DNA of 64,000 nucleotides from Armatimonadia bacterium. GTDB taxonomy: Bacteria > Armatimonadota > Zipacnadia > Zipacnadales > JABUFB01. A program made the translations under genes and the position numbers. Position 1 is the stretch's first letter; each line of letters begins with the position of its first letter. The notes under the pieces were generated by a model. It was not told the DNA's origin. It searched no databases and saw only the letters and a program-made list of their open reading frames with translations. The stretch is from the NCBI GenBank assembly GCA_039679385.1, contig JBDKVB010000048.1:1-64000 (forward strand). Direction: 5' to 3'. Shown piece after piece: positions 1 to 64,000 of this stretch.

Positions 1-25
1 GCAGTTGGCCAAGACACTGTGTCAT

Positions 26-89
26 ACCGGAGAGACCTCCCGAAAGGGCCTTCTGTTGGCGCAGAACCCCATTTCGACGTCTCTCCGGT
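26..89. repeat. 11-bp perfect inverted repeat with a 42-nt loop
   Basis: ACCGGAGAGAC at 26-36 is the exact reverse complement of GTCTCTCCGGT at 79-89. It lies just past the stop codon of the leftward ThDP-enzyme gene. The + strand right arm is followed by TTTCACTT, so it could end a rightward transcript entering from the left edge, or form a 3' structure on the leftward mRNA. The loop is long for an intrinsic terminator, so the role is unsure. Confidence 0.4.
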
Positions 90-122
90 TTCACTTCCTC
101 AGTAACTCATGAATAATGCGGG

Positions 123-1769
123 CTAGAGCTCGAGGGCCTTGGCCCAGTAGTCGATTCCGCCCAGCCTGACGGGGACATGGAGGAAGGTCACCGTGTCCGA
201 GGCCAGTCCCTCCTCGATCGCCGGGCCAAGCTGCGAGCCGTTCTCGATGTAGATTCCACGAGCGCCGAGTGACTCAGCGACCTTGTCGAAGCGGATCTGT
301 CCCAGGGCGCTTCCGCTGCGGCACTCCTCCGGGAAGCACTCCGCGACAATTCCCCAGGCGCAGTCGCTGGCCACCACGGCGACATAGGGCGTGCCGAAGC
401 GCAGGGCGGTCTCGATGTCGCCGAGGGTGAACCCGGCTGAGCCGTCGCCGCTGAGAAGAAGGAGCGGCTGATCGGGCCGAGCGAGCTTTGCGGAGACGGC
501 CCCCGGAATGCCCCAGCCAACTACACCGCTGGTCCCGCAGGTGTGCCAGAAAGAGGGATGGCGGTCCCACATCATCATGTGCGCCCACCGGCCGATGTTG
601 CCGCCATCGAGCAGGAAGGTGATGTCGCGTTCGAGGAAGGGCTTGATCGTGCGCATGATGCACGGAGCCGGGAGCGGTGCGTCCAGCTCGCAGAGCTTGT
701 CGTCCCAGCGGGTCACGAAGTCCGCGCGTGCCAACTGCAGCTCTCCCAGCCAGTCGGCCCACTGGACATCCGTGCCGGCCATGAGCACCGATAGGGTGCT
801 GACGAAGGACCGCGGATCGGCCGCGATTCGCAGGTCTCCAGGGCCGCGATAGGCCTCCTGAGGCTCCACGTCGACGCGGAGGAAGGTCGCGTTGGGTGAG
901 CAGACGGGCGGGCGACCATAGCCCAGGCGGAAGTCGACCCTCGCACCCAGGGTCAGGACCACATCGGCCTCCGCCAGCAGCGGGAAGGCACCGTTGCACT
1001 CCGCGGTGGTTGGTCCAACGTACTGGGGCCAGTACTCGTTGATGCAGCCGCGGTCCCACATGAGCGAGAACACCGGCAGGTCGGTCGCGGCGGCGAAGTC
1101 GCGCAGGACGTCACCGGCTCCCGCATAGAAGCAGCCACTTCCGGTCACTACCACCGGCCGCTGCGCTTTGGCCAGGATCTCGGCTGCCTGCAGCACCAGT
1201 TCTGCGTCGGCTGCCGACCGTGCTTCGACCCGACCAACAGGTGCACGGTCTGCCGACAGCGGAAGGTCGGGGACCGGCCCGGCCATCACATCACCGGTGA
1301 TCGTCAGATGCGTCGGCCCTGGGCGGCCGCTCAGCGCCAGGTGGATCGCCTTCTGCACCTCAGAGCCCAGTTGTTCGGGGCGCTCCACCAGACGGGCATA
1401 CTTGGCGGCCGGAGCTGCCATGGCCACCTGGTCCAGTTCCTGGAAGTGCCCCAGTCCACGGTCGGAGCCCTCGCTGCAGCCACTGAGGAGAAGCAGCGGA
1501 CGCCCGTCCCACCAGGCGTTCGCGAGACCGGTGAGCGCGTTCGTGTGTCCCGGCCCGGCGCTCACGGCCACAACTCCCAGACGCCCGGTCATCGCTCCCC
1601 AGGTGTCGGCCATGTAGGAGGCCGCCTGCTCGTTACGGACATCGACAAGGCGCAGACCGGCCTCATTGCAGGCCAGCAGGAAGGGGTTCAGTCCATTCCC
1701 GCACAGCACGAAGACCTGCTCCACACCGTGTCGCTTCAGCATCTGCACAAGCTGCTCGGCACCGTTCAT
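123..1769 (-). CDS. Thiamine-diphosphate-dependent enzyme, acetolactate-synthase-like
   Basis: The 548-residue product has the three-part layout of the acetolactate synthase/oxalyl-CoA decarboxylase superfamily. The N-terminal pyrimidine-binding part has RNEQAA, whose Glu would activate the cofactor. A central nucleotide-binding-like domain follows. The C-terminal part has GDGSAGF and, about 25 residues on, SDCAW, where the family usually has Asn; Asp replaces it here. There is no regulatory small-subunit gene beside it and it stands alone, so a role in branched-chain amino-acid synthesis is not indicated. Decarboxylation or carboligation of a 2-oxo acid is likely, substrate unknown. ATG at 1769 is preceded by AGGAGT. 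Confidence 0.85.
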   Translation of the reverse strand: MNGAEQLVQMLKRHGVEQVFVLCGNGLNPFLLACNEAGLRLVDVRNEQAASYMADTWGAMTGRLGVVAVSAGPGHTNALTGLANAWWDGRPLLLLSGCSEGSDRGLGHFQELDQVAMAAPAAKYARLVERPEQLGSEVQKAIHLALSGRPGPTHLTITGDVMAGPVPDLPLSADRAPVGRVEARSAADAELVLQAAEILAKAQRPVVVTGSGCFYAGAGDVLRDFAAATDLPVFSLMWDRGCINEYWPQYVGPTTAECNGAFPLLAEADVVLTLGARVDFRLGYGRPPVCSPNATFLRVDVEPQEAYRGPGDLRIAADPRSFVSTLSVLMAGTDVQWADWLGELQLARADFVTRWDDKLCELDAPLPAPCIMRTIKPFLERDITFLLDGGNIGRWAHMMMWDRHPSFWHTCGTSGVVGWGIPGAVSAKLARPDQPLLLLSGDGSAGFTLGDIETALRFGTPYVAVVASDCAWGIVAECFPEECRSGSALGQIRFDKVAESLGARGIYIENGSQLGPAIEEGLASDTVTFLHVPVRLGGIDYWAKALEL

Positions 1770-2045
1770 CGTCGTGACTCCTCAGTTCGGGGTCGCCTGC
1801 TCTGCAGACCATCGTTCCACGTGCGGGTGCCTTTGGCCTTCCAGTCCGGCGGGTCGGCCACCGAAGCCTGATCGCGTGGAGTGACGGCAAGAGCGAAGGA
1901 TTCGTGAGGGCGTGAAGGGAAGACTCGCGCATCGCCTCTGGTGTGTCGTGGAGGTCTTGCGTGCGAAGGCGGCTGGACACAACCAAAGAAGGCCGAGGGG
2001 CACACCCCTCTATCCCGCAGGATAGCGAAAGGAAGTTAGGTGCAC

Positions 2046-3038
2046 ATGAAAGCCGTTCATCTGGCTGGCAAGGGCAAGATTGAGATAGTCGAATTCCCGA
2101 TGCCGGAGTTGAAGGAAGACCAGGTGCTCGTCAAAGTGACCGCCAGTGGCGTCTGTGGCAGTGAGATGGGCGCGGTACGCAGCGACTCAGGACATCCCAT
2201 GAACCCCGGGCACGAGGTCACGGGCATCATTGCCGACCCGAACGGTCACCCACAGTGGCAGGAGGGCGACCGGGTCATCATCTTCACCCTTCAGGGCTGC
2301 GGGGACTGCGCCTGGTGCCGGTCCGGTAGGGACACCTTCTGCGCACAGCTCAAGAACCCGTCCGCTGCCCATTCCGAGTACTGCTCCTCGCGAGCGCACG
2401 CCATGGTGAAGGTTCCCGAGGACATCTCCGACGGGATGGCCGTGCTCCTCGGCGGCGATGGTCTCGGCGTTCCCTATGGCGCCTCCACCAGGGCGGGCGT
2501 CAAGGCCGGCGACATCACCTGCGTCTTCGGCTGCGGGCCGGTTGGTCTGGGCAACGTCCTCGTCCACGCTTATCTGGGCGCCTTCGTGATTGCCGTCGAA
2601 CCCAGTGAGGCGCGCCGCAAACTCGCGCTGAAGATGGGTGCCTGGAAGGCCATCGACCCGACGGCTTGCGATGACCTGCGCGGCACCCTCAGGGCGCTGG
2701 CTGATGGCCTTGGTCCGGACAAGTGCTTTGAGTGCTCCGGTCGCCAGGACACTCTGGACACCGCCATGGACGTAACGCGCCCCGAGGGCACGATCATGCT
2801 GATCGGCCACGGCAAGCAGAGCATCGACCCGCAGAAGCTCATCATCAAGCACAACCACACCATGATGGGCAACTGGGTCGCGCATCCGGGCTGGTATCCC
2901 GGAATGCTGCAGATGGTGCGCGACGGCCTTGACCTCGGGCGTCTCATCACCGCGGTCTACCCCTACCAGGAGGCCCAGAAGGCCTACGACGAGATGCTCG
3001 CAGGCACCTGCGGCAAGATCATCCTCAAGTGGGCGTAG
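2046..3038 (+). CDS. Zinc-dependent medium-chain alcohol/sorbitol dehydrogenase
   Basis: This 330-residue protein is a medium-chain dehydrogenase/reductase. GVCGSE (catalytic-zinc Cys37) and GHE (His56-Glu57) are present, and Cys85, Cys88, Cys91 and Cys99 form the structural zinc lobe. A Rossmann domain follows (CVFGCGPVG). The closest named types are threonine or polyol dehydrogenases acting with NAD(P)+; the substrate cannot be told from sequence. ATG at 2046 is chosen over GTG at 2040 because GGAAG at 2031-2035 then has a normal spacing. A small hairpin (CTATCC-CGCA-GGATAG, 2010-2025) lies just before the ribosome site. The flavoprotein gene follows 97 bases after the stop. Confidence 0.88.
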   Translation: MKAVHLAGKGKIEIVEFPMPELKEDQVLVKVTASGVCGSEMGAVRSDSGHPMNPGHEVTGIIADPNGHPQWQEGDRVIIFTLQGCGDCAWCRSGRDTFCAQLKNPSAAHSEYCSSRAHAMVKVPEDISDGMAVLLGGDGLGVPYGASTRAGVKAGDITCVFGCGPVGLGNVLVHAYLGAFVIAVEPSEARRKLALKMGAWKAIDPTACDDLRGTLRALADGLGPDKCFECSGRQDTLDTAMDVTRPEGTIMLIGHGKQSIDPQKLIIKHNHTMMGNWVAHPGWYPGMLQMVRDGLDLGRLITAVYPYQEAQKAYDEMLAGTCGKIILKWA

Positions 3039-3069
3039 GCAAGGGTGGTCCTGAACCGGACTGAGCTGT

Positions 3070-3093
3070 GGGCACCGCCTGCGGGCGGTGCCC
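3070..3093 (+). terminator. Hairpin between dehydrogenase and flavoprotein genes
   Basis: GGGCACCGCC at 3070-3079 pairs perfectly with GGCGGTGCCC at 3084-3093 around a TGCG loop. There is no T-run after it, so it may be an mRNA-processing or stabilising hairpin between cotranscribed genes rather than a strong terminator. Confidence 0.4.
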
Positions 3094-3135
3094 AGCCGCC
3101 TGAATCCCAGCACGACGAGATCTAGGAGGCCGACA

Positions 3136-4101
3136 ATGGACGGAGAAGACCTGAGCTGTGAGGTGCTGATCCTCGGAGCCGGTCCTGCGGGATGCACTGC
3201 AGCGCTGTATGCGGCCCGGGCCGGACTCAGGACGGTCATCCTTAGCCCCAGCGAAGTGGGCGGGATGATGGCGAGTGCGCCCATCGTCGGCAACTTTCCG
3301 GGCCAGATCGAGCCAGTGCCCGGCCGCGAGATACTGACGAGGATCCGGCAGCAGGCTCTGAAGGCCGGCGCGGAACACGTGCTTGAAGCCGTCGTCGGCG
3401 CGAACCTCGGTGGGGAGATGAAGGAAGTCTACGCGGGTCCGAAGGTTCGCACAGCACCGGTGGTGATCATCGCGACGGGCGCCATGGCTCCCGCCAAGAA
3501 GGCGCCGGGCGAGCAGGAACTCCTCGGGCGTGGCGTCTGCTACTGCGCCGCCTGCGACGGTCCCCTGTACCGAGACCAGCGCATCCTTGTCATCGGCCAA
3601 GATGACCAGGCTGCCGAGGAGGCGCTGGGGCTCTCCGCCGTGGGTGCCACCGTGTGTCTGGCGACTCCTGCCCCCGAGCTGGCCGTTTCTGAGAGCCTGC
3701 GTGAGGCGGTCGAGGCCCGCAGCAATCTCACGGTTCGCGGTGGGTTGCGCCTTGAGCAGATCCTTGGCGAGGACTGCGTGACGGGTGCCCGCTTCCGAAC
3801 TCGTGATGGAGGGGAAGAGGTGATCGAGGCCGACGGGATCTTCATGTACCTGCGTGGCACGGCACCGGTCACCGAGTTCCTCTACGGCCAGCTTGAGACG
3901 GACGAGAAGGGCTTCCTCAAGACGGATGAGATGTGCCAGACGAGCCTTCCCGGTGTCTTCGCTGTGGGTGACGTGCGCAGCAAACAGGTGCGGCAGATGG
4001 TTGTTGCCTGTGCCGAAGGCTGCACGGCCGCCCTGACCGCCGAACGGCTGGTCCGCAAGCGCACCTCGGTCAAACTCGACAGGGGAGAGGGCAGGTCCTG
4101 A
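3136..4101 (+). CDS. Thioredoxin-reductase-like flavoprotein lacking the NADPH signature
   Basis: The 321-residue protein has the thioredoxin reductase fold: an N-terminal FAD motif GAGPAG (14-19), a redox CxxC as CAAC (137-140) followed by Asp, and the C-terminal FAD motif GVFAVGDV. The inserted nucleotide domain does not show the expected signatures. Where NADPH-dependent enzymes have GGGxSAxEEA, this one reads GQDDQAAEEA (154-163), and the HRR motif that grips the 2'-phosphate is replaced by ATPAP. It may therefore take electrons from another donor, as known ferredoxin- or flavin-linked homologues do. AGGAGG at 3124-3129 fixes ATG at 3136; the frame is open upstream to 3088 but has no ribosome site there. 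Confidence 0.82.
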   Translation: MDGEDLSCEVLILGAGPAGCTAALYAARAGLRTVILSPSEVGGMMASAPIVGNFPGQIEPVPGREILTRIRQQALKAGAEHVLEAVVGANLGGEMKEVYAGPKVRTAPVVIIATGAMAPAKKAPGEQELLGRGVCYCAACDGPLYRDQRILVIGQDDQAAEEALGLSAVGATVCLATPAPELAVSESLREAVEARSNLTVRGGLRLEQILGEDCVTGARFRTRDGGEEVIEADGIFMYLRGTAPVTEFLYGQLETDEKGFLKTDEMCQTSLPGVFAVGDVRSKQVRQMVVACAEGCTAALTAERLVRKRTSVKLDRGEGRS

Positions 4102-4125
4102 CGGCCCCTGTTTTGGCAGCGCAGA

Positions 4126-4161
4126 AAGAGACGGCGCCCCAAAGATCGGGGCGCCGTCTTT
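4126..4161. terminator. Bidirectional intrinsic terminator
   Basis: GACGGCGCCCC at 4130-4140 pairs perfectly with GGGGCGCCGTC at 4148-4158. The stem is preceded by AAAGA and followed by TTT, so it can end both the rightward flavoprotein transcript and the leftward isomerase transcript that converge here. Confidence 0.8.
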
Positions 4162-4185
4162 GGCAAAGGAACTCGGACTGGCGGT

Positions 4186-5004
4186 CTAGCGTGTAGCCGC
4201 TGCCCGGTACTCGCGCATGACTCGGGCGTCGTGGGGCAAGACCTCGTCCGGAGGCAGGAAGTTGATCCACTCGCCGGAGAGCGCACCGGTGTAGCCAATC
4301 CCAGCCAGCAGCTTGAAGGGCTCCTGGTGCGGGATGTCGCCCTCGCCCATCAGCGCCATCTCCCAGCCACCCGCGCCACCGTCAGCCGGCTTCACGCCAT
4401 CATGAACGTGGCAATGGCGAACGTAGTCCTTGACGTTGGCGAAGGTCTCCTCGAAGCTCTCTCCCACCCGGAAGGGGTGCATGACGTCCCAGCAGATCGC
4501 GGCCTGGGGGTGATCTGCGCCGCGAACAACCTCCAGGGCATCCGCTGAGTGGCAGTAGGAGTCGTGGGTCTCAAAGCACAGCGAGACCCCGCTCTTGGCG
4601 GCGTGCTCGCAGCACTCTCGGAAGGCCTCGGTCACGTACTTCTTGACCTCGGCGAAGTCGGCGTCCTTCGGGGTCGGGCCACCGAAGACCCGCAGGTTCG
4701 GGCAGTCGATGTCCCTGGCAAGGTCCACGTAGCGCTTCGTGAGCTCGACGCTCTCGCGCCGCTTCTCAGGGTCTTCCATGGAGAAGGTGCGTGAGGTCGC
4801 GAGGCAGCAGCATCGGACACCCGTGTCGGCGAAGCTGGCCTTGATCTCCTTGCGCACCTTCTTGGTGGTGTCCAGATCGATGCCGTGCTTCTGCTTGGCC
4901 TCAACACGCGGCTCGACGCTGTCATAGCCATACTTGATGGCTCCGGTCAGCACTTCTGTGAGCGTCCAATCCGGACAAGCCCAGGTCATGAAACTGATCT
5001 GCAT
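4186..5004 (-). CDS. Sugar phosphate isomerase/epimerase (xylose-isomerase-like TIM barrel)
   Basis: The 272-residue product starts MQISFMTWACPDW and matches the AP-endonuclease-2/xylose-isomerase-like family of metal-dependent TIM barrels. Supporting pieces are the strand containing CFETHDSY, ICWDVMHPFR and the HVHDG segment, which supply the usual Glu, Asp and His metal ligands. Such enzymes interconvert keto- and aldo-sugars or inosose-type compounds; the exact substrate is not deducible. The open frame runs back to 5259, but AGGAGT just upstream of ATG 5004 and the family's usual N-terminus fix the start here. It is transcribed towards the shared terminator at 4126-4161. Confidence 0.85.
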   Translation of the reverse strand: MQISFMTWACPDWTLTEVLTGAIKYGYDSVEPRVEAKQKHGIDLDTTKKVRKEIKASFADTGVRCCCLATSRTFSMEDPEKRRESVELTKRYVDLARDIDCPNLRVFGGPTPKDADFAEVKKYVTEAFRECCEHAAKSGVSLCFETHDSYCHSADALEVVRGADHPQAAICWDVMHPFRVGESFEETFANVKDYVRHCHVHDGVKPADGGAGGWEMALMGEGDIPHQEPFKLLAGIGYTGALSGEWINFLPPDEVLPHDARVMREYRAAATR

Positions 5005-5199
5005 TGGCGGGACTCCTTTCGGCGCCGTCGAAGGTCGCAGCGGAGACATGCCCAAGGCTGCGGACCTCAAGCCGGCGGTTACGACGCTTGTATGGGAGTT
5101 CCCCGGCTGCGGGCCCTCCACCTGCGAGGGCCGATGACTATGTCGCTGCGCCGGCGTGGGCACTATTCGTTCTGAGGTGAAGATTCTGCAGGCGCTTCC

Positions 5200-5228
5200 T
5201 TGTTTGACGCCAGTGCCCTGGGTATACT
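5200..5228 (+). promoter_or_regulatory. Candidate promoter of the beta-helix gene
   Basis: TATACT at 5223-5228 is a good -10 box. TTGTTT at 5200-5205 sits 17 bases upstream as a weak -35; TTGACG at 5204-5209 would be only 13 bases away. A start six bases past the -10 would be 5235, which is exactly the first base of the long helix described next. Confidence 0.45.
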
Positions 5229-5234
5229 GATAGT

Positions 5235-5362
5235 GCGTGGATGTCCTCACCGGTGTCATGCACGCACAGATAGTTCCGATTCAGTAAGCGTCCCCGGGGT
5301 CTGTTCCCGGAGGACATCCGCGCCCGAGCTTTTCCCCTGGGACCGAGGTGACCCTCGGTCCC
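5235..5362 (+). promoter_or_regulatory. Structured 5' leader RNA of the beta-helix gene
   Basis: GCGTGGATGTCCTC (5235-5248) pairs with GAGGACATCCGCGC (5310-5323) over 14 positions, 13 Watson-Crick and one G-U, enclosing about 60 bases that can form an ACAGAU/GUCUGU sub-helix. A second perfect hairpin, GGGACCGAGG-TGAC-CCTCGGTCCC, follows at 5339-5362. The leader between the predicted start of transcription and the ATG is about 255 bases. Such an arrangement is typical of riboswitches or other cis-regulatory RNAs, but I cannot match it to a known class. Confidence 0.5.
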
Positions 5363-5489
5363 GCTGCGTTCTGCATTACCCCCGGCCGCTCACACACTGT
5401 CAGACGCCTCGCGCTCCGGTAGCCCAGGAAGGGGTTCTCTTCCCGGCGCAGAAGGGGGCGTTACCATCAACACACGGAGGAGCTAGCAC

Positions 5490-7928
5490 ATGCATGGCGC
5501 AACCAGATTGTTTCTAGGCATCCTGGCGACGGCGATGGCCTGCGCCGTCGGGCTCTGCGAGCCGGTTTCGATCCCGATCATCAACGGGGACTTCGAGCAG
5601 GGCTTGCAGGGATGGACACTGGCAGCGGGGGAGAAGATCTCCTCGCTCTCACAAGATCAGGCCGCGAGCGGCAAGTTCTCGCTGCATATCCGCGACGTGG
5701 ACCCCAAAAGCGGCTCGGACATCAAGGCGACCAGGGTTCACGTTGCGAAGGCCGGTGAGTACGAGATCCGGGGCAACCATTTCCCGGTTTCCGGTGACGG
5801 CCTCGGCATCTACGTGCGGGTCATCGACCGCGCCGGCCAGACAATCAGCAGTGATGACAGCCACGTGGTAGGGCTTTCGGGGTCAAGTCGCAAGTGGACG
5901 CCCTTCGCCAACAGCTTCCTGGTCACCGCTGACGACGTCGACCTCGAGCTGTGGATCCATAGCTATGCGGCTGCCCAGGTGGAGGCCTACCTCGACGACT
6001 TCAGCTTCGTCTCTCTTGGTCCCGTCAGGACAGACCCCCTGTGGGAGCCTCAATACAAGATCAGGCCCGGTGAGACCAGCCGCCTGACTGCAGCGGACGT
6101 GGTCGGCCCCGACGGCATCGTCTACCCGAACTGGACCAAGTGCGGTGTCCAGGGCGGCATCCCCACGGTCAAGGCGGTCTGCACCGTGGAGCAGTTCGGC
6201 GCCAAGGCCGATGACGAGGGCGACGACAGCGCCGCCATCGCCGCTGCCTGCGAGAGTGCGGGCAAGGCCGGAGGAGGCGCCGTGATGCTGGGCGCCGGCA
6301 CCTACTACCTGGACCGCCAGATCCTGGTGCCCTACAGTGGAGTGGTTCTCCGCGGCCAGGGGGCAGACAAGACCCGCGTCATCTTCCGCTACGCCTTGCC
6401 CGAGTCCGGCGTCACCTTCTTCAGCCCTGCGCCGGGGGCGAAGGTCGGCCGGAACACACGGGTGGAGATGCACGCGAAGCCGACCGATCTGATGAAGATG
6501 CGCATCCTGGTCGACGGGACGCTGATCACGGCCTGGGAGCGGAGCCTTCACTCTGGGAACACCTTCAACTTCGGGTTCTCGGGCAGTTCCGTGATCTCCA
6601 AAGCCAAGGATGGGCCGCACAAGCTTACCGCAGTGGCCGAATACAAGGACGGCTCGCTGCGCCAGACTGAGATTAGCGTCGTCGTGGACTCCACCTATGA
6701 TGACAAGACCGTGCTGCCCCTGCCGACCGCAGCGATCTGCTTCACCGGCCAGGGAAACGTCGGTCAGAGGCTGCTGCTGGCCAAGGACGGGAAGCGCGGG
6801 GATATGACCCTCACCTTGCAGAGCGTTGAGGGTCTGAAGGTGGGTGACGCCGTCTTCATCGACGGCCCGGCGACAGAGCGGTGGAAGACCCTCACCAAGA
6901 ACAAGTGCCTGTGGGGCAACTACCGCAACTACATTACCTACATCGAGGGCCTTGAGGGTAACGTGGTCCGCCTCAACCAGCCGCTGCGGATCGAGTTCCC
7001 CGTGATCGACGGCTCCTATGCCCAGCGGTTCCTCGCCACCGAGCGCTGCGGTGCAGAGGACTTCTACTTCGAGCAGACTCAGGACCTGTGGATCACCAGC
7101 ATCCAGTTCCGGAACGCCGTCAACTGCTGGGGTCGGGGAATCCGCATCTACAAGCACGGCCGGTTCCCCGTCTACGGCTCACGTGCGAAGTGGTGCGAGG
7201 TTCGCGACTGCGTCTTTGATGACGCCTGGTTCAAGGGTGGTGGCGGGACTGCCTACTCCGGCTGGGAGAACAGCTGGGACTGCCTCATGGACAACGTGGA
7301 GACCTACAAGCTGCGCCATGGCCCGCTCTTCCAGTGGGCTGCGAGCGGTTGCGTAATCCGCAACAGTCGCTTCCATGAGAGCGACGGTCAGTGGCACTCC
7401 GGGTGGACGAACGAGAACCTGATGGAGAACTGCCTCATCGAGTCCACGACGCAGGCGAACGGCGGCTACGGATATGGCCTCTGGGCCTCGCCGCCGGAAG
7501 ACGCTGCGCATGGTCCGAATGGCCCGCGTAATGTGGTCTACAACTGCGATGTGGTCTCGCTGAGGGCCGGCCTGTGGATGGGTGGCATGAACGAGAACTG
7601 GCTCATCCTCTACAACCGGTTTGTGGTCGGAAGTGGTCCCGGCGTGTTCGCCAAGACCTTCAGCTTCGACCACCTCCTCAAGGGGAATGTCTTCACCCTC
7701 AAGGACGGCAAGTCGCCGATGGTTCAGCTTGCTACGGCCGACTGCATCGGGGTCGAGATCACCGGTAACCAGCTCTTCGGCGGGAATGGGCAGTTCGTCG
7801 GCGGTGCTGCGAAGCCGGCTGAGCTCGAGGGCAACACTGCTGCTGCGGTCCCGGCGACACCGGCAGACCGCCCGAAGCCGCCGGTAGCCTCCATCTACGA
7901 ATGGGAGCTGGCCCACGTCGGCAAGTAA
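5490..7928 (+). CDS. Secreted right-handed beta-helix protein, pectate-lyase-like, with N-terminal carbohydrate-binding-like domain
   Basis: The 812-residue protein begins with a signal peptide (cut near LC/EP, residue 23). Residues about 28-180 (INGDFEQGLQGW...) look like a CBM4/9-type beta-sandwich. Residues from about 215 (VEQFGAKADDEGDDSAAI) open a pectate_lyase_3/GH28-type parallel beta-helix. An Ig-like insert sits at about 315-400 (PGAKVGRN...VVVDS), then the helix resumes with repeated N-x-x-F and R-N-S-R-F turns to about 770. It probably binds or cleaves a plant or microbial polysaccharide outside the cell; no catalytic residues can be assigned safely. GGAGGAG at 5476-5482 supports ATG 5490. 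Confidence 0.8.
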   Translation: MHGATRLFLGILATAMACAVGLCEPVSIPIINGDFEQGLQGWTLAAGEKISSLSQDQAASGKFSLHIRDVDPKSGSDIKATRVHVAKAGEYEIRGNHFPVSGDGLGIYVRVIDRAGQTISSDDSHVVGLSGSSRKWTPFANSFLVTADDVDLELWIHSYAAAQVEAYLDDFSFVSLGPVRTDPLWEPQYKIRPGETSRLTAADVVGPDGIVYPNWTKCGVQGGIPTVKAVCTVEQFGAKADDEGDDSAAIAAACESAGKAGGGAVMLGAGTYYLDRQILVPYSGVVLRGQGADKTRVIFRYALPESGVTFFSPAPGAKVGRNTRVEMHAKPTDLMKMRILVDGTLITAWERSLHSGNTFNFGFSGSSVISKAKDGPHKLTAVAEYKDGSLRQTEISVVVDSTYDDKTVLPLPTAAICFTGQGNVGQRLLLAKDGKRGDMTLTLQSVEGLKVGDAVFIDGPATERWKTLTKNKCLWGNYRNYITYIEGLEGNVVRLNQPLRIEFPVIDGSYAQRFLATERCGAEDFYFEQTQDLWITSIQFRNAVNCWGRGIRIYKHGRFPVYGSRAKWCEVRDCVFDDAWFKGGGGTAYSGWENSWDCLMDNVETYKLRHGPLFQWAASGCVIRNSRFHESDGQWHSGWTNENLMENCLIESTTQANGGYGYGLWASPPEDAAHGPNGPRNVVYNCDVVSLRAGLWMGGMNENWLILYNRFVVGSGPGVFAKTFSFDHLLKGNVFTLKDGKSPMVQLATADCIGVEITGNQLFGGNGQFVGGAAKPAELEGNTAAAVPATPADRPKPPVASIYEWELAHVGK

Positions 7929-7958
7929 GCCGGACCACTGAGGAGCAGAGCTAACGCA

Positions 7959-7986
7959 AGCGGCCACCGGGATTCCGGTGGCCGCT
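7959..7986. terminator. Convergent terminator hairpin
   Basis: AGCGGCCACCGG (7959-7970) pairs perfectly with CCGGTGGCCGCT (7975-7986) around GATT. It lies between the rightward beta-helix gene and the leftward pseudopilin gene and can serve both. The T-content after the stem is low (CTGTTGG). Confidence 0.65.
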
Positions 7987-8022
7987 CTGTTGGTGGCTGT
8001 GTGTCAGAGACGAAGCGATAGC

Positions 8023-8667
8023 CTACGGATGGTAGGACAGGTGCATGTAGGCGTCGCGGGTGGCGAACTGGGTGGCCGGGTTGATCTTCATCCACTTGAC
8101 GTGGCCATCGACGAAGGCGTAGTTGCAGCCGTCGTTGTGCCGGTTCCAGGACCAACCGTAGTTGCTGCCCTCGGAGGCCTTGCACCAAAGGCGCATGTAG
8201 TTGTTGACACCGTCGGCCATGATGATGCAGTTCGCGGGCTCGATGATGTCGGCCATGGCGGTGCGGTCGATGAAGAGGTTCCGGGAGTAGGCCACACCAT
8301 ACCCCAGAGCGGTGCTGTCGACGCCACCGGTCTGGAAGGCAGTGCGTGCTGCCGACGGGCAGTTGAAGATCTGGGTGTTCTTGATGTAGGGGGCAAGTTC
8401 CAGGAACCACTCGGCATAGTTGCCCGGGGAGAGGAGAGTGGTCGGGGCTACGTAGCCGGAGCCACGCGGCATCTTCTCATCGTAGTCCTGCGCGTACATG
8501 GTGAAGGCGAGACCGATCTGCTTGAGGTTGCTCTGGCAACTGGACTGACGAGCCTTCTCCCGAGCTCGCGCGAAGACCGGGAACAGGATCGCAGCCAGGA
8601 TCGCAATGATTGCGATAACAACCAACAACTCAATGAGGGTAAAACCACGTCGCGACCTCTTACTCAT
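8023..8667 (-). CDS. Type IV pseudopilin-like DUF1559 protein (lone copy)
   Basis: The 214-residue protein has an 8-residue basic leader (MSKRSRRG) cut before Phe, then the prepilin N-helix [13 protein letters not shown] with the conserved Glu5, [13 protein letters not shown], and the C-terminal HxN...FVDGHVK signature of the DUF1559/H-X9-DG family. It would be cleaved by a prepilin peptidase and sit in the inner membrane or in a pseudopilus-like fibre. It differs from the eight tandem copies at 30-37 kb: it keeps the first Cys (FNCPSAA) but has Val instead of Cys before DGH. ATG 8667 has an upstream GGAGGGA; the longer frame to 8745 overlaps its own promoter. Confidence 0.9.
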
Positions 8668-8716
8668 GGTGAACCGAGTCCCTCCGTTCAGGATATGGTC
8701 CGGCACAACAGGTGGC

Positions 8717-8745
8717 ATTCTGCCCCACCAGGCATCGCATGTCAA
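8717..8745 (-). promoter_or_regulatory. Sigma-70-type promoter of the lone pseudopilin gene
   Basis: Reading leftwards, TTGACA (8745-8740) is separated by 17 bases from CAGAAT (8722-8717), about 50 bases before the start codon. The predicted start near 8710 begins TGTTGTGCC. Confidence 0.65.
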
Positions 8746-8917
8746 GGCATTGGGGGGTAAAAGCTGATTGCGTTATCAGAGCCTGACGCCCACATCTTCT
8801 GGAGGCAGGGAGGGAACTGGGCACAAAGCGGGGAAAAGACCCGACAGCGGCATCTGCGCTCCGGAGCACGGCTGGTGTTCTTCCTTTACAGCGATCTTGC
8901 ACTACGGGAACCACGCA

Positions 8918-10852
8918 ATGACGCGACGCGCCCTTGTGATCGGTTTTGTGCTTGTGCTCGTGATCGGCCTCGGGACCCCCTACAGTGACCTCGTCATGCA
9001 GGGCACGTGGGTGGGTCTCACGTCTTTCCCCATCAGCTCGTTCTTCCTGCTCTTGGTACTGGTCACGGTGGTCAACGTCGTGCCTCGGCGGTTGGGGAAG
9101 GGCCTGGAGCGGTCCGAGCTGTTGGTGATCTACTGCATGATGCTGGTCGCGGCCGGCATCCCCTCCTTTGGGCTGACGGGGCTGCTGATTCCCTACCTGG
9201 CGGGTCCCTTCTACTTCGCCCGACCCGAGAACAAGTGGGAGGACGTCCTGTGGCCCAATCTCCCCGACTGGCTGCACGTTCCCGCGGGGCCGGTCTCGAC
9301 CGGTCTGTATGAGGGGCTGAAGCCGGGAGCGCCGATCCCCTGGGGCGCATGGGTAGGGCCTCTTCTTGCGTGGACCGTCCTGGCTTTCAGCGTGTACGTG
9401 GTGTTTTTCGGTCTCTCCGCGCTGCTACGCCGGCGTTGGGTGGATGACGAGAAGCTCGTGTTTCCTCTCGTGCATCTGCCGCTGGCGGTGACCCACTACG
9501 AGGACCCGGCGGAACTCCTCCCGGCCTTCTTCCGCAACACAACGATGTGGGTTTTCTTCGCGATCCCCTTCCTGCTCCATGCGGTCAACGGGCTGCATCA
9601 CTACTACCCGGCCATCCCCGGCATCAACGTCCATCGTATCCCCCTGGACCCGTACATAACGGAGCGTCCCTGGACGGCACTGTCGCCCTTGTGGCTGCGC
9701 TTCCTGTTCAGCATCATTGGACTGGCCTATCTGCTGCCTTCCGAGTTGAGCTTCAGTCTGTGGTTCTTCTACTTCTTCTTCCTGATCCAGCAGGTGATCG
9801 GCTCGGCCGCAGGCTTCCCCATGCCTGCGGTTCAGGCCTACGGCACCCGACGATTCGTGGCCCATCAGATGATCGGCGGGATCCTGCTCAGCTTTGTTCT
9901 GGGGATGGTCGCAGCCAGGCCACGGCTGAAGGAGATCTGGCAGCGTGTCAGCGGCTCCGCACGGCAGGATCCACCTGTTGACGCCGGCGAGGCGATGCCG
10001 TACCCCGTGGCCTGCTGGGGTGGCCTGATCGGCCTCCTGGCCGTCTGCATCTGGGGCGCGGCGGCAGGTGCGGGCTTCGGCTCGACGCTTCTCCTATTCG
10101 TGCTCTACTTCGCGGTGCACATCGTCGCTGTGCGCTTGGTATGTGAGGGCGGGATGCTGTACGTCCAGCACCCCTTCCGTCCGCTGAACCTGATTCTCGC
10201 AGCGGTCGGCAGCAGACCCCTCGGCGGCCCTCGTATCGCCGTTCTTGCTCTCTTCGATCACCTGTTCATGGTCGATAACCGCAGTCCCCTCATGCCTGGC
10301 CTGATGCAGAGTCTGCGCATTGCCGATGAGGGCGCGATCCCGCGCGGACGGCTCTTCGGTGCCTTGGCGCTGGCTGTTCTTGCGGCCACCTTCACCTCCT
10401 ACGGCTCCTACCTATCTCTGATGTACCTCCACGGCGGCACGAAGCTCAACACCTGGTTCACCACGCACTACAGCCGTAACCTGTATGGCACCTGGACGAG
10501 CTACCTGATCAGCGCCGGAGAGCCGGCCAGTCCGGCCTCCTTCCTGACCATCGGGGCAGGTGCGCTGACCATGTGGGCGCTCACCTTCCTGCACCGCACC
10601 TACCTGTGGTGGCCACTACATCCCATCGGGTACCTGATGGGCGCCTCGTGGCCGATGATCAACTTTTGGTTCCCAATCTTCCTGGGCTGGCTCATCAAGA
10701 CAGCGGTCATGAACCTGGGCGGTCACAAGGCCTACCAGAAGCTGCTGCCGGGATTCCTGGGGCTGATCCTCGGGGAGTTCACCAGTGCGGGAGTGTGGAT
10801 CATCATCGACCTGCTGGCCGGCGCACGGGGTCACGAGATCTTCTCCTTCTAG
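8918..10852 (+). CDS. Polytopic membrane protein, DUF6785/DUF6784-like
   Basis: The 644-residue protein has about a dozen hydrophobic segments, beginning with ALVIGFVLVLVIGLGTPYSDLV and ending in GLILGEFTSAGVWIIIDLLAG. The N-terminus, with a short loop and then RSELLVIYCMMLVAAGIPS, resembles a family of uncharacterised membrane proteins (DUF6785/DUF6784, from memory) frequent in Armatimonadota and Planctomycetota. Its fold is reminiscent of oligopeptide transporters, but no substrate is known. ATG 8918 is chosen because the frame upstream to 8768 encodes a polar, non-membrane stretch that overlaps the divergent promoter; the ribosome site is weak (GGGAA). Confidence 0.75.
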   Translation: MTRRALVIGFVLVLVIGLGTPYSDLVMQGTWVGLTSFPISSFFLLLVLVTVVNVVPRRLGKGLERSELLVIYCMMLVAAGIPSFGLTGLLIPYLAGPFYFARPENKWEDVLWPNLPDWLHVPAGPVSTGLYEGLKPGAPIPWGAWVGPLLAWTVLAFSVYVVFFGLSALLRRRWVDDEKLVFPLVHLPLAVTHYEDPAELLPAFFRNTTMWVFFAIPFLLHAVNGLHHYYPAIPGINVHRIPLDPYITERPWTALSPLWLRFLFSIIGLAYLLPSELSFSLWFFYFFFLIQQVIGSAAGFPMPAVQAYGTRRFVAHQMIGGILLSFVLGMVAARPRLKEIWQRVSGSARQDPPVDAGEAMPYPVACWGGLIGLLAVCIWGAAAGAGFGSTLLLFVLYFAVHIVAVRLVCEGGMLYVQHPFRPLNLILAAVGSRPLGGPRIAVLALFDHLFMVDNRSPLMPGLMQSLRIADEGAIPRGRLFGALALAVLAATFTSYGSYLSLMYLHGGTKLNTWFTTHYSRNLYGTWTSYLISAGEPASPASFLTIGAGALTMWALTFLHRTYLWWPLHPIGYLMGASWPMINFWFPIFLGWLIKTAVMNLGGHKAYQKLLPGFLGLILGEFTSAGVWIIIDLLAGARGHEIFSF

Positions 10853-10854
10853 CA

Positions 10855-10895
10855 ACAGTGATGCCCCCTCAAGACGCGCGAGGGGGCATCACTGT
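10855..10895. terminator. 16-bp inverted repeat between convergent genes
   Basis: ACAGTGATGCCCCCTC (10855-10870) and GAGGGGGCATCACTGT (10880-10895) are perfect complements with a 9-base loop. The stem starts three bases after the stop of the membrane protein and precedes the end of mscL, so it probably terminates or protects both transcripts. No T-run is present. Confidence 0.65.
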
Positions 10896-10929
10896 GCCTG
10901 GTGAGTACTGGTTGTCCTGGACCCTGACC

Positions 10930-11370
10930 TTAGGGGACGGGCTCCACGGTGGAGGTGCAGTGCGCGCACCGTGTGGCCTTGACCGGGATGGTGCTCAGGC
11001 AGTAGGGGCACTCCCGAGTGTCCGGCTCAGCCGGAGCGGGCTCACGCTTGAGGCGGTTGACCTGCTTCACGATCAGGAACATGACGAAGGCCACGATCAC
11101 GAAGGTAATCACGGCATTCAGGAACAGCCCATAGCGGATCACGGCAGCCCCCGCCTTCTTGGCGGCGTCCAGGGACTCCCACTGCTGACCGGAGAGGTTG
11201 ATATACAGGTTGGCGAAGTCGACCTTCCCGAGCAGCAGACCGATTGGCGGCATGAGGACGTCGTCAACCAGCGAGGTCACGATCTTGCCGAAGGCCCCGC
11301 CGATGATGACGGCGATGGCCAAGTCCAGTACGCTGCCTTTGAGCGCGAACTCCTTGAACTCTTTGATCAC
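10930..11370 (-). CDS. mscL: Large-conductance mechanosensitive channel with C-terminal zinc ribbon
   Basis: The 146-residue protein matches Msc[31 protein letters not shown] is the amphipathic N-helix and TM1 (residues 2-31), and [20 protein letters not shown] (82-101) is TM2. MscL forms a homopentamer that opens under membrane tension to release solutes during hypo-osmotic shock. Beyond the usual C-terminal helix it carries CPYC...CAHC (Cys121, 124, 135, 138), a zinc-ribbon-like tail. The start is GTG 11370, preceded by GGGAGG; an in-frame TTG at 11385 overlaps the ribosome site and is not used. Confidence 0.93.
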
Positions 11371-11443
11371 TTGTACACCTCCCAAGTTGTGTATGAGGCC
11401 CCTCTGCGGGATCCGTGCTGCACTCCGAAGGCCTTCTGCGGGC

Positions 11444-12511
11444 TTAGGCGCGTGGCTTGAGTTCCTTGTGCTGAGCGGCGGACTTGTACATCATCTCGGT
11501 GATCTGAGCGACCTTGACACCGATCAGGTCTGTCCTGATCTGCGGGACCCTCCCGAGCACCGCCCATACCCAGTGGTGCTGCGAGCTGGAGTAGCCGATC
11601 CAGTTCGGGTCATAGGCGTTCTGGCGGTATTCGAAGCCGTCCAGTTGGAAGGTGGTGTCCGCGTCGATGCCGTGCAGGTGGCTGAAGAGCGCGAAGGGCT
11701 CCAGTCGCAGGCCGCCTTGCGAGCCCATGATGCGGTCGCCGGTTCCCTGGTCCATGTGAGCTGCCCAGCTCTCCTCAAAGAACAGGGTCAGGTCGCCCTT
11801 GAAGCGCACCAGGCCGACAGCCATCTCCTCCACGTCGTAGTTGCTCGACTTGCGGCGCTGCTCGTTCATGTCCAGCTCCTGGAAGGTGCTGGCGGTGACC
11901 GTCTCAATGTCGGGGTTGCCCAGCAGGTGGACCATGAGCCCGAGGTGGTACACGCCCATGTCCGGCAAGGCGCCACCGCCGGCGTGCTTCTTCTGGACAA
12001 AGATCGGCGTGGCGTAGCCGTCGACGAAGGGCCGCCCACGGCGCCGGTAGTGACTGGTCTTGGCGTAGTAGAGGCGGCCGAGCATCCCCTTGTCGATCAG
12101 GTGCTTCGCGGCGCGTGCTTCCTTGGAGAAGAGCGTACCCAACTGCATGGCCAGCTTCAGCCCGCAGTCCTGGGCGGTCTTCAGCATCTTCTGGGCCTCG
12201 GCGGCGTTGTTTGCGAAGGGTTTCTCGCAGTACACGTGCTTGCCCGCCTTGAGAGCATCGCAGGTGACGGGGCAGTGGAGGACGTTCGGCAGGCACACAT
12301 CCACCGCCTGGATCTCCTCCATCGCCAGAAGCTTGTGGTAGTCGGTCAGAACCTGCGGGACCTCGTACTCCTGGGCGACTCGCTGGGCCTCGGCCTCGTT
12401 GATGTCGCAGACGGCGACGACCTCAGCGTCAGCGATCTCACGGTACTTGCGCAGGTGGGACTTGCCGATGAGCCCGGTGCCTATGATGCCGATCTTGAGC
12501 TTGCCTGACAT
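11444..12511 (-). CDS. Gfo/Idh/MocA-family oxidoreductase
   Basis: The 355-residue protein starts with a Rossmann motif ([13 protein letters not shown]) and has the family's EKP motif (YCEKPF, catalytic Lys). The C-terminal alpha/beta domain follows, with [16 protein letters not shown], whose Asp/His pair is typical of the active site. Such enzymes oxidise or epimerise sugars and inositols with NAD(P). It is leftward and 73 bases downstream of it lies mscL, so the two may share a transcript. AGGAGG before ATG 12511 fixes the start. Confidence 0.9.
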
Positions 12512-12666
12512 GGATTGCCTCCTGGACTGTGCTGGGATGTTGGTGCAGAGAGCGGAGGGAAGGGCGGTCCGACCCCGGCGCGTCCACCTTCTCCAATACA
12601 CAAATATACCATCATCTACTGACGGCAGGATGGGCTACAGAGATCATTTGGCTTCTGACATATCCA

Positions 12667-12694
12667 TTGACAGCACACAACACCGTGCTATTAT
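12667..12694 (+). promoter_or_regulatory. Near-consensus promoter driving a candidate small RNA
   Basis: TTGACA at 12667-12672 is followed after 16 bases by TATTAT at 12689-12694. No gene follows on this strand, only a short segment ending in a terminator. Confidence 0.6.
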
Positions 12695-12699
12695 TGGTT

Positions 12700-12784
12700 G
12701 ACGCTAAGTCGCGTCCCGGGGAGAAGGGCCGCCCGTTCGTGCGACCACCAGCCGGCGGGCCATCAGGTCCGCCGGTTGTTTTTG
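12700..12784 (+). ncRNA. Candidate orphan small RNA of about 85 nt
   Basis: The predicted transcript starts near 12700 and ends in a strong intrinsic terminator. That terminator is a 13-pair stem (12749-12761 with 12766-12778, two G-U pairs) closed by ATCA and followed by TTTTTG. The 5' half can form GACGC/GCGTC or GTCGC (12708-12712)/GCGAC (12741-12745). It contains no start codon with a ribosome site. It matches no small-RNA class I know. Confidence 0.5.
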
Positions 12785-12946
12785 CTCGCCCCTCTGACGG
12801 CCGGCGCACCCAAGCTCGAGGGCCAAGGTCGCCACTCGTTCCCTTCCGCCACACCAGCCTGCAACAGACCCTGTCCGACCAGCCTGGTTCTGGACGCCTC
12901 AGCCGCAAGTTCTCTCCTCTCAGCTTGCTCCCGTCGACCAGCTGGA

Positions 12947-14815
12947 TCACCGATACGGGGGCAGGAAGCCGTCGAGCCATGCCGCGATGCTCGTCGGTGG
13001 CGTCAACCAACCGGCCTGGGCAGCCCAGGCGGCGCCCTCACGCTTCAGGGAGTAGTCGCCGCCCGCCGCGTCGACAAAGCCCGGGTCGGCGACCTGGCTG
13101 CGGGCATCGAAGCCAGTGGCCTCCGTGAAGGCCTTCAGGTCGGAGTACTGGGAGTGCTTGGGCCGCCACTCACAGCCGTACAGGGCCACCTTCTGCCCGG
13201 CAGCGGGGTCGAGCCAGTAGAGGTTCCGATCGATGACCAGTCCCTGCTGCGTGGGATCATAGAAAGGCCTGCCACTGGCCTTGACCGCCTCGAGCCAGCC
13301 CTGCACGTCCTTGTACTTGGCCTGATCCGCCGGGTGCCAGCCAAAGAACCCATTGTCATACCAGAGGCCGAGCTGATAGCCCCGGTTGAGAGCGCACAGG
13401 TTGCCGACCACAACATCGCCGGTGCAGTGATAGGGGATAGGGCCGAAGTCGTCGGTGTCCAGTGTCCGGGGGCCCTGCTCGCGGAAGGTGATCCCGTCCT
13501 TGTTGCCCACGCAGGTGTTGTGCGCCACGACGCAGTCCATGCTCTCGGCGATCTTGATGCCCGCTTCGCTCCAGGTGGCTCCCCTGGCTCGAAGGCCGTT
13601 GCGCAGGCACAGGTTCCGCAGGAGTGTGATGTTGCGGCTGATCTCGACGAAGACCCCGGAGCCCTCGTTGTCGTCAAAAACGCACTCGGTGACCAGCACG
13701 TTCTCTACGTGGATGTCGAACCACAGCCCCGGACCGCCGTTGTGAAGGAAGGCACAGCGCCGGAAGACCCCGCCCTTTGTGCGTGCCATCTTGAAGCCGC
13801 CGGCGTCCCAGCCGCGGTTGATAGGCTTCCAGCAGTTGCCCTCCCACAGGGACTCCTCGTTCAGAAAGCCCTCACCCGTCGCGCCGCCACCTGTCTGCCC
13901 ATTGTAGCGGACCACGCAGTGTCGGACCGTGCCACGCACCGAGAGCCCGCTGCCGGCCATGTGCTCGATGATGCAACCTTCCACGAGGTTGTCTTCTCCC
14001 TGGAGCCACACCGCCGCTCGCTGGGGGAAGGTTGCGCCGTAGCGGAACACCAGCCCGTACAGGTGGACGTCGTGCACCCCTGCCGGATTCTGCCATGGGC
14101 TCAGCCCGAACAACGACGGCCTCGTCGCCGCCTCCACCTGGTGCGTGTTCGGATCGGAGCCGTCCTGGAGCCACAGGTACAGCTCCTTCTTCGTCGTGTC
14201 TACCGCGAACATCCCGTGCCACGTGGCCGGGTCAGCGGGATCAGGGACTGCAGCAGAGGATCGCCCGGGCTCGCCAGGGCGGTCACGGTTCTCGGACCAA
14301 CCCTTCGTGAGAGCCTCGAGCGTACCGGCGGGTAGAAGCTGCTTGCCGTCGACGATGACCTGCTCGGCACGTCCCCACACCGGCTCGCCCTCCGGGTGAT
14401 GCTCGACGGGAAGACCTTCCTTCGTGTGGTTGATGATGAACTGGTAGGGCCAGGGCACGCGGTAGATCGGAGCGTCTCCGGAGAGGCGTGTCCAGTTGGC
14501 GACCGGATCTGCACCGGTGATGACCACGGTCCCGGGTGTCTCGGCCACGAAGCTGATCGGGGCACCCGGTGCGCCACTACGCTTCAGAGGGATGCTCTCG
14601 CGGTACAGGCCCGGTTTGATGATGACACGGTCGCCCGGCTGCACCAGTTCAGCCGACCTGGCGATGGTCTTGAGGGGTGATTCGGGGGAGCCGGAGTTGC
14701 TGTCGGAGGACTGAGGGTGACCAGGGTCAACGATCAGGTCGCGAGCACAGGCCGGGAGCGAGACCAGCGTCAGAGCCAGCGCAAGAATGAGGAGCCGGCC
14801 GTCGGTGAAGAGCAC
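12947..14815 (-). CDS. Secreted right-handed parallel beta-helix protein
   Basis: The 622-residue product has a signal peptide (LLILALALTLVSLPACA, cut near residue 24), then IVDPGHPQSSDSNSGSPESPLKTIARS...PGDRVIIKPGLY. This is the opening of DUF1565/NosD-like beta-helix proteins. Later turns repeat the pattern N-x-V-x-x-C-x-F-x-D-N and N-x-x-x-x-N-T-C. It is probably an extracellular or periplasmic polysaccharide-active or binding protein. The start is GTG 14815 with GGGAG upstream. A long + strand open frame opposite it (to 14335) is antisense and not believed. Confidence 0.8.
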   Translation of the reverse strand: MLFTDGRLLILALALTLVSLPACARDLIVDPGHPQSSDSNSGSPESPLKTIARSAELVQPGDRVIIKPGLYRESIPLKRSGAPGAPISFVAETPGTVVITGADPVANWTRLSGDAPIYRVPWPYQFIINHTKEGLPVEHHPEGEPVWGRAEQVIVDGKQLLPAGTLEALTKGWSENRDRPGEPGRSSAAVPDPADPATWHGMFAVDTTKKELYLWLQDGSDPNTHQVEAATRPSLFGLSPWQNPAGVHDVHLYGLVFRYGATFPQRAAVWLQGEDNLVEGCIIEHMAGSGLSVRGTVRHCVVRYNGQTGGGATGEGFLNEESLWEGNCWKPINRGWDAGGFKMARTKGGVFRRCAFLHNGGPGLWFDIHVENVLVTECVFDDNEGSGVFVEISRNITLLRNLCLRNGLRARGATWSEAGIKIAESMDCVVAHNTCVGNKDGITFREQGPRTLDTDDFGPIPYHCTGDVVVGNLCALNRGYQLGLWYDNGFFGWHPADQAKYKDVQGWLEAVKASGRPFYDPTQQGLVIDRNLYWLDPAAGQKVALYGCEWRPKHSQYSDLKAFTEATGFDARSQVADPGFVDAAGGDYSLKREGAAWAAQAGWLTPPTSIAAWLDGFLPPYR

Positions 14816-15054
14816 GGCGCGTCACACTCCCGTCCGTACATATCATGGGCCAGCCTGCTTCGGTCGCTTTGTTCGCGCTCCCGGGTCGACGCACCTCCTG
14901 CCGCGCGGGCAGCACTGCTGTTGGCGGCCTTGGTCGCAATACCCTCCGTCGTCGTCGGCACACGGGTCAGGATGCTGTGGTACGTGAACGACCACGTGCG
15001 CCTCCAGGACCTCCAGCCGGTTCCGTGAGCGGGGTCTGGTGGCTGTCGGGCAAG

Positions 15055-16506
15055 CTATCCCGGCATCACAGGCGGAGGCGGCATCGACTTCATTACCGGG
15101 TGTCGCCATCTGGGAAGGAAGATCGTCAGAGCGACTATCACTGCCAGGAGGATCACGATCCCAACGATGAGCATGGGGACGCTGGCCCGATCCTTGCCTT
15201 CGACGATCGCCTGCTGCGACTTGGAGATGAAGCTTTGCACGTAGGGGTGCGCAGGAGAGATGGTGTTGATCTGCTGGAAGATGGCCAGAGCCTTGCGGTA
15301 GTGGTGCGCGTCGAAAGCGTCGAGGGCTTGGGCGTACAGCTTCGAGACGGTGCCCTCCTCCGGCTTGATGTTGTGCCGCTGCAGGAACTCCATGACAATG
15401 CCGACGGGAATCAGCCAGTTCATCCCGGCGACCGCGGTGACGTCCTGACCGCTGGCTGTGGGTTCCAGGCTGCCAGAGGTCGCGATACCGATGACCCGGC
15501 CCGCGCTGTCCAGGGCCGGACCGCCACTGTTACCGTGAGTGAAGTCGGCGTCGGTCTGCATCACTTCCCAGTCGCCGGGCATGGCCTTCTTCGCGCTCAC
15601 GACGCCCGCTGTGAGGGTCGGATCGTGAGGCACGTCCTGCTTCAGGTAGGGGTGGAAGGTCGCTGCGGCCGGGTAGCCCACGACATAGACCCGATCGCCG
15701 GGGTTGATCGCCTTGTCGTCACCCAGCGGGAGAGTCTGCATGTTGTTTCCTGCGACTTTGAGGATGGCCACGTCCTTGCCGGGTGCTGGTTCGCCGACGG
15801 CGACGATCTCCGCCGGTGACCCCTTGTATTCGCTCGCAACGCCCGGGACCGCAACCCCCGCGGCGATGAGGGCTGTGACCTCCTTCTTGTCGATCTTGAT
15901 GTGCTGCGAACACCAGCTCTGGAGGGCCTCCTCAACCTTCGCCATCGCCTCCTCGGAGCCACCGGCGAAGTCCTCGTCGTTGGCCAGAACCTCCATGGAG
16001 GCTGCCACGCGCTTCTTGTTCAGCTCTTCGATCACAGGCTCCAGGTCCTCGTCAGTCCACACCACCACATGGGCGTTGGTCACCACATAGCCGTCGGGGG
16101 TGATCACGAATCCAGAGCCCTGGGCAGAGGAAGACTCCGTCTCGCTGCGCCGGTCATCCTGCGGAGCCAGGTAGTCGTTGAAGTTCTCGAGCAGCTCCTC
16201 GGAGCGCGCCAGGATCATGTCATCTGTGCCAGAGCTCTCCGCGCGCCGAGCGGCCCTCTCATGGAACAGCCGGACGTTCTCGCCGGTCCAGTGCCATATG
16301 GGCCATGACGCCGTGACCTCACAGGTAGACTCGATCAGGACGGTCGCAGGCTTGGCCAACTCGAACAGTCGGCTCGCCTTCACGTCCTGCGGTTGGGCAT
16401 GGCCGGCGCACGCTGCAACCGATAGCATGCCCAGTGGCATGAGCAGGGAGAGGAGTGTAGAGCGAAGGAGACCACTGTGGAAGTCCAGCCGGCGTCGCGT
16501 GCGCAC
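15055..16506 (-). CDS. Membrane-anchored trypsin-like serine protease (DegP/HtrA-type catalytic domain)
   Basis: The 483-residue protein has an N-terminal signal or anchor (LLSLLMPLGMLSVAACAGHA). The trypsin-fold catalytic triad is His146 (GYVVTNAHVV), Asp245 (GKDVAILKV) and Ser327 (THGNSGGP). No PDZ domain follows. Instead there is a short TPR-like helical stretch (FDAHHYRKALAIFQQIN), a C-terminal membrane segment (MLIVGIVILLAVIVALTIFL) and a proline-rich tail. The Cys of AACA could be lipidated but the lipobox is imperfect. It likely degrades or senses misfolded envelope proteins. GTG 16506 is preceded by GGGGGTGA. A large insert lies between His and Asp. Confidence 0.85.
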   Translation of the reverse strand: MRTRRRLDFHSGLLRSTLLSLLMPLGMLSVAACAGHAQPQDVKASRLFELAKPATVLIESTCEVTASWPIWHWTGENVRLFHERAARRAESSGTDDMILARSEELLENFNDYLAPQDDRRSETESSSAQGSGFVITPDGYVVTNAHVVVWTDEDLEPVIEELNKKRVAASMEVLANDEDFAGGSEEAMAKVEEALQSWCSQHIKIDKKEVTALIAAGVAVPGVASEYKGSPAEIVAVGEPAPGKDVAILKVAGNNMQTLPLGDDKAINPGDRVYVVGYPAAATFHPYLKQDVPHDPTLTAGVVSAKKAMPGDWEVMQTDADFTHGNSGGPALDSAGRVIGIATSGSLEPTASGQDVTAVAGMNWLIPVGIVMEFLQRHNIKPEEGTVSKLYAQALDAFDAHHYRKALAIFQQINTISPAHPYVQSFISKSQQAIVEGKDRASVPMLIVGIVILLAVIVALTIFLPRWRHPVMKSMPPPPVMPG

Positions 16507-16669
16507 GTCAGATCACCCCCACGGGAATCGGACGGCAACTTCACCACGAGTCTGGCGGCAGATACGGACACAACCAGCAATAACTTAGCACAGAAGGCAC
16601 GTTTCCTCCAAGAGAGCTTCTTTGACGCCACAGCCTTGCAGGCCTGCACCTCGGGAGATGGCTGCCGAC

Positions 16670-16698
16670 TTGTCCACTGACGCTGCTGCATGTAAGAT
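16670..16698 (+). promoter_or_regulatory. Promoter of the homocysteine methyltransferase gene
   Basis: TTGTCC (16670-16675), a 17-base spacer and TAAGAT (16693-16698) lie about 65 bases before the start codon. Confidence 0.5.
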
Positions 16699-16763
16699 GA
16701 GTGCCAGTCGGCTCCTGTGCGCTCCCTGGGCGTTCCTACGGTACCTACGGAAGGACGTGGAAG

Positions 16764-17639
16764 ATGCGGAGTTCGATCCTCGAACGTCTGGCTACGGAAG
16801 TGCTCGTAGGCGATGGTGCGATGGGGACCGCGCTCATGGCAGCCGGGGCCGTCTCGCGCAACACCAGCGAGGCCAACCTCACGCACCCCGACCTCGTGAG
16901 CTCCGCGCATCGGGCCTACCGACGCGCCGGGGCACAGATACTCCAGACTAACACCTTCGCCGCGAACCCAATCATGCTGAAGACAGCCGGCCTTGCAGAG
17001 CAGGGGCCCCAGATCTGGTCGAGTGCAGTGCAGTTGTGCCGTGAGGCTGCGGGCGACGACCTCTATGTGGCGGCTGACCTGGGACCAACTGGAGCGTTGC
17101 TGGAGCCCCTGGGTGACCTCTCCGTCGAGGAGGCGCGCAGCTCCTTCCTGCGGCAGTGCGAAGCGATGCTCGGGCCCTCAGTGGACATGGTGTTGCTGGA
17201 GAGCTTCGAGGCGATAGAGGAGGTTGAGCTGGCGGTCAGTGCCGTACGTGAGCTGCACCCGCGCATACCGCTGGCAGTGACGATGGCCTTTTCTGTCGGC
17301 CAGGGACGCACCTCGATGGGTGTCGATGGTGGCACTGCAGCGCAGCGTCTGTCAGAGCTTCCGGTGGACATCCTGGGCGCGAACTGCGGGACACCTCAGG
17401 CCCTGGAGATCGCCTTCGCGCAGATGAGCGAGCATACCGATCGGCCGCTGATGGCCCAGCCTAACGCCGGACTCCCCATGGTCACCGGAGGCCGAACTGT
17501 GTGGTCGGGTACGCCCCTGGAGGCCGGACAACTGGCTGCGCGGCTCATTGCTTGTGGAGCGCGCATCGTCGGAGGATGCTGCGGCACCACTCCAGACCAC
17601 CTTCTCCAGATGGCCCGTGCGGCGTCTGCAAGGGCCTAA
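16764..17639 (+). CDS. Homocysteine S-methyltransferase family protein
   Basis: The 291-residue protein has GDGAMGTAL near its N-terminus, NCGTP in the middle and GGCCGTTPDHL near the C-terminus. These supply the three zinc-binding cysteines of the homocysteine methyltransferase TIM barrel (BHMT, MmuM and the first domain of MetH). It would move a methyl group to homocysteine to make methionine; the donor may be S-methylmethionine or betaine. It lacks cobalamin and folate domains. GGAAGGA precedes ATG 16764. It leads a rightward group with gcvH and a lipoyl-transfer gene. Confidence 0.88.
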   Translation: MRSSILERLATEVLVGDGAMGTALMAAGAVSRNTSEANLTHPDLVSSAHRAYRRAGAQILQTNTFAANPIMLKTAGLAEQGPQIWSSAVQLCREAAGDDLYVAADLGPTGALLEPLGDLSVEEARSSFLRQCEAMLGPSVDMVLLESFEAIEEVELAVSAVRELHPRIPLAVTMAFSVGQGRTSMGVDGGTAAQRLSELPVDILGANCGTPQALEIAFAQMSEHTDRPLMAQPNAGLPMVTGGRTVWSGTPLEAGQLAARLIACGARIVGGCCGTTPDHLLQMARAASARA

Positions 17640-17801
17640 AAGGGCCCCTGTAAGGCTCCGGTTGAGACGCCCAAAATGCCCCTTGCAGGGAAGGGGGCTT
17701 CGTATTACACTCTGTGGCGCCACACCCGCGATATCTGGAGCTTACACCCGCGCTGCGCGTGTGGTGCAGAGCCGCCGAGTTTTGTGAAGGAGGTCCGACC
17801 A

Positions 17802-18257
17802 ATGGACTTGTCCGAGTTGAGATTCGATGAAGGACATGCTTGGGTCCGCGACGAGGGCAAAGAGCTCATCATCGGAATCAGCGAATATGCCCAGGAACAG
17901 TTGGGCGACGTTATCTTCGTAGAGCTGCCTGAACCGGGTACCAAGATCGTCCGTGACGATCCCTTCGGGAGCATCGAGTCGGCCAAGGCCATCGAGGACC
18001 TTGTCGCTCCGGTGAACGCTGTTGTCACGCGGCGCAACGATGACCTCATGGACGAGCCGGAAGCCATCAACAGTGATCCCTACGGTGATGGCTGGCTGAT
18101 CGCAGTCAAGCCGGACGAAGACACCGACCTCAGCAAGCTGCTGAACTGGGACCAGTACCAGAAGCACCTCGAACTCCTGGAGAGCGAGGAAGAGGACGAG
18201 GACTACGAGAGCGACGATCTCGAGGACGACTTCCTCTCCGACGACGAAGAGGAATAG
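17802..18257 (+). CDS. gcvH: Glycine cleavage system H protein with long acidic tail
   Basis: The 151-residue protein is GcvH, the lipoyl carrier that shuttles the aminomethyl group between the P, T and L proteins. The lipoylated lysine is Lys62 in GSIESAKAIEDL. The hammerhead fold ends near residue 125 and is followed by a tail of mostly Glu, Asp and Ser (EEEDEDYESDDLEDDF...) that ordinary H proteins lack. The P, T and L genes are not in the window. AAGGAGG at 17787-17793 supports ATG 17802. Upstream, CCCTGTAAGG (17646-17655) can pair with CCTTGCAGGG (17681-17690) and may end the previous transcript. The lipoyl-transfer gene follows. Confidence 0.93.
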   Translation: MDLSELRFDEGHAWVRDEGKELIIGISEYAQEQLGDVIFVELPEPGTKIVRDDPFGSIESAKAIEDLVAPVNAVVTRRNDDLMDEPEAINSDPYGDGWLIAVKPDEDTDLSKLLNWDQYQKHLELLESEEEDEDYESDDLEDDFLSDDEEE

Positions 18258-18297
18258 CCGCTCTCCCGCCAAGGCATGACACCTTGAGACTATCTGC

Positions 18298-18339
18298 TGC
18301 CCGGGCCGCGCACACGCACTTGTCGGCCCGGGCACTTTT
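18298..18339 (+). terminator. Intrinsic terminator after gcvH
   Basis: TGCCCGGGCC (18298-18307) pairs perfectly with GGCCCGGGCA (18325-18334) and CTTTTG follows. Some read-through into the lipoyl-transfer gene, which begins 20 bases later, is plausible. Confidence 0.7.
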
Positions 18340-18359
18340 GCGATTCAGGACACTCCGCT

Positions 18360-19217
18360 ATGAAGGACACCGGCTGCATCTCGTCTACCGATACCTGGCG
18401 CCTGATCTGGAGCGACCCTCTCCCGGCCGCCGACAACATGGCAGTCGACCAGGCCATCTTCGAGCAGGTTGCTGCGGGGCTTCAGCCGCCGACTCTGCGC
18501 ATCTACGCCTGGGTTCCTCCCGGCGTCTCGGTCGGCTTCTTCCAGTCGCTGGACCGTGGGATCAACCTCGAGGCCGTGGCACGATACGGGTACGGACTCG
18601 TGCGGCGCCCAACCGGCGGTCGCGCCATCATCCACCATTACGAGGTCACTTACAGCTTCTGCCTTCCCATCGCGCAGGTGGGGGCAGGCAGCTCCGTCAT
18701 CGCGTCCTATCGGACGATCTCTCGCGGCGTCGAGGCCGGGCTGACGCTGCTCGGCGTGCCGGCCTCCATTCCGGGTGAGCGCCATGCCACCGCCAAAGGC
18801 CGGGATCTGCCGACGGTGTGCTTCGCCAAGGCCGCCGGAGGAGACATGCTGGTGGAGGGGCGCAAGATCGTGGGCAGTGCTCAGATGCGCCGCGACGGCT
18901 GCATCCTGCAGCATGGCTCGATTCCGATTCGCATTGATCTGGCCGAGCACCTCGACCTTCTTGGCGCGGCCGGAGCGGACAGCGAACGAGAGCAGGCTGC
19001 GCTGCGACAGGCCGCCGTCGGAGTAGCCGAGGTTCTTGGACGTGACGTCTCCTTCGAGGAACTGGGAGAGGCCGTAGTGCGCGGGTTCTCGGAGGCCTTC
19101 GGCAAGTCACTGCCCTCCTGCGAGCTGACGCAGGAGGAGCAAGCTCGGGCAGCGCAACTCGTCGAGACCGTCTATGGCACGGAGGAGTGGAACCGAACCC
19201 CGGGCAAGCGTCGTTGA
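18360..19217 (+). CDS. Octanoyl/lipoyl transferase of the LipM/LplA family
   Basis: The 285-residue protein has the biotin/lipoate ligase fold: RRPTGGRAIIHH (82-93), KIVGSAQMRRDG with Lys169, and LQHGSI. A cysteine (Cys154, in PTVCFAKA) sits at the position of the acyl-accepting Cys of Bacillus LipM, so I favour an octanoyl-ACP:GcvH octanoyltransferase over an ATP-dependent ligase. Its place just after gcvH fits modification of that carrier. The C-terminal extension is shorter than in full LplA. The ATG at 18360 has only a weak AGGA upstream. Confidence 0.85.
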   Translation: MKDTGCISSTDTWRLIWSDPLPAADNMAVDQAIFEQVAAGLQPPTLRIYAWVPPGVSVGFFQSLDRGINLEAVARYGYGLVRRPTGGRAIIHHYEVTYSFCLPIAQVGAGSSVIASYRTISRGVEAGLTLLGVPASIPGERHATAKGRDLPTVCFAKAAGGDMLVEGRKIVGSAQMRRDGCILQHGSIPIRIDLAEHLDLLGAAGADSEREQAALRQAAVGVAEVLGRDVSFEELGEAVVRGFSEAFGKSLPSCELTQEEQARAAQLVETVYGTEEWNRTPGKRR

Positions 19218-19253
19218 GATGAGTGAAGGCGCACAAGGAGAGGATCCACCCAT

Positions 19254-19841
19254 ATGCGAGTGACCTGTCCAAGATGCTACGTCGTCGCCGCCCTTGCCCT
19301 TGTTGCTCTGGCTACCCTTCCTCTGGTGGGCTGTCCGCCGCAGCCCCCACAAGGCGCATCTCCCACTGAGCCGTCCCTTCCGTCACCGCCGACAACCATC
19401 AGCAACGAGACGGTCGCCGAAGCGGGACAGCCCGCACCGGTCAGCGAGGCCGCTCCGACCGCGAACCGGGAAGAGACCGCACCAAGCCCCGGAAGCAAGG
19501 CAGACAAGATCGTGTGGGTGGAATCCTACGCGAAGGGGATGGAGCAGGCGAAGAAAGCCGGCAAGCCCATGATGATCGACCTCTACGCCGACTGGTGTGG
19601 GCCCTGCCGGATGCTGGACGAGCAGGTCTGGACAGACGCGAGGGTCATCGAGGCAGCCACAAAGTACGTGTGCGTCAAGGTCAATGTCGACAAGGATGCC
19701 GCCACTGCAGACAAGTACAAGGCGACCGCCATTCCCCTGGTCGTCTTCGCCCACAGCGACGGCACCGTGATGAACCGCAGCGTCGGACTGGTTCCGGCCG
19801 ACAAGATGCTGGCCTTGATGAAGAACACGTCCGGCAAGTAG
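19254..19841 (+). CDS. Thioredoxin-fold lipoprotein
   Basis: The 195-residue protein has a lipoprotein signal ending LPLVGC (Cys27), then a Pro/Ser/Ala-rich linker (28-80) and a thioredoxin domain with WCGPC (114-118) and the cis-Pro segment AIPLVVF. It resembles the C-terminal domain of DsbD and thioredoxin_7 proteins and would act as a thiol-disulfide reductant or DsbD-fed reductase outside the inner membrane. AAGGAGAGG precedes ATG 19254. It ends only three bases from the stop of the convergent gene, with no terminator between them. Confidence 0.87.
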   Translation: MRVTCPRCYVVAALALVALATLPLVGCPPQPPQGASPTEPSLPSPPTTISNETVAEAGQPAPVSEAAPTANREETAPSPGSKADKIVWVESYAKGMEQAKKAGKPMMIDLYADWCGPCRMLDEQVWTDARVIEAATKYVCVKVNVDKDAATADKYKATAIPLVVFAHSDGTVMNRSVGLVPADKMLALMKNTSGK

Positions 19842-19844
19842 CGT

Positions 19845-21203
19845 CTAGACCGGGCAGAGGAGGTCGGCGGCTTCCTCCAGGAGTCCCAACTCCGAGGCCA
19901 GGTCCAGGATCGTGTAGCGGTTGCGGATGTGCCGCCCGTACAGGAAGGCCCCGCGGGCGTGCTCCGGGCTGAGGCCGAGGTCGGCCGGTTTCGTCGGCAC
20001 CCCGGCCAGCAGATAGGCGTGCTCGGTGCTTTCGGTGGGGCGCATCAGTCGCCCGACCTCCTGCCAGAACCCCTGCGGGTCGGCGGCAAGGCGCTCGACG
20101 ACCGACGGGCCGTCATCTTGCGGCTTGGCCTTCGTCAGCATGATCTGCGCGACTTCCTCGGCCACCTTCGCCCCGAGAAGGGGCTCGAAGTGGGCGAGAC
20201 TGCCCTGCCGGGCCTGCTCCGGATCGATGGCCCTGGCACGGGCCGCCTCGACATCGACGCCTCCCAGGGTCCGCTCACGTACGAACTCATATAGTCTCCC
20301 CGTCATGAGCGTCGCCACCGCGACCTGGCGCCCGTGCAGGTCACTTTCCCATCCCCAGCCCTCGTGCGTCATGTCCAGGTAGTGCGAGATGAGATGCTCG
20401 CCGCCAGAGGCAGGCGAGGACGCGCCCGCCATGGCCATCGAGATTCCCGACTGGATCAGACCGATCATCAGCGTCTCGACTGCCTGCGGCTCCGAGCGGC
20501 CCAGCGCTGCAGCCTGCTCACGGCAGAGGCGCTCCGCTTCCTCCACGACGGCCACCGGTTTCTCGCAGTAGTACTCGTCACGCAGCAGGTGTCCCATGAG
20601 CCAGTCGGTCGAACTGGTGGCCTTCGAGAGCAGGTCGCCCAGCCCGGCCTGAGCCATCTCCGCCGGAGCCTTCGCGAGGATCTCCGTGTCACACACGATG
20701 GCGACGGGAGGGATGCACGGCTCGGTGCACTTGATGCCGGCGCGGGACATTGCGGAGATCGCAGAGGGATACCCATTCATGGAGGCCGCCGTCCCCACGC
20801 AGATCTCGGGGATCTTGCGTGCGGTCGAGGCCATCTTCGCAAGGTCATTCAGCGTCCCGCTACCGACGCAGACCAGGAAGTCGCAGTCGCCGGGGAGTTG
20901 CTCGGCCAGTTCGCGCTCCGACCAGTCGTCGGCTTTGAGGCTGTGTCCCGGCTTCTCCGGCTTGAGGATCGTCGGCTTCAGCGAGAAGCCCGTGAGGCTG
21001 TCGGCGACGGTTCTCCCAGCGACCTCCCACGTCGTCTCATCGGCGATCAGCGCGCCCTTCCGGCCCGTCACATGCCGGCGCACGACCTCCTCGACACGCC
21101 CCAGCGCGCCGGACTCAGCGATGACCTCGCGCGTCGGTACCGTATGTGTATGCCCGCACTCGCAGGCCTCGTCCATTCCGAGTAGCTCGTGCCAGTCGCT
21201 CAT
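19845..21203 (-). CDS. sn-Glycerol-1-phosphate dehydrogenase-like protein (AraM/EgsA type)
   Basis: The 452-residue protein fits the AraM/EgsA branch of the iron/zinc dehydrogenase family: VCVGSGTLNDLAKM (NAD binding), GTAASMNGYPSA, AKAPAEMAQAGLGDLLSK and the metal-ligand region GGEHLISHYLDM followed by HGRQVAVAT. In Bacillus this enzyme reduces dihydroxyacetone phosphate to glycerol-1-phosphate, a backbone otherwise typical of archaeal lipids. About 50 extra residues at the N-terminus include CECGHTH. Its ATG overlaps the stop of the upstream gene (ATGA at 21203-21200), so the two are translationally coupled. Confidence 0.85.
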   Translation of the reverse strand: MSDWHELLGMDEACECGHTHTVPTREVIAESGALGRVEEVVRRHVTGRKGALIADETTWEVAGRTVADSLTGFSLKPTILKPEKPGHSLKADDWSERELAEQLPGDCDFLVCVGSGTLNDLAKMASTARKIPEICVGTAASMNGYPSAISAMSRAGIKCTEPCIPPVAIVCDTEILAKAPAEMAQAGLGDLLSKATSSTDWLMGHLLRDEYYCEKPVAVVEEAERLCREQAAALGRSEPQAVETLMIGLIQSGISMAMAGASSPASGGEHLISHYLDMTHEGWGWESDLHGRQVAVATLMTGRLYEFVRERTLGGVDVEAARARAIDPEQARQGSLAHFEPLLGAKVAEEVAQIMLTKAKPQDDGPSVVERLAADPQGFWQEVGRLMRPTESTEHAYLLAGVPTKPADLGLSPEHARGAFLYGRHIRNRYTILDLASELGLLEEAADLLCPV

Positions 21204-22318
21204 CGTCGTGCCTCACTAGTCATCTGTTCGAGTCCTGCCAGCAGTTGGGAGTGCAAGTGCCGGAGACGCTCCACCAGCGCGATGTCCTCCCGACGGGCTG
21301 AGCCCTGCGGGTCGCGCAGAGACGCCAAGCGTTCTTTCCATGCGTCGGGTGCCCAGGGCCACCGGCCAGTCTCGATCTCGAGGCGGCTTGTCCGGCTGTA
21401 CAGTCGATCCGGCTCGGTGGCCAGCAGCATTGAGGCAGCTTCACCCGTCGCTGTCAGCGCCTGCCGATAGCCGGTGAGTCGCGACACCGGCACAACCTTG
21501 GCAGCCCGCCGGAAGCACCGGTGCATGGCCTCGAACTGGCAGCGCAGTGCAACCATGAAGGGATAGGGATACACACGGGCCTGCGGCATGTCTGCCGTCA
21601 GCTCCGCCGTGTTCAGCCAGTCGAGCAGGCGCTCAAAGCGCTCCCCGGGTACCTCCTCATCTCCCTGCAGCAGGGCTTGTCCACGTGTCAGGGCACGCCG
21701 CATCAGCCTTCCGGGCCGGAAGGGAGGGTCTTCCCGGTGATCCACCAGGTACAGGGCCGTCACGTGCCCCAGGGGATGTGGCCACAGTACACCTCGCGCC
21801 GGGAGCCTGTCCAGAAGCACATCGCGCATCGTGCTGGCCTGGAACATCCCCTTGTGGTCGGCATCGCCATTGATCACGCCCCAGAAACCGTCTCTTTCGC
21901 CTCCTTGCAGAGGCTGCCAGCCGCCGCAGGCGATGCACACCCGTCCTGAGCGCAGGGCAGCATTCAGGACCGCACTCAGCCTCATCATCTGTTCCGGGTT
22001 GCCCGAATCCGTTATGTAGCGCACGGCTACCCCCAGGTCCGCAAAGGCCTCGGGCACAAGAGCATGCGCACCTGCCAGGCCCACCTGCCGCTTCTCAACG
22101 TCCAGGTTGAGGGCGAAGCAGTCACCCATGCGAACCGCGACGTCGTCAGGATGCACCTTCATCCCGTAGATAGAGAGCAGCGACATCGCCACGTGTGTCA
22201 GACTGGCGAAGCAGTTCTCGGTCTGCACCATGGGCGTGATGCGCCGTGGGTCGGGCTCAACGATCTTGTGGGAGTCCCCAAACAGGGGCGCCATAGCCAT
22301 AACCTCAGAGATCGACAT
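21200..22318 (-). CDS. Unknown protein coupled to the G1P-dehydrogenase-like gene
   Basis: The product, about 372 residues, is not one I recognise. Its N-terminus has TENCFASLTHVAMSLLSIYG, a Cys at the start of a helix. That layout recalls papain-like or BtrH-N-type domains, later followed by GHVTALYLVDH, which could give a His. This is only a resemblance. The C-terminal 150 residues are helical and Arg-rich (Arg/Leu repeats to the end). The start is uncertain: ATG 22318 or ATG 22300, neither with a good ribosome site. The 4-base overlap with the next gene implies a joint task. Confidence 0.6.
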   Translation of the reverse strand: MSISEVMAMAPLFGDSHKIVEPDPRRITPMVQTENCFASLTHVAMSLLSIYGMKVHPDDVAVRMGDCFALNLDVEKRQVGLAGAHALVPEAFADLGVAVRYITDSGNPEQMMRLSAVLNAALRSGRVCIACGGWQPLQGGERDGFWGVINGDADHKGMFQASTMRDVLLDRLPARGVLWPHPLGHVTALYLVDHREDPPFRPGRLMRRALTRGQALLQGDEEVPGERFERLLDWLNTAELTADMPQARVYPYPFMVALRCQFEAMHRCFRRAAKVVPVSRLTGYRQALTATGEAASMLLATEPDRLYSRTSRLEIETGRWPWAPDAWKERLASLRDPQGSARREDIALVERLRHLHSQLLAGLEQMTSEARR

Positions 22319-22402
22319 ACTTCCGGCTACCCGGCAACAACTCAAACACAAGGATTCCCGCACCGGCCCCCGAAGTAAACACCGACTACAACGGGGAGCG
22401 TG

Positions 22403-22930
22403 ATGACCGTGACGGTATTTGAGGCGATCTCGGCACGCTACAGCGTACGGCGTTACCTCGTGCAGGCGCCGGAACGCGAAAATCTCGACCGCATTCTGGA
22501 GGCTGCGAGGCTTGCGCCCTCCGCCGGTAATCGTCAAGAGTGGCGCTTCGTCGTCGTGTCTGACCACGGCAAACGCCAGAAGCTGATGGACGCCGCCGGT
22601 GGTCAGGCCTTCGTCGGGCAGGCTCCGGTAGTGATTGCTGCCTGTGCGGTGACCGACGGTTCAGTGATGCGCTGCGGCCAGCTTCGCTATCCCATCGATG
22701 TTGCCATCGCGCTCGAGCACATCGCGCTGCAAGCCGTTGAAGAGGGACTGGGGACCTGCTGGGTTGGCGCCTTCGATGAAGCGGCAGTGAAGCAGGTGCT
22801 GGGCATCCCCGCGGACGAGGAGATCAGAGTCGTCCAGCTCATGGCGCTGGGCTACCCGGCCGACGAGCCGAAGCCCAAGAGCCGCTTGCCCCTCAACGCC
22901 ATCATCATGCATGACTCCTGGCGCAGCTAG
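22403..22930 (+). CDS. Nitroreductase-family flavoprotein
   Basis: The 175-residue protein has the FMN-binding nitroreductase signature SARYSVRRYL near the start, LAPSAGNRQEWRFVVV, and LGTCWVGAFDEAAV near the C-terminus. Such dimeric enzymes reduce quinones, nitro-compounds or enoates with NAD(P)H; small members like this can also act in cofactor or corrinoid metabolism. GGGGAG at 22393-22398 precedes ATG 22403 (GTG at 22400 would be too close). It diverges from the unknown gene to its left and converges with the sugar-binding protein gene 34 bases on. Confidence 0.88.
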   Translation: MTVTVFEAISARYSVRRYLVQAPERENLDRILEAARLAPSAGNRQEWRFVVVSDHGKRQKLMDAAGGQAFVGQAPVVIAACAVTDGSVMRCGQLRYPIDVAIALEHIALQAVEEGLGTCWVGAFDEAAVKQVLGIPADEEIRVVQLMALGYPADEPKPKSRLPLNAIIMHDSWRS

Positions 22931-22964
22931 CCCGGACCGTTTGCCCCCGGTCGGCCGTGGCGGG

Positions 22965-24284
22965 TTACCCCTCGTCACGGCTCTCCGCCTTGACGACCCA
23001 GTCGACGCGCTTCTGCACCCGCTCGCGAGTGTGGGAGAGTGCCTTCTCGGGCGTCTCTCGGCAGAGCCAGATTTCGTCGAAGGCCTCGTTAAGCTCGTCC
23101 TGGTACTCGTTCCAGATGCTAAGGTGCGGAACTGAGACGGCGTTCTTGCCGTGGGCAAGGTTGATGAAGACCTCGATAGCCGGGTTCGGGTGCTTGCGCA
23201 GGAACTCGGGCGTGACGTCGATCAGGGGCGTGAACTTGCGCTGGCCCATGTTGAGTATCTCGGAGCCCCTGGTCGTTGCGAGGAAGGCCAGGAACTCGAA
23301 AGCCTCGCGCGGATGCCTGGCTCCCCGCGGAAGGATGACCACGTCCTCCTCCACCACAGTAGTGTTCGCGAGGTCGGGCCGGTCGGCGGGGTAGGGGAAG
23401 GGCGCTGCGCCCCACTGAAGGCTGGGCATGTACTTGTCGATGAAGTTGTACAGCCATACACCCTGGAGTTCCATGGCGACCTTCTCCGCCATGAAGGCGT
23501 TCTGCGGTGAGGAGAAGTTGCCGAAGCCGCTGCGGAAGGTCTGGAGCGCCTCCACGCCATACTTCCTCGCGTACTTCTGCACCCACTCGTAAGCTCTCAC
23601 GTTCTCCGGTGAGTCGCAGGTCAGGCGAGACTTACCGTCCCAGAGCCGGCCGCCGAAGAAGCATCCCCAGGACCAGTTCCACCAGCCCGGCTCGGGGGGC
23701 AGGAACCCCATCTGCACGATCTTGCCGTTCTCGACCCGAGTGAGCTTGTCCGCCATGGCGTCCAGCTCTTCGATCGTCCGTGGCGGCTTGTTCGGGTCAA
23801 GGCCTGCCTCGCGGAACAGCCGCTTGTTCCAGTGGAGCGCGACTGAGGCCGGGGTGGTGGGGATTGCGTAGGTATGCCCGCGGTACTGGCACATGTCCCA
23901 GAAGACCGGCACGAAGCGGTCTTTGGTGATGCCCTTGTCGCGGAAGAAGTCATCCAGGGGGAGCGCAGCGCGCTTCTGCGCATAGGGGATGACGGTCGGG
24001 GACCACACCCCGGCGATGTCCGGCGGAATTCCGCCCGCAGTCGCCATGAGAGTCTTCTGGTCGATCTGGCTCACGGTCAGGAGGTCCACGCAGATACGGC
24101 TCTGCGAGCGGTTGAAGGCCTCGACGGTGTCACGCATCGCGTCGCCCTCGAAGCCGGTCCACTTCTCCCAGTAGGTCACGTGCACACGACCGTCCGCCGA
24201 TGGTGGCTCGGACGGCTGGGGACACCCGCTGCAGAAAAGGCTCAGGACCGCGAGGAGAAGGACGGCGATCACTCGACGCTTCAT
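22965..24284 (-). CDS. ABC transporter sugar-binding lipoprotein (family 1)
   Basis: The 439-residue protein has a lipoprotein signal (LLAVLSLFCSGC, Cys21) and the bilobed family 1 solute-binding fold (VHVTYWEKWTG..., AMRDTVEAFNRSQ, GIPPDIAGVWSPTVIPYA, FMAEKVAMELQGVW). It should capture an oligosaccharide or sugar outside the membrane. No permease or ATPase gene adjoins it; two sugar permeases of matching type lie 13 kb away at 37.4-39.3 kb. AGGTGG precedes ATG 24284; the longer frame to 24422 has no ribosome site. Confidence 0.9.
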   Translation of the reverse strand: MKRRVIAVLLLAVLSLFCSGCPQPSEPPSADGRVHVTYWEKWTGFEGDAMRDTVEAFNRSQSRICVDLLTVSQIDQKTLMATAGGIPPDIAGVWSPTVIPYAQKRAALPLDDFFRDKGITKDRFVPVFWDMCQYRGHTYAIPTTPASVALHWNKRLFREAGLDPNKPPRTIEELDAMADKLTRVENGKIVQMGFLPPEPGWWNWSWGCFFGGRLWDGKSRLTCDSPENVRAYEWVQKYARKYGVEALQTFRSGFGNFSSPQNAFMAEKVAMELQGVWLYNFIDKYMPSLQWGAAPFPYPADRPDLANTTVVEEDVVILPRGARHPREAFEFLAFLATTRGSEILNMGQRKFTPLIDVTPEFLRKHPNPAIEVFINLAHGKNAVSVPHLSIWNEYQDELNEAFDEIWLCRETPEKALSHTRERVQKRVDWVVKAESRDEG

Positions 24285-24518
24285 GGTGGGGCCACCTCGT
24301 GCTATAATTCGGCGGCGGGCCTTGGCTGCCCTTCCAAAGCCCCGACGAAAGGTGTACCCCGGTTTGCCCCACGTTGACGACCATCCTGCGCTCGGGCCCG
24401 GGAAGCCTGGGCACGCAGTCACGATTCACCTCGCAGGGATCGAGGAAGCCTCCACGACCACGGAGGATCCCCACCGCTTAGGAACTAGCCGAGACTCGCG
24501 CCTTCAGGAGGGTCTGAC

Positions 24519-25166
24519 GTGAAGATCACCGACATCAGCGGCCCGGTATTCAGCGGAATGTGGACCTACGGAGGCCCCTACGGCGAGGTCGAGGTGGCCC
24601 CGATTCCACCGCCGGACTTCGTGGAGCACACCACCTACTCGTGGCACATGAACATGAGCGTGCAGTCCGGAACGTACCTGGAGACCTCGCGTCACTTGCG
24701 TCTGGATGGCCCGGCTCTGATCGAGGTGCCCCTGGAGGAGGTGTGGATGCGCGAGTGTGCGATCCTGCGCGTGCCCAAGGAGCCCAACGAGGCGGTCACA
24801 CGGAAGGAACTGGAGGATTGCGGCGTCGAGGTGCGTCCGGGGGATGCCGTCATCGTCGCCACCGGCTGGGATGCGCACTGGCGGGAGTCTGACTTCGTCT
24901 CTGATTGCCCGTGGTTCCTGCGCGAGGCCATGGACTGGATTCTCGACCGCGAACCCTCCATCGTCTGCGGCGACACCCCGCGCTTCGACAGTTGGGAGCA
25001 GCCTCAGGGATTCTGGGATCGCTTCTTCTCGGGGGATACGCTACTGCTGGCGCCGGTGGTCAACCTCAGCCAAGTCAAGGCCAACCGAGTGCGCCTGTGT
25101 GCCCTGCCCATGAAGCTCGAAGACAGTTGCGCGGCTCCCTGCCGCGCCATCGTGATCGAGGACTGA
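24519..25166 (+). CDS. Cyclase-family (kynurenine-formamidase-like) protein with altered metal motif
   Basis: The 215-residue product is a putative cyclase/formamidase-fold protein: VRPGDAVIVATGWDAHW, CPWFLREAMDWIL and SIVCGDTPRFD are family features. The hallmark HxGTHxDxPxH metal motif reads VQSGTYLETSRH here (49-60). Two histidines have become Gln and Tyr, and the Asp has become Glu. It may use a different metal set or have lost hydrolase activity. It starts with GTG 24519 after AGGAGGG (24507-24513) and ends six bases before the next gene, suggesting an operon. Confidence 0.8.
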   Translation: MKITDISGPVFSGMWTYGGPYGEVEVAPIPPPDFVEHTTYSWHMNMSVQSGTYLETSRHLRLDGPALIEVPLEEVWMRECAILRVPKEPNEAVTRKELEDCGVEVRPGDAVIVATGWDAHWRESDFVSDCPWFLREAMDWILDREPSIVCGDTPRFDSWEQPQGFWDRFFSGDTLLLAPVVNLSQVKANRVRLCALPMKLEDSCAAPCRAIVIED

Positions 25167-25172
25167 ACCCAC

Positions 25173-25904
25173 ATGGCTTGCAGGACCGCGCTGCGTGCCT
25201 CGGTGTTGGTCGCGCTATTGTGCACGACTGCCACCTGGGCTGATCCGGTAGAGTGGCTGGCCCTCTCGCAACCTGCGACGCCAGCTGCGCAGGCTGATGC
25301 ACTATCGCAAGAGTCCAAGCCGAAGCCAACCGCTGCGCCGACACCGAAGCCTGAAGGACCGTGGGCCGGCGACCCGTCGCGGTTCTTCCAGGGCGCCCTC
25401 CTTGGCTTCCTGGGGCACGAGATGGGGCATGTGGTCGCGAACTACGCCGTGGGGTCGGATCCCTACCTCATGCGTGTCGACTTCGGCTTCATCCCCTTCT
25501 TCACCATCCAGCCCGACAGGCTCCTGACCCACCGTGAGCACTACCTCACGGCCTCGGCCGGGTTCAATGCCGAGAACCTGATCAACGAGTGGTTGTTGGT
25601 GAAGCACCCGAACCTCGCCGACGAGGACGAACCTCTCCTGAAGGGCATGGCGACCTTCAACTTCTGTCTGACCGTCGGCTATGCACTGGACGCCTTCACG
25701 GGGTTTGGGCCTGACGAGCGCGACACCAAGGGGATGGCGGACTCTCTGGGGTGGAGCGAGGAGGCAGTTGGGGTCCTCATCCTGGGCCCGGCTCTTCTCG
25801 ACGGCTACCGGTTCCGTCACCCGGACTGCAAATGGGCCAGGGACACCAGCCGCGTGCTGAAGCTCCTGATGCTCGGGCTCGCGCTCAGCGCCGACTCTGA
25901 TTGA
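25173..25904 (+). CDS. Exported protein with an HEMGH metalloprotease-like motif
   Basis: The 243-residue protein has a signal peptide (cut near TWA/DP) and a Pro/Lys-rich linker (50-65). A hydrophobic stretch FQGALLGFLGHEMGHVVANYAVG follows, whose His82-Glu-Met-Gly-His86 fits HExxH. A Glu/Asp-rich segment and a short C-terminal hydrophobic helix (LKLLMLGLALSA) follow. HExxH can bind zinc in proteases, but no third ligand is obvious and I know no named family for it. It follows the cyclase-like gene by six bases and ends 19 bases from a convergent gene. Confidence 0.7.
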   Translation: MACRTALRASVLVALLCTTATWADPVEWLALSQPATPAAQADALSQESKPKPTAAPTPKPEGPWAGDPSRFFQGALLGFLGHEMGHVVANYAVGSDPYLMRVDFGFIPFFTIQPDRLLTHREHYLTASAGFNAENLINEWLLVKHPNLADEDEPLLKGMATFNFCLTVGYALDAFTGFGPDERDTKGMADSLGWSEEAVGVLILGPALLDGYRFRHPDCKWARDTSRVLKLLMLGLALSADSD

Positions 25905-25923
25905 TCGACGCGGAGGAGCCACT

Positions 25924-27147
25924 TCAGGCCCAGCGTGCGGCCAACTCCTTTGCGAGATTCGCCCATTCTCTCAGGCGGTTCGGATGGCCCTGAAGGGTCT
26001 CCAGCTCTCGGAGCACGACCTGGTAGGAGTGGCCCTGCAGCTTTCGCAGGCCCTCGTCGAGGTGGCGTCGGATCGGCTCCAGATCGTCGGGGAAGACCAC
26101 AGCCGCAGCCGACTGCCGCCACATGATCGTGTGCCTCCCGTCGCACGCCTCGATCACGCGGTCCAGGTCCGTCCAGGCTGAGCAGACGAACACCCGCAGG
26201 TTCGGGATGCGCAGCACGGCCGCGATCTTGTGGGTGAGGTTCTCGCAGCAGCCGTACCAGACCGCGCCGAACTGCTGGAAAAGCGGCTTCTGGTAGTTGA
26301 GCAGGAACTCCTCGGTCATGGCCGGGGAGACCTGGTCGAACTCCTGGCTGTTGGCGCCCGACCACAGGTTCCGCAGGGCAACCCGCCCGTCGGTCTCGCC
26401 GCCCTCCACCGGGTCACTGCAGATCATCGGCTCGGTGTGGTTGGTGGTGAGCAGGCCACTGTCTTCGGCGACCCGTAGGCCGTCCAGCACACCCTCGGTC
26501 AGCTTCGCCATGAGCCGGTGGATCAGGTGCGGGCGGAAGGCCAAGTCCTCCATCAGCGGCCCCATCCCGCGCAGCTTCTCCAGGTACGTCCCCAGAGTCG
26601 GCGCCAGCGGTGGCGCACAGGTGACTCGCACCGGCATGGCTTCGCCCAGAAGGTCGGCCATCTGCGAGGCCTGGCGCTCCGTGGCCTCCATGTCCGGCCA
26701 GAACTGCGGCACTGTCACCGCCTCGAAGTCCTCGGGCGTCTTCAGGGGAGGGTCGTAGCGGAACCCACCCAGGCTCGTGGAGGCAACCTGCGGACCGAGG
26801 TGCACACCCCAGGGGTCGGGCGGATCCGACCGCCAGCGCACCGGGACCGACCACCAGGGGTCGAAGATGTGGTCGTCGCCGACCCCCTCCTTATATAGGT
26901 GTTGGCGAAGCACCACCTCCACCTGCCGGCAACCCGCGTCTGTGCACGCAAGTGACTCGGGAGGCACAAGCTCGCGCCACACTCCTGCCGGGCGACACCA
27001 GACCGGGGCACGGTCAGGCTTGCGACGCTCGTTGACGTCGCGCCACCGTCGCCGCCGGGCTTCGTACTCCTCGCTGGTAGCCAGCTCAAAGCACCGTGCG
27101 GCAAGGTCCCGCACGACGCCAAGGTCTGAGGTGGGGAAGGGGCTCAT
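25924..27147 (-). CDS. Uroporphyrinogen-decarboxylase-family protein
   Basis: The 407-residue protein belongs to the UroD-like TIM barrels: HLIHRLMAKLTEGVLDGL, LFQQFGAVWYGCCENLTHKI and the C-terminal LDEGLRKLQG layout. Many members outside haem synthesis are methyltransferases acting with corrinoid proteins or decarboxylases in catabolic clusters. The setting beside a dehydratase and a Gfo/Idh gene points that way. It is longer than classic HemE (about 350) because of an N-terminal extension rich in Arg. GGAGG precedes ATG 27147. Confidence 0.8.
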   Translation of the reverse strand: MSPFPTSDLGVVRDLAARCFELATSEEYEARRRRWRDVNERRKPDRAPVWCRPAGVWRELVPPESLACTDAGCRQVEVVLRQHLYKEGVGDDHIFDPWWSVPVRWRSDPPDPWGVHLGPQVASTSLGGFRYDPPLKTPEDFEAVTVPQFWPDMEATERQASQMADLLGEAMPVRVTCAPPLAPTLGTYLEKLRGMGPLMEDLAFRPHLIHRLMAKLTEGVLDGLRVAEDSGLLTTNHTEPMICSDPVEGGETDGRVALRNLWSGANSQEFDQVSPAMTEEFLLNYQKPLFQQFGAVWYGCCENLTHKIAAVLRIPNLRVFVCSAWTDLDRVIEACDGRHTIMWRQSAAAVVFPDDLEPIRRHLDEGLRKLQGHSYQVVLRELETLQGHPNRLREWANLAKELAARWA

Positions 27148-27187
27148 CAACAGCGCCTCCGCGGAAGCGTGCCTGACTCGTCGCCTC

Positions 27188-28372
27188 CTAGCTCAGCGGG
27201 CGACGGTCCTTGACCTTGGCGGGATCGATCTCGATCCCCAGTCCCGGAGCCTGGGGCACCGGCACCGCCCCGTTCACCGGCTCCAGGTATCCCTTCATGA
27301 ACCGCTGCTTGTTGCGCTGATGCAGGAACAGGAACTCCACCATCGGCAGCACGGTCGGCGGGCAGGCTGCAGCCACATGCAGCGCGGCATGGAGTGAGTG
27401 CCCGTGAGGGTAGAGCGGAACATCGAAGGCAGAGCAGACCGCTGCGATCTTGACCAGTTCGCTGATACCGCCGCACCAGTCCGGGTCGGCCTGCACAACG
27501 TCCGCAGCCTCCGCGGCGAGAAGCTGCTTTACCTGCCACCGCGTGTACAGGTGCTCGCCGGTCGCGACGGGTACACCGCCACGAAGGCGAATCTGCCGCA
27601 GCCCCTCCAGACGGTCCACCGGCACCGGCTCCTCCAGCCACAAAGGACGCAAAGGCGCGATCCGCCTCGCCATATCCACTGCGTAGGGCACATCCCAGGA
27701 GTTGAAGGCGTCGAACATGAGGTTCACGTCGCCCGCGACAGCCTCCCGCAGAGCGACAGCCATGGACAGGTTCCGGGCTGCTCCCTCGGGACCGTCGCCA
27801 GGCCCCCAACGAAAGAACCACTTCTGGGCATGGAAGCCCGCCTCTTTGTACTCAAGGGCCTTCCTCTGCAGCGGCTCGCGCTCCAGCGAGTACCCTAACA
27901 TGCTCGCATAGGCCGGGACCTTGTCTCGTGTCGGACCGCCCAGGAGTCGGTACACGGGCTGCCCAAACACCTTGCCCTTGAGGTCCCACAGGGCGCAGTC
28001 CAGCGCGCTCATCGCCATCATATAGTAGCCGCTGCGCCCATGACGATTGCGCCGCAGGAGTTGGTCCCAGAGGGTCTCGATCGCCAGCGGATCGCGCCCG
28101 ACCACGAAGTCGCGAATCTCATGGCCAAGCAGGTAGGCGTGGGCTCCGTCGACAGGCCCGAACAGACCCGTGACACCTTCGTCGGTGCAGACCTCGAGGT
28201 ACGTCGCCCGATGGGTGACGAGTTCCCCGGGACGCCGATCCCTCGTCGCCACTCCGCGTCCGGCGAACTCCGGGTAGACATCCAGCGGCTGAGCCTGGCG
28301 CTCCTGCGACACTTCCTCCTCAGCCGCGAACTCGCCGGTCAGCTCGAACAGGACAAGGTCGGTGATCTTCAT
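27188..28372 (-). CDS. Enolase-superfamily (mandelate racemase/sugar-acid dehydratase) enzyme
   Basis: The 394-residue protein has the capping domain and barrel of the mandelate racemase group: HAQKWFF (general base Lys), MFDAFNSW (metal Asp), WLEEPV (metal Glu), ATGEHLY (metal Glu) and PHGHS (catalytic His). These residues fit dehydration of an aldonic acid such as rhamnonate or galactonate. ALDCALWDLKGKVFGQPVYRLLGG is the family's hinge. It sits between a Gfo/Idh gene and the UroD-like gene on the same strand, as in sugar-acid catabolic operons. AGGGG precedes ATG 28372. Confidence 0.9.
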   Translation of the reverse strand: MKITDLVLFELTGEFAAEEEVSQERQAQPLDVYPEFAGRGVATRDRRPGELVTHRATYLEVCTDEGVTGLFGPVDGAHAYLLGHEIRDFVVGRDPLAIETLWDQLLRRNRHGRSGYYMMAMSALDCALWDLKGKVFGQPVYRLLGGPTRDKVPAYASMLGYSLEREPLQRKALEYKEAGFHAQKWFFRWGPGDGPEGAARNLSMAVALREAVAGDVNLMFDAFNSWDVPYAVDMARRIAPLRPLWLEEPVPVDRLEGLRQIRLRGGVPVATGEHLYTRWQVKQLLAAEAADVVQADPDWCGGISELVKIAAVCSAFDVPLYPHGHSLHAALHVAAACPPTVLPMVEFLFLHQRNKQRFMKGYLEPVNGAVPVPQAPGLGIEIDPAKVKDRRPLS

Positions 28373-28418
28373 GCTGTCCCCTTGCCTCGCAGCGGTTGAT
28401 ACTCCGGTGTTGGCGCAC

Positions 28419-29618
28419 CTACTCCTCCAGCAGGAAGTTGCCGGCCTTGTATGGGATACCTTCGGGCTCGGAATCGGGCAGGCCCACGTAGTCCCAGAAG
28501 GTCGTCCCAGCATAGGGCTGAGTGCGCAACTCCGGCATCGCCAGCGGCATGCCGCCCATTTCCGCCGAGCGGTTGGCTATGATCCCCGGCAGCGTGTAGT
28601 CGATCATCCGGAAGACGTCGATGGGTGCCGGCTTACCCTCAAGCAACGCAAGGACGAAGTGGCGGGCCATCTTGAGGTCGGCGCCACCGTGCCCCGTGCT
28701 GGTGTCCTGGTCACGGGCTGCGACGCCGATGTCCTTGACCTCCCAGCCCTGCGCCTCCTCACGGTCGCGGTCGAAGAGGCGTGCAAAGCCTTCGTACAGC
28801 GACCACTCCGCAGCTCCGAGGGTTCCGAACAACCGGTAGCGATGCTCCGAGGGTCGCCGCGTATTGAGCGTGACCATCACCCGCAGAACCAGACCCCGGG
28901 CAGTGCGGAAGAGCGCGAACTGGGCGTCCGACCGCAGGGGTGCCTCCAGTGACTGCCAGGGCGCGCCCATGCAGGTGACGCTGACCACTCGGTCGTCCAG
29001 CATCTCGAGCAGTGGCCCGAGGTCGTGGGTCAGGTACTGGATCGGCGGCTGATCGGCCCGCCAGGTAGGCTTGCCGTCGGTACGTCCCTGCTCTTTGGCC
29101 TGACTCGGGGTCAGCCGCGCACCGTCAGGGCACTCGAGGGTGGCGGGCAGGTAGTGCAGATACTCGGCCTCCGCCGCAGACATGTGGCCGAGGCGACCGT
29201 TGGCGACCCACTTGCGGAAGTAGCGCAGGAAGTCCCAGAAGCAGGCGTTCTCTCCCAGCATGTAGGTCATGCCGGTGCGCAGGACGCAGTCGCGCAGCTC
29301 GATGCACTCCAGCTCCGTGAAGGCCCCGGGCACCTCGGAGAGCACATTGACACCGGCCTCCATGGCCTGGATCGCGTGGCGTGTCTGACACCGGCCATTG
29401 CTGGCGATCACCACCGCGTCCGGCTTCATCTCCAGCATCTCATCGAACTCGGACACGAGCTTGACCGGTGCGTCACCGATCACGCCCCGGGCGTGCTCGC
29501 GCCGAGACTCCATGCGGTCGGCAGCGACAAGGACTTCGGCCTCCGGTACGTGCAGCATGTTTCGCAGATGGGTGATGCCTCGCTGCAGCCCGAGGATCCC
29601 GACTTTCAGCTTCTCCAT
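28419..29618 (-). CDS. Gfo/Idh/MocA-like oxidoreductase with SEVP in place of EKP
   Basis: The 399-residue protein has the oxidoreductase layout (VGILGLQRGITHLRNM, PDAVVIASNG, then the beta-sheet domain). Two hallmarks are changed: the GxGxxG glycine pattern reads GLQRGI, and the EKP motif with its catalytic Lys reads SEVP (LSEVPGAFTELE). It may therefore be a lyase or hydrolase using NAD in situ, or a non-redox member. It starts a leftward cluster with the dehydratase and the UroD-like gene, 46 bases upstream. GGAGG precedes ATG 29618. Confidence 0.82.
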   Translation of the reverse strand: MEKLKVGILGLQRGITHLRNMLHVPEAEVLVAADRMESRREHARGVIGDAPVKLVSEFDEMLEMKPDAVVIASNGRCQTRHAIQAMEAGVNVLSEVPGAFTELECIELRDCVLRTGMTYMLGENACFWDFLRYFRKWVANGRLGHMSAAEAEYLHYLPATLECPDGARLTPSQAKEQGRTDGKPTWRADQPPIQYLTHDLGPLLEMLDDRVVSVTCMGAPWQSLEAPLRSDAQFALFRTARGLVLRVMVTLNTRRPSEHRYRLFGTLGAAEWSLYEGFARLFDRDREEAQGWEVKDIGVAARDQDTSTGHGGADLKMARHFVLALLEGKPAPIDVFRMIDYTLPGIIANRSAEMGGMPLAMPELRTQPYAGTTFWDYVGLPDSEPEGIPYKAGNFLLEE

Positions 29619-29722
29619 GGCAAAGCCTCCGTGCTAGTCTCCAAGCTAATCGCGCGACGTATGCGCCCTTCCCCAAAAGGGTGTCCGGGAGTTCTGTGCA
29701 CTGTCGTGGCCCTGCTAGCCGA

Positions 29723-30193
29723 TCACAGAGGGCACCCGCCCAGACCACGCTTCTCCAGGTAGCGCTGGTGGTATTCCTCGGCGCGCCAGAAGGTGCCTGC
29801 CGGGGCGATCTCGGTGGCAAGGGGCTCCGTGTAGGCTCCTGAAGCCTCAAGTTCGCGCAAGGCTGCCTCCGCGGCGGTTCTCTGCTGCTCGCCGTGGTAG
29901 AAGATCACCGACCGATACTGCGTCCCGACGTCCGGTCCCTGACGGTTCGACTGCGTGGGATCGTGCACCTCCCAGAAGACCTTCAGGAGTTGCTCGTAGG
30001 TGACCTTCGCCGGGTCAAAGGCGACTTGTACCACCTCCGCATGGCCGGTCCGGTCGGTGCAGACCTCCTGGTACGAGGGGTTGTCCTTGCTGCCTCCCAT
30101 GAACCCCACGGCCGTGTCAAGGACGCCGGGCACCTGACGGAACCGTGCCTCAACGCCCCAGAAGCATCCAGCCCCAAAGGTTGCGGTCTCCAT
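29723..30193 (-). CDS. msrA: Peptide methionine sulfoxide reductase A
   Basis: The 156-residue protein contains [13 protein letters not shown], with the catalytic Cys10, then [28 protein letters not shown] and [13 protein letters not shown]. These are full hallmarks of MsrA, which reduces methionine-S-sulfoxide. The C-terminus GLGGCPL supplies a possible resolving Cys. It is cytoplasmic by lack of a signal peptide. AGGAGG before ATG 30193 sets the start; the frame open to 30391 overlaps the promoter of the neighbouring pseudopilin gene. Confidence 0.95.
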
Positions 30194-30290
30194 TGTCCTG
30201 CCTCCTGTCGCCGAGTGTGCCCGTCCTCGCCGGTCTTCGACGAGGTGAGAGGCGACTTCGGGGTCCGAAGCAACGATTCCTCCTGCGCGG

Positions 30291-30319
30291 TTGACAGCCG
30301 CGGCCCGATGGGATATAAA
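30291..30319 (+). promoter_or_regulatory. Promoter of pseudopilin gene a
   Basis: TTGACA (30291-30296), a 17-base spacer and TATAAA (30314-30319) form one of the best promoters in the window, about 60 bases before the start codon. Confidence 0.8.
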
Positions 30320-30381
30320 CACTCGTCCATTGCATGTGATGGTTAACGTTGCGGCTCGATACTGATGAGGAGATGAATGTC

Positions 30382-31083
30382 TTGAGAGCAAGGCGCACCG
30401 GTTTCACGCTCATCGAGTTGCTGGTTGTTATCGCGATCATCGCCATTCTTGCGGCAATCCTCTTCCCGGTCTTCGCCCGGGCACGAGAGAAAGCCCGCCA
30501 GTCTGCCTGCCAGAGTAACCTCAAGCAGCTTGGCATCGCGGCACAGATGTACGCGCAGGACTACGACGAGTTCATGGTTACCGGCTGGCTCATGAGCAAC
30601 AACCAGAACGGCACCACCTGGGCTGACCTGCTCATGCCCTACAACAAGAGCATCCAGATCCTGGACTGCCCGTCAAGCGGCATGAAGGTCAACCTCATCA
30701 GCGCCACCTGGGGCGGCCAGACACTGAACCGTGAAGGCCTCTCCTACGCAATCAACACCGTCTACTGGGGCGGCCACGCAGGCAGCGCCACCGGCCCGAT
30801 CGCTAACCGGCCGACCGGCCTCAACATGGCTCGGATCATGGCCCCGGCAGAGACCGTTCTGCTCAACGACTTCTACGGGCACTACGAGACCAGCGGGCAG
30901 TACGATCCGCCGAGTTACTACACCGCAGTGCCGATCAACGCTGCTGTGTACCGGCACAACGAGCAGTCCAACGTCCTGTTCTGCGACGGTCACGTCAAGT
31001 CGATGAACCAGGGCACTCTCGTTGCGACGCACAACGTTAGCGGCACCAACGTCAAGTACCTGTTCTCGATCGAAGACGACTAG
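30382..31083 (+). CDS. Pseudopilin-like DUF1559 protein, paralog a
   Basis: The 233-residue protein has leader MRARRTG, then the hydrophobic prepilin helix and the C-terminal [19 protein letters not shown] at 30367-30372 runs directly into an ATG (30373); TTG 30382, nine bases on, gives the seven-residue leader shared by the array. It is the most divergent of the eight in the middle, with [16 protein letters not shown] and [15 protein letters not shown], and ends FSIEDD. Two cysteines (CPSSG and FCDGH) remain after the helix region besides the early CQSN. It would be processed by a prepilin peptidase and inserted in the cytoplasmic membrane or a pilus-like fibre. Confidence 0.9.
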
Positions 31084-31104
31084 GTCTTCACAATCAGTGC
31101 AACC

Positions 31105-31144
31105 AAAGGCCGGACGAGTCAGCTCTCGTCCGGCCTTTTCTTTT
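31105..31144 (+). terminator. Terminator of gene a
   Basis: AAAGGCCGGACGAG (31105-31118) pairs perfectly with CTCGTCCGGCCTTT (31125-31138); TCTTTT follows. It is a textbook intrinsic terminator. Confidence 0.9.
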
Positions 31145-31185
31145 GTGCCCTCTGGAGGGGTAGCCCGGGATGTCCGTGGATTTCG

Positions 31186-31236
31186 TTGACAGCGGGCAAC
31201 TCCGCCGCTATATTGAATCAGCTTTGTTGGGCAAGC
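31186..31236 (+). promoter_or_regulatory. Promoter and 5' complementary arm of gene b
   Basis: TTGACA (31186-31191), 17 bases and TATATT (31209-31214) predict a start at 31221. There the arm GCTTTGTTGGGCAAGC (31221-31236) begins. It is complementary over 16 positions (15 Watson-Crick, one G-U) to 31971-31986, between the stop codon of b and its terminator. Confidence 0.75.
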
Positions 31237-31262
31237 AATCCCTTACTCAGGAGATGAGGGCA

Positions 31263-31964
31263 TTGCTGCGAAAGCACCGCGGGTTCACCTTGATCGAGCT
31301 CCTCGTCGTCATTGCTATCATCGCCATCCTGGCGGCGATCCTGTTCCCGGTTTTCGCCAGGGCACGCGAGAAGGCCCGTCAGTCGGGCTGTCAGAGCAAC
31401 CTCAAGCAGATCGGCATCGCCTCACTGATGTATGCCCAGGACTACGACGAGACGATGGTCACCGCCTGGCGTATGACCAACGACCAGAACGGCACCACCT
31501 GGGGCGACATGCTCATGCCCTACATCAAGAATCTGCAACTTCTCGACTGTCCGTCCAGTGGCATGAAAGTCAGCCTGATCGCAACCACCTGGGGAGGGAG
31601 GACGGTCAATCGAGGCGCCTTGTCCTACGGTATCAACTCCACCTACTGGGGCGGCACCGCCGGTAGTGCCTCGGGACCCGCTGCATCCCGGCCCACCGGC
31701 TATGCGCTGGCACGGATCCTCGTTCCGGCTGAGACTGTACTCCTGACAGACTACTCGGGGTTCTTCGAGACCGGTGGTCAGTATGACGTCCCGACCGGCT
31801 ACACGCAGACGCCGATCAGCACCTCGATCTACCGCCACAACGACCAGAGCAACGTGCTCTTCTGCGATGGTCACGTCAAATCGATGAACCGGGGGGCACT
31901 CACCGCTACTCACACCGTGAGCGGCGTCGCCGTCAAGTACCTGTTCACCATCCAGGCGGACTAG
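31263..31964 (+). CDS. Pseudopilin-like DUF1559 protein, paralog b
   Basis: The 233-residue product has leader MLRKHRG. The start is TTG 31263, nine bases after the AGGAG at 31249-31253; an ATG touching that ribosome site (31254) would give a ten-residue leader and zero spacing. The middle segment has [27 protein letters not shown] and [20 protein letters not shown]. It ends LFTIQAD like c and h. Its 5' and 3' untranslated regions carry the longest complementary arms of the array. Confidence 0.9.
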
Positions 31965-31970
31965 AATGTG

Positions 31971-32026
31971 GCTTGCCCAGCAAAGCGTTGGCCGGATAGG
32001 GGAGACCCCGTCCGGCCCTTCTCTTT
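31971..32026 (+). terminator. 3' complementary arm and terminator of gene b
   Basis: GCTTGCCCAGCAAAGC (31971-31986) starts seven bases after the stop codon. Three bases later a stem follows (GGCCGGA 31990-31996 with TCCGGCC 32011-32017, and GGGG with CCCC inside), then CTTCTCTTT. The arm also matches the 5' arm of gene c over 14 bases without a mismatch. Confidence 0.8.
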
Positions 32027-32065
32027 GCGTGTAGGTTTGTCTGCCCAAGGGTCGCGCCCGCGGTG

Positions 32066-32114
32066 TTGACACCGGGAGGCGCAGGGAGTATACGTTTGGG
32101 GCTTTGCTGGGCAA
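32066..32114 (+). promoter_or_regulatory. Promoter and 5' complementary arm of gene c
   Basis: TTGACA (32066-32071), 17 bases and TATACG (32089-32094) predict a start at 32101, the first base of GCTTTGCTGGGCAA (32101-32114). Position 7 of the arm is C here and T in b, d and e. Confidence 0.7.
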
Positions 32115-32144
32115 CAGGCTACACCTGAAAGGGAGATGACAGTA

Positions 32145-32846
32145 TTGCGTTCGAGGCACCACGGGTTTACCCTCATTGAGCTCCTCGTAGTCATTGCCAT
32201 CATCGCTATCCTGGCGGCGATCCTGTTCCCCGTCTTTGCCAGAGCACGCGAGAAGGCCCGTCAGTCAGGCTGTCAGAGCAACCTCAAGCAGATCGGTATC
32301 GCAGCCACGATGTACGCCCAGGACTATGACGAGACCATGGTCACTGCCTGGCGCATCAGCAATGACCAGAACGGTACCACCTGGGCCGACATGCTCATGC
32401 CCTACATGAAGAACCTGCAGATCCTTGACTGCCCGTCCAGCGGTCTCAAGGCCAGCCTCATGAACACCACCTGGGGTGGCAAGACCGTGAGCCGCGAGGC
32501 CATCTCCTACGGTCTCAACGCCTGCTACTATGGTGGGCGTGCCGGCAGCGCCAGTGGACCTGCGGCCGATCGACCGAGCGGCCTCAACATGGCCCGCATC
32601 ATGGCACCGGCAGAGACCATTCTGGCCACCGACCACTACGGCAAGTACGAGGCGGCTGCTCAGTATGACGTCCACGCCAACTACACGGCGACGCCTCTCA
32701 ACACCGCGACCTACCGCCACAACGATCAGAGCGACGTGCTCTTCTGCGATGGTCACGTGAAGTCCATGAACCAGGGCGCCCTTACCGCTACCCACAGTGT
32801 GAGTGGCGTAGCCGTCAAGTATCTGTTCACGATCCAGGCCGACTAG
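32145..32846 (+). CDS. Pseudopilin-like DUF1559 protein, paralog c
   Basis: The 233-residue protein has leader MRSRHHG. GGGAG then an ATG (32136) precede the preferred TTG 32145. It is closest to paralog d: both share [23 protein letters not shown]. Distinctive middle residues are [27 protein letters not shown] and [20 protein letters not shown]. One extra Cys lies at NACYYGG. Confidence 0.9.
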
Positions 32847-32861
32847 AAGGCAGTTGATGGA

Positions 32862-32911
32862 CCTGGCAAAGCACCGGCCGGACGGAGCTACTCCGTCCGG
32901 TCTTTTCTTTT
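32862..32911 (+). terminator. 3' complementary arm and terminator of gene c
   Basis: CCTGGCAAAGC (32862-32872) can pair with the gene's own 5' arm over 11 positions (nine Watson-Crick, two G-U). The terminator stem is CCGGACGGAG (32878-32887) with CTCCGTCCGG (32891-32900), then TCTTTTCTTTT. Confidence 0.85.
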
Positions 32912-32934
32912 CCCGGAGCCACGAAGTCGTGACG

Positions 32935-32983
32935 TTGACTTCGAGCAGGCTTCCCGACTATAGTGACGGTGCTTTGTTGGGCA
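32935..32983 (+). promoter_or_regulatory. Promoter and 5' complementary arm of gene d
   Basis: TTGACT (32935-32940), 18 bases and TATAGT (32959-32964) predict a start at 32971, the first base of GCTTTGTTGGGCA (32971-32983). Confidence 0.75.
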
Positions 32984-33014
32984 GTGGACCTCATCTCTCG
33001 AGGAGATGACAGCA

Positions 33015-33719
33015 TTGCTGCGAAGGCACCGCGGGTTTACCCTCATTGAGCTCCTCGTCGTAATCGCCATCATCGCCATCCTGGCCGCGATCCTTTTCCC
33101 GGTCTTTGCCAGGGCACGCGAGAAGGCACGCCAGTCAGGCTGTCAAAGCAACCTCAAGCAGATCGGCATCGCAGCCACGATGTACGCGCAAGACTATGAC
33201 GAGACCATGGTTACCGCCTGGCGCATGACGAACAACCAGGACGGCACTACCTGGGCCGACATGCTCATGCCCTACATGAAGAACCTGCAGTTGCTCGACT
33301 GCCCCTCCAGCGGCTTGAAGGCCACGCTACTGGGCCCGACCACCTGGGGCGGCTACACCGTGAACCGCACTGCCCTTTCCTACGGTGCTAACGCTAACTA
33401 CTATGGTGGCTATGCCGGAAGCGCCAGCGGTCCCACCGCCAATCGCCCGACGGGCATGAACATGTCCCGCATCCAGGCGCCGGCGGAGACCGTGCTGCAC
33501 ACCGACCACTACGGCAACTACGAAGCGGCCAGCCAGTACGATATCCAGGCCGCCTACACAGCGGTCCCCCTCAACACCTCAGATTACCGCCACAACGATC
33601 AGTCCAACGTGCTCTTCTGTGATGGGCACGTCAAGTCCATGAATCAGGGCTCCCTGACCGCTACCCACACCATCAGCGGCGTTGCCGTAAAGTACCTGTT
33701 CACGATCGAAGCCGACTAG
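33015..33719 (+). CDS. Pseudopilin-like DUF1559 protein, paralog d
   Basis: The 234-residue protein has leader MLRRHRG, with TTG 33015 nine bases after GAGGAG (33000-33005). An extra residue against c lies in [31 protein letters not shown]. It shares the [10 protein letters not shown] segment with paralog h, suggesting exchange or common descent of that patch. It ends LFTIEAD. Confidence 0.9.
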
Positions 33720-33729
33720 AAGACCCTGA

Positions 33730-33777
33730 CCCAACAAAGCAAGGCCGGACGGAGCTACTCCGTCCGGTCTTTTCTTT
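33730..33777 (+). terminator. 3' complementary arm and terminator of gene d
   Basis: CCCAACAAAGC (33730-33740) is the perfect reverse complement of the first 11 bases of the predicted mRNA (32971-32981). The terminator CCGGACGGAG (33745-33754) with CTCCGTCCGG (33758-33767) and TCTTTTCTTT starts four bases later. Confidence 0.85.
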
Positions 33778-33830
33778 GCCTGGGTGTCCGGCTGCAGGCG
33801 TAAGGCAATCGTGACGGCACTACATTTCCG

Positions 33831-33878
33831 TTGACACGGGGCGGTCTGACGGGTATACATATAATGCTTTGTTGGGCA
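33831..33878 (+). promoter_or_regulatory. Promoter and 5' complementary arm of gene e
   Basis: TTGACA (33831-33836), 17 bases and TATACA (33854-33859) predict a start at 33866, the first base of GCTTTGTTGGGCA (33866-33878). Confidence 0.75.
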
Positions 33879-33919
33879 TCCGATGACTCGTTCCCAGAAA
33901 GCAAAAGGAGATGACGGTA

Positions 33920-34627
33920 ATGCACAGAAGTCGCGCGGGCTTTACCCTTATCGAACTGCTTGTGGTCATCGCCATCATCGCCATCCTCGCCGCAATCCTC
34001 TTCCCGGTCTTCGCCAGGGCTCGGGAGAAGGCCCGGCAATCGGCCTGCCAAAGCAACCTCAAGCAGCTCGGCGTCGCCTGCATGATGTACTTCCAGGACT
34101 ACGACGAGACCACGTTCACCAGTTGGAGAATCAGCAACGACCAGAACGGCACGACCTGGGCCGACATGATCATGCCCTACGTCAAGAACCTCCAGCTCTT
34201 CGACTGCCCCTCCAGTGGCTTGAAGGTCGTCCTTTACACCAGCGCCACCTTCGGCGGGCAGACCGTCAGCCGCACCCTTCTGTCCTACGGCGCCAATGCC
34301 GCCTACTGGGGCAACTACGCCGGCAGCGCCAGCGGCCCTGCTGCGTGGCGCCCGTCGGGCGGTCGCTCCATGGCCACGATCATCGCTCCGGCAGAGACAA
34401 TCCTGCTTACCGACTACACCGGTTCCTTCGAGGCGGCCGCCCAGTATGACGTCCCAGCCGCCTACACCGCGCAGCCTCTGAACGCTGCGGTCTACCGGCA
34501 CAACGACCAGTCAGACGTGCTGTTCTGCGACGGGCACGTCAAGTCCATGAACCAGGGCTCGATCACGGCTACCCACAACATCAGCGGCGTCGACGTTAAG
34601 TTCCTGTTCACCTCTCAGGCCGACTAG
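33920..34627 (+). CDS. Pseudopilin-like DUF1559 protein, paralog e
   Basis: The 235-residue protein has leader MHRSRAG from ATG 33920, nine bases after AAGGAG. It forms a close pair with f: both have [35 protein letters not shown] and the ending [12 protein letters not shown]. It uses a Phe-Gln-Asp (MMYFQDYDE) where most copies have Ala-Gln-Asp. The middle carries [20 protein letters not shown]. Confidence 0.9.
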
Positions 34628-34645
34628 TTCAGCCTCTCCGATACC

Positions 34646-34690
34646 CCCAACAGAGCAGAAGCCGGGCAGGGATATCCTGCCCGGCTCCTT
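34646..34690 (+). terminator. 3' complementary arm and terminator of gene e
   Basis: CCCAACAGAGC (34646-34656) pairs with the gene's own 5' arm over 11 positions (ten Watson-Crick, one G-U). GCCGGGCAGG (34661-34670) and CCTGCCCGGC (34676-34685) form the terminator stem, followed by TCCTTC. Confidence 0.75.
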
Positions 34691-34814
34691 CACACCCGGC
34701 AAGCGCTGCCTCTATCGATGACATGTGGTCTGCGGATGTTCGGGTCTAGCGCATCTACCAGCACGGGGGTGTGCAGACCAAAGAGCAACATCAGCCAGTG
34801 AGGGAGATGAGCAC

Positions 34815-35522
34815 ATGCGACGCAGAGGTACCGGTTTCACCCTGATCGAGCTGCTCGTTGTCATTGCCATCATCGCCATCCTCGCAGCCATTCTGTTCCC
34901 CGTCTTCGCGAGGGCTCGGGAGAAGGCCCGCCAGTCCGCGTGCCAGAGCAACCTCAAACAGATCGGCGTCGCCGTCATGATGTACAACCAGGACTACGAT
35001 GAGACCACCTTCACGACCTGGAGGATCAGCAACGACCAGAACGGCACCACGTGGGCGGATATGTGCATGCCCTACGTCAAGAACCTCCAGCTCTTCGACT
35101 GCCCCTCTAGTGGCATGAAGGTCGTCCTCTACACCAGCGCCACCTTTGGCGGCCAGACCGTTAGCCGCACGATCATGTCCTACGGTGCCAACGCCTGCTA
35201 CTGGGGCAACACCGCCGGCAGCGCAACCGGCCCTGCGGCGTGGCGCCCGACGGGCGGTCGCTCAATGGCCACGATCCTGGCCCCCGCAGAGACGGTTCTG
35301 GCCACCGACTACAGCGGTTCCTTCGAGGCCGCCGCCCAGTACGACATCCCGGCCACCTACCTCGTGCAGCCCGTGAACGCCGCGGCCTACCGCCACAACG
35401 ATCAGTCCAACGTGCTGTTCTGTGATGGGCACGTCAAGTCCATGAACCAGGGCTCTCTCACGGCTACCCACAACATCAGCGGCGTCGACGTGAAGTTCCT
35501 GTTCACCTCTCAGGCCGACTAG
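34815..35522 (+). CDS. Pseudopilin-like DUF1559 protein, paralog f
   Basis: The 235-residue protein has leader MRRRGTG from ATG 34815. Here the ATG fused to the ribosome site (AGGGAG-ATG, 34807) is eight bases upstream and out of frame, which confirms that the second start is the real one throughout the array. It is the sister of e, with [23 protein letters not shown] and a Cys at ADMCMPY not seen in the others. I see no good promoter and no complementary arms around it. Confidence 0.9.
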
Positions 35523-35552
35523 CTACTCCTTCCAGTACCACCGAGCCTAGCA

Positions 35553-35587
35553 AGAGCCGGGCGGGTCCATCCCGCTCGGCTCTTCTG
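35553..35587 (+). terminator. Terminator of gene f
   Basis: AGAGCCGGGCGGG (35553-35565) pairs with CCCGCTCGGCTCT (35571-35583), 13 pairs with one G-U, followed by TCTG. Confidence 0.8.
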
Positions 35588-35621
35588 TATGCCTGGCAAG
35601 GCCCACGAAGGTACTCGGTGC

Positions 35622-35679
35622 TTTACTCCGCTGGAATTCTGGTGTATGGTATGCGCTCGGGTCGGTCAGGCCCAAGCGC
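35622..35679 (+). promoter_or_regulatory. Promoter and leader hairpin of gene g
   Basis: TTTACT (35622-35627), 17 bases and TATGGT (35645-35650) form a modest promoter. GCGCTCGGGTC (35653-35663) folds with GGCCCAAGCGC (35669-35679), 11 positions with one mismatch and one G-U, at or near the 5' end of the transcript. Confidence 0.5.
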
Positions 35680-35708
35680 TTCAGCAACCTGAGAGGACGA
35701 TGTGGAGT

Positions 35709-36413
35709 ATGCGACAGAGACGGTCCGGCTTTACCCTTATTGAACTGCTCGTGGTCATCGCCATCATCGCCATCCTTGCAGCGATCCTCTTTCCTGTCTT
35801 TGCCAGGGCACGCGAGAAGGCACGCCAGTCAGGCTGCCAGAGCAACCTGAAGCAGATCGGCCTTGCCGCTATCATGTACGCACAAGACTACGATGAGACC
35901 ATGGTAACCTCCTGGCGCATCTCCAACGACCAGAATGGCACCACCTGGGCAGACATGCTCATGCCCTACATCAAGAACCTGCAGATGCTCGACTGCCCCT
36001 CCAGCGGATTGAAGGTCACCCTCTACACCAGTTCCATCTTCGGCGGCCAGACCATCAGCCGGGCCGCCATGTCCTACGGGATCAACGCTTGCTACTGGGG
36101 AGGCACTGCCGGCAGCGCCGGCGGTCCCGCAGCATCCCGGCCGAGCGGTTATAACATGGCCCAGATCAAGGCACCAGCCGAGACGGTCCTGCACACCGAC
36201 TACAACGGCTACTGGGAGGCGGCTGCCCAGTATGACGTTCCGACTGTCTACACCGCACAGCCTCTGAGCACCTCAGCGTACCGGCACAACGACCAGTCCA
36301 ACGTTCTGTTTGTCGACGGGCACGTCAAGTCCATGAATCAGGGCGCACTGACTGCGACCCATACCGTCAGCGGCGTTGCCGTGAAGTACCTCTTCACGAT
36401 CCAGGACGACTAG
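35709..36413 (+). CDS. Pseudopilin-like DUF1559 protein, paralog g
   Basis: The 234-residue protein has leader MRQRRSG from ATG 35709, 11 bases after AGAGGA. Its C-terminal motif reads [13 protein letters not shown]: the Cys found before DGH in the other seven array members is Val, as in the lone copy at 8 kb. The middle has [30 protein letters not shown] and [17 protein letters not shown]. It ends LFTIQDD. Confidence 0.9.
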
Positions 36414-36439
36414 ACCAACAAGCCAGCCACTGGCATCAC

Positions 36440-36473
36440 GAGCCGGACGGGAGACCTCCCGTCCGGCTCTTTC
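36440..36473 (+). terminator. Terminator of gene g
   Basis: GAGCCGGACGGG (36440-36451) pairs perfectly with CCCGTCCGGCTC (36458-36469), followed by TTTC. Confidence 0.8.
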
Positions 36474-36508
36474 GTGTGCGCTCGTGGCTTGCCGGAGCGG
36501 TTTTGTGG

Positions 36509-36570
36509 TTTACAGGGGCCGCTTCGTGGTGTATTGTGTATTATAGGACAAGCAGGTGAGACGGCTTGTC
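36509..36570 (+). promoter_or_regulatory. Promoter and 5'-terminal hairpin of gene h
   Basis: TTTACA (36509-36514), 17 bases and TATTGT (36532-36537) predict a start near 36544. GACAAGC (36547-36553) pairs with GCTTGTC (36564-36570), a hairpin at the 5' end of the transcript. Confidence 0.6.
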
Positions 36571-36594
36571 ACATCCACGAAGGAGATGGTGACT

Positions 36595-37296
36595 ATGCTG
36601 GGCAGGCGTCAGGGGTTCACCCTCATCGAGTTGCTTGTGGTTATTGCCATCATCGCTATCCTCGCAGCTATTCTCTTCCCTGTCTTCGCTCGTGCGCGTG
36701 AGAAGGCACGACAGGCAGCGTGCCAGAGCAACCTCAAGCAGATCGGTATCGCCTCCACGATGTATGCACAGGACTATGATGAGACACTGGTGCGCGCGTG
36801 GCGCATGGTCAACGGCCAGGACGGCACCACTTGGGCCGACATGCTCATGCCGTACATCAAGAACACCCAGCTTCTTGACTGCCCCTCCAGTGGGAGAAAG
36901 GCCAACCTCCTTGGCCCCACCACCTGGGGCGGCTACACCTTCAACCGCACCAACCTGGCCTACGGCATCAACTCTGCTTACTATGGCGGCACGGCCGGGG
37001 CCGGCGGGCCGGCAGCGACCTATCCCAACGGCAGGAACCTGGCTCAGGTTCTTGCACCGGCGGAGACCGTCGAATTCACGGACTATTCCGGCACCTTCGA
37101 GGCCGCCAGCCAGTATGACATTCCGGCCGGCTACACACAGGTGCCGATCAGCACCTCCATCTACCTCCACAACGAGCAGGCCAACATCCTCTTCTGCGAC
37201 GGCCATGTCAAGTCGATGAACCAGGGCTCACTGACCGCGACGCACACTGTCTCGGGCGTCGCCGTGAAGTACCTGTTCACCATCCAGGCCGACTAA
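36595..37296 (+). CDS. Pseudopilin-like DUF1559 protein, paralog h
   Basis: The 233-residue protein has leader MLGRRQG from ATG 36595, nine bases after AAGGAG. It has [29 protein letters not shown], near the matching part of d, and a shortened glycine stretch [31 protein letters not shown] replaces the usual YRHNDQSNV. It closes the array; the next gene is convergent. Confidence 0.9.
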
Positions 37297-37318
37297 CCCA
37301 AACTCACCGACCAAGCAG

Positions 37319-37355
37319 AAGCCGGACGGGACCAGTCCCGTCCGGCTTTCTTGTT
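37319..37355 (+). terminator. Terminator of gene h
   Basis: AAGCCGGACGGGA (37319-37331) pairs perfectly with TCCCGTCCGGCTT (37336-37348) around CCAG, followed by TCTTGTT. Confidence 0.85.
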
Positions 37356-37409
37356 CCCCGTTACAGCTACCCGCCCTCAGACCACACCGTATCCTCTGCG
37401 GCTCTTGGG

Positions 37410-38264
37410 CTACCCCTTAATCCCCGTGAGTGTGATCCCCTGGATGAACTGCCGCTGCGTGAAGAAGAACAGCAGGATCATCGGCAGCACCACGATGGCC
37501 GAGGCGGCCATCAGCATGTGCCACTCCGTTCCCCCATGCTGACTCTGGTAGAACTGCAGTCCCAGGGACAGCGTGAACATCTTCTGGTCGGTGAGGTAGA
37601 TCAGGGGCCCAAGGAAGTCGTTCCACACATAGAGGACGTGGAACAACGCCACCACGGCCAGCGCGGGCTTCGACAGCGGCAGAATCACATGCCGGAAGAT
37701 CCCCAACTCTGAGCACCCGTCGATGCGGGCCGCATCCGAAAGCTCCTGAGGGATCGTCAGGAAGAACTGGCGCAGCAGGAAGATGTTGAAGGCGCTGCCG
37801 AAGAACGCCGGGACCCACAACGGCCGGAAGGTCCCGATCCAGTGCAGCTCGCGGAAGATCGCAAACACCGCGACCATCGTGACCGGGAAGGGCACCATCA
37901 TGGTTGCCAGGGTCAGGGCAAACAGGAAGTCGCGTCCCTTCCATTGGATGCGCGCGAACCCGTAGGCAACAAAGGCGTTGGACACAACGCAGCCGATGAC
38001 GCCCAGCACTGCAAGGTAGATCGTGTTGAGCGCATAGCGCAGGAAGGGGACGTAGCCGAGCTTGTCGCTGCCGTACTTGACGGCGTCCCAGTAGTTGTGC
38101 CACTCGATGGTCGACGGAATCCACACCGGCGGCATCCGCATGGTTTCCTCGATGGGCTTCAGCGAGGTGGACAGCATCCACAGCAGCGGGAACATGAAGA
38201 CAAGTGATCCCGCTGCGAGGATCAGGTAGGTGAGGAGCCTTCCGGTTCGTGAGGTAACGGTCAT
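37410..38264 (-). CDS. Sugar ABC transporter permease (MalG type)
   Basis: The 284-residue protein has six predicted membrane helices and the cytoplasmic EAA loop AARIDGCSELGIFRHVILPLSKPAL that docks on the ATPase. The C-terminus RQFIQGITLTGIKG is typical of MalG-like carbohydrate permeases. It is paired with the MalF-like gene upstream on the same strand (89 bases). No binding protein or ATPase adjoins; a shared MsiK-type ATPase elsewhere and the binding protein at 22.9-24.3 kb are possible partners. ATG 38264 is preferred over GTG 38276 because GGTGGG is then well spaced. Confidence 0.92.
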   Translation of the reverse strand: MTVTSRTGRLLTYLILAAGSLVFMFPLLWMLSTSLKPIEETMRMPPVWIPSTIEWHNYWDAVKYGSDKLGYVPFLRYALNTIYLAVLGVIGCVVSNAFVAYGFARIQWKGRDFLFALTLATMMVPFPVTMVAVFAIFRELHWIGTFRPLWVPAFFGSAFNIFLLRQFFLTIPQELSDAARIDGCSELGIFRHVILPLSKPALAVVALFHVLYVWNDFLGPLIYLTDQKMFTLSLGLQFYQSQHGGTEWHMLMAASAIVVLPMILLFFFTQRQFIQGITLTGIKG

Positions 38265-38352
38265 CTGTGCGCCCACCGTGAGGGCAAAGGGTTAGTGTGG
38301 CGGTCCCTGGGCAAGGTCGCTCTTGCGCTGTTGTGTTGCGCGGTGCAGGGCG

Positions 38353-39255
38353 CTACATGCCGCCATAGTGCACGTGCCGCGACGAGACCTTCAGCGCGAG
38401 TAGGGTCAGCAACAGGATAAGGATGAACAGTATCCAGGCCATCGCACACGCATACCCCATGCGAAGGTAGGGGAAAGCGTTGTCGTACAGGTACATCGCC
38501 AGGAAGTAGATCGACCGCGCCGGCGCTCCGCTGGGCGATATGACATAGGGCACGGCGAAGGTCTGCAGCGTGCCGATGATCCCCATGATGAGGTTGAACA
38601 GGATCACCGGAGAGATGCTTGGGATGGTGACGTAGCGCAGCCTCTGGAGGTAGCTCGCACCGTCAAGCTCGGCGGCTTCATACAGGTGTACGGGGACGTC
38701 CTGGAGGCTGGCCAGGTAGATGACGATGGCATGCCCGACGGTCCACGCGCTCATCATCACGAGGGCTGGCTTGGACCATGCCGGGTCGGTCAACCATCCT
38801 GGCGGCGTGACCTTCAGGCCCAGCAGGCCGAAGGCGCTGGTGACAAAGTAGTTCAGCACCCCGTTCTCACCATTGAAGATCCACAGCCAGATGATCGCGA
38901 GCGCCACCATGGGGACCAGCGACGGCAGGAAGAAAATCGTGCGGAACACCGTCATCCCGCGAACGCCGGTGTTGAGGAGGAAGGCGAGTCCCAGAGAGAC
39001 GACCAGACCGATGGGGATGCTCAGGGACGCGAAGACGAGGGTGTTGGCGAGGGCCTTCCAGAAAACCTCGTCGCTCATGAGGTCCGTGTAGTTCGAGAGC
39101 CCGATCCACTCCGGCCGCCGCAAGACCGAGTAGTCGCAGAAGCTTGCATAGAGGGAGAACAGGATCGGACCCACCAGGAACACCGTCGCGCCCAGGATCC
39201 AGGGCGAGGTGAACAGTAGCCCATTGCGGAGGTCACGGCGCTCGGAGGCAGTCAT
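38353..39255 (-). CDS. Sugar ABC transporter permease (MalF type)
   Basis: The 300-residue protein has six membrane helices (LFTSPWILGATVFLVGPILFSLYASF is the first) and the EAA motif YEAAELDGASYLQRLRYVTIPSISPVILF. It forms the heterodimeric channel with the MalG-type neighbour. The start is uncertain: ATG 39255 fits the family but lacks a ribosome site, whereas TTG 39285 has GGAGG four bases upstream and would add ten residues. Confidence 0.92.
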   Translation of the reverse strand: MTASERRDLRNGLLFTSPWILGATVFLVGPILFSLYASFCDYSVLRRPEWIGLSNYTDLMSDEVFWKALANTLVFASLSIPIGLVVSLGLAFLLNTGVRGMTVFRTIFFLPSLVPMVALAIIWLWIFNGENGVLNYFVTSAFGLLGLKVTPPGWLTDPAWSKPALVMMSAWTVGHAIVIYLASLQDVPVHLYEAAELDGASYLQRLRYVTIPSISPVILFNLIMGIIGTLQTFAVPYVISPSGAPARSIYFLAMYLYDNAFPYLRMGYACAMAWILFILILLLTLLALKVSSRHVHYGGM

Positions 39256-39315
39256 GACTGCACTAGATACGACATCGCAGGCCAATAATCCTCCATGATC
39301 TCGGCGCGGTTTGCT

Positions 39316-39831
39316 CTACCCGTGTGCGAGAACCTGAGCTTCCTCGGGTGCAGGGCTTGCAGAGGTCGACCCGCGGGTGAGCACCAGAATCGAGAGGACA
39401 GCCACGGCAAGCTGCGTCGATGATCCCAGGAGCCACCGCGAGCCCGGTAGGCCGTTGCTGAACCAGTCGTGCACCGGAGTGATCCAGGAGGTCGCTGGAC
39501 AGGCATGCACCCACCCGTTGAGGGGAGGAACGTAGTCCATGAGGTCGGGCAAGGTCGCGAAGATGGCGGCGATGAAGGCCAGCCGGAACCCCGGCCGTCC
39601 ACGCAGCAGCCACAGCACCAGCCCCAGGCCGACGAGAGTGTCGAACACTCCAAGTGCCATCATCGGCGCGTTGGGCTGACCGCCGGCAACGCCGAAGAAA
39701 CCGCCACCATCCACATGGGGGATAGCGTCGAGGACGAAGTGGCTCACGAAGGCGACAGGCCAGGCCGCCCAGGGGCGTTTGAGGATCTTTCCCACAGCGG
39801 CGCCAGCCAGCATATGAGCGGTGACAAACAA
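39316..39831 (-). CDS. DUF457/YdjM-like membrane-bound metal-dependent hydrolase family protein
   Basis: The 171-residue protein has four hydrophobic segments and the family's opening FVTAHMLAGAAVGK followed by SHFVLDAIPHVD, whose His and Asp residues resemble the metal-binding pattern of DUF457 proteins. LPDLMDYVPPLNGWVH later repeats such a pattern. The function is unknown; relatives are annotated as inner-membrane hydrolases. The start is TTG 39831, seven bases after GGAGG; the upstream frame to 39990 is non-hydrophobic and overlaps the divergent fabI promoter. Confidence 0.72.
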   Translation of the reverse strand: MFVTAHMLAGAAVGKILKRPWAAWPVAFVSHFVLDAIPHVDGGGFFGVAGGQPNAPMMALGVFDTLVGLGLVLWLLRGRPGFRLAFIAAIFATLPDLMDYVPPLNGWVHACPATSWITPVHDWFSNGLPGSRWLLGSSTQLAVAVLSILVLTRGSTSASPAPEEAQVLAHG

Positions 39832-39936
39832 GTCGTGTTCCTCCGGCAATAGGAGGGCGGGGCCAATCCTCGCCTTACCTGCGACGCTCTGTACGGTAGC
39901 ACAGGTCGCGCCTTGGCACCAGTGTCTCGGCGCTAT

Positions 39937-40000
39937 TTGACGCTGTATGGAGCCTTCGGTTAGAATATCGGATACGCTCCGCATACTCATGCGCGGAGCG
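39937..40000 (+). promoter_or_regulatory. fabI promoter and 5'-terminal hairpin
   Basis: TTGACG (39937-39942), 18 bases and TAGAAT (39961-39966) predict a start near 39973. CGCTCCGC (39975-39982) pairs perfectly with GCGGAGCG (39993-40000) and CCTTTGTTTGG follows. The hairpin could protect the 5' end or act as an attenuator. Confidence 0.6.
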
Positions 40001-40105
40001 CCTTTGTTTGGTTGGCGGGAGACCCAGATGCCCGCTGCATCACAGCAAGGGCCGCGCTACCCGGCCGTCCAGGGGTGGCCGACCTCCGAGGAGAACGAAC
40101 ACCCT

Positions 40106-40864
40106 ATGCTACTGAGTGGAAAGAAAGGCGTCATCTTCGGCATCCGCAGCCACCGCACCATCGGCTACGCCATTGCACAGGCGGCCCTTGAGAACGGTGC
40201 TCAGCTCTGCCTCAGCTACCGGGGCGAGCGCGAGAGAGAGCGGGCCGAAGAGGCGGGCAGCGAGCTCGGTGGAGCCCTGGTACTGCCCTGTGATGTCACC
40301 AAGGACGAGGAGATCGAGGCCCTCTTCCAGACCCTCCAGAAGGAGTGGGGCAGCGTCGACTTCGTTGTCCACAGTGTGGCCTTCGCTCCTGGCGAGGATA
40401 TGCAGGCAGGAATGGTCGGGACCTCACGCGAGGGCTTCAAGCTGATGAATGACATCAGCGCCTACTCCCTCGCAGCCGTCTCCCGCTATGCCGCGCCCCT
40501 GATGCCCAAAGGTGGCAGCATCCTCACCATGACCTACGTCGCCAGCCAGCGCATCGTCCCCTCGTACGGGCCGATGGGCGTCGCCAAGGCCGCCCTGGAG
40601 TGCGTCGTTCGCTACCTGGCCTCTGAGCTGGGACCGCAGGGCATCCGCGTCAACGCGCTCTCGCCTGGCCCAATCAGCACCCCGGCCGCTCGTGGTATCC
40701 CGCAGTTCACCAGCCTGCTTCGCGGTGTGGAGGCCTGCTCGCCCATGCACCGCAACGTGGAACTGCGTGAGGTCGGCAACGCCGCAGCCTTCATGCTCAG
40801 TGACATGGCCAGTGCCATCACGGCCGAGATCCTGCACGTGGACTGCGGAATGCACGTCTCCTAG
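40106..40864 (+). CDS. fabI: Enoyl-[acyl-carrier-protein] reductase
   Basis: The 252-residue short-chain dehydrogenase reads MLLSGKKGVIFGIRSHRTIGYAIAQ, the FabI form of the cofactor motif. The catalytic pair Tyr-x6-Lys is SYGPMGVAK, preceded by the second Tyr in TYVASQ. It performs the last reduction in each round of fatty-acid elongation with NAD(P)H. The C-terminus has AITAEILHVDCGMHVS, typical of the family. GAGGAG at 40088-40093 lies 12 bases before ATG 40106; the frame open from 39947 is untranslated leader. Confidence 0.95.
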   Translation: MLLSGKKGVIFGIRSHRTIGYAIAQAALENGAQLCLSYRGERERERAEEAGSELGGALVLPCDVTKDEEIEALFQTLQKEWGSVDFVVHSVAFAPGEDMQAGMVGTSREGFKLMNDISAYSLAAVSRYAAPLMPKGGSILTMTYVASQRIVPSYGPMGVAKAALECVVRYLASELGPQGIRVNALSPGPISTPAARGIPQFTSLLRGVEACSPMHRNVELREVGNAAAFMLSDMASAITAEILHVDCGMHVS

Positions 40865-41040
40865 TCGTCCGTCTCGGGAGACTCCCGGGCGTGGAAGGTG
40901 TTTACATCGGTACGGTCCTCGAGGAGCGGCTCTCCAGCACGACCGCCGGGTCAAGGGCCCGAGGTCCCAGCTTGAGGCCGCTCCGATGGTGCTGGGGCCA
41001 CTGACCGCCTGCCCCCATGCCCTTGCGAAAGGTTCATGAC

Positions 41041-42111
41041 ATGGAACCCGCCCTTGCCGAGCTGAACCAGCGAATCGCGGAAGCCTCGGAGTTCGTCCCC
41101 GCCCTGCGGGAGCAGATGTCCCGCGTCATCGTCGGCCAGGACTACCTGGTGGAGAGACTGTTAGTGGCGCTGCTGGCCAACGGACACGTGCTCCTGGAAG
41201 GCGTGCCCGGTCTGGCCAAGACTCTCGCCGTCAAGACCCTGGCGCAGACCATCGACACCGGCTTCCAGCGCTTGCAGTTCACTCCTGACCTGCTGCCGGC
41301 CGATATCGTCGGGACGATGGTCTATGACGAACGCTCCCGCGAGTTCTTCGTCAAGAAGGGCCCGATCTTCTCCAACCTTATTCTTGCCGACGAGATCAAC
41401 CGGGCGCCTGCGAAGGTGCAGAGCGCACTCCTGGAGGCCATGCAGGAGCGGCAGGTGACCATCGGCGGCGAGACCTTCCACCTGGAGGAGCCCTTTCTCG
41501 TTCTGGCCACCCAGAACCCCATCGAGCAGGAGGGCACATACCCCCTGCCGGAGGCCCAGGTTGACCGCTTCATGCTCAAGCTCAAGGTCAGCTACCCTTC
41601 CAAGGAGGAGGAGCTGGGCATCCTGCGCCGCTGGGCAACCCGCGAGGGTCCTCAGCCCCAGGCCGTCTGCACGGGCCAGGATATCCTTCGAGCCCGCGGG
41701 GTCGTCCACGACGTGTACATGGACGAGAAGCTGGAGCGCTACATCGTTGAGTTGGTCTGCGCCACCCGCGACCCGGCAGAAGCGGCGGCCGCCTCACGAG
41801 AGCGACTGCGCGACCGCCAGGATCTCACCAGGGAGCAGCGCTCGGCCTGGGAGCAGAGCGCGAGTAGTCTCGAGGCCTGCAAGGCGCTCATCGACTACGG
41901 CTCCTCGCCGCGTGGCAGCATCTACCTGACCCTGGCCTCGAAGGCCCTGGCTTTCGTGCAGGGCCGTGGCTACGTCATCCCGGATGATGTCGTTGCGTTG
42001 GCGCCGGACGTCCTGCGGCACCGAATCCTCCTCTCCTACGAGGCCGAGGCCGAGGGGCTCACTACCGACGACATCGTTGAGAGAACCCTGCGTACTGTCG
42101 CGATTCCCTGA
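41041..42111 (+). CDS. MoxR-type AAA+ ATPase
   Basis: The 356-residue ATPase has Walker A GVPGLAKT (54-61), Walker B LILADEINRAP (113-123) and the sensor region TQNPIEQEGTYPLPEAQVDRF characteristic of MoxR. MoxR proteins act as chaperones with von Willebrand-domain partners, which follow here. Residues 240-285 contain a charged insert (RERLRDRQDLTREQRSAWEQ) in the lid domain that is longer than usual. GAAAGG precedes ATG 41041. It heads the bat operon. Confidence 0.93.
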   Translation: MEPALAELNQRIAEASEFVPALREQMSRVIVGQDYLVERLLVALLANGHVLLEGVPGLAKTLAVKTLAQTIDTGFQRLQFTPDLLPADIVGTMVYDERSREFFVKKGPIFSNLILADEINRAPAKVQSALLEAMQERQVTIGGETFHLEEPFLVLATQNPIEQEGTYPLPEAQVDRFMLKLKVSYPSKEEELGILRRWATREGPQPQAVCTGQDILRARGVVHDVYMDEKLERYIVELVCATRDPAEAAAASRERLRDRQDLTREQRSAWEQSASSLEACKALIDYGSSPRGSIYLTLASKALAFVQGRGYVIPDDVVALAPDVLRHRILLSYEAEAEGLTTDDIVERTLRTVAIP

Positions 42112-42147
42112 TCGCCGCACTAAGCGAAACCTGGGTAGCCCTGGCAC

Positions 42148-43032
42148 ATGCTTGATCAGCAGTCTCTTCTGAGAAGTGTGCGGCACATCGAGATCCGCAC
42201 CGACCGCATGTCCGACGATTTCTTCGCCGGCGGCTATCACTCTGTCTTCAAGGGTCTGGGGCTGGAGTTCAGCGAGGTGCGTCCCTACACGGTCGGTGAC
42301 GACGTCCGCAGCATCGACTGGAACGTCACCGCCCGAACCGGCACGCCCCATGTGAAGAGCTTCGTCGAAGAGCGCGAGCTCACCGTCGTCCTGATCGTCG
42401 ATGCCAGTGGGAGCCTGGACTTCGGCTCACAGGAGCGCACGAAGGCCGAGTCGGCCGCGGAAGTCTGCGCGCTCCTGGCCTTCTCAGCGATCAAGAACAA
42501 CGACAAGGTCGGCCTGATCACCTTCACCGACGAGGTGGAGCTCTTCCTGCCGCCGCGCAAGGGCCGTCACCAGGTTCTGCGCGTGATCCGCGAGGTCCTG
42601 GGTCCACAGCGGCGACACCGTCACACCGACATCTCTGCCGCCGTGGAATTCGCGACACGGACGCTGACCCGCCGCTCGGTGATGTTCGTGATCTCCGACT
42701 TCCGGGACAGCGGCTACCTGGACGCTCTCACCATCGCTCACAGGCGGCATGATGTGATCGCGGTCGACCTGTATGACCCGCGGGAGCACGACCTGGGATC
42801 TGCGGGCCTGATTGACCTCGAGGATGCGGAGACAGGCCGCCGGGTGCTGGTGGACACCGCGACCGGCACCTTCAAGCATGTTCACAAGATGATTGAGCAG
42901 CGACGGGCGGAGGAACGGCGAGCGAAGTTCCTCTCGCAGGGCATCGACCTGGTCTCGATCAGCACCGCCACCTCGCCCGTTGACCCGCTCGTGCAGTTTT
43001 TTGAGAAGCGTAGGCGACGCCTCCGTCGCTAG
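42148..43032 (+). CDS. DUF58 protein of the bat operon
   Basis: The 294-residue protein has the DUF58 hallmark FSEVRPYTVGDDVRSIDWNVTARTG, then an integrin-like fold with the metal motif DASGS. DUF58 proteins are the usual partners of MoxR and are thought to bind client proteins. No membrane segment is seen; it ends with a run of Arg and Lys. It follows moxR by 36 bases. Confidence 0.92.
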   Translation: MLDQQSLLRSVRHIEIRTDRMSDDFFAGGYHSVFKGLGLEFSEVRPYTVGDDVRSIDWNVTARTGTPHVKSFVEERELTVVLIVDASGSLDFGSQERTKAESAAEVCALLAFSAIKNNDKVGLITFTDEVELFLPPRKGRHQVLRVIREVLGPQRRHRHTDISAAVEFATRTLTRRSVMFVISDFRDSGYLDALTIAHRRHDVIAVDLYDPREHDLGSAGLIDLEDAETGRRVLVDTATGTFKHVHKMIEQRRAEERRAKFLSQGIDLVSISTATSPVDPLVQFFEKRRRRLRR

Positions 43033-43156
43033 CCGATGCAGGCCCGCCCTGACTGTGGTACCGTCGCAGGGGCAGGCACACTGACCGACTTCCCAGGGGC
43101 TCGACACGTACAAAGCCTTCTACCAGACCTCCTCCAGGCCCTGGCTCTGACCTTCT

Positions 43157-44143
43157 ATGCGCGCATACCCATCTCGGTTAGTGGCTGTTGCCTTCGCAGT
43201 GGGCGCCCTGTTGGCGGCCCAGGGCTTGGCCTGTGCCCAGACGAACGCCCCTCTGACCGCGACCGCCTCGACCGACAAACAGCGGATCACTGTTGGCGAA
43301 GTGCTGACCCTCAAGCTCCAGGTCACCTGCCCGACGGGAACGACGGTGTCCCTGGTCGAGCCGGCCCAGCATCTGGCGCCCTTCGAGATCCGCGACAGTT
43401 CCACCAGCTCACAACCTTCTGGGGACCAGACCGCCGTCACGCTCACCTACAAGCTGGCGATCTTCGAGGTAGGGGAGAGGGAGCTGTCCGGTCTGGAGCT
43501 CTCCTGCCGAGTCCCCAACAGCCAGTCGCCGCAGACGGTGAAGGTGCCCTCGGTCAAGGTCGCCGTCGTGAGCGTACTGACGGCCGATTCCCGGGAGATC
43601 AAGGACATCCGCGACCCGGTTCCGATCAAGATGGACACCGAGCAGTGGTTCCTACTGGTGCTCAAGATCCTGCTGGCGCTTGCTGTTCTGGTGGCGCTGG
43701 TCTGGTACCTGCGCAAGCGTCTCAGGCGAAGGCAGAGGGTCGCAGCCGCCACGCAGGAAGCCCTGACGGCCCATGCGAGGGCTCTGCGTGAGTTGGCGGC
43801 GCTCGAGGAAGACAGGCTCCTGGAGGCCGGCGCAGTCGTTGACTTCTACACGCGCCTGAGCACGATTGTGCGCGAGTACCTCGAGGCACGCTACGACGTC
43901 CCGGCGATGGAGCAGACCACCTGGATGATCCTGCGCGACCTGCAGCGCCGGCATGTGCCCTCCGAGGTGTGCGGGCGCTTCAAGGCCTTGCTGCAGGCCG
44001 CCGATCTGACCAAGTTCGCCCACCATCACCGCCTGGCGGGCGAGGCCGAAGCTGACCTGGACGAAACCCGAAGCCTGGTACAAGACACGAGCCTGGCTGC
44101 TGAGCCTGCCGGGCAGGAGGTCTCGGCGCCGGCGGAAATCTGA
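43157..44143 (+). CDS. BatD/DUF4381-like membrane protein
   Basis: The 328-residue protein has a signal peptide (cut near CAQ), a beta-rich external domain (30-150, TVGEVLTLKLQVTCPTG), a membrane helix at about 167-187 (FLLVLKILLALAVLVALVWYL) and a cytoplasmic part with VVDFYTRLSTIVREYLEARYDVPAMEQTTWMIL. The last stretch is the pattern seen at the end of BatD and DUF4381 proteins. The operon thus holds two BatD-like genes, this one and 47092-48867. The gap of 124 bases to the previous gene is the largest in the operon. Confidence 0.78.
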   Translation: MRAYPSRLVAVAFAVGALLAAQGLACAQTNAPLTATASTDKQRITVGEVLTLKLQVTCPTGTTVSLVEPAQHLAPFEIRDSSTSSQPSGDQTAVTLTYKLAIFEVGERELSGLELSCRVPNSQSPQTVKVPSVKVAVVSVLTADSREIKDIRDPVPIKMDTEQWFLLVLKILLALAVLVALVWYLRKRLRRRQRVAAATQEALTAHARALRELAALEEDRLLEAGAVVDFYTRLSTIVREYLEARYDVPAMEQTTWMILRDLQRRHVPSEVCGRFKALLQAADLTKFAHHHRLAGEAEADLDETRSLVQDTSLAAEPAGQEVSAPAEI

Positions 44144-44168
44144 GGCCGACACCGGCACGCCAAACGCA

Positions 44169-45155
44169 ATGATCCAATTCGCCTTTCCCTGGGCCTTTCT
44201 GGCCCTTCTGGTGGTCCCCTTCCTGGCATGGCGCATCCTGCGAGGGAACCATCGTCCTGCGGCGGCGGTCGTGTATACCGAGACGGATGGCCTGCCCATC
44301 CGCCGGGCTCAGGTGAGACCGATGGTGGCGGCCTGTGTGCCCTGGCTCCGCCTCTTCGGCCTAGTGCTGCTGATCGTTGCGCTGGCTCGTCCCCAGGGCC
44401 AGGGCTCAGTCGAGAAGGATACCAGCGAGGGCATCGACATCGTCCTGACCTATGACATCTCCGGCAGCATGTCGGCAGAGGACTTCCAGCCGAAGAACCG
44501 TTTCACCGTGGCCAAGGAGACCCTCAGCCGCTTCGCCCTGGAGAGTGAGAACGATCGGCTCGCGCTGGTGATCTTCGCCAGTCGTGCCTTCACCCAGTGC
44601 CCACTCACCCTGGACCACGAGATGGTCGCACAACTCCTGGAGCAGGTGCAGCAGGGGATGATCCAGGACGGGACGGCCATCGGCATGGCCATCGCCACCT
44701 CCGCCCAGCGGCTACGTGAGTCCAAGGGCAAGAGCCGGGTCATCATCCTCATGACCGACGGCGTCAACAACCGGGGCAAGATCGGCCCGGTCACCGCTGC
44801 CCGCGCCGCGGCAGCCCTGGGGATCAAGATCTACGCCGTGGGTGTGGGCAAGCCGGATGGCGGTCCTGTGCCGGTCAGCGACGGGCTCTTCGGCAAGCGC
44901 TACGTCCAGATCCCGATGGACGAGAAGACCCTCCAGAGGGTCGCTGAGACCACGGGCGGCAAGTACTTCCGTGCCACCGACGCCCAGGCCCTGGCGGGCA
45001 TCTACAAGGACATCCGCTCGCTGGAGAAGAGCCAGTTCGAGCTCAGCAAGCGCCGGCCTGTCGTCGAGGAGTTCGCTCGTTACCTGTGGCCGGGGCTGCT
45101 CCTGGTGCTGATCGCCCTGGTGCTGGACTGCACCTATGCACGACGCACTCCCTGA
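44169..45155 (+). CDS. batA: BatA-type VWA membrane protein
   Basis: The 328-residue protein starts with a membrane anchor (FPWAFLALLVVPFLAW), then a second helix (FGLVLLIVALARPQ). A von Willebrand A domain has the metal-site motif DISGSMSAEDF and MTDGVNN. A C-terminal helix follows (LWPGLLLVLIALVLDC). This is BatA as found in the Bacteroides aerotolerance operon. It starts 25 bases after the previous stop and its VWA domain lies in the periplasm. Confidence 0.9.
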   Translation: MIQFAFPWAFLALLVVPFLAWRILRGNHRPAAAVVYTETDGLPIRRAQVRPMVAACVPWLRLFGLVLLIVALARPQGQGSVEKDTSEGIDIVLTYDISGSMSAEDFQPKNRFTVAKETLSRFALESENDRLALVIFASRAFTQCPLTLDHEMVAQLLEQVQQGMIQDGTAIGMAIATSAQRLRESKGKSRVIILMTDGVNNRGKIGPVTAARAAAALGIKIYAVGVGKPDGGPVPVSDGLFGKRYVQIPMDEKTLQRVAETTGGKYFRATDAQALAGIYKDIRSLEKSQFELSKRRPVVEEFARYLWPGLLLVLIALVLDCTYARRTP

Positions 45156-45219
45156 GGGCCCCGGCTTGGTACGGCGGCCCCTCTGCAATGCCTGACTTGG
45201 GTAGGTCGACCTGATTTCG

Positions 45220-46341
45220 ATGCCCGGTTATTTCTCGTGGCAAAACCCGTCTCTCCTGCGCTGGTTGTGGCTACTGCCACCGCTGGCTGCCCTCGTGTGG
45301 TTCGCCGTCGTCCAGCGCGAGTGGACCCTGCGAACCTTCCTGGGCGCCCGCTACGTGCCGGCCGACTGGCGCTGGCATCGTCGCCGACGACTCCTCAAGG
45401 GTGCGCTGGTGGTCTGCGCGATCGGCCTCCTGATCGTCGCCATAGCACGCCCGCGCATCGGCTCCGAGGTCCAGAAGGTCAAGCGCGTCGGCGCCGACGT
45501 GGTGTTCGTCATCGACACCAGCGATAGCATGTTGGCGCAGGACGTGAGCCCGAGCCGCCTCGAAGCGGCCAAGGAAGCTGCGCTCGCCCTGGTGGGACGT
45601 CTCGAAGGTGACCGGATTGGGGTCGTCGTCTTTGCGGGCAGCGCCTACATGTACTCTCCGCTAACCCTTGACCACGACGCCGTGAGCATGTTCGTCTCGA
45701 GCATCGAACGCGGTTCGGCGCCGGCGCCCGGGACCGCCCTTGATGGCGCCCTGGGCTCGGCGGTGCGCCTCCTGAGCAAGGCCGAGGCGAAGTACCGCGC
45801 CATCGTGCTTTTCACCGATGGGGAAGACCAGGACGAGAATGATCGGATTCCCTCGCTACAGAAGGCTCACTCTGAGGGGATTCGGGTCCATGTGGTCGGC
45901 CTGGGAGGCACCCAGGGCGAACCCATCCACCTCCCGGCGGAGGAAGCTGCGACCCCGGACGCGAACTCGCCCGAGGGAATGCTGGACCAGCTCTTCGGTA
46001 CCGCGAAACCGTCCCAGTCTTCCTCGGCCTTCAAGCGCGACGCCGAGGGCAAGGTCGTCATGACCAAACTCAACGAGAAGCTCCTCGCCCGAATCGCCAG
46101 GGAGGGCGACGGGGTTTTAGTCCGCAGCTCGGCCAGTGGCACCAACATCGACCGCATCTATCAGGCCATCGGGGGGATGGAGGGCGCTGTGGCCGGCACC
46201 TACCAGTTCACGCAGTATGCCGAGCGCTTCCAGTGGCCGCTGGGGATCGCCCTGGTGCTGCTGATCCTGGAGATGCTCATCTCGCATGCCCCCGCCAACG
46301 GAGGAGGTCAGAGCAATGGCACGAGCAAACCGTCCGAGTAG
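45220..46341 (+). CDS. batB: BatB-type VWA membrane protein
   Basis: The 373-residue protein has the same layout as BatA: two N-terminal helices, a VWA domain with DTSDSMLAQDV and FTDGEDQD, and a final helix (WPLGIALVLLILEMLI). An insert with Ala-Asn-Ser-Pro-Glu-Gly (about 245-265) and a Ser/Gly-rich tail are distinctive. BatA and BatB are thought to dimerise. Its last 26 bases overlap the BatC-like gene. Confidence 0.9.
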   Translation: MPGYFSWQNPSLLRWLWLLPPLAALVWFAVVQREWTLRTFLGARYVPADWRWHRRRRLLKGALVVCAIGLLIVAIARPRIGSEVQKVKRVGADVVFVIDTSDSMLAQDVSPSRLEAAKEAALALVGRLEGDRIGVVVFAGSAYMYSPLTLDHDAVSMFVSSIERGSAPAPGTALDGALGSAVRLLSKAEAKYRAIVLFTDGEDQDENDRIPSLQKAHSEGIRVHVVGLGGTQGEPIHLPAEEAATPDANSPEGMLDQLFGTAKPSQSSSAFKRDAEGKVVMTKLNEKLLARIAREGDGVLVRSSASGTNIDRIYQAIGGMEGAVAGTYQFTQYAERFQWPLGIALVLLILEMLISHAPANGGGQSNGTSKPSE

Positions 46342-47089
46342 GACGCGTCGGCTGGTCCTCGCGTTGGCGGTCGTCCTGAGCCTACCTCTGGTGCTGGGCT
46401 TCAGCCTTCCCGGCGAGTTCGCGCGCCTCATGAACGCCGGCGACCACTCCTACGCAAAGGGCAAGTTCAAGGAAGCCCTTGCCCGGTACACTCAGGCCTC
46501 CCAGCTTCGCCCTGAGGATCCGCAGGCGCTGTTCAACCGTGCAGCAGGCCAGTTCCGGGTCTCGAGCTACCAGAAGGCGCTGGCCGACAACGACCAGGCC
46601 GCCCAACGAGCGCAGGGGAAACTTCGCGAGTACGCCGAGTACAATGCAGGGAACTGCCTCTACAAGATGCAGCGCCTGGACGACGCCATCGAGCGGTACA
46701 AGCGGGCCCTCACCCTCGATCCGGACGACCTGTGGGCCAAGCACAACCTTGAGATGGCGATGCGCCAGAAGAACCAGCAGAAGGACAAACAGCAGCAACA
46801 GCAGCAGAACCAGAATCAGCAGAAGTCGTCCCAGAAACAGGACCAGAACCAGCAGGACAAGCCGCAGAACAACCCGTCCCAGGACCAGCAGAACCAGCAG
46901 CAACAACCCGAGCAGAAGCCGCAGGACCAGCCCAAACAGCAGCAACCCTCGCAGGCAGATCAGCAGCCGCTGAACGAGCAGGAGGCTGCACAGCTCCTGA
47001 GCTCGCTGTCCCGCGACGACGCCGAGCTTCAGAAGTCCATCCGCCGTGCGCCACTCACGCCTGAGCGCCCGACCAGCAAGGACTGGTAG
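46316..47089 (+). CDS. batC: BatC-like TPR protein with Gln-rich region
   Basis: The 257-residue protein has a signal-type N-terminus (LVLALAVVLSLPLVLG) and about three TPR units (37-160, for example AEYNAGNCLYKMQRLDDAIERYKRAL). A low-complexity stretch of about 80 residues follows, dominated by Gln with Lys, Asn, Asp and Pro, and a short conserved end (AAQLLSSLSRDDAELQKSI). TPR units fit a scaffold for the Bat complex. GGAGGAGG at 46301-46308 precedes ATG 46316, inside the end of batB. Confidence 0.85.
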   Translation: MARANRPSRTRRLVLALAVVLSLPLVLGFSLPGEFARLMNAGDHSYAKGKFKEALARYTQASQLRPEDPQALFNRAAGQFRVSSYQKALADNDQAAQRAQGKLREYAEYNAGNCLYKMQRLDDAIERYKRALTLDPDDLWAKHNLEMAMRQKNQQKDKQQQQQQNQNQQKSSQKQDQNQQDKPQNNPSQDQQNQQQQPEQKPQDQPKQQQPSQADQQPLNEQEAAQLLSSLSRDDAELQKSIRRAPLTPERPTSKDW

Positions 47090-47091
47090 CC

Positions 47092-48867
47092 GTGAATGCC
47101 GTTCCCGGCCGCGACAATCCGGCTCCCGGAACCTGTCGGCACCTTGCCACTCCGGTGTTGCTGAGCCTTCTTGTGCTGGTCCTTTCGCTGCCGGCCCTAG
47201 CCGAGCCGAGCTTCCAGGCGGAGGTCGATCGCAACAGCCTGTCCACCGATGATGTGCTGTTTCTCTCTGTCACCCTCACCCTCTCGGGCGGCGACGATGG
47301 GGGAGAGCCGGAGCTTTCGCCCACCAAAGACTTCGCCGTCCTCGGCACACCGCAGCGTCAGGACGGCTACAGCATGGTGAACACGCAGATCACCCGCTAC
47401 TCCCAGCGCGTCTTCACCCTTCAGCCACGACGAACCGGAATGCTGACCGTTCCTTCCGCGACCGTGACCGTCAACGGCAAGACACTCCACACCGCGCCGA
47501 TTCGCGTCGAGGTCACCAAGGGCAGTGCGGCCTCCGTCGCGCCTGCGTCTCCCTCTTCCTCCTCGGGTCGCGCACCTTTCGAGGGGAACCCGGACTTCGC
47601 CATCCAGGTCCGTGCGGACCGGCGTGAGCTCTACGTGAACGAGCAGCTTCTCCTGAGCGTGGACTACTACACGGGAGTGCCGGTGCCCGAGGACCTGGGA
47701 CAACGGACGCCGATCGCCGAAGGGTTCGTCGCGGAGTCCCTTACCAGTCCCCGTCCGGAGCATGTCGTGGTCAACAATATGGATTACGGGCGACTGACCC
47801 GGCGCTGGGCGCTCTTCGCAGCCTCCCCGGGGAAGAAGACGGTCAGTGCGGCTCCGGAGACCATCGCCACCACGATGAGCTCGGCCACCCGCGAATACCG
47901 CAGCAACACCCTTGAGATCAGCGTGAAACCGCTCCCGACGCCGCCCGAAGGAACCCACTTCAGCGGAGCCGTCGGCTCCTTCACCGTCCAGCTTCAGGCC
48001 GAGAAGCAGCAGGTGAAGGCCGGCGAGGGTCTCACTGTGCGCGTCATCGTCGATGGTGTGGGCAACCTGCGATCGGTCAGTGCGCCGCCCCTCGACCTGG
48101 GAGACGCCTGCAAGGTGTACGCCTCGGGCGAGAATCGCAAGGTTGAGCCCCGCTCGCTGGGGTCGCGCGAGGCAATCGGCGGCCGAGCGGAGTTCGAGTA
48201 CCTGGTCGTCCCGCGACGCTCGGGAACTCTGGAGATCCCTGCGCTGAGCTTCGCTTACTTCAACCCTGACTCGGGGCGCTATGAGACCACGCGCAGCGAT
48301 CCGGCGCGGGTCAACGTCACTCCCGGTGAGGTCCTCCAAGAGCCCGCCGCGACCTCGCAGGAGGCGACGCTTCGCCATATCCATGCCGAGCACCCGCGGC
48401 TCGTGTCGCGCTCACCACGCGCGGTCATACCCTTCGTCCTACTGGTGGCCCTGATCTGTGTGGGCAGCGTAGTGTGGGCGGGCTGGCGGCGGATCGACAC
48501 CGATCGACGCCTCGCGGATCCGCTCAGGGCAAGGTCGCTCGTAGCTGGAAGGGCTGCACGGAAGGCCCTGGCGGCTGCGGAGGCAGCCTCCGGCGAGAGC
48601 TTCTACGAGGAACTCGGCGACGGCGTCTACCGCTATCTGGCCGACAAGTTCGGGCTACCAACGGCCGGCGTCTATGGAGAGGCACTTCGTGAAGCCCTCC
48701 TGCAGCACGGTGTTGATGCTTCGCTTGCGGAGGCCGCCCGTGATCTTGTCGCCACCTGCCATCGGTGTCGGTATGCCCCGGCCGGGATGGCCGACACGCC
48801 TCGAGAGCAGGCTCTGGCGCAGGCACGGCAGCTCCTTGACGCCCTGGAACAGGGGGTGCGCTCATGA
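47092..48867 (+). CDS. batD: BatD-type protein
   Basis: The 591-residue protein has a signal peptide (VLLSLLVLVLSLPALA), several immunoglobulin-like beta domains (40-430, PSFQAEVDRNSLSTDDVLFLSVTLTL then PDFAIQVRADRRELYVNEQLLLSV), a membrane helix near 447 (VIPFVLLVALICVGSVVWAGW) and a cytoplasmic helical end. This matches BatD of aerotolerance operons. GTG 47092 begins two bases after the previous stop. The C-terminus overlaps the next start by four bases. Confidence 0.88.
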   Translation: MNAVPGRDNPAPGTCRHLATPVLLSLLVLVLSLPALAEPSFQAEVDRNSLSTDDVLFLSVTLTLSGGDDGGEPELSPTKDFAVLGTPQRQDGYSMVNTQITRYSQRVFTLQPRRTGMLTVPSATVTVNGKTLHTAPIRVEVTKGSAASVAPASPSSSSGRAPFEGNPDFAIQVRADRRELYVNEQLLLSVDYYTGVPVPEDLGQRTPIAEGFVAESLTSPRPEHVVVNNMDYGRLTRRWALFAASPGKKTVSAAPETIATTMSSATREYRSNTLEISVKPLPTPPEGTHFSGAVGSFTVQLQAEKQQVKAGEGLTVRVIVDGVGNLRSVSAPPLDLGDACKVYASGENRKVEPRSLGSREAIGGRAEFEYLVVPRRSGTLEIPALSFAYFNPDSGRYETTRSDPARVNVTPGEVLQEPAATSQEATLRHIHAEHPRLVSRSPRAVIPFVLLVALICVGSVVWAGWRRIDTDRRLADPLRARSLVAGRAARKALAAAEAASGESFYEELGDGVYRYLADKFGLPTAGVYGEALREALLQHGVDASLAEAARDLVATCHRCRYAPAGMADTPREQALAQARQLLDALEQGVRS

Positions 48868-49649
48868 GGCGGGTGCGCCCTTGCGTACGGCCAAGCGCTT
48901 TCGCGATTCTGCTGACCCTTGGTGTCTGCCTGTCATACTCAGCCCCGGCCCTGGCCGCAGACCCGTCCGCGCAGTTCCAGGAGGCCAACCGCCTTTACAA
49001 CGCTGCAGACTTCGCCGGTGCTGCCGCGGTCTATCAGCAGCTTGCAGAATCGGGTCAGGCGGGCGCCGACGTCTGGTACAACCTCGGTAACTGCTATGCC
49101 CAGGAGCAGCAGTATGGCCGTGCGCTGGCTGCGTACCAGGCTGGTTGCCGTGTTGCTCCACGCGATCCAGACCTGCTCAACAACATCGCTCAGGTCCAGA
49201 CGCTACGCGGCGATGTTCCGCCCGTGGTCCCTGCCTCGTGGCTCGGGGCGCTGTCTTCGGGAGTGTTGTCCCGTTTCACCCTCAACGAGACGATTGTGGG
49301 GACGCTTCTGCTCCTGATGCTCTGCGCGGCGCTCGCTCTGGCCTACCTTCTGCGCATCGGGCGGCCACGACGCGTCCTGGTGGCCCTTGGCGGCTGTGGC
49401 CTTCTGCTGGTACTCGCCGTGAGCGCCTGCACGGGGAAGTACCTGCGCGAGTACGTTCACCCCATCGGGTTCGTCGCGGTTTCGCAAGCCGGCCTGCGCT
49501 CTGGTCCCGGCGAGCACTTCGAGAGTGCCGGTTCGCTGGCCGACGGTACCCAACTGGACATCACAGGCGAGTCCGGCCAGTGGTTTGAGGTCAGAAGGCC
49601 GGAAGGACATCGTGCGTGGATCACGAAAGCCGAGGTAGCCAGGTACTAG
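48864..49649 (+). CDS. batE: BatE-like protein: TPR, two membrane helices and SH3-type domain
   Basis: The 261-residue protein has a signal peptide, a TPR pair (QFQEANRLYNAADFAGAAAVYQQL... ADVWYNLGNCYAQEQQYGRAL), two membrane helices (about 145-190) and a C-terminal bacterial SH3-like domain (AGLRSGPGEHFESAGSLADGTQLDI). The layout is that of BatE. It starts at ATG 48864, overlapping the preceding TGA. It ends the bat operon; the fusion gene follows 118 bases on. Confidence 0.88.
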   Translation: MRRVRPCVRPSAFAILLTLGVCLSYSAPALAADPSAQFQEANRLYNAADFAGAAAVYQQLAESGQAGADVWYNLGNCYAQEQQYGRALAAYQAGCRVAPRDPDLLNNIAQVQTLRGDVPPVVPASWLGALSSGVLSRFTLNETIVGTLLLLMLCAALALAYLLRIGRPRRVLVALGGCGLLLVLAVSACTGKYLREYVHPIGFVAVSQAGLRSGPGEHFESAGSLADGTQLDITGESGQWFEVRRPEGHRAWITKAEVARY

Positions 49650-49766
49650 GCCCCTGATCGCCAGTGGGGCCGTGACCGCTGCACCCGTCGAGACCGACGG
49701 GATCGCCGGGAGGCGTGCCCCACGAGCCGCCGTCTGGAGCCCTACTACTACGTCGTTGCGGGTGTC

Positions 49767-52055
49767 TTGCTGCAGGGCCTCTCACCGGTCCTGACCAAGA
49801 TGCTCTTGCAGCACGGCCTCTCCAGCGAGACGGTGGTCACCGCTCGCTATCTTCTAGCCGTTCTCGTGCTGCTCCCCTTCGGCGTTCCGAGCATGGGGTG
49901 GCGTACGCCTGCAGGACCACCTAGACCCCGCGACTGGGCAGCTCTCATTCTGGTCGGCGCACTCGGGTCCGGCGTCGGTGCGCTGCTCTTTACGGCGGCC
50001 CTGAGGTACTCCTCTGCCGGCATCGTCAACTCCATCTCCAAGACCGCGCCGATCTTCGTCGCCTTCCTCGGCTACCTGACCTTGCGTGAACGCATCAGCA
50101 CTTCGCGCCTCCTGCTTGTGGGCGCGATGGTCGGGGCCGACCTACTGATCGGCGTCGGTGAGCTGGCCTACGGACAGGCCGAGGTCCGGACGCGACTCCT
50201 GGGCGACCTGCTCGCCTTGCTGGCCGGGATCACCCGCGCCACCTCGGAGATACTCGCCAAGGGTGCACTCCGGCGCTTTGCTCCCTCTACCGTGACCTTG
50301 TGGCGTTTCCTCAGCGGCCTACTCGTCACCGGCGGCGTTGCCCTCTACACGAACACCTGGCGCGGTCTTCTGCAGCTTGGCCTGTCTGACTTCGGCTTGC
50401 TGCTCCTCCTGGGAGTCGTCTGCACTGCGGTCTCCATGTACCTATACTACCGCGGGACGGCGGCGATCCCGGTGCACGTGGCCGTCAGTCTGCGAATCCT
50501 CGGCGCCATCGTCACCGTGGTGCTGTCCTGGGTCCTCCTCGGCGAAACCCTCAACCTGTACCACGTGATGGGGATGGGCCTGCTCATCTCCGGGGCGTAC
50601 CTGCTGGTCCTTCGCACAGCGCGCGAAGAGCCGGCACCAGCAGCCGAGGCGGGGGAGACAACTGCTGCGCCGCCGACAATGGCTCGTCCCGAGCGCATCA
50701 GGGTCCGCCTAACTCTGCTCGTCTCGGCCTTTCTCGTCGCCACCGTTGCCCTCTCGACGGGTCTCTCTGTGCGCCACGCAAACCAGATGGTTCAGGAGCA
50801 GACCAGGCTGACCATGGGCAAGGTCGCGTCAGTCCTCGTGCAGCTTGCGAACCTGGAGGACCCGCCGTCGCGCCAGGCCATCCAGCAGTACCTGAGCCGA
50901 GTAGTCCGCCACCGTATAGAGAATGAGGCCTATTCGGTCGAGATCGTCTATATCGCCATGATCGGGCCGACCGGAGGCCTGGTCGCCTTCGCCCTCAACG
51001 AAGACTTGGCCCTGGTCGATGCAAATGGGAACCCCTACCGTGTCGGGGATGCCGACGCGGTGCGCCGTCTGCTCGCTATGGCCGACAACGGTCAGCTCGC
51101 GCTCAGCAACGACATCATCCCGGTATCGGCGGTCCTTACCCGCCCGGGCGACGACACCGGCCCTCTCGCGACGGTGGAGATCGGGTGCAAACGCAGCATC
51201 GCCAACCGCGTGATCGCCGAAAGTGTGGCACGAAGCACCGTGATGGTGCTCCTTCTCACCGCCCTTGGAGTGCTTCTCGCAGCACGGAGCGTCAGACGCT
51301 TCACGCACCCAATCGAGCGCATCGCGGCGGCCATGCAGAGGATGTCCGGCGGCGAACTAGACCTGCCGCTGTACTCTGAGGGGCACGGGGAGATCCGCCA
51401 GATCGGCGACTCCCTTCAGACCATGCGCGACAACCTGCAGATGGGTGGCGCAGTAAGGCACGCCCTGGTGCGCTACATAACCAACCAGATCACCGCCGGG
51501 GGCGCGCCGGTGCAGGCGCAGGCGACCGACGCCCCCTTTGGAGCCGCTCTGCTCTTTGTCGAGGTTCCGCGGGTGCCTGCTTCCGGCCAGCCGCTGGGCC
51601 TCAAGGCGCTTTCCGACTTCGTCGACCGCACCGTTGCCGTCGTCCTTCGCAACGACGGCCAGATACTCACCTACGCCGACGGCTTCCTCGTGATCCGCTG
51701 GCCGACGGAGGGGGAAGAGGACCTGCTCTGGGCTGTCCTGGCTTCCCAGTCCATCAAGGAGGCACTCTCGCCGTCTCTGGCCGCCCTGGGAGCCGTCTCC
51801 CGGCTTGGCCTGGCGGTCGCCACGACCGAGGACCAGAACGAGAGCACCTCGCTGCTTGAGGCGGTCCGCAAGCGCACCCTTGGGCAGCAGCCGGTGACGC
51901 AGCCGGGCGCCCACGTGCTGCTGAGCGAGCGTGTCGCCCTCCTGGTGGACCCCTACGTCGTCGCCCGGCGGCGCGGTGAGGAGCCGGTGTGGCAGCTAAT
52001 CGGCATCGCCGAAGAGCCGGCTCTCGAAGATCTGGGCGATCTTGAGGGCACCTGA
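49767..52055 (+). CDS. DMT transporter fused to a sensor with HAMP and degenerate nucleotide-cyclase domain
   Basis: Residues 1-285 form an EamA/DMT-type transporter of about ten helices (SSAGIVNSISKTAPIFVAFLGYLTLRERI is its hallmark). After a Pro/Ala/Glu linker (287-308) a second unit begins: helix 313-333, an external segment to 488, helix 489-505, a HAMP domain (506-560) and a cyclase-like domain (590-750). In that domain FVEVPR replaces the metal-binding Asp motif, while YADGFLVIRW and LLSERVALLVDPY match class III cyclases. It probably no longer makes cAMP. The start is unsure: TTG 49767 is the first standard codon, but coding likely begins upstream. Confidence 0.82.
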   Translation: MLQGLSPVLTKMLLQHGLSSETVVTARYLLAVLVLLPFGVPSMGWRTPAGPPRPRDWAALILVGALGSGVGALLFTAALRYSSAGIVNSISKTAPIFVAFLGYLTLRERISTSRLLLVGAMVGADLLIGVGELAYGQAEVRTRLLGDLLALLAGITRATSEILAKGALRRFAPSTVTLWRFLSGLLVTGGVALYTNTWRGLLQLGLSDFGLLLLLGVVCTAVSMYLYYRGTAAIPVHVAVSLRILGAIVTVVLSWVLLGETLNLYHVMGMGLLISGAYLLVLRTAREEPAPAAEAGETTAAPPTMARPERIRVRLTLLVSAFLVATVALSTGLSVRHANQMVQEQTRLTMGKVASVLVQLANLEDPPSRQAIQQYLSRVVRHRIENEAYSVEIVYIAMIGPTGGLVAFALNEDLALVDANGNPYRVGDADAVRRLLAMADNGQLALSNDIIPVSAVLTRPGDDTGPLATVEIGCKRSIANRVIAESVARSTVMVLLLTALGVLLAARSVRRFTHPIERIAAAMQRMSGGELDLPLYSEGHGEIRQIGDSLQTMRDNLQMGGAVRHALVRYITNQITAGGAPVQAQATDAPFGAALLFVEVPRVPASGQPLGLKALSDFVDRTVAVVLRNDGQILTYADGFLVIRWPTEGEEDLLWAVLASQSIKEALSPSLAALGAVSRLGLAVATTEDQNESTSLLEAVRKRTLGQQPVTQPGAHVLLSERVALLVDPYVVARRRGEEPVWQLIGIAEEPALEDLGDLEGT

Positions 52056-52138
52056 GCACATTCCTGGGCCGGCACGAAGGTCCCATACGTCCCGACGCGG
52101 AAGCTATACCCGAGAAGGAATCTCCTAGTGGTGTGAGC

Positions 52139-53251
52139 ATGCCCAGACTGCGCGTGGTCAGTCTCGCCGCGATTCTCGGTCTCCTCTGTCTGGTCCTCTT
52201 GCTGACCGGCTGCCCCAAGCCGACTGAGCAAGAGCCGATCCGCGTTGTCGTGAGCGATGACAGCCAGTCGCGGGACGAGCGTCCCTCCGGGGCCAGTGTC
52301 GCCGAACTGGCCAAGCGCGAGGGCGAACTGGCGTGGTACACGTCTCTGCCCGACGAGCCGGCCCAGAAGTTCCTCGAGCAGTTTGAACGCAAGTACCCGG
52401 GCATCACCGCGCGATGCGTGCGCGAATCCACCTTCGACATCATCCAGCGCATCCAGTCTGAGATCGACAACGGCAAGGTGCTGGCTGACGTTGTGCACGT
52501 TCTTGACGTCGCGCCCTTCGTCAAGCTCAAAAAGCAGGGACAGCTACTGCGCTACGAGTCCCCCGAGGAGCGCTCCATCCCGCCCCAGTACAAGGACCCC
52601 GGGATCTGGTCCGCCTTGCGCTGCGTAGCCCTCTGCATGGCTTACGATCCGAACCGCGTCCCTGATTCGGAGGCGCCGCGGACCTGGACCTCCTTGCTCG
52701 ATGACCGATGGCGGGGCAAGATCGCGCTCAAAGACGCGCAGACGGCCGGCTCGGCCTACGCGCACTACTACTTCCTGCGCGAGCTCTACGGCGTTTCCTA
52801 CTGGCGGTCGATGGCAGCGCGTAGCCCCAAAATCTTCAAAACTGCCGAAGAAAGTATGAAAGCTCTCAAGAGCGGTGACGTCGCCATCGTCGCCGGTGCC
52901 ATGGACTACACCATCCATGACGAGAACGCGCCGGACACACCAATAAGAGCGGCCTGGCCGACCGATGGGGTGCCGCTCATGCCTGGACCGGTGGCCATTC
53001 TACGGTCCGCGCCGCACCCGAACGCCGCTCGACTGTTCATGGACTTCGCACTCTCGGAGGAGGGCCAGAGGGCCCTGCGGGACCTCCTGGGAGCCTATTC
53101 GGTGCGGTCCGACGTGCCGCCGCCTGAGGGATCCCCGAACCTCAAGGACCTGCATATCCTGGCCCCGGCCGGTGGGTGGGACCAGTACGCGCTCAGCCAG
53201 GATACCTTGAAGGCCGAGTACACCGGCCTGTTCCATCCAGGCTCTGAGTAG
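52139..53251 (+). CDS. Iron-type ABC solute-binding lipoprotein
   Basis: The 370-residue protein has a lipoprotein signal (LLCLVLLLTGC, Cys25) and a family 1 fold close to ferric-iron and putrescine-type binding proteins: GELAWYTSLPDEPAQKFLEQFERKYPGI, TWTSLLDDRWRGKIALKD and RLFMDFALSEEGQ. It should bind Fe3+ or another small ligand. No permease or ATPase gene is nearby. The start is ATG 52139 or GTG 52133; neither has a good ribosome site (AAGGAA is about 20 bases away). Confidence 0.85.
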   Translation: MPRLRVVSLAAILGLLCLVLLLTGCPKPTEQEPIRVVVSDDSQSRDERPSGASVAELAKREGELAWYTSLPDEPAQKFLEQFERKYPGITARCVRESTFDIIQRIQSEIDNGKVLADVVHVLDVAPFVKLKKQGQLLRYESPEERSIPPQYKDPGIWSALRCVALCMAYDPNRVPDSEAPRTWTSLLDDRWRGKIALKDAQTAGSAYAHYYFLRELYGVSYWRSMAARSPKIFKTAEESMKALKSGDVAIVAGAMDYTIHDENAPDTPIRAAWPTDGVPLMPGPVAILRSAPHPNAARLFMDFALSEEGQRALRDLLGAYSVRSDVPPPEGSPNLKDLHILAPAGGWDQYALSQDTLKAEYTGLFHPGSE

Positions 53252-54406
53252 GGCAGGCCTCGCGCTGCGTTCCGCCAAGGCCCGGTCTGGTTCATCGAGC
53301 GCACGGGGGCGCTGGATCGCATCCCCGGTCTCCGCAGTATCTGCCCTTGGTCGGTAGTCCTCTGGCGCTCCGGATGCCGATCGTCGCACCCCTCGGAGCC
53401 ATCAACTGCGGGGAGCGAGGCATGGAGCCCCTCTTGCGTTGAGCCCGGCATCAGGAGGCTGGGTGAGAGGCCCTGAACCCGGCAGGCTTGCCAGGCGTCA
53501 TGTGTCGTATAATCGCAGTTATGTAAACTCCGCAGCCCGAGAACACCATCCAGCCGCGCAGAGCTCATGGTCCTGCTTCCCGCTGCCTCAGCATCCCCAG
53601 ACACGCACTTTCCGGCGCCAATCACAGAGCAAGCGCCAGTGACGCCTAGTCCTGACGCCCCTCAGCCGACCACCTGCGCACCGCGACAAGAACCCGACCG
53701 GTAGGCCCGCGGCCTCGAGCGGTCGCACGCCGCCGTTTCCGGCACACGCCGGCGCTCTCACAATCACCGGCGCTCTCGCGCTCCACTAGCTATCACTGGA
53801 GCCCACAGCGCTTCCAGTATATTGAGCGGTCCGACAGCCGCCGGCAATCGCGGCGCCTTCAGCGCTCTCGTACCTGCCGCGGGCGCTTCTGAAGACTCGT
53901 TCGGTCTGGTACCAGCACCAGAGCCCACACGGGCCGTCGTGACGCATCAAGGTGGCGCTCCTGACCCAAGCAGCTTTGGTTACGTCGCGCCCAGTTCGGC
54001 CGGGCTCGGTCCTGGTTCTTCTGCAAGGGTCCTGGTACGCGCCGGACGTCCCGTCCATGACCACTTGAGCGCTTCGGGGCCTTCGTCGGCCCACCCCACT
54101 GACAGAACGGGCGCTTGACCACGCCTCCTGGGGTCACGGTGCCTTTCTCGGCCCTGGGTTCGGGCCCTACGGGAGCTCCCCGCAGTCTTTCTCAAGGCCA
54201 TTGACCAGCACTCAAGACCTTCCTCGACCTTGATGAAGGCTCAAGGCGTCTTGATATCTGCTCACGCCTCAATTCTACCCTACATTATGGTGGTCATGTA
54301 GATATGGCCGTTGCGTCACAACTGATGCAGCAAAAGGGGCGGCAACGCCGTACTGCCGTTGCCGCCCCTTAGTTCTCTGGGCCGGGATAGGGGGTGCTCT
54401 CCCCTA
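53252..54406. other. 1.15-kb region without a believable gene
   Basis: No open frame here has a ribosome site or recognisable protein pattern. TATAAT at 53508-53513 could be a -10 box, but no -35 sits at the proper distance. From 53751 to 54115 the hexamer-like motif GGCGCT or AGCGCT recurs about eight times at uneven spacing. The last 40 bases hold the terminator of the leftward iron-sulfur scaffold gene. I see no tRNA, RNase P, SRP or tmRNA pattern. Confidence 0.55.
54334..54370 (-). terminator. Intrinsic terminator of the iron-sulfur scaffold gene
   Basis: AAGGGGCGGCAACG (54334-54347) pairs perfectly with CGTTGCCGCCCCTT (54357-54370). On the leftward strand the stem is followed by TTTTGCTGC. 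Confidence 0.85.
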
Positions 54407-54862
54407 CTAGATCTCGTCGGGCCAACCGTGCGGATCCAGCTTCTCAAGCCGCGCAGCCTTCTCCAACAGCCCTGGCGGCGGCGTGTGCTCGGGATGCCGC
54501 TTGAAGTAGTCGATCATGGCTGCCGCGATGCCCTGTTCAGCCAACACCGAGCAGTGCATCTTGACCGGCGGCAGCCCTCCGAGGGCCTCCACGACGGTCT
54601 TGTTGCTGACTCGCAGGGCCTCGTCAAGGGTCTTGCCCTTCACGAGCTCAGTGATCATCGAACTGGTCGCAATCGCTGCGCCGCAGCCGAAGGTTTTGAA
54701 CTTGATGTCCGTTATGGTCTGGGTTCCCGGGTCGATCTTCAGCGTCAGGCGCATCATGTCCCCACACTTGGGGTTACCGACGTCGCCCACGCCGTCCGGG
54801 TCCTCGATCTCGCCCATGTTGCGCGGATTCTGGAAGTGCTCCATGACCTTTTCTGAATACAT
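54407..54862 (-). CDS. IscU/NifU-type iron-sulfur cluster scaffold
   Basis: The 151-residue protein has the three scaffold cysteines Cys33 (NPKCGD), Cys60 (TFGCGAA) and Cys104 (KMHCSVL), with Asp35 in the usual place. It would assemble iron-sulfur clusters using sulfur from a cysteine desulfurase, whose gene is not in the window. The C-terminus has an extra 25 residues (PEHTPPPGLLEKAARLEKL). It lacks the NifU C-terminal domains. AGAGGTG precedes ATG 54862. Confidence 0.93.
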   Translation of the reverse strand: MYSEKVMEHFQNPRNMGEIEDPDGVGDVGNPKCGDMMRLTLKIDPGTQTITDIKFKTFGCGAAIATSSMITELVKGKTLDEALRVSNKTVVEALGGLPPVKMHCSVLAEQGIAAAMIDYFKRHPEHTPPPGLLEKAARLEKLDPHGWPDEI

Positions 54863-54948
54863 GCCGATCACCTCTGGTGGTGCGTAACCTGACTATATGA
54901 TAACGGGAACCGGCTGTCAACCGTCTTGGTGGCCCGCGGCGGCAGGCT

Positions 54949-55893
54949 CTAGGACGACCGAGTCTCCGGCCACCACTTGCGGCAGACCCTCTCGATCCAC
55001 TCGAGCCCCGCACGCGTGACCTCGCGGTCTACATCCAGTGAGAAGTACACCTCGAAGGTCACCAGCGCCTCGGGATTCGTCGCGAGAACCGCCCCAAGGA
55101 CGCGCTCCAGGTCGATCCAGCCGGCCTCTGCGTCGTGGTCCGGGTGCGCTGGGTACTTCCGCAGCCGCCCCTCCTCACGTAGCGTCGCGAAATCGAAGTC
55201 TGAGGCCACCTGGTTGTTGTACACATGCAGGGAGCCGATGCGTGGTGCCAAAGCCCTGGCGAACTCCTCGACCTCGAACCCGTACTTCGCCCCATCGAAG
55301 GCGGCATGGCCCACATCGAGGCAGATGCTCGTCAGGTCGGCCGGCAGGGCCTCCATCAGGGCCCTATAGTGCTCAGGCCGGCACAGAAGCGGCTGCCCCA
55401 TCATGTTCTCGAAGTGAAGCGGCACCCCGACCTGCCTGGCTACCTCGACCAGCCGCAATGCGCCCTCGGTCGCCACCTCAAGAGCCCGCTGCTCGGTCCA
55501 TCCCGGCGGCACAGGCTCATCCAGGACACCGACAGCCCGCTGCAGGTGCACAACCAGGTGTCGTGCGCCTAGCTCCGCGGCCTGAACAAGTTCGCGCTCC
55601 ATCAGCGCCAGCGACCGTTGGCGTCGCTCCTCATCGGTGTCAAAGACCGAGGCATGCAGGGGGTAGTCATCCAGGCCGCAGTCGCGGAACAGTGGGCAGT
55701 GAACGCTGATCTCCGCACCCATTCGCTTCAGCGCCTCGCGGGTCGCCTGCTCCTCCTCGCGGTGCAGGATGACCAACTCGATCCGCTGGAGCCCGTAGCT
55801 CTCGATGCGGAGGAGGTGCTCAAGTCTGGCGGAGACCATTCCGATGCGGCGGTCCAGTTTGTGCTCTGCTTGCGTCATGTTCATCCGATCCAT
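54949..55893 (-). CDS. Sugar phosphate isomerase/epimerase-like TIM barrel protein
   Basis: The 314-residue protein fits the AP-endonuclease-2-like isomerase family: LVVHLQRAVG, VPLHFENMMG, SICLDVGHAAF, SLHVYNNQ and VTFEVYFS give the strands bearing Glu, Asp and His ligands. The substrate is unknown. It is leftward and lies 86 bases upstream of the iron-sulfur scaffold gene. Three in-frame ATGs (55893, 55884, 55878) are close together and none has a strong ribosome site, so the start may vary by five residues. Confidence 0.82.
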   Translation of the reverse strand: MDRMNMTQAEHKLDRRIGMVSARLEHLLRIESYGLQRIELVILHREEEQATREALKRMGAEISVHCPLFRDCGLDDYPLHASVFDTDEERRQRSLALMERELVQAAELGARHLVVHLQRAVGVLDEPVPPGWTEQRALEVATEGALRLVEVARQVGVPLHFENMMGQPLLCRPEHYRALMEALPADLTSICLDVGHAAFDGAKYGFEVEEFARALAPRIGSLHVYNNQVASDFDFATLREEGRLRKYPAHPDHDAEAGWIDLERVLGAVLATNPEALVTFEVYFSLDVDREVTRAGLEWIERVCRKWWPETRSS

Positions 55894-56059
55894 GTATGCT
55901 CACGGGGTGTCAGACCCACAACCCGAGGAGGTCAGAGCCCACAGCGTGAAGGTGAGCTGCATGACCTTGGCGAATTCACCGCCTGTTGCTTTACCTCCTC
56001 CCCCTTCTGAAGGGGCTGGGAGGCATTCATCCTGGCTCACTTCGGGAGCAGAACCCGCC

Positions 56060-57166
56060 ATGACCACATCGACCCGACGTGTACTGCCGCTGGCGTGCTT
56101 GCTCATCCTCCCGGTCTTGGCAAGCGCCGGGGAACCGGCACACCTCGCTGCCACTCAGCTACCTTCCGGGCCCGTCCTCTGCCTGCCGGTGAGCGGTGAC
56201 GCCCTCTTGCACCAGCGTCTGGACCTCGATCTAGCTGCCGGAGCCAACATTCTTGCCTATCCCTTCGGCCGTCTCGAGGTGGCCCTTGATGCCCTCGAGG
56301 TGCAGCCCGTATCGCCCGCGACGGGCCTGACTCTCTCCGAGGTGTCCCTTGCTCCGGATGCCCGTGATACGGCAGTCTGGCAACTCACGGCCGACAAGGC
56401 CTGCCATGCCACGCTCCAGCTTCGCCATCCGCTCAAGGGCCTTGAATGGCGCCTTGAGTACGCGGTCACCTTCAGCCGCGACGCCCGGACCTGCTCTGTG
56501 GCCGCGAACCTCGTGGTCACCAACCGCAGCAAGCTGGTCTTCGACAACGTCGTGCTCCGCCTGCCCGGGGGCCAGCAACTCCAGACGGCGCTGGCCCAGA
56601 ACGAGACCTTCCAGAAGCAGCTCTTCGTGGCCGAGAAGGTCGCCTGCGAGCCCATGACCGTCTACGACACGGCGCGCTATGGTGCCGCTGTCGCTGCCGT
56701 CGTGCGTCTGCCGCGCACCGGTGACGATCCCTTCAGCGCCGGGCTGCTGACGGCGGGCAAGGTGCGCTTCTACTCCGGCGACGACACCCATTCGTACTTG
56801 GGCGAGGACAACCTGCCTCTGGTCGCACCCCATGAGCGCGTGGACCTCAAGGTCGGGGTCGTGCCCGAGATCACCGCAACGCGCAAGGTCGCGAAGACCT
56901 CCCAGCTCGATGTGAAGACCGATATCCGCGACAAGCTCGCCCTCTACAACCAGGAGGACGACATCGAGGTGGAGCTTCGCAATCAGCGCAAGACCCCGGT
57001 CTCACTGATCCTGCGCGACAAGCTGGATGGTGACTGGAGCCTCCTGCGCCCGTCGGTTCCCGGGACGCGCCTTGATGCCGATGTGGTTGAGTTCGCCATC
57101 AGCCTGGAGCCCGGTGAGGTCCGCAAAGTCACCTACACGGTTCGCCGAGCGAACCAGCAGCCTTAG
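56060..57166 (+). CDS. Exported DUF4139-like protein
   Basis: The 368-residue protein has a signal peptide (LPLACLLILPVLASA) and is otherwise beta-rich. The pattern FYSGDDTHSYLGEDNLPLVAPHERVDLKVG, followed near the end by DIEVELRNQRKTPVSLILRDKLDGDWSLL and GEVRKVTYTVRR, resembles DUF4139 proteins (mucoidy-inhibitor-like). These lack a known activity. GGGAG at 56044-56048 precedes ATG 56060; the frame open from 55805 overlaps the divergent gene. Confidence 0.7.
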   Translation: MTTSTRRVLPLACLLILPVLASAGEPAHLAATQLPSGPVLCLPVSGDALLHQRLDLDLAAGANILAYPFGRLEVALDALEVQPVSPATGLTLSEVSLAPDARDTAVWQLTADKACHATLQLRHPLKGLEWRLEYAVTFSRDARTCSVAANLVVTNRSKLVFDNVVLRLPGGQQLQTALAQNETFQKQLFVAEKVACEPMTVYDTARYGAAVAAVVRLPRTGDDPFSAGLLTAGKVRFYSGDDTHSYLGEDNLPLVAPHERVDLKVGVVPEITATRKVAKTSQLDVKTDIRDKLALYNQEDDIEVELRNQRKTPVSLILRDKLDGDWSLLRPSVPGTRLDADVVEFAISLEPGEVRKVTYTVRRANQQP

Positions 57167-57271
57167 CAACCAGCAACTCGTGGCAACCCAGCAGAGACGG
57201 GCTCAGCGTCGGTTACCCCTGGCGCCCGCTCGCTTGCGCTCTTGCCGCCAGTCAAACCTTGGAGGGTATCT

Positions 57272-58345
57272 ATGTCCGCTGTACGTGTTGGTTTCGTTGG
57301 CGCTGGGATGATGGCCCAGGTCGCCCACATCCCAGGCTTCCAGCAAGCTTCGGGGAGCGAGGTCGTCGCTATCGCCTCAACGCGCCCGCAGCTCCTGGCC
57401 CAAGTCGCAGACCGCTTCGCAATCCCGCGGCGTTACGAGTCGCATCGGGAACTTGCCGCAGACCCTGACATCGATCTTGCCGCCGTGATCGCGCCCCCGG
57501 AGCTGAACGTCGCCTACTGTCTTGACCTACTTGAGGCCGGCAAGCACGTGTTCTGTGAGAAGCCCGTCGCCCTGTGCGTAGCGGATGCGCAGCGCCTCGC
57601 GGACGCAGCCAAGGCCAATGGCCGACAGTTGATGGTCGGGTTCATGAAGCGCAGCGATGCCGGCGTCCAGGCTGCCAAGGCCCTCGTGGACCAGTGGCTC
57701 GAGACCGGCGAAGCGGGCAAGTTCATCTATGCTCGCGCCCACTCCTTCACCGGCGGAGACTGGCTGGGGAACATCGCCAGCCTCCTCCCCACTCTCAAGA
57801 CCGACGAACCGACGACCCCGAAGCAGCGCACCAAGGGGCCCGACTGGCTGCCGGAGCGCTACGGCAAGGAACCCCTGACCTTCGCCAGCGCCTACTACGC
57901 CTTCAACCACGTCCACAGCCACGACATGGACCTGCTGAACCACTTCCTGGGCAGTGACTTTGAGGTCGTCTACGCCGACTGGAGCCGACCCGCCCGTCTC
58001 GCCCTCTTTGACTTCGCGGGCAAGCAGGCAACCCTGGAGATCGGCGGCCCCATGCCCAACAACCGCTGGGACGAGGAGATCAAGCTCTACTTCGAGCATG
58101 GCTGGGTGAACGTCCAGCTTCCACCGCCGATGCTCATCAACGTTCCCGCCACGGTGGAGGTCTACCGAATGACCGGCCAGCAGGAGCTTGCCGACGTGCG
58201 CGCTCCCTACAGCTGGTCCTTCCTGCGCCAGGCCCAGAACGCGGTGGACGTGGTCGCCGGAGACGCTGAGCCGATCTGCACGATTGAGGACGGCGTAGCC
58301 CAACTGCGCATGACCGAGGCCATCTTCCGCGCCTTGCCCGCCTGA
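57272..58345 (+). CDS. Gfo/Idh/MocA-family oxidoreductase
   Basis: The 357-residue protein has VGFVGAGMMAQVAHIPGF (Rossmann fold), the catalytic motif CEKPVAL and, in the second domain, FNHVHSHDMDLLNHFLG with the expected His/Asp pair. It likely oxidises a sugar derivative with NAD(P). GGAGGG at 57261-57266 fixes ATG 57272. It follows the DUF4139-like gene by 105 bases and may be cotranscribed. Confidence 0.9.
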   Translation: MSAVRVGFVGAGMMAQVAHIPGFQQASGSEVVAIASTRPQLLAQVADRFAIPRRYESHRELAADPDIDLAAVIAPPELNVAYCLDLLEAGKHVFCEKPVALCVADAQRLADAAKANGRQLMVGFMKRSDAGVQAAKALVDQWLETGEAGKFIYARAHSFTGGDWLGNIASLLPTLKTDEPTTPKQRTKGPDWLPERYGKEPLTFASAYYAFNHVHSHDMDLLNHFLGSDFEVVYADWSRPARLALFDFAGKQATLEIGGPMPNNRWDEEIKLYFEHGWVNVQLPPPMLINVPATVEVYRMTGQQELADVRAPYSWSFLRQAQNAVDVVAGDAEPICTIEDGVAQLRMTEAIFRALPA

Positions 58346-58371
58346 GCTCCCACCGTCAGCACTGAGTATGA

Positions 58372-58408
58372 GAAAGGGGCACAGGTCCTTGCGACCGGTG
58401 CCCCTTTC
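58372..58408. terminator. Convergent terminator before guaB
   Basis: GAAAGGGGCAC (58372-58382) pairs with GTGCCCCTTTC (58398-58408), with AGGTC/GACC extending the stem inside. It separates the rightward oxidoreductase gene from the leftward guaB. Confidence 0.75.
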
Positions 58409-58470
58409 GCGCTATCTGTGTCCGCCTCTCCAGGCCGGCTCCCGCCCCAGGCTTTCGTGCCTCTGCGTGC

Positions 58471-59943
58471 CTACTCGAAGTCCTGGATCTGGTAGTTCGG
58501 AGCCTCTTCCGTGACGATGATATCGTGCGGGTGGCTCTCGCGCAGACCGGCAGCGGTGATCTGGTAGAACTCGGTCTCGGTCTTGAGGCCTTCGATGCTG
58601 CGCACGCCGCAGTATCCCATGCCGGAGCGTAGGCCGCCCACAAGCTGCAGCACGACCCCTGACAGCCGGCCCTTGTAGGCGACACGACCCTCGAGGCCCT
58701 CGGGGACCAGTTTCTCGTCCTCCACGTTCTCCTGCATGTACCGGTCGCGGGCGCTCTTGCGCTCCTTCATGGCTCCGAGCGAGCCCATGCCGCGATACAC
58801 CTTGTAGGTGCGACTACGGTACAGGACCGTCTCGCCGGGGCTCTCCTCGGTGCCCGCGAACAAGGCGCCGATCATCACGCAGTCGGCTCCGGCAGCGATG
58901 GCCTTGGCGATGTCGCCGGAGAACTTGATCCCGCCGTCAGCAACGATGGGGATATCGTACTCACGCGCGACCTCAACGGCATCGGTGATGGCAGTGATCT
59001 GCGGCACACCCGAGCCCGACACCACACGGGTGGTGCAACTGGCCCCAGGCCCAAGCCCGACCTTCACCGCATCGGCGCCCGCCTTGATGAGGTCTCGGCA
59101 ACCCTCGGCCGTGGCGATGTTGCCGCCAATGATCGGGATGTGCGGGTACTTCTCCTTCAGCCGCGTCACCATGTTGAGAACGTTCATCGAGTGACCGTGG
59201 GCCGCGTCGACCACGAAGGCGTCGACGCCGCGGTCGGCCAGGGCCGCCGCTCGTGCCGGGCCTTCCGCACTGGTTCCTACCGCAGCCGCGACCCGCAGGC
59301 GGCCCAGTTCGTCCTTGCAGGCATCCGGAAACTGGGCGACCTTCTCGATGTCCTTGATCGTGATGAGGCCCCTGAGCATGAAGTTCTCATCGACGACCGG
59401 CAGCTTCTCGATCCGGTGCTGGTGGAGGATCGCCTTGGCTTCCTCCAGCGTGGTGCCCTCTCCGGCCGTCACGAGCCCTTCGACGGTCATGGCCTCGCGT
59501 ACCGGCTTCTCCATGTTCGTCTCGAAGCGCAGGTCGCGGTTGGTGAGGATGCCGACGAGCTTCCCGTCCTGGGTGATCGGGAGGCCGGAGATCTTGTACT
59601 TGGCCATCAGGGCCTCGGCCTCGCCCACCTTGGCGTCGGGGCTCACGGTTACCGGGTCGACGATCATCCCGCTCTCAGACCGCTTCACCCGGTCCACCTC
59701 TAGAGCCTGCTGCTCGATGGACAGGTTCTTGTGGATGACGCCGATGCCCCCTTCGCGAGCCAGCGCGATGGCCAAAGCAGACTCCGTGACCGTATCCATA
59801 GCCGCGCTCACCAGGGGGATATTCAGGCGGATGGTCTTGGTGAGTCGCGTGTGCACATCCACCTGGGTCGGCACCACGTCTGACTTTCGCGGGGCCAACA
59901 GCACATCGTCGAAGCTCAGCGCAAGCCTTGGAGCCTTGCTCAT
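58471..59943 (-). CDS. guaB: IMP dehydrogenase
   Basis: The 490-residue enzyme begins with [14 protein letters not shown], has a CBS pair at about residues 95-210, and carries the catalytic loop [18 protein letters not shown] with its Cys. The flap has [22 protein letters not shown]. It converts IMP to XMP with NAD+, the committed step to GMP. The length is typical. AGAGGTG precedes ATG 59943. Confidence 0.97.
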
Positions 59944-60025
59944 CTGGCGTCACCTCTCGGCAGTAGTAGCCCGCCACCCTTCGGCGGACCCCCGTTCCTC
60001 ACTCACATGTGTCGTACAAAGCGCG

Positions 60026-60058
60026 AACGCCCTCAGCTCGAAGGCGTTAGCCTGAGGG
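60026..60058 (-). promoter_or_regulatory. Two mutually exclusive hairpins upstream of guaB
   Basis: CCCTCAG (60030-60036) can pair with CTGAGGG (60052-60058), or AACGCC (60026-60031) with GGCGTT (60043-60048). The two helices share bases and cannot coexist. They lie 83 to 115 bases upstream of guaB on its transcript, between it and the cupin gene. A role as attenuator is possible but unproven. Confidence 0.35.
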
Positions 60059-60094
60059 TCGTGTTTTGCCTACCTGCACAGCAGCGCTGCTCGT

Positions 60095-60988
60095 TCAGCG
60101 GCGGCCGAACTTGCGATCGAAGTCAGCGATGTGCTGTGCCTTCCAGGCCTCATCCTCGGGGTCATCAAAGGCGATGCCCTTCCAGATCAGCTCAGTGTAG
60201 TCCTGCGGACGCTTGAGCAGCGCCAGCAGTTCGGGCGTCTTGCCCACATGGTACAACCCCTCGCCCTTCACGAGCCCAAGCTCCGGAACCTCGGCGCACC
60301 GTGCGACTCGCAGCTTCGGCACCGCACCGCCGTACCGGGGGTTCTTCACCCAGCCGCGATCCAGCGTGTTGTACCAGGCGAAGCCCTGGCAGCGCTCGCA
60401 GCCACCGTAGACCGAGCTGAAGTCGCTGCAGACCCAGTTCGTCGTGATCAGGGCACGGTCCGGGTCAGGGTTCAGCGTCACATGCCCGAAGTCCGCCGGC
60501 ATGATGGCCTTCTCGCCTTGTTCGCAGATCAGGGCGATGCAGTTGAGTACCTGCGCCTCGTCCGGCCCGGCGTCGATGTCGGTTACTTCCTGCATCAGGA
60601 AGATGGCGGTGCCGTAGGCTACCTCGTAGATCTCCGGGTAGCTGGGTCCGCCCTTCCAGATGGCCGGATGGTAGTGACCCGAGGTCTTCATCAGCTCCTG
60701 GCCGAACCGGTGCTGCCGGAACAGGCTTAGGTCATAGCGCAGGCTGTGCTGGTTGAGCAGGTGCTCGTCGCCCTGCAGTCCCAGGTTGCGGAACATCCAG
60801 TAGACGATCTCCTGCTCCTGGCCCTTCACGCACTCCGGGTCTTCCAGGATCGGCGCCAGCTTCTCGAAGGTACGCACCGAGTATTCCGGCCGCCGGAACT
60901 TCCCGGCCTCACCGTCCACAAAGCAAATCCGCAGCACCTCAGGGTCCACGTAGACGTTGAGACCACTGTCATGAACCAATTCCATCAT
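60095..60988 (-). CDS. Cupin-type glucose-6-phosphate isomerase
   Basis: The 297-residue protein has the cupin metal site GHYHPAIWKGGPSYPEIYEV and later PADFGHVTLNPD, as in the archaeal-type phosphoglucose isomerases (PF06560). These isomerise glucose-6-phosphate and fructose-6-phosphate with a bound metal. The C-terminal third (CERCQGFAWYNTLDRGW...) is longer than in the archaeal enzyme. It follows a ROK kinase gene by 45 bases, so the pair could feed glucose into glycolysis. The start is ATG 60988 or 60985, after AGGTG. Confidence 0.85.
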   Translation of the reverse strand: MMELVHDSGLNVYVDPEVLRICFVDGEAGKFRRPEYSVRTFEKLAPILEDPECVKGQEQEIVYWMFRNLGLQGDEHLLNQHSLRYDLSLFRQHRFGQELMKTSGHYHPAIWKGGPSYPEIYEVAYGTAIFLMQEVTDIDAGPDEAQVLNCIALICEQGEKAIMPADFGHVTLNPDPDRALITTNWVCSDFSSVYGGCERCQGFAWYNTLDRGWVKNPRYGGAVPKLRVARCAEVPELGLVKGEGLYHVGKTPELLALLKRPQDYTELIWKGIAFDDPEDEAWKAQHIADFDRKFGRR

Positions 60989-61033
60989 GGTCTGGCACCT
61001 GCTCTTGCGTTGTTGGCCGCAGGAGGAAAACGC

Positions 61034-61984
61034 TTAACTCAGCGGCTGCTGCAAACAGACGGCGGCGGCTCCGATGACCCCCGCATTATAACCCAGATGT
61101 GCCGCCACAACCTCGGTCTCTTGGGCAGGAACGTCCATGGCGTAAGCACGGAAGGCAGCTCTGACCGGCCCAAGATAGACGTTACCCAACTCCGGAACAC
61201 CCCCCCCCAGGACGATGATTCCGGGATCAAGGAGGTCCGCCGCCAGCGCCAACGCGAAGCCCATGCGCTCCGCAGATCGCTCAATCACCCCAAGCGCATC
61301 GGCATCGCCCGACTGCGCCAGCTCTCCGACCTTGCGCCCGGTCAGCTCCTGCGCCTCGTACTGCTCGAAGCCCCGACCCTGCTCCCGCAGTCCGCAAGCC
61401 GCCAGGCCGATCGCATCACCGGAGCAGAAGGCCTCCACGCATCCGCGCTTGTCACAGGTGCAGGGCGGCCCGGAGGGATCGATCACCATATGGCCGAACT
61501 CGCCCGCGTTGCTGTGGGCCCCGTGAAGCACCGCCCCGTTGGTGATCACTGCGCCACCGACACCGGTTCCGATGTTCACATACAGGACTTCGCTGTGCCC
61601 GCGGCCGGCCCCGAAAACGGCCTCACCCAATCCACCCGCATTCGCGTCGTTCTCGATGCGGACCGGGATGCCGAAGCGCCGTCCGAGCACCTCGCCGAGA
61701 CGGATACCCTCCCAGCCCGGAGCGTGATGCGACATCCGGGTCTCCTGCCGGCCGTAGTCCACCGGCCCGCCAAAGCCGACACCGATACCCAACACAGGTA
61801 CCTCGCCCGCGATCTTCAGGACCCGCTCGATCATGCTGCACAGCGTCTCGATGGTCGCCGGGCCACCGGCTTCGCGAGGCGTCGCTTCGCGTTCCAGGTG
61901 ACCAAGCTCGCCCCCTTCGGAAACCAGCCCGACCGAGAGGCGAGTGTTGCCGACATCGATGCCTACTACCCAGCGCCGGCCCAT
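61034..61984 (-). CDS. ROK-family sugar kinase
   Basis: The 316-residue protein has the N-terminal phosphate loop GIDVGNTRLSVGL and the catalytic region RIENDANAGGLGEAVFGAG. The zinc-binding motif CTCDKRGCVE is an unusual spelling of CxCGxxGCxE. ROK kinases phosphorylate glucose or other hexoses and N-acetylated sugars; regulators of this family have an extra DNA-binding domain that is absent here. Its ATG overlaps the stop of the GmhA-like gene (TAATG). A run of nine G within codons for LGGGVPEL is prone to slippage. Confidence 0.9.
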   Translation of the reverse strand: MGRRWVVGIDVGNTRLSVGLVSEGGELGHLEREATPREAGGPATIETLCSMIERVLKIAGEVPVLGIGVGFGGPVDYGRQETRMSHHAPGWEGIRLGEVLGRRFGIPVRIENDANAGGLGEAVFGAGRGHSEVLYVNIGTGVGGAVITNGAVLHGAHSNAGEFGHMVIDPSGPPCTCDKRGCVEAFCSGDAIGLAACGLREQGRGFEQYEAQELTGRKVGELAQSGDADALGVIERSAERMGFALALAADLLDPGIIVLGGGVPELGNVYLGPVRAAFRAYAMDVPAQETEVVAAHLGYNAGVIGAAAVCLQQPLS

Positions 61985-62568
61985 TACTGGGCACTTCCCC
62001 TGGCGACCAGCTCGTCCTCCACCAGGCCGCACAGGATGTGGCCCAGCGTGATGTGGACCTCCTGGATCCGCGCTGTCACAGTGCAGGGGACCTTCAGGCA
62101 CAAGTCACAGAGCCGCCCGAGCTCTCCCCCCTCCTTGCCGGTGAACCCGAGCGTTTTGGCACCCAGGGACTTCGCCTGCTCCACAGCACGCGCGCAATCG
62201 TCGGCGTTCCCGCTCGTGCTGAAGGCGACGAGAACATCGCCCTCCCGCAGGAGACCCTCGACCTGTCGCGAGAACACCTGATCAAAGCCGTAGTCGTTGC
62301 CGATGGCCGTCAGGATCGAGGTGTCGGTCGTCAGCGCCAGGGCCCGATACGCCGGGCGCTCCTTGCGGAACCGACCTACCAGCTCGCCGGACAGGTGCTG
62401 AGCATCGGCGGCACTTCCGCCGTTCCCACAGAAGGCTACCGTGCCTCCGTCCGCCAAGCACTTCACCAGCATCTGGGCCGCCTCGGCGACTGGCTCAGCC
62501 ATCTCCTCGGCCACTTTAAGCTTGAGCTCCGCACTCTCGCGCAAGGTCTGACGGATCTCGTCCAGCAT
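61984..62568 (-). CDS. Phosphosugar isomerase of the GmhA type (SIS domain)
   Basis: The 194-residue protein has FCGNGGSAADAQHLSGELVGRF, with the His and Glu of the metal site, STSGNADD, and QEVHITLGH with Gln and His near the end. All match GmhA, which converts sedoheptulose-7-phosphate to a heptose-7-phosphate for cell-surface sugars. No other heptose gene is seen nearby, so a different phosphosugar is possible. It is coupled to the ROK kinase gene by a one-base overlap. Confidence 0.9.
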   Translation of the reverse strand: MLDEIRQTLRESAELKLKVAEEMAEPVAEAAQMLVKCLADGGTVAFCGNGGSAADAQHLSGELVGRFRKERPAYRALALTTDTSILTAIGNDYGFDQVFSRQVEGLLREGDVLVAFSTSGNADDCARAVEQAKSLGAKTLGFTGKEGGELGRLCDLCLKVPCTVTARIQEVHITLGHILCGLVEDELVARGSAQ

Positions 62569-62598
62569 CCTGCAGTGCTCCTTCCGACCCGCGTCGGC

Positions 62599-63369
62599 TC
62601 AGTAAGTGGCGAAGAACTCGGTCGCCCAGTAGTCGCCCTTTTCGTTCACAGCAATCCCTACACCCAGCTTCTCCAGCTCTGGACTGAGCAGGTTTGCCTT
62701 GTGCCCCGGACTGCACATCCAGTCCCCGTGCGTCCGCTTCGCGTTCGGCAGCGTCAGGCTGTACATGCCTTCTGCGTAGCGCTGGGCGATGTTCTCGGCG
62801 ATCGCCCAGGCCCCCGTCGGCGTCACGACACGTCGGAACCTGTCGTTGATGGTCTTGAGCCCCTCGGTCGGGGACTCGTGCGAGAAGTACTTCAGGTCTC
62901 GCATCTCGTCACTATGCTGTCGTGCGATCCGCGCGAGAACCGGGTCCGAAAGCAGTGGACGCAGCTTCTGCTCCAGTCGGTCGCGGTTGGCCAACATCAC
63001 CAGCAGCGACTCCGTCTGCACCAGAAGTTCCCGCGTCCGCAGGGAGCTCTCTGAGGCGTTGATCGCCGGCGCCGGGAAGGACGCCCGCTGCGCCGCCCAG
63101 TAGTGGTCCAGCGCTTTGTCGACGTCTCCGGCGGTCTGATAGGCCACCGCCAGGAGAGGCTGTGCCGCCGTGTAGGTCGGGCAGAGCGCCAGGGCTTCCT
63201 CCAGGAGCGCAATTGCCTTGGACGTCTGGCCTGCCGCATACTGGCTGCGGGCCTGCTGGGTGAGTTCCCGGGCGCGGTCTGTGGCGTCGTCAGCCCAGGC
63301 ACCCGCTACGACGATCAGGGCGAGGAGACTCATCAGGCCGACCGGTATTCGCCGTCGGTTCCTAACCAC
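62599..63369 (-). CDS. Secreted CAP/SCP-domain protein with TPR region
   Basis: The 256-residue protein has a basic start and a signal helix (LMSLLALIVVAGAWA), a TPR-like stretch (ARSQYAAGQTSKAIALLEEALALCPTYTAAQPLL) and a C-terminal CAP domain with RQHSDEMRDLKYFSHESP, ENIAQR and CSPGHKANLLSPELEKLGVGI. CAP proteins are found outside cells with varied or unknown roles. GTG 63369 is favoured because it follows AGGGCGG and overlaps the previous stop by eight bases; ATG 63333 is the alternative. Confidence 0.82.
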   Translation of the reverse strand: MVRNRRRIPVGLMSLLALIVVAGAWADDATDRARELTQQARSQYAAGQTSKAIALLEEALALCPTYTAAQPLLAVAYQTAGDVDKALDHYWAAQRASFPAPAINASESSLRTRELLVQTESLLVMLANRDRLEQKLRPLLSDPVLARIARQHSDEMRDLKYFSHESPTEGLKTINDRFRRVVTPTGAWAIAENIAQRYAEGMYSLTLPNAKRTHGDWMCSPGHKANLLSPELEKLGVGIAVNEKGDYWATEFFATY

Positions 63370-64000
63370 CGATATCCGCCCTCTCACATGCGAGGATAGC
63401 AGCACCGATTGCTCCGACCATCTGCGGCTGTTCCGACCGTTTCAACTCAACCGGCAGCGCAGTCTGCAGGGCCTCAAAGACGCCGTCGTTGAGGGCTACC
63501 CCACCCGTCAGGAGCACCAGCGGACGCATCCCGACCTGCACCCCGAGCGCCGCCACACGACTGGCAACTGCGGCGCAAAGACCTGCCGCGATGTCCGCCC
63601 GCGGGACTCCTGCAGCGATCAGCCCCACGACCTCGGACTCGGCGAATACCGTACACACGCTGCTCAAGGACGCCGGGGACTGCGAGCTCAGTGCCAGTTG
63701 CCCCAGGTCCGCCAACTCCACACCGAGGGCCTCGGCCATCACCTGCAGGAACCTCCCCGTCCCCGCTGCACAGCGGTCGTTCAGAGCGAAGTCCTGCGGA
63801 TAGCCTTCCTCGTCCACCGCGATGGCTTTGCAGTCCTGTCCACCAATGTCAAGTACCGTGCGCGTCCCGGGAACCAGGAAGTGCGCTCCTCGGGCGTGGC
63901 AGGAGATCTCGGTCACGGTCTCGTCGGCGAAGGGCAAGGCAACCCGTCCGTAGCCCGTCCCGACCACCCTCACCAGGTCCTCGCGACGCACGCCCGCGCT
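63362..64000 (-). CDS. BadF/HgdC-type ATPase, 5' end beyond the window
   Basis: The 213 residues visible match activators of 2-hydroxyacyl-CoA dehydratases and related ASKHA ATPases: LDIGGQDCKAIAV, NDRCAAGTGRFLQVMAEALG and SSVCTVFAESEVVGLIAAG. The last two hold the cysteines that bridge a 4Fe-4S cluster between subunits. LLTGGVALNDGV closes the ATP site. About 45 N-terminal residues (first phosphate loop) lie past 64000; the frame is open to the edge. Such proteins deliver one electron at very low potential to a partner. The partner is not visible. Confidence 0.85.
   Translation of the reverse strand, partial: SAGVRREDLVRVVGTGYGRVALPFADETVTEISCHARGAHFLVPGTRTVLDIGGQDCKAIAVDEEGYPQDFALNDRCAAGTGRFLQVMAEALGVELADLGQLALSSQSPASLSSVCTVFAESEVVGLIAAGVPRADIAAGLCAAVASRVAALGVQVGMRPLVLLTGGVALNDGVFEALQTALPVELKRSEQPQMVGAIGAAILACERADIGG

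Follow-up and report, generated by a model that had tools for sequence, protein, structure and literature searches.

The locus raises the question of whether a transporter and a cyclase-like signalling module can be one bacterial protein, and of what such a protein would sense and report. In the window (the whole stretch of DNA analyzed, 64,000 nucleotides), one uninterrupted open frame on the forward strand, from the stop codon at 49647-49649 to the stop codon at 52053-52055, holds the gene concerned. We found that 49767-52055 is one gene, which encodes an EamA/DMT permease, a predicted PAS/Cache-like sensor flanked by transmembrane (TM) helices, a HAMP domain and a domain of class III cyclase fold in which the catalytic residues are missing. 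It is nearly certain that the gene has this architecture and that its cyclase domain has lost catalysis; how the protein signals we infer. The features are as follows:

44010..49649, forward strand: Bat-type genes upstream of the fusion (two VWA/BatA-B, TPR, BatD, BatE-like TPR+SH3)
49734..50624, forward strand: EamA/DMT permease domain, ten-helix family with two EamA repeats (Pfam EamA 8.4e-38 in two stretches; start of homology by alignment)
50625..50714, forward strand: cytoplasmic linker, variable, without a conserved internal start codon
50715..50771, forward strand: TM11 (hydropathy)
50766..51218, forward strand: predicted extracytoplasmic PAS/Cache-like sensor domain (AlphaFold model, pLDDT 86.5; structure matches)
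51225..51281, forward strand: TM12 (hydropathy)
51291..51440, forward strand: HAMP domain (Pfam 7.2e-12, residues 548-597 of the stop-to-stop frame)
51525..52016, forward strand: predicted pseudo-cyclase, class III cyclase fold that lacks the catalytic residues and the greater part of the dimer arm (alignment, profile, fold)
52133..53251, forward strand: SBP_bac_6-type solute-binding lipoprotein (SBP) with lipobox LLTGC, directly downstream of the fusion (Pfam 3.1e-23)

Pfam recognized EamA in two stretches (130 bits versus a cut-off of 28), so that both EamA repeats of an EamA/DMT transporter are present. A hydropathy scan, which also marked two stretches within the soluble domains, located nine of the ten permease helices, followed by TM11 and TM12 on either side of some 150 extracytoplasmic residues. 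The union of transporter, HAMP and degenerate cyclase in one frame had been proposed in an earlier, sequence-only reading, and is now borne out by Pfam (EamA and HAMP), by profile and fold matches, and by recurrence in independent genomes.

That reading had placed the gene at 49767-52055, of which the frame stands but the start does not. Translation probably does not begin at TTG 49767: this codon falls within TM1, and in the alignment homology with relatives already begins at about 49734 (aligned LEPYYYVV). No in-frame ATG, GTG or TTG was found upstream of it in the open frame. Positions 49709-49721 contain GGGAGG, then an out-of-frame GTG (49715), then a CCCC run (approximately 49717-49721), which is possibly a homopolymer error or a real frameshift. 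At the place aligned with 49715, the relatives L008 and L009 have a GTG in frame, and L007 has no start codon exactly there. An in-frame ATG at 50679 would permit the frame to yield two proteins, with permease and sensor begun separately. No start codon is conserved at this place in the relatives, however, and their frame is unbroken there; we therefore reject separate translation as very improbable. Nor are the homologues encoded as two genes, as the relatives are single genes, with the exception of one genome (G021) that has lost the transporter half altogether.

Matches to the fusion were identified in 31 of the 46 genomes of the class Ca. Zipacnadia, all of them metagenome-assembled. Since G021 lacks the permease, the one-gene architecture is present in about 30. 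The relatives were detected by an alignment-based scan, a single-sequence scan of contigs having given no match. In the whole-genome search, the single-frame fusion was found within the order of the window's organism and also in two further families of the class, and the matching records of the species collection are assigned to Armatimonadota, Ca. Zipacnadia or WS1 and are likewise all metagenome-assembled. Misassembly is ruled out, as the fusion recurs in many independent genomes. Among 26 aligned relatives, Pfam recognized EamA in all, HAMP in 15 and Guanylate_cyc in 4.

Folded alone, the sensor domain of the window protein gave an AlphaFold model with pLDDT 86.5, whose best matches among solved structures were 4u64 (Z 9.1), DcuS (8.8), sporulation kinase D (8.8), WalK/YycG (8.6) and CitA (8.4). 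With Z only moderate (about 8-9), this is moderate evidence for an extracytoplasmic PAS/Cache-like fold; Pfam reported sCache_3_2 in one relative only. The HAMP of the window protein, with TM12 directly before it, scored 45.9 bits versus a cut-off of 25. No match to the sensor part was found outside the class in the 291 genomes of the phylum that were searched, where matches span HAMP and cyclase only.

A direct Pfam search of the window protein returned no cyclase family. Profile-to-profile comparison with the class III cyclases of intact relatives, HAMP excluded, scored 88, whereas none of 100 column shuffles exceeded 17. A structure predicted for 50679-52052 (pLDDT 80.7) matched class III cyclases with Z of 14 to 16, the best being Rv1625c (4p2f, Z 16.0, 2.6 A across 151 residues); its underlying alignment includes the rows of four relatives with intact cyclases, and these may favour the fold. 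Profile and predicted fold thus agree that the C-terminal domain is a class III cyclase homologue. In such enzymes two Asp residues bind metal, a Lys/Asp pair sets the adenylate-type choice of substrate, and Asn and Arg stabilize the transition state. The corresponding six positions in the window read E/T/G/gap/R/Q, so that none of the residues for metal, substrate choice or transition state remains; three of the six belong to an arm that is shortened here. The domain accordingly does not qualify as a class III cyclase enzyme. The loss of the metal motif had been anticipated correctly, and so had the domain order; nucleotide binding, which had been suggested for this domain, is less likely with all six residues gone and the arm shortened.

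Four relatives have an intact cyclase: L014 and L016 (family f5, in the order of the window's organism), L027 (f8) and L032 (f7), with Pfam E-values down to 1.7e-32. All six checked residues are kept in these four, and the set is lost in every other row. The window domain is therefore a pseudoenzyme, descended from a transporter-cyclase fusion that was probably active. A tree built on permease and sensor puts all four intact copies on the same side of a branch (96/99). When the remaining families of the class serve as outgroup, the tree is consistent with a single loss of the enzyme, with transfer as an alternative.

Is the pseudo-cyclase then a decaying remnant, and the remaining role of the protein EamA transport fed by the SBP? 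All the catalytic residues are gone, and dN/dS is raised in the pseudo-cyclase (0.25 for L012/L013, 0.53 for L020/L025, and 0.69 for window/L007, where dS is near saturation) relative to the permease (0.07 to 0.21) and an active cyclase (0.11); EamA is the most constrained part of the fusion. From these ratios, constraint on the pseudo-cyclase is relaxed but not absent. Against decay, the domain is retained in all 24 pseudo-type relatives sampled whose gene extends that far, with E-x-DD-x-x-R-A kept in 21 and E-D-x-L-W-A in the other three, which are the window's family. Moreover, G021 (L106:2773-4128) dispensed with the permease and retained a 452-residue sensor-HAMP-pseudo-cyclase, with the SBP gene downstream. 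We consider the remnant explanation unlikely. The candidacy of E-x-DD-x-x-R-A as a new motif was weakened by related DHA-type motifs at the same place in ordinary cyclases.

Catalytically incomplete halves pair in mammalian cyclases, and the pseudo-cyclase might similarly pair with, and regulate, one of the active class III cyclases of the genome. The window genome contains four PF00211 (class III cyclase) matches, with those listed on contigs C45, C73 and C129, and the fold of the pseudo-cyclase is kept. The shortened arm, on the other hand, normally borders the dimer interface of a class III enzyme, and no cyclase gene is linked to the fusion, so that we regard such pairing as improbable, more so than decay. 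As the genome encodes these further class III cyclase domains and also one protein that binds cNMP, cAMP signalling in the organism is plausible.

The solute-binding lipoprotein gene is a co-inherited, fixed partner of the fusion. Relatives of families f2 to f8, and L058 of f1, have it next after the fusion, even at loci that lack Bat genes, and almost every locus for which this region was covered shows it immediately downstream. Using an E-value of 1e-25 for the SBP, both genes were present in the identical 31 genomes and absent from the identical 15 of the 46 (Fisher p 2e-12, kinship ignored). The 15 absences amount to about four clades, two of which consist of one species each, whose sisters are positive (G008, G019), and independent co-losses of the two genes are limited to about three or four events. 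Both genes are kept even where they are unlinked: 35 kb apart and on opposite strands in G002, and on separate contigs, each among other genes, in G011 and G016. An ABC importer would have permease and ATPase encoded alongside its binding protein; by inspection, with part of the neighbours scanned with Pfam, neither was recognized next to the SBP gene, whether in the window or in the relatives sampled, relocated copies among them, and within these neighbours the SBP does not qualify as part of such an importer. The retention in G021 of the sensor-HAMP-pseudo-cyclase and the SBP without a permease points to the sensor, and not the permease alone, as the partner of the SBP. The lipobox Cys is present in 17 of 18 aligned copies. 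The exception is a family f7 SBP (L107:7687-8814), whose N-terminal helix may hold the protein instead. Family matches of the SBP are to iron-type (FbpA-like), AfuA and PhnS proteins, none of them decisive for the ligand.

The earlier suggestion that the domain reports transport or an external signal can thus be narrowed: given the intact cyclases in relatives and the SBP partner, sensing of an external, SBP-delivered ligand becomes a likelier role than a report on transport alone. We propose an SBP-assisted transceptor, to which we give an even chance. The lipoprotein would catch a small solute and hand it to the sensor domain, the permease or both, and the ensuing movement would travel via TM12 and HAMP into the cytoplasmic domain. 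In f5, f7 and f8 this domain would act as an adenylate-type cyclase with cAMP as output. In the window lineage, where the enzyme is dead, the same movement would now serve as a signal by conformation or by partner binding, probably a protein-protein output, such as pairing with another protein or gating of the attached permease. A broader version, which we advance more tentatively, is a class-wide receptor in which a Cache-HAMP-adenylate cyclase receives its input from an orphan SBP together with the EamA permease, with the enzyme lost once, the receptor kept and the pseudo-cyclase signalling without cAMP. The faster evolution of the pseudo-cyclase, as expected for a partly relaxed remnant, counts against the transceptor, and co-occurrence with the SBP could reflect a transport role only.

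Transceptors combine transporter and signalling modules in one chain, as the fusion does; that signalling depends on a substrate we infer here. The passages cited use the term for the SLC5-STAC histidine kinases CbrA and CrbS, which likewise join a transporter to signalling domains in one polypeptide (PMC13022988, PMC9100948). These kinases differ in having SLC5 instead of EamA and a kinase instead of a cyclase, and in the same passages neither a separate Cache-like sensor between two TM helices nor an SBP partner is described. Apicomplexan and ciliate guanylate cyclase-P4-ATPases resemble the fusion in linking a transporter-type membrane protein to class III cyclase domains (PMC6592433, PMC7858053). 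They are eukaryotic, however, and contain a P4-ATPase instead of EamA. To our knowledge, they are without HAMP or a Cache-like sensor. Bacterial membrane class III adenylate cyclases with HAMP share the TM-HAMP-cyclase chain, and the intact relatives of the fusion hold their canonical catalytic residues, but the fusion has a ten-helix EamA permease before the two-TM sensor and the window copy is catalytically dead. Stand-alone EamA/DMT transporters share the two EamA repeats with the predicted transporter half of the fusion, but are without the 460-residue sensor-HAMP-cyclase tail, and the SBP, although of the same SBP_bac_6 family as FbpA-like iron, AfuA and PhnS proteins, is an orphan. No EamA-cyclase fusion was found in the open-access papers searched.

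The fusion is thus a variant of the transceptor idea and not a new principle. Bacterial transporter-signalling fusions are rare, and here intact and dead enzyme versions occur in one class, together with a co-inherited SBP. Fusion and SBP suggest a nutrient-sensing receptor, and make it testable whether a transporter-fused cyclase senses an SBP-delivered nutrient and what the output of a pseudo-cyclase does.

The Bat-type cluster is linked to the fusion, with gene order kept, in several families, and is missing beside the f5 and f3 g10 copies. A functional link between fusion and Bat genes is for this reason not favoured. The class, which is little studied, has been described from hypoxic and anoxic sediments (PMC10290634), and a Bat-type aerotolerance cluster occurs in this group. 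At one locus (L038:9429-10157), a gene with a metallo-beta-lactamase fold comes after the SBP gene.
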